Below, piece after piece: positions 1 through 25,094 of a DNA stretch of 25,094 nt. How positions within the stretch are numbered: position 1 is the stretch's first letter; each line of letters starts with the position of its first letter. The notes beneath the pieces are model-generated. The model was not told the origin of the DNA. It saw only the letters and a program-made list of their open reading frames with translations, and did no database searches. The stretch lies in IMG/VR virus record IMGVR_UViG_3300036671_000027, positions 1 to 25,094 of that record, one strand, 5' to 3'. The position numbers and the translations under genes were made by a program. This DNA is from a virus.

Positions 1-3000
1 GGAATATTTTCTATCGCTGTATTTATGCTTGTTATTTTTGCAAGTGCCCCTGGATCTTTTAATACAATTTCTATATTAATTTCTTCATTGTCTAGCTGTG
101 TTAATAATTCTAATGTAGAGTATTGTGCTTGAAACTCAGCATCTGAAAGTCCAGACATATTTATCATTATTGTTTTTGCAAGAGTCTGATCTTCAAAACC
201 ACCCACAATAGACTGAAGTCTATTTAAATCTTCTAGTCCTTGAGTTACTAAATATGTTTTAAATGTTTTACTTAGACCCTTTTTGTCATCTCCAAAAAGA
301 TTAAGAAGTCCTGTTGCTTGCCTTGATCCTAATTGTCCTGAAGAAACAACCGCTTCAATGTTAGCTCTTAAGGATGTTTCTCCCATAGCCCTAGACTTAT
401 CTAAAAATACATTAGCATCTGTTTCTTGCTTAGTTCCTTTAAATCGAGTTTTTATTGCCTCAGAACTTGCAAGGAAGAATTGATTTTTTTCACCAGAAGT
501 AGCTGTCTTAAGTTGTTTTTCAATAACATTTAACACTTGATCATTCATGTTTCTAAGTTTTTTGGTTGAATTAAATCTTTTAGTTTCTAGTCTATCAATT
601 TCTGTTTGAATTAAAGCCTGTTTAGCAAGATCTTTTGTTGCTGCTTTATCTGCCTTTAACTTATCAATACTCTTACTGGTGCTTACATCAATTGCATCAA
701 TTTGTGCTTGAATACTTTCAAATGATTGACTTGCCAATGCCCCAGCAAATGCATTAAATTTACCCAAAGATGCTTCAATATCTTTTACTCGTTTTTCAGC
801 AGCTCTTAGTGTTCCTATTATTCCATCAAATTGTTCATCCGTTATTGTATTAAAAGCAAAAGCTGTCATTGCTAAAGATGTTTTTTCTTTAGCTACTTTT
901 AAAATATCTTCTGCAACTGACAACTCTTTTTCTAAATTAGGCATAACATTGATAAACTGACCTACTGTTTCTTCTGCAATTTTTATTCTAATTTCAAATG
1001 GCTCTGTAGCTAAATCTTTTCCATCTACTGTTAATAATTTTTGCAATTGTCCTTGAAGTTTTATTCCAATTACTTTATCTTGAAATTGAATACCAATCTG
1101 ATCTGCAATGCTTGCAGCCTGTGCTGCATCAATTACTCCATCAGATACATAGCTTGCTAGTTTTAATGAAAACTCTTTCATAGCAATATCTGGCATTGCT
1201 TTAAATCTTGTTTCAAATGCTGCTATATCTGCTTTTCCTACTTCACTTTGTAGGAATGCACTACCAAATTTAATACCCTTACGTTCTACTGAGAAGTCTC
1301 CTGTTGCATTTTCTCTTCTACGTGCAGCAACTTGAGATGCCCCTACCTTGCCACTAATTTCTCCAACTTGTTGCATTTTTGTTGTAGTTGCATATAGTTG
1401 ATCAACCAGTCTTGCTTCTGCTTTTATAGCATCATCTTGTTTCTTTTTAAATAAATAGATACCCACAGCAACTGCAGCAAGTGCAACGGGTATGCCAATC
1501 AAAGGATTCATAAGTAATGGAAATAAAGCTAAAACACCTTGTAAACCAAAAACAAATGGCATAATCTTTTGTGCCATTTCTCCAACTTTTCCTCCAGCAA
1601 AGGATGCTGCAATTGTTAGTCCACTAATTGCTCCAACCCCTATACTAGCTTTTGTTCCAAATGCCCTAATGCTTTCTTTTGAACTTTTAGTTGCTTTTGT
1701 ATTTTCATTAATACCTTCAGTAGATGTTTTTACAACACTTGATTGTTTTTGTATTCCCTGAATTAATTTATTTTCAATAACAAGTCTTCTTCTTGCTGTT
1801 GATAAACTTACACCTTCTTGTCCTGCTCTTTGTCTAATTTGATCTGCTTGACTTAGTGGGGCATCAGATCTACCAGGTAGTCTAAGTGGTCTTTGAACAA
1901 CTTGTTTACCCTTTGGATCTACCATATATCTGTCTGCTATATTTGGAACTATTGGTTTAACTGCTATTGGTGCTTTCTTTTTTGGAATTGCAGATGTCTT
2001 ACCCTTGTCATCTTCAAGCATTTCATCTTTTGTAACTAATACAGAAGAGTGCATTTTATGAATGCCACGCCAGTCTGTTAATTTACCTTTTTCAAGTCTT
2101 TTAATCATATCTTCATAGGCAGCTTTTTCACTTGGATTTGTTAATCCAAACTCTTTAACAGTCTTTTTTAATAATGGAAGTGTTCTATCTATTTCAGCAA
2201 TTATTGATTTGTGATATTGATCTGCAGACATACCCTTTGGAATATCTACAGTTGCTTTAGCAAAATCTTTACTTAATCCACGTCCGCCTGGTACGCCAAG
2301 AAGATTGATCTCTGCTTGACCAAGCAAAGATTTCATTCCAGGAGAAAAGTCTCTTCTGCCAGATGCCTTATCAAATACACCTGATGCTCCTGGATCTGTT
2401 AATATATTTCCAGAAAGGTTTCCTCGCTTAAGATCTTTATCTCCACGTAACAACGATGCAGTTAGTTGTCTAAAATATTGATCTTTTGTAAACTTACCAG
2501 TCATATTAGACTCAGCAAATCTTGGATCAAATGAAGATTCTAAAACAATAATTTTTCTATTTTTATTATTTGGATCTGCCATAGTTTTCATAACTTGTGC
2601 AGGTGTTTCTAGACCATGTACATCTCTTGCAATCTTGTTTGCACGTAATTCTGCTAGTGCTGATTTTTCATCAATCATTGGCTTAACAAATTTTCTTACG
2701 CCATTTTTTTCATACTCTCCACCAATACCAGGAACTGGAAAACTATAACCAACAGATGGTTTTATTTGTCTTCCAAAGTCTGTAGGCTTAACTTTAGCCA
2801 TGCTGCTAGATCTTACATCTGCGTCAATTCTTCTTAATTCTTCTAAAGATCTTGCACTTAACTTCTTTTTAATTTGTTTAACTTCTTGTGGACTTATAAG
2901 TTTTTTGCTAGATGATGGATCTAGTGGTACCCCTGCTTTAGCTGCTTCAGCTTTAAGCATTTCTTTTTTAACTTTACTGCTATTTGGGAATCTTTCTGCA

Positions 3001-6000
3001 AGTGTTTTAAATACACCCTTTTTATAAAAATCAGCACCAAGTCTATGTTTCATTGTTTCATCTACAGCAATTGCTTGAACATCTTTTGGATTTTTTCTTA
3101 AATCGTATTGTGCAACTTTTTGTAATGTTTCAGCTGCTGCAATATTTTTAGGATGTTTTCCATCTATAAGGTTTTGAAGTTCTTTTCTATCTATGCTAAG
3201 TTCTTTAAGCAACTTTGGATCATTAAGAATTTTTTGTCCAAAACCTTTTTCAACTCTATTCATGTAATTATTTACTGCACCTGGCTCAGAAGATATGTTT
3301 TTAGGATCCCAAATTTTTACCCCTTTAGAATCTACTGATTTTTCTAAGTGTGAGGCTTGAATTGAAGAAAGATTTTTTAGTTGTGCTGCTGAGACAGTAA
3401 TTCCTTCTTTTTTAAGTCTATCTATAACAGCATTAATTTCTGAAGTAAATAATCCTTGTTCTTTAATTTTCTTGTTTAAACCACCAAAGGGACCACTACG
3501 TTGCTTGCCTACGTTTGAGCCTAAAAGATGAAATATATTTTTATCTAAAGTTGAAGCCGTAAGACTTTGTTTTGTTGAATACTTTGACAAACCTTCTGAT
3601 ATGGTTTTATAATCAAAAACTCTAACTGCATTACTTGGGTTGTCTCCAACACGAACAAAATCTCCTGTTGGATGCTTATAGACATATTGTTTTCCACCCT
3701 TAGATGCATTATAATATGGACTATCTTGTTTAACTTCTTGAAAATTATCTAAATACTTTTGTGTATTTTTAGCTCCCGCTGCAGTTTTAGCATTGTATTG
3801 TTGTTCTTCAAATGTAACTTTTTTATCAGATAAATTTTTTTCATAAGTAGATGCAGAACCTGATTGGGCTTTTGCTGCTTGAGTAACTTTATTTGTTCCG
3901 TCATTAAAACCTTGAAGTTTTCCACTAACCATTGCATCAATAATTGGCTGAAATCTAGGGTTTTGTGCAATATCTCTTGGAATAACTGCTTCTCCAGGGG
4001 TAAGCATAGATGCAACAGTATCTTTATTTCCGCTTCCTGGAACATATGTAGATCCATCTGCAAATTTTTTTGGTGCAGTGCCACCTTTTCCTGGCCTCAT
4101 CATTCCTGGATTTACTCTAGCAAAGTTTGCTGCTGCAACAGTTGCATCAATATATGCTTGACGCAACAATCTAACTGCTGAAGTTTCTGCTGTAAATGAT
4201 TGTGTTAATCTTGTGTGTGCTTGATTTAAAGATGCTGCAACTGTAGCTGCCTCCATCTGTTCTGAATTCATGTAGTTTGTTTGTTCTGCAAGAATCTTTG
4301 AATTGCCACCTAGTTTTAAGAATCCAACACGAAGGGCTAAAAATAATTTAATAATATTTGCTGCGCCATTTGCAACCAAACCAAATGCCATTAATAATGT
4401 TGGACCAATAATACCAACAAGTGTAGATGCTATAACTATAAACCTTTTAGTCCCATCTCCAAGACCATTAAATTTTTCAAGTAATCCAGCAATAGATTTT
4501 ACTATTGGTGTAACTGCTTCTAGAAAAGATTTTCCTATTGGTGCAATTGTTAATTTTAAGCTTTCTATTGCTTCTTTAAAGTTTGTACCAACAGCATTTT
4601 CTACTGTTTTTAATTCTCTCTCAGATAAGATAGCAAGTTCTTCTATTTCCATCTTTGATAATTCTAGTACACGATTAGCTTGCGTACCCTCTTTTGTTAT
4701 GTTTTGAAATAGTGTAGATAGACGTGCAAACTGAAACTTTCCAAACATCTGCTCAATGGCTCTTGATCTATCAAGTGGCGCTAAAGTATCTAGTGCTTGA
4801 GCAAACTCAATTACTGTATCTTTAATATTTCCTTGATTTGAATCAACAATATTTTTAACATTAACGCCAAACCCTGCAAGCATTTCTGATGCTTTTTTGC
4901 TTGGATTAATTAAAGATGCAAGTCCAGACTTTAATGCGTTTGCTCCTTCTGATGCATTAATACCACCTTCTTTCATGGCAGTTAAAAAGAAGGCAAGGTC
5001 TTTTACATCTCCACCAAGTTGTTTAACAACTGGTCCAGCTTTTGGAATAGCAATAGTTAAATCTTCAATAGATACAACAGTTTGGTTTTCTACTGAGTTA
5101 AGAAAATCAATATCTTTAGCTAAATCAGTTGCCGCTACGCCAAATGCATTTGTTAAAGATATGGTTGTTAAAAGTGCTTGCTCTTGTTCTACACTACCCA
5201 GAACTGCAAGTCGTGTTGCTTGTGCAACTTGTGCAGTAAGTTCTGATCCAGTCTTACCCATTGCTGCTGCTGATGCAGCCATTTCCATTGTCTTGCTTAC
5301 TGATACGCCATACTTTGTAAATTCTTTTGCAAGTAATTGAACTTCTTGCAATGCTTTATTTGTTTGATCACTTGTTGTAAACATGTCTCCATAAACACGC
5401 TTAAATTTAACAGCCTGTTGTTCAAGATCCATAAATACTTTTGCTGCTGCACCTCCAATATACAGTAGGGGTACACTAAAGCCAACCATAAGTTGACGAC
5501 CAGCCCATTGAGTATTTTTACCAAAGTTTAAAAGACTTGTTGATCCTTGACGAACTAACTGATTAAATATTGCTTGTTTTTGAGCTGCTAATGCTGTTTT
5601 TGTTGAATAGTCTTGCATGTTCAGTGTGTTAGGCGTAATAGACATAGCCCTCATTGCACCAGATGCATCACGACCCATCTTAATGTATTGAGTCTGCATC
5701 TTTTTAACACGCTCTTCAGCAACCTTGCCGATAGTGTCAAATTCAGATTTAAAAAGTTTACCAAAACCTTTAGATGCTCCTCCCGCATAGCGGAAGTATT
5801 CTCTCATTGAGAATTTGTTTTTTTCTAATGAATCTGTAAATGACTCAGTAGATGTTCTAATAACACCCATTTGTGCATGAAACTTACCTGTAGCATTAAC
5901 AGCATTAAGTAGGTTAGTTTGTAGATTTTTTTGTGCCATTGCTGCTGTAGCACTGGATTTAGATATTTGTGAATGAAAAGTTGCAATCTGGCGTTGTAGA

Positions 6001-6068
6001 CTTTTAAGTTCCGCTAATGCCGCAGAGGTATCAATATGTACCGCAATATTGGCATTAACGTCACTCAT
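1..6068 (-). CDS. Tail tape measure protein, TP901-1-like, partial (C-terminus outside window)
   Basis: The frame opens at ATG 6068 and stays open to the left edge, giving at least 2022 residues. An SD-like AAGGTG (6076-6081) lies 7 bases before the start. Tape measure proteins set tail length, fill the tube and are ejected at infection. Residues 184-231 (GRQLMVGFSVPLLYIGG, then a DLEQQAVKFKRVYGDM segment) match the conserved core of the TP901-1 tape measure family. Hydrophobic stretches lie at about 543-590 and 1476-1540, the second ending in a Lys-rich cluster. Residues 669-696 carry FADGSTYVPG followed by MLTPGEAVI, a motif often seen in tape measure proteins. Residues 1105-1340 contain kinase-like motifs (see separate entry). 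The remainder is Lys/Ala/Gln-rich and probably helical. It follows two chaperone genes, the normal position. Identity is firm; the role of the middle third is not known. Confidence 0.93.
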   Translation of the reverse strand, partial: MSDVNANIAVHIDTSAALAELKSLQRQIATFHSQISKSSATAAMAQKNLQTNLLNAVNATGKFHAQMGVIRTSTESFTDSLEKNKFSMREYFRYAGGASKGFGKLFKSEFDTIGKVAEERVKKMQTQYIKMGRDASGAMRAMSITPNTLNMQDYSTKTALAAQKQAIFNQLVRQGSTSLLNFGKNTQWAGRQLMVGFSVPLLYIGGAAAKVFMDLEQQAVKFKRVYGDMFTTSDQTNKALQEVQLLAKEFTKYGVSVSKTMEMAASAAAMGKTGSELTAQVAQATRLAVLGSVEQEQALLTTISLTNAFGVAATDLAKDIDFLNSVENQTVVSIEDLTIAIPKAGPVVKQLGGDVKDLAFFLTAMKEGGINASEGANALKSGLASLINPSKKASEMLAGFGVNVKNIVDSNQGNIKDTVIEFAQALDTLAPLDRSRAIEQMFGKFQFARLSTLFQNITKEGTQANRVLELSKMEIEELAILSERELKTVENAVGTNFKEAIESLKLTIAPIGKSFLEAVTPIVKSIAGLLEKFNGLGDGTKRFIVIASTLVGIIGPTLLMAFGLVANGAANIIKLFLALRVGFLKLGGNSKILAEQTNYMNSEQMEAATVAASLNQAHTRLTQSFTAETSAVRLLRQAYIDATVAAANFARVNPGMMRPGKGGTAPKKFADGSTYVPGSGNKDTVASMLTPGEAVIPRDIAQNPRFQPIIDAMVSGKLQGFNDGTNKVTQAAKAQSGSASTYEKNLSDKKVTFEEQQYNAKTAAGAKNTQKYLDNFQEVKQDSPYYNASKGGKQYVYKHPTGDFVRVGDNPSNAVRVFDYKTISEGLSKYSTKQSLTASTLDKNIFHLLGSNVGKQRSGPFGGLNKKIKEQGLFTSEINAVIDRLKKEGITVSAAQLKNLSSIQASHLEKSVDSKGVKIWDPKNISSEPGAVNNYMNRVEKGFGQKILNDPKLLKELSIDRKELQNLIDGKHPKNIAAAETLQKVAQYDLRKNPKDVQAIAVDETMKHRLGADFYKKGVFKTLAERFPNSSKVKKEMLKAEAAKAGVPLDPSSSKKLISPQEVKQIKKKLSARSLEELRRIDADVRSSSMAKVKPTDFGRQIKPSVGYSFPVPGIGGEYEKNGVRKFVKPMIDEKSALAELRANKIARDVHGLETPAQVMKTMADPNNKNRKIIVLESSFDPRFAESNMTGKFTKDQYFRQLTASLLRGDKDLKRGNLSGNILTDPGASGVFDKASGRRDFSPGMKSLLGQAEINLLGVPGGRGLSKDFAKATVDIPKGMSADQYHKSIIAEIDRTLPLLKKTVKEFGLTNPSEKAAYEDMIKRLEKGKLTDWRGIHKMHSSVLVTKDEMLEDDKGKTSAIPKKKAPIAVKPIVPNIADRYMVDPKGKQVVQRPLRLPGRSDAPLSQADQIRQRAGQEGVSLSTARRRLVIENKLIQGIQKQSSVVKTSTEGINENTKATKSSKESIRAFGTKASIGVGAISGLTIAASFAGGKVGEMAQKIMPFVFGLQGVLALFPLLMNPLIGIPVALAAVAVGIYLFKKKQDDAIKAEARLVDQLYATTTKMQQVGEISGKVGASQVAARRRENATGDFSVERKGIKFGSAFLQSEVGKADIAAFETRFKAMPDIAMKEFSLKLASYVSDGVIDAAQAASIADQIGIQFQDKVIGIKLQGQLQKLLTVDGKDLATEPFEIRIKIAEETVGQFINVMPNLEKELSVAEDILKVAKEKTSLAMTAFAFNTITDEQFDGIIGTLRAAEKRVKDIEASLGKFNAFAGALASQSFESIQAQIDAIDVSTSKSIDKLKADKAATKDLAKQALIQTEIDRLETKRFNSTKKLRNMNDQVLNVIEKQLKTATSGEKNQFFLASSEAIKTRFKGTKQETDANVFLDKSRAMGETSLRANIEAVVSSGQLGSRQATGLLNLFGDDKKGLSKTFKTYLVTQGLEDLNRLQSIVGGFEDQTLAKTIMINMSGLSDAEFQAQYSTLELLTQLDNEEINIEIVLKDPGALAKITSINTAIENI
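2050..2770 (-). other. Kinase-like domain inside the tape measure protein (PI3/4-kinase / HipA-type motifs)
   Basis: This is a segment of the tape measure protein, about residues 1100-1340. In order it shows VRKFVKPM with Lys1129, Glu1140 in a following helix-like stretch (ALAELRANKIARDVHG), a probable hinge with IVLESSF, then LLRGDKDLKRGNL with Asp1212 and Asn1217 (D-x4-N), and finally SGVFDKASG with Asp1233. Atypical kinases of the PI3/4-kinase, HipA and CtkA group use an ATP-binding Lys, a pairing Glu, a catalytic D-x4-N loop and a metal-binding Asp in this order. The residues are read directly from the sequence; the fold assignment is inference. It could be an inactive structural homologue or a chance resemblance. 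Confidence 0.45.
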
Positions 6069-6087
6069 CTACAAACACCTTTTCTAT

Positions 6088-6420
6088 TTAATTATTTGCA
6101 ATAACTGTGTTTAACAAAGCATTTGCATCTTGTAATTTAATTCCAGAAGCAGCTTCAACAATCTTATAGACTGTAGGAAGATCTAAAACATCTTCTAGCT
6201 TTTCTAAATCTTCTGAAAGTTCTGGCCTATATTGCTTCATAGCAATCTGTACACACTCAATAAGGATAGTTGTAGACTTATCGTTATCTTCTGCCACCTC
6301 TGCAATTGCTTCAAACTTCTTTAAAAATGGACGCAAAAGTGAGATTTTTAGTGGTCTCACTTTAACTGTTGACCCATCCATAAGTGTTAGTTCTGTTCCC
6401 TCATGTACCGCTGTTACCAT
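6088..6420 (-). CDS. Tail assembly chaperone, short form (110 aa)
   Basis: The ATG at 6420 has a perfect AGGAGG (6426-6431) five bases upstream, and an extended -10 lies further up. The protein is small and acidic and ends 19 bases before the tape measure start. Its sequence is alignable over nearly its full length with the first 100 residues of the gene before it: DGSTVKVRPLKISLLRPF against DGTELEISPLKIKYLRQF, and DLPTVYKIVEAASGIKL against NMPTIYKIVELAAGIKI. In many tailed phages a short chaperone (G) and a C-terminally extended one (GT) are made from one locus by programmed frameshifting and load tube subunits onto the tape measure. Here the short form appears to be its own gene. Position and paralogy support the call. 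Confidence 0.72.
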   Translation of the reverse strand: MVTAVHEGTELTLMDGSTVKVRPLKISLLRPFLKKFEAIAEVAEDNDKSTTILIECVQIAMKQYRPELSEDLEKLEDVLDLPTVYKIVEAASGIKLQDANALLNTVIANN

Positions 6421-6447
6421 TTGTTCCTCCTGTTTAGGTTTATGTTA

Positions 6448-6456
6448 ATTATAGCA
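6448..6456 (-). promoter_or_regulatory. Extended -10 promoter for the short chaperone and tape measure genes
   Basis: The minus strand reads TGCTATAAT, a perfect extended -10 (TGN plus TATAAT). It sits 27 bases before the ATG at 6420 and just after the stop codon of the preceding gene at 6465. I see no good -35, as is usual for extended -10 promoters. Activity is inferred. Confidence 0.6.
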
Positions 6457-6464
6457 TGAAAACA

Positions 6465-7178
6465 CTAGTTTTTCATTAAGGAAGGATCTCTTGCATCTTC
6501 ATAATCAAGACCCATCCCAATACCAAATCCTGCTTTTTTAGCATTTTGTCCTTGTAGGGCTAACACATCATTACTATCATTTGTTGCTCCCCTACTAAAT
6601 ACCCTGGCTTTCATGTCTTCCCATTCTTTTTGGCCTTTATTACTGCCATTATTTGCTTCTAAATCTACCCCTTGAATTGCTGCTAAAAACTTTTTTTCTT
6701 GATAGTCTAATTCTCTTTTACTTTCTAGTGTTGCCATTAACTCTGGCATAGATAGATTAGTTTCTAATTCTTCATAGTCTTTCCAGATGCCCAGTAAAAA
6801 TACTTCTGCTTCTAATGCAGCTAAATCTAGGTCATCCCAAGTACCGCCACTTTTTTCTGCTTGTTCTTTGATAGGCTCTTCTGATTTTTTATTAATTTTA
6901 ATACCAGCAGCAAGTTCAACTATTTTATATATTGTTGGCATGTTAATATGCTCTTCAACATCTTCTGAACTTGTTGAAATTTTTGGATAATATTGTTTCA
7001 TGCATACTTGTGCACATCTTATGAGTACGTCAATTGCATCATCATCATTTTTTGCATTTGCCATCTCTGCAAAAGCTGCCATGAATTGACGCAAATATTT
7101 AATTTTAAGTGGTGATATTTCTAATTCTGTTCCATCAATTAAAAAAACATTACCCTTACTATATATTTCTGTAGCCAT
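6465..7178 (-). CDS. Tail assembly chaperone, long form (237 aa)
   Basis: The N-terminal 100 residues are paralogous to the 110-residue gene that follows. The C-terminal part adds a Trp- and Glu-rich segment: GTWDDLDLAALEAEVFLLG, then WKDYEELETNLSMPELMA and DYQEKKFLAAIQGVDL. That extension looks like the T part of tail assembly chaperones from phages of Gram-positive bacteria. In the usual system this extended protein binds tube subunits while the N-terminal part coats the tape measure. The start ATG at 7178 lacks a convincing SD. An extended -10 (7186-7194) ends only seven bases before it, so the message may be leaderless. The tail tube terminator lies directly upstream, so this gene starts a new transcript ahead of the short form and the tape measure. 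Confidence 0.72.
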   Translation of the reverse strand: MATEIYSKGNVFLIDGTELEISPLKIKYLRQFMAAFAEMANAKNDDDAIDVLIRCAQVCMKQYYPKISTSSEDVEEHINMPTIYKIVELAAGIKINKKSEEPIKEQAEKSGGTWDDLDLAALEAEVFLLGIWKDYEELETNLSMPELMATLESKRELDYQEKKFLAAIQGVDLEANNGSNKGQKEWEDMKARVFSRGATNDSNDVLALQGQNAKKAGFGIGMGLDYEDARDPSLMKN

Positions 7179-7185
7179 TCTATCT

Positions 7186-7194
7186 ATTCTATCA
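7186..7194 (-). promoter_or_regulatory. Extended -10 promoter, probably leaderless, for the long chaperone gene
   Basis: The minus strand reads TGATAGAAT, one mismatch from TGN-TATAAT. Only seven bases separate it from the ATG at 7178, which places the expected transcription start at or next to the start codon. It begins right after the terminator hairpin of the tail tube gene. Confidence 0.5.
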
Positions 7195-7228
7195 CAACAA
7201 CAAAGCCCACCCCCGAAGGGATGGGCTT
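7195..7228 (-). terminator. Rho-independent terminator after the tail tube gene
   Basis: On the minus strand an 11-pair stem (AAGCCCATCCC with GGGGTGGGCTT, one T-G pair) closes a TTCG loop, a very stable tetraloop. It is followed by the T-rich tail TGTTGTTG. It begins 20 bases after the tail tube stop at 7249. It should end the highly expressed tube transcript and lower read-through into the chaperone genes. Confidence 0.85.
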
Positions 7229-7248
7229 GTTATTAATCTAAAATTAGA

Positions 7249-7884
7249 TTATGAGGCTGGTGTCCAGGTACGATCTACGATCTTACCGTATGAACCAGAT
7301 ACGTCTTCTGGAAGAAGACGGAATGAAACTTCAAACATTGAAGCTTCGTCACGCTTAGCAGATACTGTTACATTCTCAATTGAGAGTGCACGGTATGCGC
7401 TGTAAACACGCTCTACGTATGCTGAGTCCGCACAGTCACCTGTACCTGGACCTACAGCAATAATTCCACGCTCTACTGGACATTCTCCAATTTCACCAGC
7501 AGATAGGTTAAGAACCTGTCCGCCTGATGTACTCTTTGTGCCTGTTAGTTGATCGGTGTTATAGGCAAGGGCTAGAAGAAGATTTTCAAGTGTAGCTTCA
7601 GCAAATGCAGTTGCAAGATTTACTTGCATTCCTTGCTTGTACAATTTAGCAACGTCAAGAATTTGGTCAACCTGTACTTCGCCGAAGTCTGGCTGAAACT
7701 GCAATTCAAGACCGTTCATTGTATAACCTACGTTTGTGTAGTCTGAGTCATCAGAGAGTGTGTCTCTGTATGTCTCATCTGACACATATGCTGGCAATAT
7801 GCCAGAATTTAAAGTTGTATCAGCAACAAAAAGTGCTGCTGCACCAACGATGATGTTAGTAGACGTACCACGAGTGTATGCCAT
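7249..7884 (-). CDS. Major tail protein (tail tube subunit, 211 aa)
   Basis: I chose the ATG at 7884 because AGAGG (7893-7897) lies eight bases before it; an earlier in-frame ATG at 7905 would add seven residues and has no clear SD. The protein begins MAYTRGTSTNIIVGAAALFV, is rich in Thr, Ser and Gly and predicted beta strands, and ends DRTWTPAS. Length and position (after connector and terminator genes, before two chaperones and the tape measure) fit the tube-forming major tail protein. Conserved-looking stretches include QFQPDFGEVQVDQILDV and VTVSAKRDEASMFEVSFRLL. The gene is visibly less AT-rich than its neighbours and uses CGT for Arg, as expected for an abundant product. It has its own promoter and terminator. 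Confidence 0.82.
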   Translation of the reverse strand: MAYTRGTSTNIIVGAAALFVADTTLNSGILPAYVSDETYRDTLSDDSDYTNVGYTMNGLELQFQPDFGEVQVDQILDVAKLYKQGMQVNLATAFAEATLENLLLALAYNTDQLTGTKSTSGGQVLNLSAGEIGECPVERGIIAVGPGTGDCADSAYVERVYSAYRALSIENVTVSAKRDEASMFEVSFRLLPEDVSGSYGKIVDRTWTPAS

Positions 7885-7944
7885 ATTTTTAACCTCTACT
7901 TTCAATAGAATAGATATTAAGTTTTGGGGTGTTTCCTCAAAACA

Positions 7945-7953
7945 AGTATAACA
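7945..7953 (-). promoter_or_regulatory. Extended -10 promoter for the tail tube gene
   Basis: The minus strand reads TGTTATACT (TGN-TATACT) immediately after the stop codon of the preceding gene at 7960. It would give a leader of roughly 50 bases containing the AGAGG site before the ATG at 7884. Inferred from sequence only. Confidence 0.5.
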
Positions 7954-7959
7954 GCGTTT

Positions 7960-8526
7960 TTAAGTGTATGGATTTGCGTAAGATATACCATTTATAGATA
8001 TATTATCTTTAGTATGATAGTCATATTCAATTATGAGCTTATTTGCATATACCGTTCTGGCTGAGGCAAGTTCTAGTATATCCCTTGTCTCGTCTGCTTG
8101 GTATACTTTAATATTATGAAAATAAACATTAAATGGATTAATTCCTGTGTCTGGGCTGGAACACCAAGCATTTACATCTTGGGCAGCGGCATCTTCACGA
8201 TCAAGTGAGTCTGTGATAATTCTGTGAGCATCTGTTATTTTGCTAAAGTTTGTGCAATACAGATAATAAATTACCTGCTCTCTTTTGTTTCTATAAAAAG
8301 AACTTGGTCTAAATCTAACTAATCTTTCATATTGAATTAAAACTGGATCTGATATCCCAGGAGCGGCAATGTAGTTTTTAAATACATCTTCTATGTTTGT
8401 TGGAGATGTTGGAAATATTGGTATCATTTGTTCCGTACCGCTTAAAATACCAAACCTTTGCAGTTGTCCTGCAATATAATGATTTATAAAGGTTGGGGGA
8501 AATCCAGTGGTATTAATATTTTCCAT
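7960..8526 (-). CDS. Probable tail terminator / tail completion protein (188 aa)
   Basis: The ATG at 8526 follows the preceding stop by only four bases, so translation is probably coupled; the upstream AAGAGT is a weak SD. The protein has an alpha/beta composition with segments such as FINHYIAGQLQRFGILSG, ERLVRFRPSSFYRNKREQV and KLIIEYDYHTKDNISING. Phages of this layout place the tail terminator directly before the tube gene, where it caps the tube and docks to the head connector. I do not recognise a decisive motif, so the call rests on gene order and size. A second connector protein is the main alternative. Confidence 0.5.
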   Translation of the reverse strand: MENINTTGFPPTFINHYIAGQLQRFGILSGTEQMIPIFPTSPTNIEDVFKNYIAAPGISDPVLIQYERLVRFRPSSFYRNKREQVIYYLYCTNFSKITDAHRIITDSLDREDAAAQDVNAWCSSPDTGINPFNVYFHNIKVYQADETRDILELASARTVYANKLIIEYDYHTKDNISINGISYANPYT

Positions 8527-8530
8527 ACTC

Positions 8531-9208
8531 TTATTCTACCTTAACATTTGCATTAATAATCCATTTATAGCCAGTATCAATACCCTTTGATCTACCCATT
8601 TTTGATCCTGCCAAGAAGTTCTTTTTATATGCAGTTGGTGTGTTTAAATATTTTAATAGTCCGCTTGATCTTAAAAACACCTGAGAAAAATAGTTTCTCA
8701 TAAACTCATCAAAGACTCTTTCAAAAGATCCTTCAACTTCATCGCCACCTGGATCTCTAATTGTTATTGGCTTCTTTACAAAAACTTCTTCTCCACCATC
8801 TGTAAACCTAAGAACTCCATTGTTTTTTGGTTTTATAGTAACTGGTATTCCTTCTTCCATTATCTTTGCTTTATTATAAAATGGAACAGTCATTTTTTCT
8901 GTTACCGTGCTTGATTGTCTAAAGCTTGAATTAATAGATAATCCAAGATTGCTAACAGTATAATTTAAATTAAATAGTCTTGCTCCTGGGCTTCCAGTTT
9001 TATACCATTCATAAACATGATGTAGACTGCGACTGTTTGCTTTGGCTTCTACGTCTATATATTGACCTAAAACAATAATTACATCTTTACCAAGATTACT
9101 AAGAAATATTTTTTTGCCACGATTAATACCATCTAAAAAACCAAAAGAATAGTTTGCAATGTTTATAAGTTGTTTTTCAAGCTGTTTGGTATCTAAGCGC
9201 ACACGCAT
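8531..9208 (-). CDS. Probable neck / tail completion protein, HK97 gp10-like (225 aa)
   Basis: The start ATG overlaps the stop of the preceding gene by one base (TAATG at 9210-9206), a sign of coupled translation. The sequence begins MRVRLDTKQLEKQLINIANY, typical of basic helical N-termini in head-tail connector proteins. A later stretch, MEEGIPVTIKPKNNGVLRF followed by FVKKPITIRDPGG, resembles the beta core of gp10-like tail completion proteins. The C-terminus is basic (KKNFLAGSKMGRSKG). In the HK97-type neck such proteins sit between head closure and tube. The exact role is inferred from position and from these weak similarities. Confidence 0.5.
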   Translation of the reverse strand: MRVRLDTKQLEKQLINIANYSFGFLDGINRGKKIFLSNLGKDVIIVLGQYIDVEAKANSRSLHHVYEWYKTGSPGARLFNLNYTVSNLGLSINSSFRQSSTVTEKMTVPFYNKAKIMEEGIPVTIKPKNNGVLRFTDGGEEVFVKKPITIRDPGGDEVEGSFERVFDEFMRNYFSQVFLRSSGLLKYLNTPTAYKKNFLAGSKMGRSKGIDTGYKWIINANVKVE

Positions 9209-9657
9209 TAGTCACCAACTGTCTGATTTTCTGTTCTGCGCCAGAGCATTTTATAATATTCCATTTCTCCAAATGGACCAACAAATGGATCAAAAGTTCC
9301 AACCTCATATATTGTTCCACGACCAGATCTTGGTCCTGCTGTTTCTTTATATACAATTAAATCTGTAGCACTTCTAATATTAGTAATCAATATATTTGTT
9401 ATTGCATTATCAACTTTATTAGAAGACGTTCTGATATCTGATCTTGATCTAGCAATTAATTTTCCATCATATTGCAAAAACTCTTCTGGTTTTAAGTCTA
9501 CTTCTCCAGCACCACCAACTGTTGATGCATTACAAATAATAGTTCTATCAAATACCCATTCTTTACTTGCTTGTCCATAACTATTTTGGGTAATAATTGG
9601 ATAGTAAACATCAGCTTTCATTGGATAAATAAAATCTGTTGTTTCGCAAACTGCCAT
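9208..9657 (-). CDS. Probable head closure / head-tail joining protein (149 aa)
   Basis: The start overlaps the previous stop by one base (TAATG) and the end overlaps the next start in the same way, so this gene is translationally coupled on both sides. The protein has a small beta-rich composition, with MKADVYYPIITQNSYGQASKE near the N-terminus and LIVYKETAGPRSGRGTIYEV further on. Head closure proteins of siphophages are of this size and lie between the adaptor and the gp10-like gene. The tract EYYKMLWRRTENQ near the end is consistent with a structural protein but not diagnostic. The function is inferred from context. Confidence 0.48.
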   Translation of the reverse strand: MAVCETTDFIYPMKADVYYPIITQNSYGQASKEWVFDRTIICNASTVGGAGEVDLKPEEFLQYDGKLIARSRSDIRTSSNKVDNAITNILITNIRSATDLIVYKETAGPRSGRGTIYEVGTFDPFVGPFGEMEYYKMLWRRTENQTVGD

Positions 9658-10643
9658 TACAAGACTCCAGGTGTACCAAAGTTTGTTATGTATTTTTGTA
9701 AAATCTTATCTACTAGGATATTGCCTGTGCCTTCTAGTGCGACCTTATCAATTTTAATCTTATATTGATCTGTAGAGTAGTCTAAAATATATCTTTTGTG
9801 GTATTCCATTTTGCCACATTTGATATCATCAATAAGCATAGTAATTGCATTTTGAACATCGTAAGGTATTACTTTATATCCTGTGTCAAGTGCAAATAAG
9901 TAGTTAAATGTTGTTGGAAAAGTAACACCTGAAATAGTTGATAGGGTAAATGCACTATCTTCTGTATCGTATAGATATATTGAATCTGATTCTCCAAGAG
10001 GTACACCCTTTGGAGTTCCTATTGATCTAATGTATGAATCAGTAGTCTCTTGATTCCACTCTTTAATAATTGCTGTCTTATCTTTTGTTAATAAATAAGT
10101 CCACTCACCAAGTGCTGCTGGATCTTGTGTTACATCCCAAACAAGAAGATTATTTTCATAAGCTTTTGTTATTTTATAAACTCTATCCCAGATAGCAAGG
10201 TAGTCTGTTCCGTTGCCATTTGTTTCATACCAAGAACGTGAATAATAAAATCCATCTGGAACAATAGAATCAATGATGACTCTTGCAAGATTTTCCCACT
10301 CAACATATTGTGCTATTTCTGTTGCTGTTCCAGAACCAAGAGATAAAGCAAGTTTTTGAGGATTTATATAAGGACGTGTTATATTTAAATTATCTTCAAC
10401 AACTATATCTCCAGGAAGTCCTTCTACATCTTCGTAGATAGCTAGATAGTATGATTCATCATATGAATTAAATTGTTCTGGTAAAGTGTATTCTAATTGT
10501 GAACCTGCCGTTGAAACAAGGCTCTCTGAAAGATCGTTTGTGTTTCTTGATCCTTCATTTATAATAAGAATATATGCCGTGTTCGGCAAAGGCACTTCAT
10601 AAGAAATGGTTAATGGGTATGGTGGTAAACGTAAAATCTGCAT
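9657..10643 (-). CDS. Virion structural protein, probable head-tail adaptor (328 aa)
   Basis: The ATG at 10643 overlaps the stop of the upstream gene by one base (TAATG). The N-terminal third (residues 1-90) looks like a beta-sandwich decoration or Ig-type domain (TISYEVPLPNTAYILIINEG, then QLEYTLPEQFNSYDESYYLA). The remainder contains EIAQYVEWENLARVIIDSIV, a helical segment like those in connector adaptors, and a Tyr/Asp-rich beta region. Adaptor proteins bind the portal in the head-tail interface; its place between the capsid-proximal gene and the head closure candidate fits. At 328 residues it is longer than a typical adaptor, which the extra N-terminal domain would explain. I do not recognise a named family. 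Confidence 0.45.
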   Translation of the reverse strand: MQILRLPPYPLTISYEVPLPNTAYILIINEGSRNTNDLSESLVSTAGSQLEYTLPEQFNSYDESYYLAIYEDVEGLPGDIVVEDNLNITRPYINPQKLALSLGSGTATEIAQYVEWENLARVIIDSIVPDGFYYSRSWYETNGNGTDYLAIWDRVYKITKAYENNLLVWDVTQDPAALGEWTYLLTKDKTAIIKEWNQETTDSYIRSIGTPKGVPLGESDSIYLYDTEDSAFTLSTISGVTFPTTFNYLFALDTGYKVIPYDVQNAITMLIDDIKCGKMEYHKRYILDYSTDQYKIKIDKVALEGTGNILVDKILQKYITNFGTPGVL

Positions 10644-10996
10644 TAAATTTTGCCGTAATGTCTGGCTACTTCTTTGGGAGCTGCTTCACGAACTGCCCTA
10701 TGAGTTAACCACTTTACGGACTCCTCCTTTGTTACAATACTATATCCTTTTTCAAGGTTGCCCACACCGTTCCAATGCAAGTTGCGTTCTGAATAAAGCG
10801 CAACTTTTTCTTTTGGATTCTCAACTGCTGTTTTTACTGTTGCATCTTTTCTTGGCACAAAAGGAAGAATTGCTTCTAGCATGTCTTCTTTTGTTTCTGT
10901 TCCATACAGATCAATATTATTTTTTTTTGCATAGGCTTGTAGCTGAGCTATTGTTTTTTTTGTAAACTTTTCTACTACTTCTGTTGTTGTTGCCAT
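10643..10996 (-). CDS. Small protein with Rho_N/HeH-like N-terminal helices (117 aa)
   Basis: The ATG at 10996 is preferred: GGAGG lies five bases before it, while an in-frame GTG at 11008 would overlap that SD. Residues 13-43 (KKTIAQLQAYAKKNNIDLYG, then TKEDMLEAIL) resemble the short helix-extended-helix motif of Rho N-terminal, SAP and LEM-like domains. Such motifs occur in small phage proteins encoded next to the capsid gene. The C-terminal half is basic and unrecognised. The gene lies downstream of the capsid terminator hairpin, has its own extended -10, and begins the coupled connector cluster. It could be a head or connector component. The function is not established. Confidence 0.55.
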   Translation of the reverse strand: MATTTEVVEKFTKKTIAQLQAYAKKNNIDLYGTETKEDMLEAILPFVPRKDATVKTAVENPKEKVALYSERNLHWNGVGNLEKGYSIVTKEESVKWLTHRAVREAAPKEVARHYGKI

Positions 10997-11012
10997 GATA
11001 TCCTCCACTGCT

Positions 11013-11021
11013 ATTATATCA
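11013..11021 (-). promoter_or_regulatory. Extended -10 promoter for the connector gene cluster
   Basis: The minus strand reads TGATATAAT, a perfect extended -10, sixteen bases before the ATG at 10996. The expected transcription start leaves a leader of about ten bases that still holds the GGAGG site. Confidence 0.55.
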
Positions 11022-11046
11022 GAACTAATATTATTTATTAATTGAT

Positions 11047-11075
11047 AAAGGAGGACAGTTTTTACGCTGTCCTCC
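11047..11075 (-). terminator. Probable terminator after the major capsid gene
   Basis: On the minus strand GGAGGACAG and CTGTCCTCC form a perfect nine-pair stem around an eight-base A-rich loop, followed by TTTATC. It lies about 25 bases after the capsid stop at 11100 and just before the next promoter. The short T-run makes it weaker than the hairpin at 7203-7228, so some read-through is likely. Confidence 0.7.
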
Positions 11076-11099
11076 CTATCGGTTAGTTTTTACAAACTA

Positions 11100-12236
11100 T
11101 TATGCAGTAGGATCAATTGCTGCGTCTGCATAAGCAACCGCATCAAGCTCTTCCCACTGTAGACCAAAGCGGACGAATACTGTGTATTCAATTGTATCCT
11201 TCTTTGGCTTGTATTCACGGTTTACAACGATGTCTCTTTGGAAGCCCCATACACGGTTAGCAGGGAATGTTAAATCAACATAATCTGCTGGGAAGTAAGG
11301 AACTTCTTGTACATCAATGCCTAGAACACGAGTTGTACGTGCTCCACCAAATGTTTGTGCTTGACCATCAAGGTATGCTTGACGATTTTGCGCTGTACCT
11401 GCTGGTGTACCAGCAAATGCTTCTGCAATTGCATCAGCAAGCGTACCGTTGTTCTTTACAATGCCCTGAAAAGCATCTGTACCAGCATAGAACTTTAGGT
11501 TCTGCTTGATAGCGCGATACTTGCGTGGCATTGCAAGAATAATGTCCTGCATAACTTCTGTAGTCCAGTTGTTATCAGTAACTGTAACTAATGCCTCATG
11601 AGCATCTCCATCATTCTGGACTTTATGAACAAAGCCTTCCATGATTGAAAGAAAGTTTCCAGTTGAACCATCACCATTAATGGCTAGGTCTTCAATATCA
11701 TTAGCAAATGCGTTTGTCATCAAGCGAACTAGATGATCTTCAAGCGCTCCGCCTTCAATATTATCTTCAAGTGACTCTGTAGATACTTCCCAATCAAGAC
11801 GAATCTTTTTGGTTGTTAATTCTACCTTTGAGAATGTTGCACCTGTATTTGTATACTCGTTTGTTGCTTGCGCAGCAGCACGAATAACACGCTCACCAAC
11901 GTTAACTTTTTCAAGTTCCATTGTGTTTGCTCTCATTGTAACTCTACGACCATCTTTGGCGAGAACTGTTGCATCCCACACGTAGTCGATAAAGCGACGT
12001 GCTTGCTCTGGTTGCAGAATACCCCCAGGGGTACCTGTTGGACTAACTGAGTTAGGTCCTGATGCTCCAAAGTTTGCTGTTGCAATATTACCTAGGTTCG
12101 CTCCGACATCTGAAGTGCTTGGGCTTGTGCCTGTTGCTCCTCCAATGTCACCAGATGCAAATGCGCCTTGTCCGTTTAATGGACCTGGCGGTGTTGTTGA
12201 GCCTGGATAATTTTTTACTATATCTTTTTCCGACAT
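11100..12236 (-). CDS. Major capsid protein, HK97 fold (378 aa)
   Basis: I chose ATG 12236 because a perfect AGGAGG (12245-12250) lies eight bases upstream; an in-frame GTG at 12245 overlaps that SD. A Gly/Ser/Thr/Pro-rich N-terminal arm of about 70 residues is followed by ILQPEQARRFIDYVWDATVL and MRANTMELEKVNVGERVIRA, typical of actinophage-type HK97-fold capsid proteins. The segment LDWEVSTESLEDNIEGGALE fits the spine helix region, and the end (DTIEYTVFVRFGLQWEELDA) fits the P-domain strand. It follows the protease/scaffold gene, the standard order. Base composition is less AT-rich and Arg codons are mostly CGT/CGC, as in highly expressed genes. It has no promoter of its own that I can see; a terminator hairpin follows. 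Confidence 0.92.
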   Translation of the reverse strand: MSEKDIVKNYPGSTTPPGPLNGQGAFASGDIGGATGTSPSTSDVGANLGNIATANFGASGPNSVSPTGTPGGILQPEQARRFIDYVWDATVLAKDGRRVTMRANTMELEKVNVGERVIRAAAQATNEYTNTGATFSKVELTTKKIRLDWEVSTESLEDNIEGGALEDHLVRLMTNAFANDIEDLAINGDGSTGNFLSIMEGFVHKVQNDGDAHEALVTVTDNNWTTEVMQDIILAMPRKYRAIKQNLKFYAGTDAFQGIVKNNGTLADAIAEAFAGTPAGTAQNRQAYLDGQAQTFGGARTTRVLGIDVQEVPYFPADYVDLTFPANRVWGFQRDIVVNREYKPKKDTIEYTVFVRFGLQWEELDAVAYADAAIDPTA

Positions 12237-12261
12237 ATTTTTCACCTCCTAGTGATTTTAC

Positions 12262-12831
12262 TTATTGGAATAAGTCGGCTGTTTTGAGGAAACGGCCTCC
12301 CCATAGGGATTTTTGAACCTGTTGAACAGGCTCCTGCACGATCTCGCCTAGATCGCCAGACTTGCGGAAAGCGGTGTCTTTTTCGACCATATCTACTCGC
12401 TTTCCAAACTCATCGAAAGAACCCTTAACTTCTTTTACCTCATTTGATACAGACTGTACTTGACCTGTAACGGCTTCAAGGGACTTCGTAATAGCATCAA
12501 CGGTTGTCTGCATAGACTTTACCGTATCTGCTAGATTGCTCAAGGCATTAGTTAGAGTATCGTTGATTGAAGCTACTGCTTTAGTAACTTTCTCTGTTGC
12601 GTTAACAACAGCATCAACTGAATCAACCGCTTCTTCAACAACAGGTGCTTCTTTAGCCTCTGGTGCCGTTTCTGCTTCTGGCTCTGTAGCAGGTGTTTCC
12701 TCTGTAGGAACTTCTACTGGAGCCTCTTCTACAGCAACTGCTGGAGCCTCTGGAGCAACCTCAACATTTTCATGCAACTCTACTGTCTCAGCACCTTGTG
12801 CTTCAACAATTGTTGTTGTTTCTTCTGTCAT
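12262..12831 (-). CDS. Internal in-frame scaffold product within the protease gene (189 aa)
   Basis: Inside the protease gene, codon 254 is an ATG with the octamer AGAGGAGG (12840-12847) eight bases upstream, a near-perfect SD at optimal spacing and stronger than that of the full-length gene. Initiation here would make the acidic linker plus coiled-coil region without the protease, starting MTEETTTIVEAQ. Nested protease/scaffold genes of this kind are known, for example lambda C and Nu3. The sequence signal is direct; use of the start is inferred. It would give scaffold in excess over protease, which procapsid assembly needs. Confidence 0.6.
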   Translation of the reverse strand: MTEETTTIVEAQGAETVELHENVEVAPEAPAVAVEEAPVEVPTEETPATEPEAETAPEAKEAPVVEEAVDSVDAVVNATEKVTKAVASINDTLTNALSNLADTVKSMQTTVDAITKSLEAVTGQVQSVSNEVKEVKGSFDEFGKRVDMVEKDTAFRKSGDLGEIVQEPVQQVQKSLWGGRFLKTADLFQ

Positions 12832-13590
12832 AGGATTTTCCTCCTCTGTCATCTTAATTGTTCTAATGCCTTTTGCACTATCAACTAAGAACTTTATTTT
12901 TTCTGCATTTTCTGAATCTGTTTTTTCAACAAAACCAATATTTTTCATAGGCTTTCCAGATGTTGGGCTGTCTACTGAGTTATCTTCTGATAATAATACA
13001 ATGTCATTATCTGAATCCCAGAATACATTTCTAACTTCCGTTTTTGACAAATACCCGCCTACTATGTTTTTGCCATCTACTTTTTCAATAGATAAAATAT
13101 TTGCAAATTGGTTTGCTGGATTATCTACTAAAGATAATTCAAACAATTCATATTCTTTAATTATGCGTATTGATTTATCAAGGCCTTCATCAAAAGAGTC
13201 ATCTGACTTTGTAATGTTACCGCCAATAGAAAAACCAGTAAGTGTGCCATCTAGAACCTTTTCCCAGGTATCTTGTGCACCTTTTGAAACATATGCAGAT
13301 ACATATACTCCGCTATAAAACTTTTTTGTTCCTGGATCAAAATATTTTTCTTCTTTAAAATCAACCATTTTGCCAACTGCCGCTGGCTGATGCATCTCAC
13401 GGATATTACCACGAAACTTTGAAAAAGCATTCATTGACGCTTCTTTTGTGACAATATCCATCTGCTTATCAATGTTATCTAGTGATGCAAAACCAGACAC
13501 GATTCTGCGCTCTTGGTCTACTTTACCAAAGGGCATTGAGAGGCGAACATTGTCACCATCTGCAATCCAGTGTGCTTTATTTATAGTCAT
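12262..13590 (-). CDS. Prohead protease fused to a scaffold-like C-terminal region (442 aa)
   Basis: The N-terminal 165 residues are a capsid maturation protease of the XkdF/HK97 group: VSGFASLDNIDKQMDIVT, His67 in REMHQPAAVGKMV, Ser121 in LTGFSIGG, and Glu151 in ELSLVDNPAN. In this family the protease digests scaffold and trims capsid subunits inside the procapsid. After about residue 250 comes a Glu/Pro/Ala/Val-rich acidic linker, then a helical, coiled-coil-like region (about 325-410) suited to scaffolding. The C-terminus is basic and aromatic (SLWGGRFLKTADLFQ). The start ATG at 13590 has AGGA six bases upstream; an extended -10 ends nine bases before it. An internal start at 12831 may release the scaffold separately. 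The stop lies 25 bases before the capsid start. Confidence 0.88.
   Translation of the reverse strand: MTINKAHWIADGDNVRLSMPFGKVDQERRIVSGFASLDNIDKQMDIVTKEASMNAFSKFRGNIREMHQPAAVGKMVDFKEEKYFDPGTKKFYSGVYVSAYVSKGAQDTWEKVLDGTLTGFSIGGNITKSDDSFDEGLDKSIRIIKEYELFELSLVDNPANQFANILSIEKVDGKNIVGGYLSKTEVRNVFWDSDNDIVLLSEDNSVDSPTSGKPMKNIGFVEKTDSENAEKIKFLVDSAKGIRTIKMTEEENPMTEETTTIVEAQGAETVELHENVEVAPEAPAVAVEEAPVEVPTEETPATEPEAETAPEAKEAPVVEEAVDSVDAVVNATEKVTKAVASINDTLTNALSNLADTVKSMQTTVDAITKSLEAVTGQVQSVSNEVKEVKGSFDEFGKRVDMVEKDTAFRKSGDLGEIVQEPVQQVQKSLWGGRFLKTADLFQ
12840..12847 (-). promoter_or_regulatory. Internal Shine-Dalgarno for the nested scaffold start
   Basis: The minus strand reads AGAGGAGG, complementary to the 16S rRNA tail, eight bases before the in-frame ATG at 12831. 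It encodes part of a Glu-rich stretch of the protease gene, so chance from GAG-GAG codons is possible. Confidence 0.6.
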
Positions 13591-13599
13591 GACAGTCCT

Positions 13600-13608
13600 A
13601 TTATAGCA
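13600..13608 (-). promoter_or_regulatory. Extended -10 promoter for the protease/scaffold and capsid genes
   Basis: The minus strand reads TGCTATAAT nine bases before the ATG at 13590. A seven-pair inverted repeat, AAACCTT-AAA-AAGGTTT, lies next to it at 13608-13624 and shares its edge; it lacks a T-run, so it is a poor terminator and could be an operator. The expected transcript would have almost no leader. Confidence 0.55.
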
Positions 13609-13630
13609 AACCTTTTTAAGGTTTTCTCAA

Positions 13631-15256
13631 TTATTGAGACGCTCGACCTTCTCCTTGTGGATTTCTGCCTGCAAGCGTGGCTGGAGAATCTGAAGAGTTG
13701 TTTGCTCTTTGTGAATCTCTCTCACGATTACCAGCAAGGTTTGCTCTTGCATCTGTAGCTTGTCTTGGAGTCATGGTAAATGGAAGATTACCTTCTCCAT
13801 CTGGTCTTGGTGGCATGTCAATTAATTCACGAGCTTCATCAGGTGTCATGACTTGTGTTTTAATGTATCGTTCAATAATTTGAGATTGAGCAATCTCATC
13901 TGTAAGTGTAAGTTCGTTAAACTTAAGAGTTAAGATGTCTGTTTTTTCTTTAATAATCTTGTTAATAACCTTTTCAAGCTGTGCTTGTGCTGGACGAGCA
14001 ACTTGTTCTTTAAAAGTTCTATCCTGTGACATTGCAGCGGCAATTGCACCAGAATCTGATCCACCAAGTTTTGAAATAGGTACTTGATGAGCAACTAAAA
14101 TATCATCACGATTTTGCTTGCGATATCTCTCAAATGATGCTTCCTGGATGGCTGTTTCTACAGGCTCCATCTTAAATTCAACCTTATTGTTTTCAGTATC
14201 TCCAGGAAGTGGAATATAAAGAGTTCTATGATTTTGACCTTTTAAGCCTGTTTGCAAGAATCTAAACAGCTTATCTTCTGCATCTGCAGATAACTTTGCA
14301 CCCTTTACTGTAATTATATATCTTGGAGCTCCCTTGTTTTGGAAGTAATCAATATTATATTGAGCAGCAAGTGAGTCACCAATTAATGAGGATACCGCTG
14401 AAATAATATCAGGAATGCCATAATATGTATTAAGGGGTGAATATTCTTTAATATGAATAATTTCATTTGGGCGTGTATCTGTTGTCATAGGGTTTTTATT
14501 GTTTGCCCCAAAGTTACGGAAGTAAACAACCTTTTGCCCAATGATCTGAACAAAGCCATCTCTTAGTCTTCTGACACGAGTAGTGGTTGATGGGATGTGT
14601 CCAACATAACCAATCTCGCCAGTTACTGTTCTACCAATTTCAATAAAGCCATTACCAGTTGCTTGAAGATCTGTGTAAACTTTTTCCATTGTGATAGTAA
14701 AGGAGTCATCTTCATTTAGTGACTCTACCCATTCACGCATCTCAAGTTTCATCTTTTCAATTCTACGACGAGCGCGATCTACTGCACCTTGATCATCATT
14801 TGATTGAAAGCGTAACATTGTTCTATCTGTAATATCAAAACGGTATCCAAGACCTACAACATTTTCTACCTTTGCATCAATAGCAGCATGATTTGCAAAA
14901 GATGTATCATAATAACTTGCTAATTCATACATGTTATAAGGTGGAGTAATTACATCAAATAGGCCATAGCCATTTCTATATACCGTTCCAGGATTAATTT
15001 GCTTTGATTCAGCACCATCTCCAGCAGGTATTGCATTGGCAGAACTAAGATATTGTGGAGTTGGCTCTATGCCATTATAAGCATATGTTGATTTTGAAAC
15101 ACTTCTTGATGTTTTTCTTTTAAAGTTTTGATCAATGCCAACATATTCTTTTAAAACTGTCCAATCTTTTCCAAATGGATCACTGCCTTTAAATATGTCT
15201 TCAGGTTCATCCTGTGTTTTAATATTTGCTTGAATAAAATCATAATCTTGACTCAT
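13631..15256 (-). CDS. Portal protein (541 aa)
   Basis: The ATG at 15256 overlaps the upstream stop in an ATGA arrangement (coupled translation), so I prefer it over an in-frame start at 15310 that would overlap the upstream gene by 58 bases. The portal is the dodecameric ring at the capsid vertex through which DNA is packaged and ejected. Supporting segments include VENVVGLGYRFDITDRTMLR, FIEIGRTVTGEIGYVGHIPS, EIIHIKEYSPLNTYYGIPDI and AAQYNIDYFQNKGAPRYIIT, which match PBSX/HK97-type portals, with the stem-like helices after them. The C-terminal 50 residues are low-complexity (RANLAGNRERDSQRANNSSD), consistent with a disordered tail. It precedes the protease and capsid genes, as expected. Confidence 0.92.
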   Translation of the reverse strand: MSQDYDFIQANIKTQDEPEDIFKGSDPFGKDWTVLKEYVGIDQNFKRKTSRSVSKSTYAYNGIEPTPQYLSSANAIPAGDGAESKQINPGTVYRNGYGLFDVITPPYNMYELASYYDTSFANHAAIDAKVENVVGLGYRFDITDRTMLRFQSNDDQGAVDRARRRIEKMKLEMREWVESLNEDDSFTITMEKVYTDLQATGNGFIEIGRTVTGEIGYVGHIPSTTTRVRRLRDGFVQIIGQKVVYFRNFGANNKNPMTTDTRPNEIIHIKEYSPLNTYYGIPDIISAVSSLIGDSLAAQYNIDYFQNKGAPRYIITVKGAKLSADAEDKLFRFLQTGLKGQNHRTLYIPLPGDTENNKVEFKMEPVETAIQEASFERYRKQNRDDILVAHQVPISKLGGSDSGAIAAAMSQDRTFKEQVARPAQAQLEKVINKIIKEKTDILTLKFNELTLTDEIAQSQIIERYIKTQVMTPDEARELIDMPPRPDGEGNLPFTMTPRQATDARANLAGNRERDSQRANNSSDSPATLAGRNPQGEGRASQ

Positions 15257-15648
15257 GCTTCGTACGCATCTCTTCCATGTTTTTGAAGTGTATCTTGTGC
15301 TGCTTTCCATGCTCCAAGATCATTAAGAGATGGAATTAATCCTTGCTTCATTCTGTCTAGTTGAACTGAATGCTCTTCTTCTGTAATTCTTGTAAGACCT
15401 GGAACAAATACTGCTTCGCCTTCACCATCATCGCCATAATACTTTGCAGCATCTCTTAGCTTTGCAATCTGGCCAATGTCTCCACGAGTAGACTGTACAT
15501 TTAAAATACTGCCTTCTCCATCTGTAAACCACTTGCCATCTGATTTTTTATATACATACAAGCCCCAGTTATATTTTTTTTCAATAACCTGACGACGTAC
15601 ATTTCCTACAATAGGCTTACCTGTTTTTGGACTAATTAACGGATTCAT
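15253..15648 (-). CDS. Conserved-looking hypothetical protein before the portal (131 aa)
   Basis: I do not recognise a family. The product begins MNPLISPKTGKPIVGNVRRQ and continues with a beta-like section (YNWGLYVYKKSDGKWFTDGE, then GSILNVQSTRG) and a charged helical C-terminal half (ITEEEHSVQLDRMKQG). It has no signal peptide or membrane segment. Its stop overlaps the portal start (ATGA), so the two proteins are probably made in step, which suggests a head or packaging role. The start ATG at 15648 has no SD; an extended -10 ends seven bases before it, so the message is probably leaderless. Confidence 0.7.
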   Translation of the reverse strand: MNPLISPKTGKPIVGNVRRQVIEKKYNWGLYVYKKSDGKWFTDGEGSILNVQSTRGDIGQIAKLRDAAKYYGDDGEGEAVFVPGLTRITEEEHSVQLDRMKQGLIPSLNDLGAWKAAQDTLQKHGRDAYEA

Positions 15649-15655
15649 GTATTAA

Positions 15656-15664
15656 AGTATACCA
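15656..15664 (-). promoter_or_regulatory. Extended -10 promoter, probably leaderless, for the 131-aa gene and portal
   Basis: The minus strand reads TGGTATACT and is followed by only seven bases (TTAATAC) before the ATG at 15648. No SD is present in that space. The box begins just after the stop codon of the upstream minor tail gene at 15667. Confidence 0.55.
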
Positions 15665-15666
15665 GA

Positions 15667-18600
15667 TTAAACGGCTGTACCCAATCTAATGGTCCAGGTT
15701 GTGTCATTATAGACCTTAACCTTGTCTGAATCAAAGATCATGCCTTCATTATCATCAATAATAATCTTATTAGTTCCAATATATGTTTTATATACGTCTG
15801 AAGGCAGAACTCCATATAAATCTGATGCAGAAATAACAAGAACACCTTCCCAATTAAAACTATTTAACCAAAATTCCCAGTCAAAACTTGTTACGCCGTC
15901 TGTTTGAACTTTAAGCCAAGGTCTAAGAAGATTACTTTGAACCTGCTGTAAATTGTTTGCCTGATAATATGCAACATTATTAAATACAAGTGGTCCAGTT
16001 AGATTAATTGCTCCAATATATAAATCAAAGCTTAATGCATTGCTAAAGGCAAGCCCCATAACTGCCCATTCTTTAACTGTTAATACTGGCTCTCTTACTA
16101 TTGAACCGTTTAAGAAATAAGATATTCCATTATAAAGTGTATTAGTTAATGAGCTGTTTGCATAAATTCTTGCTCTAGTACCCTCTGGATTATCAGCAAC
16201 CATGTAGAACTTAATTGTGTCACCTTTATACTCTATCTCAAAAATTTCAGTAGGTGTTATTGGGAATACATCTTGATCGTATCTCATCCAAACTTGAGCA
16301 GCGCTAATACGATAGTTGTCTGCAACGTTTTGATTAATTGGTATTGCTATGCCACGACTTACCAGCGGATCAAAACTTCCACGAATTTCTACTCCTGATG
16401 TTCTATTAAGATAAAGATATGGAGTACTTGCTTTGTAAATACTAAAAGGATTCTTTGCTTTGTAATCATAATATAATCCAGATCTAGTATATGGGAACAT
16501 GTCTATTCCAAATCTAGTGCCGACTGGATTAAATGAGTTATCATTAAAGGCTTGTGATGCAATGTCTAATCTTCTTAACTGAATAGGCTTTCTTAAGATG
16601 CCACGAATATTAAAGTCAAGGTGATAGACAAGTGCAAGATCGTTAAAGTCTACAGTTTGTGATGGATAGATAAGGGTGTTGTCTACTACTTCAAACTTTG
16701 TTAATAGCCAGTCTGGATAATCATTCATATCAATGATTGCACCCTCTTTTGCTGGAAGAACTGTTGTAAATGATCCTTGTGGTGCGTTTGCTCCTGTTGA
16801 TATATATTGAAAAGTTATATAGCTTCTAATAGATGCATCTGTTGTATCATATTCATAATATTTTTCTGCTCTTTCAGCCATATCTTGATAGTTGTTCCAG
16901 CCAGTAAATAAATTATTATCTAATTGCAAGTATGTTCTTTGAACTGGGTGAGAGTAGTATTCTTTTAATTGATCATATGTCCAAGAACTTGTTGTTTCAA
17001 ATTCCGCTAATTTTGTAGGAGAAGGGTATCCAAGATTAAACTGCAAAAAGTCTAAATCATAGTATTGATTTCCGACATCGTTAGTTACAAACTGAGCAAA
17101 GTATGAAAGCGGCATATAGTCTTCCCAATATCCAGAAACACCAATATCTAAGAAATAAGATCCATATGCTTGCAGTGGTAAGATTGTATAGCTTGCTGTA
17201 TGTTGAAGAAGCTCAATTGCATTTGCTGACTCTGCTGATCCAGTTGCTAAATAACTATCTATGATTGCTATACCATTGTCTTCAAAATTACTTGTTATTT
17301 CAAAAGCATTATAAGATGTGGAAAGTCCTATAGAATATATTTTTCCAGTAAACTGGTAGTTAATATCTTCTTCTCCACCAACATACATTTTTAATCCATT
17401 TTGATTGCCAAAAAATGTAGCAACATTGCCACCAAAATTAGTTACAAGAGATTGAATCTCAATACCTGCTGCAAACTTTTCATCAGATACAATAATATCT
17501 GTTGTATATATTTCTTCTTCTACTCCATTAAATAATAGATAATAATGAATCTCATCTAGGTCTTTTCTAATACTAAAAGAATTACCTGTTAGGGGACTAT
17601 AAATTTTAAATAATGTTTCTTCCGTTGATAAATTATTTGATGAAAATACACCGTAGATAGTGTGTATTGGATCACTTAAAACACTAAAGTTTGAAAAGTT
17701 AAAATAGCATCTTTCTGAGTTCCAGGAGTTATCTGGTCTAAATGTTATAAAGTTACTGTCTGTTGGATCTTGTATATCTTTGTTGTCTGTGTACAATTGT
17801 GTCAGTGTCTTTGATCCAAGAATTATGTCTGGCAAAGAATACTGTGGGGTTGTAAGAGATGTTGTTGTTGTTCTTAGATTATCAAATGTTCCTTGATCCC
17901 ACTTGGCAAAACTAGGATAGTTATAGTTTGATGTGTAATCAGCAAAAGAGTAATCAATAAATGCAGCACTACCGCCATAAGCAGAGTTAATTCCTTCTGG
18001 AGAAAGAACTCCTTGACCATAAACCCATCTACGCTTTGCAACGTTAATCGCAACAGAGTATGGATAAATAGCAACACAATCAATTTCAACTGGAGTTACA
18101 TCTGTGTATGAGTAAAAACCAAGCCAGTCTTGACTATCTCCAAACTCATCAAGTATGTCAGGCAATACAAGGGTATCTGTATTGATTGGAAGATTGATAA
18201 CTTCTTCTCCATTTAATAACACTGTTGCATTGTTTCTAATTATTCTAACATGAATAAGCATTGGTCTAAACCACTCGCCAACAAAGTGTGAAGAAAATTC
18301 TTGACCTATAACAAGTGTAAGAAATCCTGACTCAACATATAAACCATCATTAGATGAAATTGGACCAAATACTTTTTTTGGCTCATATGCATTTGAGTTA
18401 ATTCTTGTCCAAAATTCAACAGTGTATTCTTTATACTGTCCAGATTTATTTAAAAATCCTTTTCCAGGAACAATGAGAGATGGTTTGTTGTTAGAGTTTG
18501 GTGTAGTTCTTGTAATATTGCTTGCACCATAAACCATAGGCACTCCGCTATTTCTTGCAACCAAAGCATTATTGTCTACTAAATAATATCCAACTTCACC

Positions 18601-19284
18601 AGCAATGCCGTATGGATCTGCTTGCACGGCTTGAGTTGCAGACAAAGCAATGTTTGCTGGGAAAGACACTGGAGTTACTCCAAGTGAAGTAGTGTTAGAT
18701 TCTTCTGACCACTGTCCTGAGCTTATGCCATTAATATAAAAATCATAATCTCCTGCACTACCACCAGATGCATAAGTAAATTTTATTACTAATTGAAAGT
18801 CTGTATTCTCATCAACTATATCAAATGTATCTGATACAAAACTCCATGCTTGAAAAACGGAAGTTGTAAAAGATTTTAATTCTTCAATAGGTAAAGATGT
18901 AGTTGTGTCAATATATCTAAATCCTATTGATACTGATTGTAGATATGCACTATTAGAATAAAAATATGTACCGTTGCAAAAAGATCCAAGAGTTGTATTT
19001 AAATCTTGAAAGTTAACTAAATCAGGACTTATCAAACTAATAGTTGCAGTTGAGCCAGATGGTACATTTCCTTGTACAAGGGTCGTATAGCTATCTGGAA
19101 ATGGTTCTCCAGTTACTCCAACACCAGATGTTACAGATGCTCCAGTTACTGTCCAACTAGAAGTTGCATTTCTTTGCGACTCAGAAATAAGGGTAATATA
19201 ATCTGCTTGATCATCAAGTGCCCACAATATAGTAGGATGTTCTGAATATACTTTTTCAGCATACAGGTTTGATGGATTAGACAT
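15667..19284 (-). CDS. Large minor tail protein with LamG/concanavalin-like domains (1205 aa)
   Basis: The ATG at 19284 has AAGGAG four bases upstream and an extended -10 seventeen bases upstream. The N-terminus (NLYAEKVYSEHPTILWALDD) matches the opening of large minor tail proteins of actinophages. At least three stretches look like LamG/concanavalin-type jelly rolls: about 275-420 (YTVEFWTRINSN, then IHVRIIRNNATVLLNGEEVI), about 490-660 (IYGVFSSNNLSTEETLFKIY to FTGKIYSIGLSTSY), and about 1030-1130 (FEIEYKGDTIKFYMVADN to WAVMGLAFSNALSFDLYIGA). Such domains usually bind carbohydrate, so a role in adhesion to the host surface or baseplate structure is likely. No enzymatic motif was seen. It follows the reductase and precedes the head genes. 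Confidence 0.82.
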   Translation of the reverse strand: MSNPSNLYAEKVYSEHPTILWALDDQADYITLISESQRNATSSWTVTGASVTSGVGVTGEPFPDSYTTLVQGNVPSGSTATISLISPDLVNFQDLNTTLGSFCNGTYFYSNSAYLQSVSIGFRYIDTTTSLPIEELKSFTTSVFQAWSFVSDTFDIVDENTDFQLVIKFTYASGGSAGDYDFYINGISSGQWSEESNTTSLGVTPVSFPANIALSATQAVQADPYGIAGEVGYYLVDNNALVARNSGVPMVYGASNITRTTPNSNNKPSLIVPGKGFLNKSGQYKEYTVEFWTRINSNAYEPKKVFGPISSNDGLYVESGFLTLVIGQEFSSHFVGEWFRPMLIHVRIIRNNATVLLNGEEVINLPINTDTLVLPDILDEFGDSQDWLGFYSYTDVTPVEIDCVAIYPYSVAINVAKRRWVYGQGVLSPEGINSAYGGSAAFIDYSFADYTSNYNYPSFAKWDQGTFDNLRTTTTSLTTPQYSLPDIILGSKTLTQLYTDNKDIQDPTDSNFITFRPDNSWNSERCYFNFSNFSVLSDPIHTIYGVFSSNNLSTEETLFKIYSPLTGNSFSIRKDLDEIHYYLLFNGVEEEIYTTDIIVSDEKFAAGIEIQSLVTNFGGNVATFFGNQNGLKMYVGGEEDINYQFTGKIYSIGLSTSYNAFEITSNFEDNGIAIIDSYLATGSAESANAIELLQHTASYTILPLQAYGSYFLDIGVSGYWEDYMPLSYFAQFVTNDVGNQYYDLDFLQFNLGYPSPTKLAEFETTSSWTYDQLKEYYSHPVQRTYLQLDNNLFTGWNNYQDMAERAEKYYEYDTTDASIRSYITFQYISTGANAPQGSFTTVLPAKEGAIIDMNDYPDWLLTKFEVVDNTLIYPSQTVDFNDLALVYHLDFNIRGILRKPIQLRRLDIASQAFNDNSFNPVGTRFGIDMFPYTRSGLYYDYKAKNPFSIYKASTPYLYLNRTSGVEIRGSFDPLVSRGIAIPINQNVADNYRISAAQVWMRYDQDVFPITPTEIFEIEYKGDTIKFYMVADNPEGTRARIYANSSLTNTLYNGISYFLNGSIVREPVLTVKEWAVMGLAFSNALSFDLYIGAINLTGPLVFNNVAYYQANNLQQVQSNLLRPWLKVQTDGVTSFDWEFWLNSFNWEGVLVISASDLYGVLPSDVYKTYIGTNKIIIDDNEGMIFDSDKVKVYNDTTWTIRLGTAV

Positions 19285-19301
19285 ATTACTCCTTAGCCCT
19301 A

Positions 19302-19310
19302 ATTATAGCA
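19302..19310 (-). promoter_or_regulatory. Extended -10 promoter for the LamG minor tail gene
   Basis: The minus strand reads TGCTATAAT, seventeen bases before the ATG at 19284, with the SD AAGGAG between them. It comes four bases after the stop of the endonuclease VII-like fragment. Confidence 0.6.
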
Positions 19311-19314
19311 GTTG

Positions 19315-19446
19315 TCATTTATTTTTATGTCTATCAATATAGTCAACAAAGAGCCTAAGAATTGGGGGGTTATCTTTTGCTTGTCCCATAGATCTATTGC
19401 AATTTTGGCATAATGTTCCACAAACACATTTTTTACACTTTATGTA
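19315..19446 (-). pseudogene. Endonuclease VII-like C-terminal fragment without a start codon
   Basis: Directly after the reductase stop, in the same frame, 43 codons run to a TGA at 19317-19315. They encode CKKCVCGTLCQNCNRSMGQA followed by KDNPPILRLFVDYIDRH. The pattern LC-x2-CN-x3-G-x2-KDNP-x3-L-x4-YI is the C-terminal signature of recombination endonuclease VII-type (His-Me finger) nucleases, which spread among phages much like homing endonucleases. The N-terminal part with the catalytic DHxH segment is absent, and there is no ATG, GTG or TTG before the Cys cluster. It is most likely a relic of a lost nuclease gene; stop-codon read-through from the reductase or a non-standard start are less likely options. 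Confidence 0.6.
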
Positions 19447-21468
19447 TTAAATAAGACAGTTATCATTGTTGCAATATTTTTCTCCAAGGGCATCAAGATT
19501 TTCTATACCGTCATAAATAGCAGACCAGTCAATAGTTGCTATTTTGCCAATATAAGAGTTATATTCTTCTTCTGTAATTTCTTGATAAGGTTGTTGAGGG
19601 TATACTTTGTTACCCATTGGTAAAAAAGATACTGCTTTTAGTTGTCCCTCATACATATGTAGTGCTGGGGCAACAAACTTTGTTTCTTCTTCTTTATCAA
19701 AAGAAAGCGTTACAGAAACACCATTATCTGACCAGTACTTTTGAGCAGTTGCCGCTAAACCAATTTTTTCAAATAGGCTAACTTCTTTTTCTGATCTTTT
19801 ATGTCCAGATTTAATTGGAAAATAAACTACAGATGTTTCTTCTGAATAAATGTCATCTTCAATTTTATACCCAGCAGCTTTAAATAAATGTATCATGTTA
19901 TCTTGTTTTCCAAAACGAATAGCACGAAGATAAAAAGATCCTCCTGGACCCCAGTGAACTCCAGGAGTTGCACCAGAAAGAAGTGATACAGATCCAGAAG
20001 GCTTAACGGTTGTTACACGAATTGATTCACGAACACAAAGCCATTCTGAATACTGATGATCATAGTGACGAATTTTTTTGTATCCCTCATCCATCCATTC
20101 ACGAGTTATTGGCAAACCATTTTGATCAGCAAAGGATGCAATACCTGTAAGTGATGTGCCAATGCGACGATTGCGTTGCATAATTCCATTAGTTTGTGGC
20201 CAATGAGTTGGCATTAATGTAACAGTTTTTCCATAAAGGTATGCAAACTTTAATGTCTTAAGAAAATCTTCTTTAGAATCGTGACGATTTAAATGTACCT
20301 CTACAAGAGTACACATTTCTCCACTTTCAAGATCCATCTCTGCACATGGGTTCATTCCCATCACACGATAGTCTTTTCCATCTGCTGGATCTGCAAGTCT
20401 TCCATAATTACGAGCAACATCAAGCCAAATAAAACCTGGTTCTCCATTGTTAGCAATTAAATCAACATAGTCTTCATACTTAGTTCCAACTTTTGCTGAA
20501 ATTGAATTATTAGACATGTAAGACCAACCAGGATTTTTTGGATCATAAGAATTTCTTTCTGGAAATACATCAGCATTTTTTAAATTAATAAAATCTTTAT
20601 CTTCTGGTGAACCAAGAGCAAGTGTTGCCGAACGTCTTACATTGCCAGCAACAACACAGGTTCCAATTAAATTAATAATATCTACTATTGCACGAGAATC
20701 AAGGGTTTCTCCTGATCTTCCACCAACAACTCTGCGAAGACGGTCATGCAGCTCTATTAATGGTTGTGGTCCTGATGCGGTTCCACCAAAGCCTTTAATA
20801 GGAGCACCCAATGGGCGAATCTCTGAATAGTTGAACTCTTGAATGTTTTGATTAGGACGCAAGAATGAGTTTAATAATATACGAAGTGACTCTACCCAGC
20901 CTTCACGGGTATCGGGAATAACATAAGTATTTATAGGCTCTGTAGGGGCATAGATGGGCATTTCTTTGTCTTGACCAACTGTGTCAAACCCTACTCCAAT
21001 ACCCAACATAAGGGCATCCATGACCCATGAGAACAGGGCTCCAGGGTCGTTGCGGTCAATGTCTCTTGTTGAAATCATTGCACAGTTTTGAAGAGATGCT
21101 GAGTTTTTCTTTTCCATAGTCATAGCAGTTCCAAATGCCCACATACCACGGCCTGGGGGAGTCCATTTTAAATTAAACATTCTTTCATATGCTTCTTGAG
21201 CAGATTTTTGTGCCTTGTTATCATTCCAGGGAAGCCTATTATCTTTAGCATGGTTTTTTTGAACTGAGTACATACCTTCAATTACACGCTTACAAACCTC
21301 ATACCATCTTTCTTTTGTACCGTCATCTTTGACACGAGAGTACGTACGAATAAATGTAATTTCACCTAACGAGTTTGATCCAGCGTCGGTAAAGCCAAAT
21401 GGAGCTGGAGCATTCTTGTATTTTGTAATAAAATCATCTAGTAAACGAAAAGAAAAGATATCTGACAT
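19447..21468 (-). CDS. nrdJ: Adenosylcobalamin-dependent ribonucleotide reductase, class II monomeric type (673 aa)
   Basis: The enzyme reduces ribonucleotides to deoxyribonucleotides using a B12-derived radical, supplying DNA precursors without oxygen or an iron subunit. All key residues of the Lactobacillus-type reductase are visible: Cys129 in SLQNCAMIS and Cys386 as the disulfide pair; NPCAE with Asn373, thiyl-radical Cys375 and Glu377; and the C-terminal CNNDNC pair Cys666/Cys671. PPGRGMW (104-110) is also typical. The spacing of 11 between Cys375 and Cys386 equals that of Cys408/Cys419 in the L. leichmannii enzyme. The length is slightly below the usual 700-740. GAGAGG lies 12 bases before the ATG. 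It sits unusually between fibre and minor tail genes and has its own promoter-like site. Confidence 0.95.
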   Translation of the reverse strand: MSDIFSFRLLDDFITKYKNAPAPFGFTDAGSNSLGEITFIRTYSRVKDDGTKERWYEVCKRVIEGMYSVQKNHAKDNRLPWNDNKAQKSAQEAYERMFNLKWTPPGRGMWAFGTAMTMEKKNSASLQNCAMISTRDIDRNDPGALFSWVMDALMLGIGVGFDTVGQDKEMPIYAPTEPINTYVIPDTREGWVESLRILLNSFLRPNQNIQEFNYSEIRPLGAPIKGFGGTASGPQPLIELHDRLRRVVGGRSGETLDSRAIVDIINLIGTCVVAGNVRRSATLALGSPEDKDFINLKNADVFPERNSYDPKNPGWSYMSNNSISAKVGTKYEDYVDLIANNGEPGFIWLDVARNYGRLADPADGKDYRVMGMNPCAEMDLESGEMCTLVEVHLNRHDSKEDFLKTLKFAYLYGKTVTLMPTHWPQTNGIMQRNRRIGTSLTGIASFADQNGLPITREWMDEGYKKIRHYDHQYSEWLCVRESIRVTTVKPSGSVSLLSGATPGVHWGPGGSFYLRAIRFGKQDNMIHLFKAAGYKIEDDIYSEETSVVYFPIKSGHKRSEKEVSLFEKIGLAATAQKYWSDNGVSVTLSFDKEEETKFVAPALHMYEGQLKAVSFLPMGNKVYPQQPYQEITEEEYNSYIGKIATIDWSAIYDGIENLDALGEKYCNNDNCLI

Positions 21469-21504
21469 TGGATTTGTAAACCTCTCAATAAAATTAATAA
21501 TAGA

Positions 21505-21523
21505 ACTCTGTATATTGCAGAGT
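21505..21523 (-). promoter_or_regulatory. Inverted repeat at the predicted 5' end of the nrdJ transcript
   Basis: ACTCTG and CAGAGT form perfect six-base arms around seven AT-rich bases. The repeat starts about seven bases after the -10 at 21530-21538, at the expected transcription start. It could be an operator or a 5' stem-loop that stabilises the message. It does not match the NrdR box well. Confidence 0.4.
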
Positions 21524-21529
21524 ACTCTA

Positions 21530-21538
21530 AGTATATCA
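21530..21538 (-). promoter_or_regulatory. Extended -10 promoter for nrdJ
   Basis: The minus strand reads TGATATACT (TGN-TATACT), 61 bases before the ATG at 21468, in the 152-base gap between the fibre gene and nrdJ. No clear -35. The rest of the gap is AT-rich with a small palindrome GTTTTAAAAC (21565-21574) and no recognisable RNA element. Confidence 0.5.
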
Positions 21539-21620
21539 CACTGTTATAATATTTTTTTACGCTTGTTTTAAAACATTAAGCATAAAGTAAAGGTTAAGAA
21601 CTTTTAGTTTTACAAAGTAA

Positions 21621-22655
21621 TTAACTAATTACAAGTTCAGACTTACCATCTTTAACTTCTCCCCATGTAAGGGCTGGTAAGGCTGCTGATATTACAACGT
21701 TATTAATTTTATAAGATTTACCTGTAAGCAGATTCATATGCTCTGAAGATGTCCAAGAATCTGTTGCATCTACCCAGTTAAATGTTTTATTAGTAGTGCC
21801 AGTTAATGTTATACCGCCACCGTCTGCTGCTACATCTGATGTAGATCCATAGGCAAGAACAATATTCTTATCTTCTACCTGAAGTGTTTGTGTATCAATG
21901 GTAGTTGTAGTTCCATTAACTGTAAAATCTCCAGTTACTATTAAACTATTATTTACTGTTGTAGTACCGCTTGTTGAACCAATTGACAGAACGGTTGAGT
22001 CACCAGCAAAGTTAACTGTGGCTGCTGTTGTATTAAGAAGATCAAAAGATGTACTCGCTGTAGTTAACGATGTTCCTACAGATGGAGTATTAATAGTTGG
22101 GCTTGTTAAAGTTTTGTTTGTAAAAGTTTCAGTTCCTGCAATTGTGGCAAAGTCTGCATCGGATAAAGCGGTATTAAATTCTGCAAGAGTTCCAGATAAT
22201 GTATTAGTTGTAAGACTAATGGATTTATTAGAAAATGTATTTGTTGATGATGCACTAACTGTTATATCGCTTGTTAATGCAACTGTGCCTGTAGCATCTG
22301 GAAACGTAATGGTGCGATCTGCTGTAGGATCTGTAACAATTAAAGTTGTTTCAAAATCATCTGCCGTAGTGCCTTCAAATACAACACCAGTTTTTGTTTT
22401 TACATTTTGAAAAGCATCTAAATCTGCAACACCATCTGCAGCACCTTTTTCAGATAAAGAAATGGCTCCAATTTCTGCTGGAGTAATATCTGCAGATGCT
22501 TGATAATAATCTAATTCAGACCATAGCGTTGAGCCATCTCCTATTTTAAAAGAATAAATAGTGCTATTGTATCCAATTTCACCTTCATTAAGGATTGGGT
22601 CTGCGGCATTCCATTCAGAGGTTGTACCTCTACGCATTTGAATTCTAGTTGCCAC
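21621..22655 (-). CDS. Tail fibre / receptor-binding protein with Mtd_N-like head (344 aa)
   Basis: The start is GTG at 22655, set by GGAGGT five bases upstream; no ATG lies nearby before the domain. Residues 3-50 (RIQMRRGTTSEWNAADPILN, then EGEIGY, FKIGDGSTLWSELDY) match the N-terminal domain of the major tropism determinant family, which anchors fibres to the virion. Residues 92-130 hold a copy of the FEG-x-DDFETTL-x-TDPTADRTITFP module also found in the neighbouring 652-residue gene. Then come Thr/Ser-rich repeats (TFTNKTLTSPTINTP) and a C-terminal region (LQVEDKNIVLAYGSTSDVAA to FNWVDATDSWTSSEHMNLLT) frequent in uncultivated aquatic phages. It probably forms a trimeric fibre. Chaperoned or variable receptor tips were not seen. 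Confidence 0.8.
   Translation of the reverse strand: MATRIQMRRGTTSEWNAADPILNEGEIGYNSTIYSFKIGDGSTLWSELDYYQASADITPAEIGAISLSEKGAADGVADLDAFQNVKTKTGVVFEGTTADDFETTLIVTDPTADRTITFPDATGTVALTSDITVSASSTNTFSNKSISLTTNTLSGTLAEFNTALSDADFATIAGTETFTNKTLTSPTINTPSVGTSLTTASTSFDLLNTTAATVNFAGDSTVLSIGSTSGTTTVNNSLIVTGDFTVNGTTTTIDTQTLQVEDKNIVLAYGSTSDVAADGGGITLTGTTNKTFNWVDATDSWTSSEHMNLLTGKSYKINNVVISAALPALTWGEVKDGKSELVIS
22264..22385 (-). repeat. Fibre module copy C (in the 344-aa fibre gene)
   Basis: Encodes FEGTTADDFETTLIVTDPTA followed by DRTITFPDATGTVALTSDI. Related copies lie at 23685-23805 and 24863-24985. Confidence 0.75.
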
Positions 22656-22678
22656 AATTTACCTCCAGATTATGTTTA

Positions 22679-22687
22679 ATTATAGCA
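22679..22687 (-). promoter_or_regulatory. Extended -10 promoter for the 344-aa fibre gene
   Basis: The minus strand reads TGCTATAAT, 23 bases before the GTG start at 22655 and just after the stop of the preceding gene at 22695. The SD GGAGGT lies between them. Confidence 0.55.
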
Positions 22688-22694
22688 GAATTTG

Positions 22695-23096
22695 TCATGC
22701 TGCTGACCCGCCATCAATTGTCATTGCAAAAGATGTTGTTGCTGGTGATCCACCATCAAGACTTTGCCATATAAAAGATGGGAGCGTAACTCCATTGCCA
22801 TTGTACTGATATGTACCATCTACAAACCCTGCGCTATCATGATTGTGATCTACAATAGAAACGGTATCATCATAATTTGCTAATGGAACCCAGTTATCAC
22901 CATAATAGTAATACACTTTTAAAGTTGTTGTATCTAAATGCATTGCACCACTTGAAGGGCTAACTGGGAAAGTACTTCCAACAGTTATTGCACTTCCACT
23001 AAATGCTGTGGTTTGTACAGAATTATCTGGGAATGTAACTCCAGTAGCAACCTTGAGTCCTTGTTTAACTACAAAGTCTTTATTGTTAGTTGCCAC
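22695..23096 (-). CDS. Small fibre-associated structural protein (133 aa)
   Basis: Begins with GTG at 23096 and MATNNKDFVVKQGLKVATGV. The section TFPDNSVQTTAFSGSAITVG, then LDTTTLKVYYYYGDNWVPLA, is a common element of phage tail fibre and virion proteins in which a short beta unit presents an aromatic strip. The C-terminus is short (ATTSFAMTIDGGSAA). No good SD precedes the start: AAGGG lies 14 bases away, and a six-pair inverted repeat (23095-23100 with 23114-23119) would hide the start codon in the message. A nine-base direct repeat AGTTCACAT (plus strand, 23100-23108 and 23117-23125) also lies in the gap. Likely a subunit or extension of the adjacent fibres. Confidence 0.65.
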   Translation of the reverse strand: MATNNKDFVVKQGLKVATGVTFPDNSVQTTAFSGSAITVGSTFPVSPSSGAMHLDTTTLKVYYYYGDNWVPLANYDDTVSIVDHNHDSAGFVDGTYQYNGNGVTLPSFIWQSLDGGSPATTSFAMTIDGGSAA

Positions 23097-23124
23097 TGAA
23101 GTTCACATATCCCTTCAGTTCACA

Positions 23125-25094
23125 TTACGCTTCAATTAGCGTCTTGTGAACCTTTACTGTTGTGCCACTTGTTGATGTTACAAGTAGTCTAATATTTCCA
23201 CCTGAATAATCAGCATCTGTTGTTCCAAGTTGATTGTTGCTAATTACATCAGCATACTCTGTAATATAGACACTATTGTTTCCATCTACAGTTACTAGTA
23301 CTTCTAGTACTTCAATGTCTGTACCGTTTTTCATTTGAACAATATATTTTGCAGAATTGTATGTTGTTGCAGACCATGTATCAACTACTGTTGCGCTTGT
23401 TGTTGAAATGCTTGTTGTAGCAGTTCCAATAAGTGCATCTGTTAGTGTTACTGATCCAACAGTTAATCCTGTAAATGATGGACTTGATGTTGTTGCAATG
23501 CTTTGTGGTAGTGATAATGTTACAGAACCAGTTGATGCATCTGCATAAATTTCATCTGCAGTTCCAGTAATATCCGTTACACCTATGTTTGTAATTGTAA
23601 GAATATTGCTTGTTGTTGCATATGATGCTGTTATTCCTGTACCGCCAGTTGCTGCGCTACCAAAGTTATCTACAGCGGTTTCAATATCTGCTGTAAATGC
23701 AACTGTTCCAGTTGCGTCAGGGAATGTAATTGTGTGATCTGCTGTTGGATCTGTAAATAATAAAGTAGTTTCGTTATTATTTGCAGTACCTTCAATAACA
23801 ATTGCTGCATCTGAAATATATAGTCCAGATACATTTGGAGATGTAAGAGTCTTGTTAGTTAAAGTTTGAGCGGTAGATAAATCTGCAGTAATAGCAGTAT
23901 CAATACTGAAACTATTACCAGTTAGAGTTATTCCATTTCCAGCTAAATATGATCCACCACTTGAAAATTGTGTAAACACAATATCAGTAGTTCCAATTAT
24001 AACTGAATCATTTGTACAAACAAAACCACGATCAGCATTTGTTGATCCTTGTTCTACAAATGTAAATGCTCCTGGGAACTCGGCTCCAGCGTTCATGTCT
24101 GATGAGCGAGCTGGTGCACCTGAAGCCTGTACTATATAAATACCATTTGCTGTTTGATCAGTTTGATCTTTAATAAGAATTCTATCGTTTGTTGTAAGAG
24201 TAATTCCATCAATAACGGATCCGTTACTAAAGGCTGTAGTAAGTGTTCCGTTTGTTGTAGTTGCTACAAGAACTGATGCTTTAATATCAAGACCTTGTGC
24301 TATTGAGTCAACATATCCAACTGTTGCTGCATGTGTTGAGCTAGAAGGAGTTCCATTAATTGTAATGTTTCCTGCAATAGTTATGTCATTTGGCAAACCA
24401 ATTGTTACTGCTCCAGTAGATGAAGATACTTCAATCTCATTTGCAGTCCCTGTAAGAGATGATACTCCACCTGATGCATTAAATGATAGAGAGTTAGCAG
24501 TATCATCATATGTAATTGTTATGTTTGTTTGTGTACCGTTTGAAATAGCAGTTGCTACTGCATCTTGTGCTCTTTCATTTGTAAACCAAAGATTTGTTGG
24601 AGATGTTGCCGCTTCAGCAATATCGTCTGTAACAAGTGTGCGAGTACCACCAAGAGATGTTGATGTTCCGTTAATTGTAATTTCTGAGTTTGTTAACTTT
24701 TCATTTGCAATAGATCCAGCAAGCATTGTGTTTGTAACTGTACCTGTGTCTGCAGCAGTAATGGCTGTTCCTAAAATTTTTGTTGCAGCAATAGCAGCGG
24801 ATGCGTTAATATCTGCATCAACAATTGTGCCATCTGCAATCATTGTACTTGTTACTGTTCCTGAATCTCCAGTTGTAATAATTGTTCCAGTAACATTTGG
24901 AAGGGTGATTGTTTGATCTGCTGTTGGATCTACTACTTGAAGAATTGTTTCAAAATCATCAGGTGTTGCACCCTCAAAAGTAATTTTATCTGCAAAGATA
25001 GGATCTGTTGATACTGTTGCTGTTATTTTACCAGTTGTATCATTGTAACTAAATGCAATTCCATTTTGTGAACCATCAAACATACCTGCTGTGG
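23125..25094 (-). CDS. Tail fibre protein, partial at its N-terminus (at least 652 aa in window)
   Basis: The frame is open past the right edge. A Met codon at 25083 lies inside the common fibre motif (TAGMFDGSQNGIAFSYNDTT) and has no SD at usable distance, so the true start is probably outside the window. The protein is Thr/Ser/Gly-rich and modular: DDFETILQ-type modules at both ends, a DDIAEAATSPTNLWFTNERA segment, a central domain AATVGYVDSIAQGLDIKASV through RGFVCTNDSVIIGTTDIVFT, TLTNKTLTSPNVSG, and a C-terminal domain (TWSATTYNSAKYIVQMKNGT to HKTLIEA). These elements recur in fibres of aquatic tailed phages. It probably forms the shaft and tip of a side or tail-tip fibre. No protease or lyase motif is visible. 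Confidence 0.8.
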   Translation of the reverse strand, partial: TAGMFDGSQNGIAFSYNDTTGKITATVSTDPIFADKITFEGATPDDFETILQVVDPTADQTITLPNVTGTIITTGDSGTVTSTMIADGTIVDADINASAAIAATKILGTAITAADTGTVTNTMLAGSIANEKLTNSEITINGTSTSLGGTRTLVTDDIAEAATSPTNLWFTNERAQDAVATAISNGTQTNITITYDDTANSLSFNASGGVSSLTGTANEIEVSSSTGAVTIGLPNDITIAGNITINGTPSSSTHAATVGYVDSIAQGLDIKASVLVATTTNGTLTTAFSNGSVIDGITLTTNDRILIKDQTDQTANGIYIVQASGAPARSSDMNAGAEFPGAFTFVEQGSTNADRGFVCTNDSVIIGTTDIVFTQFSSGGSYLAGNGITLTGNSFSIDTAITADLSTAQTLTNKTLTSPNVSGLYISDAAIVIEGTANNNETTLLFTDPTADHTITFPDATGTVAFTADIETAVDNFGSAATGGTGITASYATTSNILTITNIGVTDITGTADEIYADASTGSVTLSLPQSIATTSSPSFTGLTVGSVTLTDALIGTATTSISTTSATVVDTWSATTYNSAKYIVQMKNGTDIEVLEVLVTVDGNNSVYITEYADVISNNQLGTTDADYSGGNIRLLVTSTSGTTVKVHKTLIEA
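23685..23805 (-). repeat. Fibre module copy B (in the 652-aa fibre gene)
   Basis: Encodes IEGTANNNETTLLFTDPTAD followed by HTITFPDATGTVAFTADI. It lacks the DDFE part, so it is the most diverged copy at its N-terminal side but nearly identical to copy C at its C-terminal side. Confidence 0.7.
24863..24985 (-). repeat. Fibre module copy A (near the right edge)
   Basis: Encodes FEGATPDDFETILQVVDPTA followed by DQTITLPNVTGTIITTGDS. It resembles copy C best at its N-terminal side. Confidence 0.7.

Follow-up and report, generated by a model that had tools for sequence, protein, structure and literature searches.

Tape measure proteins determine how long the phage tail becomes and lead the DNA into the cell. 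Tape measure proteins with cell-wall-cutting domains are already known; that of mycobacteriophage TM4 is reported to bear a peptidoglycan hydrolase motif (PMC1796659). The tape measure protein (TMP) described here resembles the TM4 protein in that a catalytic-type domain lies inside the tape measure, but the TM4 domain cuts peptidoglycan whereas ours has a predicted kinase fold. A kinase-fold domain in this position appears to be new: the literature that we searched describes no kinase in a tape measure, which is weak evidence of absence as subscription papers lay largely outside the search. A co-mention of a kinase and a tape measure for cyanophage MinS1 refers to two separate genes.

The described proteins to which the domain compares best in structure are CotH (PF08757), the CtkA/HipA Ser-Thr kinases (PF07804), and the type II PI 4-kinases and PI3/PI4 kinases (PF00454). 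CotH works on structural proteins: it phosphorylates spore coat proteins, catalytic mutants alter the coat, and the substitutions D228Q and D251A each inactivate it (PMC7821199). HipA is part of a toxin-antitoxin pair, whereas the domain studied here is embedded in a tape measure. Other phage proteins also have kinase-like folds, as illustrated by the structural matches of our model in BFVD, which include A0A6J5NE85 of an uncultured Caudovirales phage (E = 3.0e-5), R4T6E8 of halovirus HHTV-1 (E = 3.4e-4) and A0A6J5MJB0, which is annotated as a PI3/4-kinase. Gene 13 of HHTV-1 (contig L147, 9436-12738; its length fits R4T6E8) looks kinase-like by eye (GNRDIHGGN...VDNG), is not significantly similar in sequence to the domain of the TMP and differs in location, as it lies in the head region, two genes upstream of a Mu gpF-like gene and away from the tape measure gene. 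The same gene, annotated as hypothetical, also holds HEMAH and HEMQH motifs that by eye resemble those of metallopeptidases.

The tape measure gene and its relatives

The window, a stretch of 25,094 nucleotides of viral DNA (IMG/VR record IMGVR_UViG_3300036671_000027), opens with a long reading frame whose features are collected in Table 1. Its N-terminal homology and its position among the tail genes identify the product as a TMP: the N-terminus matches tape-measure and minor-tail models of PHROG and Pfam, with PF10145 at residues 247-443 (E = 2.3e-23, Pfam search) and the tape measure family phrog_10030 at E = 4.9e-102, and the PHROG tape-measure families together cover residues ~8-780. By portal and TMP the nearest cultured phages are Streptomyces phages of the Stanwilliamsviridae such as Mildred21 and Tomas, to whose TMPs the N-terminal core is 28.7-29.4% identical up to residue 693 and whose gene order from capsid to TMP is that of the window. 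The host of the virus is therefore probably an actinobacterium, as far as these nearest cultured relatives are a guide. The kinase-fold domain is absent from the Stanwilliamsviridae Streptomyces phages such as Mildred21 and Tomas.

Table 1. Features of the tape measure gene in the window (residues are those of the TMP)
Feature	Position	Strand	Remarks
TMP reading frame, 2022 aa	3..6068	-	still open at the window edge, C-terminus outside
Conserved N-terminal core, residues 1-693	3990..6068	-	common to Stanwilliamsviridae Streptomyces phages; contains PF10145
TPGEAVI motif, residues 690-696	3981..4001	-	end of the N-terminal core, start of the variable insert zone
Upstream region, residues 836-1045	2934..3563	-	BLASTP of the window TMP against L249, L254 and L310; profile search
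Exchangeable cassette, about residues 1030-1400	1869..2981	-	window against L248, L243 against L310, L247 against L249; edges approximate
Predicted atypical kinase-fold domain, about residues 1092-1345	2034..2795	-	AlphaFold2 model and VIA-align matches
Lys1129, beta3-lysine equivalent (VKP)	2682..2684	-	invariant, 100/100
Glu1140, alphaC-glutamate equivalent	2649..2651	-	99/100
Asp1210, R-G-D-K-D-L motif	2439..2441	-	invariant, 100/100
Asp1212, catalytic-loop Asp equivalent	2433..2435	-	invariant, 100/100
Asn1217, catalytic-loop Asn equivalent	2418..2420	-	invariant, 100/100
Asp1225, candidate substitute metal ligand	2394..2396	-	invariant, 100/100
Asp1233, DFG-Asp position	2370..2372	-	Asp in only 35/100, unconstrained

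The upstream region (residues 836-1045) appears as another module, which is found in TMPs both with and without the kinase cassette. In many relatives a further copy of a TPGEAVIP-type motif is present, either behind the kinase domain or close to the C-terminus of the TMP, and such motifs stand on both sides of the kinase domain in 59 of 122 complete TMPs.

Predicted fold and sequence-level searches

A first-pass annotation of the window had pointed to five residues of the TMP, Lys1129, Glu1140, Asp1212, Asn1217 and Asp1233, which occur in kinase order and spacing, and had proposed that the tape measure carries an inserted atypical kinase fold. All five are exactly where they were claimed to be. 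On its own, however, such a motif does not clearly exceed chance, as this TMP contains the loose K-E-DxxxxN-D pattern 29 times as compared to 14 +/- 9 times in shuffled copies (P = 0.06), and what weight it has comes from family conservation and the predicted fold rather than from the motif alone.

The proposed fold itself is borne out by structure prediction and fold search. The AlphaFold2 model of residues 1070-1360, built from 31 sequences, has a pLDDT of 89.6 and a pTM of 0.88 and is two-lobed like a kinase; in it Lys1129 lies in strand 55-62 and Glu1140 in the next helix 65-80 (model numbering), Asp1212 is in the loop that follows a later helix, and residue 1233 comes directly after a one-residue bridge, Phe1232, as the DFG Asp does after its strand. 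The top Foldseek match is CtkA (probability 1.00), and the matches listed are kinases or complexes containing kinases, with E-values that are modest (1.2e-3 at best). In VIA-align the best-matching solved structure is CotH (5jd9; Z of 12.0 over 215 residues, rmsd 4.0), followed by CtkA (10.5), PI4KII-beta and the MavQ lipid kinase (both 9.9), HipA (9.0), PIK3C3/VPS34 (8.6) and Fam20C (8.4), and all of the 50 matches listed are kinases by title or known identity except for one LepB fragment. By comparison, a Z of 7-8 is the stated typical level for models without a clear match. Sequence identity to the TMP domain is 8-10% for CotH and about 10% for the PI3/PI4 kinases. A second model, of a distant member of the family which has Lys at position 1233 (L104), was computed from an alignment that left the window sequence out; it reaches a pLDDT of 85.3 and gives a similar ranking, with Z values of 11.8 for CotH, 10.8 for CtkA, 10.4 for PI4KII and 9.3 for HipA. 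Residues ~1092-1345 are thus predicted with high confidence to form a two-lobed atypical kinase fold of the CotH/CtkA/PI4KII/HipA type. A shared fold is by itself no proof of function.

At the level of sequence the kinase families named along with the motif could not be recovered. Neither Pfam nor PHROG nor PDB sequence profiles recognise the domain; when the domain and 11 members of its family were scanned with Pfam and PHROG, the only matches were sub-threshold and due to chance, with no Pfam match of the domain to CotH, HipA or the PI3/PI4 kinases, and the CotH model has no match anywhere in the window. A PDB search with the family profile gave weak matches to protein kinase C (best E 0.03, profile positions 53-129), which we judge to be due to chance because the short chains, of the size of a C2 domain, and the aligned stretch suggest the C2 rather than the kinase domain. 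A low-stringency alignment between the family's profile and 11 HipA proteins does put the key residues in register, pairing K1129 with K181, E1140 with E203, D1212 with D309, N1217 with N314 and the region of 1233 with that of D332. In hhalign, shuffles scored as high in 2 of 150 cases for alignment A2 and in 65 of 150 for alignment A4, and as the score for the larger alignment is not above that of the column-shuffled controls we make no claim of homology to HipA at the level of sequence. Since no profile match is significant, the domain as modelled is placed in the protein kinase-like (PKL) fold superfamily but assigned to none of its named families.

Conservation, distribution and exchange of the domain

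Conservation was assessed in 100 non-redundant members of the family (<90% identity), which are 36-83% identical to the window domain. The invariant columns are K1129, D1210, D1212, L1213, N1217, D1225, G1230, V1231 and A1235, and thus the equivalents of the beta3 Lys and of the catalytic-loop Asp and Asn as well as, with a single exception, the alphaC Glu are present throughout. Four of the five motif residues are thus conserved. The exception is Asp1233, the supposed catalytic or metal-binding residue: the column holds D in 35 members, G in 15, S in 14, Q in 9, K in 8, A in 6, E in 5, and N and T in 4 each, and with rank 239 of 267 it is among the most variable of the domain. In a tree computed with columns 1233-1234 left out, Asp and non-Asp states interchange at least 12 times, 10 of these changes being forced by starred branches. 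The site thus drifts, and to judge from these alignments Asp1233, though present in the window, is not among the conserved residues of the active site. A metal-binding Asp of the DFG type is needed in a canonical active kinase, whereas pseudokinases of this fold can be without it; across the 100 members it is not consistently kept at this position. We take D251 of CotH, the second catalytic position of that protein, to be the equivalent of position 1233, in which case the TMP family differs from CotH in not having kept it.

Relatives of residues 1050-1370, confirmed by tblastn, are found on more than 320 viral contigs (successive searches gave overlapping sets of 23, 71, 269 and 323). Among 225 domain-bearing reading frames examined, 216 also include the N-terminal part of the TMP in frame. 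Of the nine that do not, eight are truncated by the end of the contig, while the start of the remaining one, L113, lies within its contig; in none of the 225 was the domain shown to lie outside a TMP. The start of the domain is in most cases near residue 700, 900-1000 or 1200-1300, with single cases near 1500 and 1800. Two scans of the genomes of 84,980 species gave no relative of the domain, nor did tblastn with three members as queries against 50,697 phage records; the matches of one member to phage records lie in its C-terminal part, including the TPGE-type linker motif, and were rejected.

The domain is not a constant part of these tape measures. A scan with the TMP N-terminal core yielded 80 contigs, which are 68-86% identical to the window, and where the 3' end of the reading frame is present (n = 58) the domain is found in 18 TMPs and missing from 40. 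In BLASTP, residues 1-1066 and 1356-1702 of the window TMP align to residues 1-1016 and 1019-1356 of the domain-less L248, and conserved flanks across the same gap are seen between L243 and L310 and between L247 and L249; in global alignments the flanks of the domain-less TMPs are joined by a short linker that shows little similarity. TMPs are mostly 2400-2550 aa long without the domain and mostly 2750-3300 aa with it. These alignments show that the domain is a cassette, both optional and exchangeable, within the variable zone that follows the conserved N-terminal core.

Possible roles of the domain

We suggest that the domain is a nucleotide-binding, non-canonical atypical kinase which, as an optional cassette of the TMP, is delivered with the tape measure and modifies a host target, a reading to which we assign a probability of roughly 0.55. 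ATP would be bound through Lys1129, paired with Glu1140, and through the catalytic loop with Asp1212 and Asn1217. As Asp is not retained at the DFG position (1233), we regard Asp1210 and Asp1225, both of them invariant, as candidates that probably supply or complete the metal site. Being part of the tape measure, the domain would travel in the tail, and at DNA ejection it may reach the cell envelope or the cytoplasm and there modify its host target, with phosphoryl transfer as the most likely reaction. That the domain is delivered together with the tape measure at DNA ejection is what we infer by analogy with enzymatic tape measure domains like that of TM4. A more far-reaching proposal, tentative and in our estimate short of even odds, is that a widespread family of actinophage-like viruses injects a kinase-fold enzyme with a metal site rewired to Asp1210/Asp1225, which would modify a host protein or lipid at DNA entry, prior to the expression of any phage gene, and whose cassette would be swapped like an accessory effector. 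A kinase-fold domain in this place would turn tape measures into carriers of signalling or effector enzymes whose action precedes gene expression.

But does the domain still catalyse phosphoryl transfer? That the DFG Asp is lost while the catalytic loop next to it stays invariant raises the question of whether we are looking at a new kinase chemistry or at a pseudokinase. The lack of constraint on position 1233 argues against canonical Mg-ATP chemistry and makes a pseudokinase possible, that is, a domain which has kept the fold and perhaps nucleotide binding, has lost phosphoryl transfer and serves as a structural plug, a folding unit or a binding module in the tail or tail tip. The free drift of the DFG position and the fact that close relatives do without the domain are in line with such a role. 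However, decayed pseudokinases commonly lose the catalytic-loop Asp and Asn and the Lys and Glu as well, whereas here these residues, together with D1210 and D1225, stay invariant or nearly so at 36-83% identity to the window, and we therefore regard loss of activity as unlikely, though well worth keeping in mind. Close relatives with and without the cassette offer a natural comparison for function.

Rather improbable, in our view, is that the kinase acts during assembly, modifying tail or capsid proteins of the phage itself in the producing cell in the manner of CotH, which acts on the spore coat and is the closest solved structure for both models; some close relatives share the TMP core but have no such domain, which speaks against this. 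Finally, the kinase-like order of the five residues might be a coincidence within an ordinary helical tape measure, in which the loose pattern is frequent by chance. This is hardly credible, as the two high-confidence predictions, for the window and for L104, both match kinases and four of the five residues rank among the most conserved columns, and at the level of prediction the accidental origin of the motif is refuted.

Elsewhere in the window, two adjoining reading frames upstream of the TMP gene (6088-6420 and 6465-7178) both match phrog_10504, and the pair looks like a duplicated gene of the tail assembly chaperone type. A ribonucleotide reductase gene (phrog_367, 19447-21468) is situated among virion structural genes. 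Between it and the structural genes lies a reading frame of 1205 aa (15667-19284) without a PHROG match.
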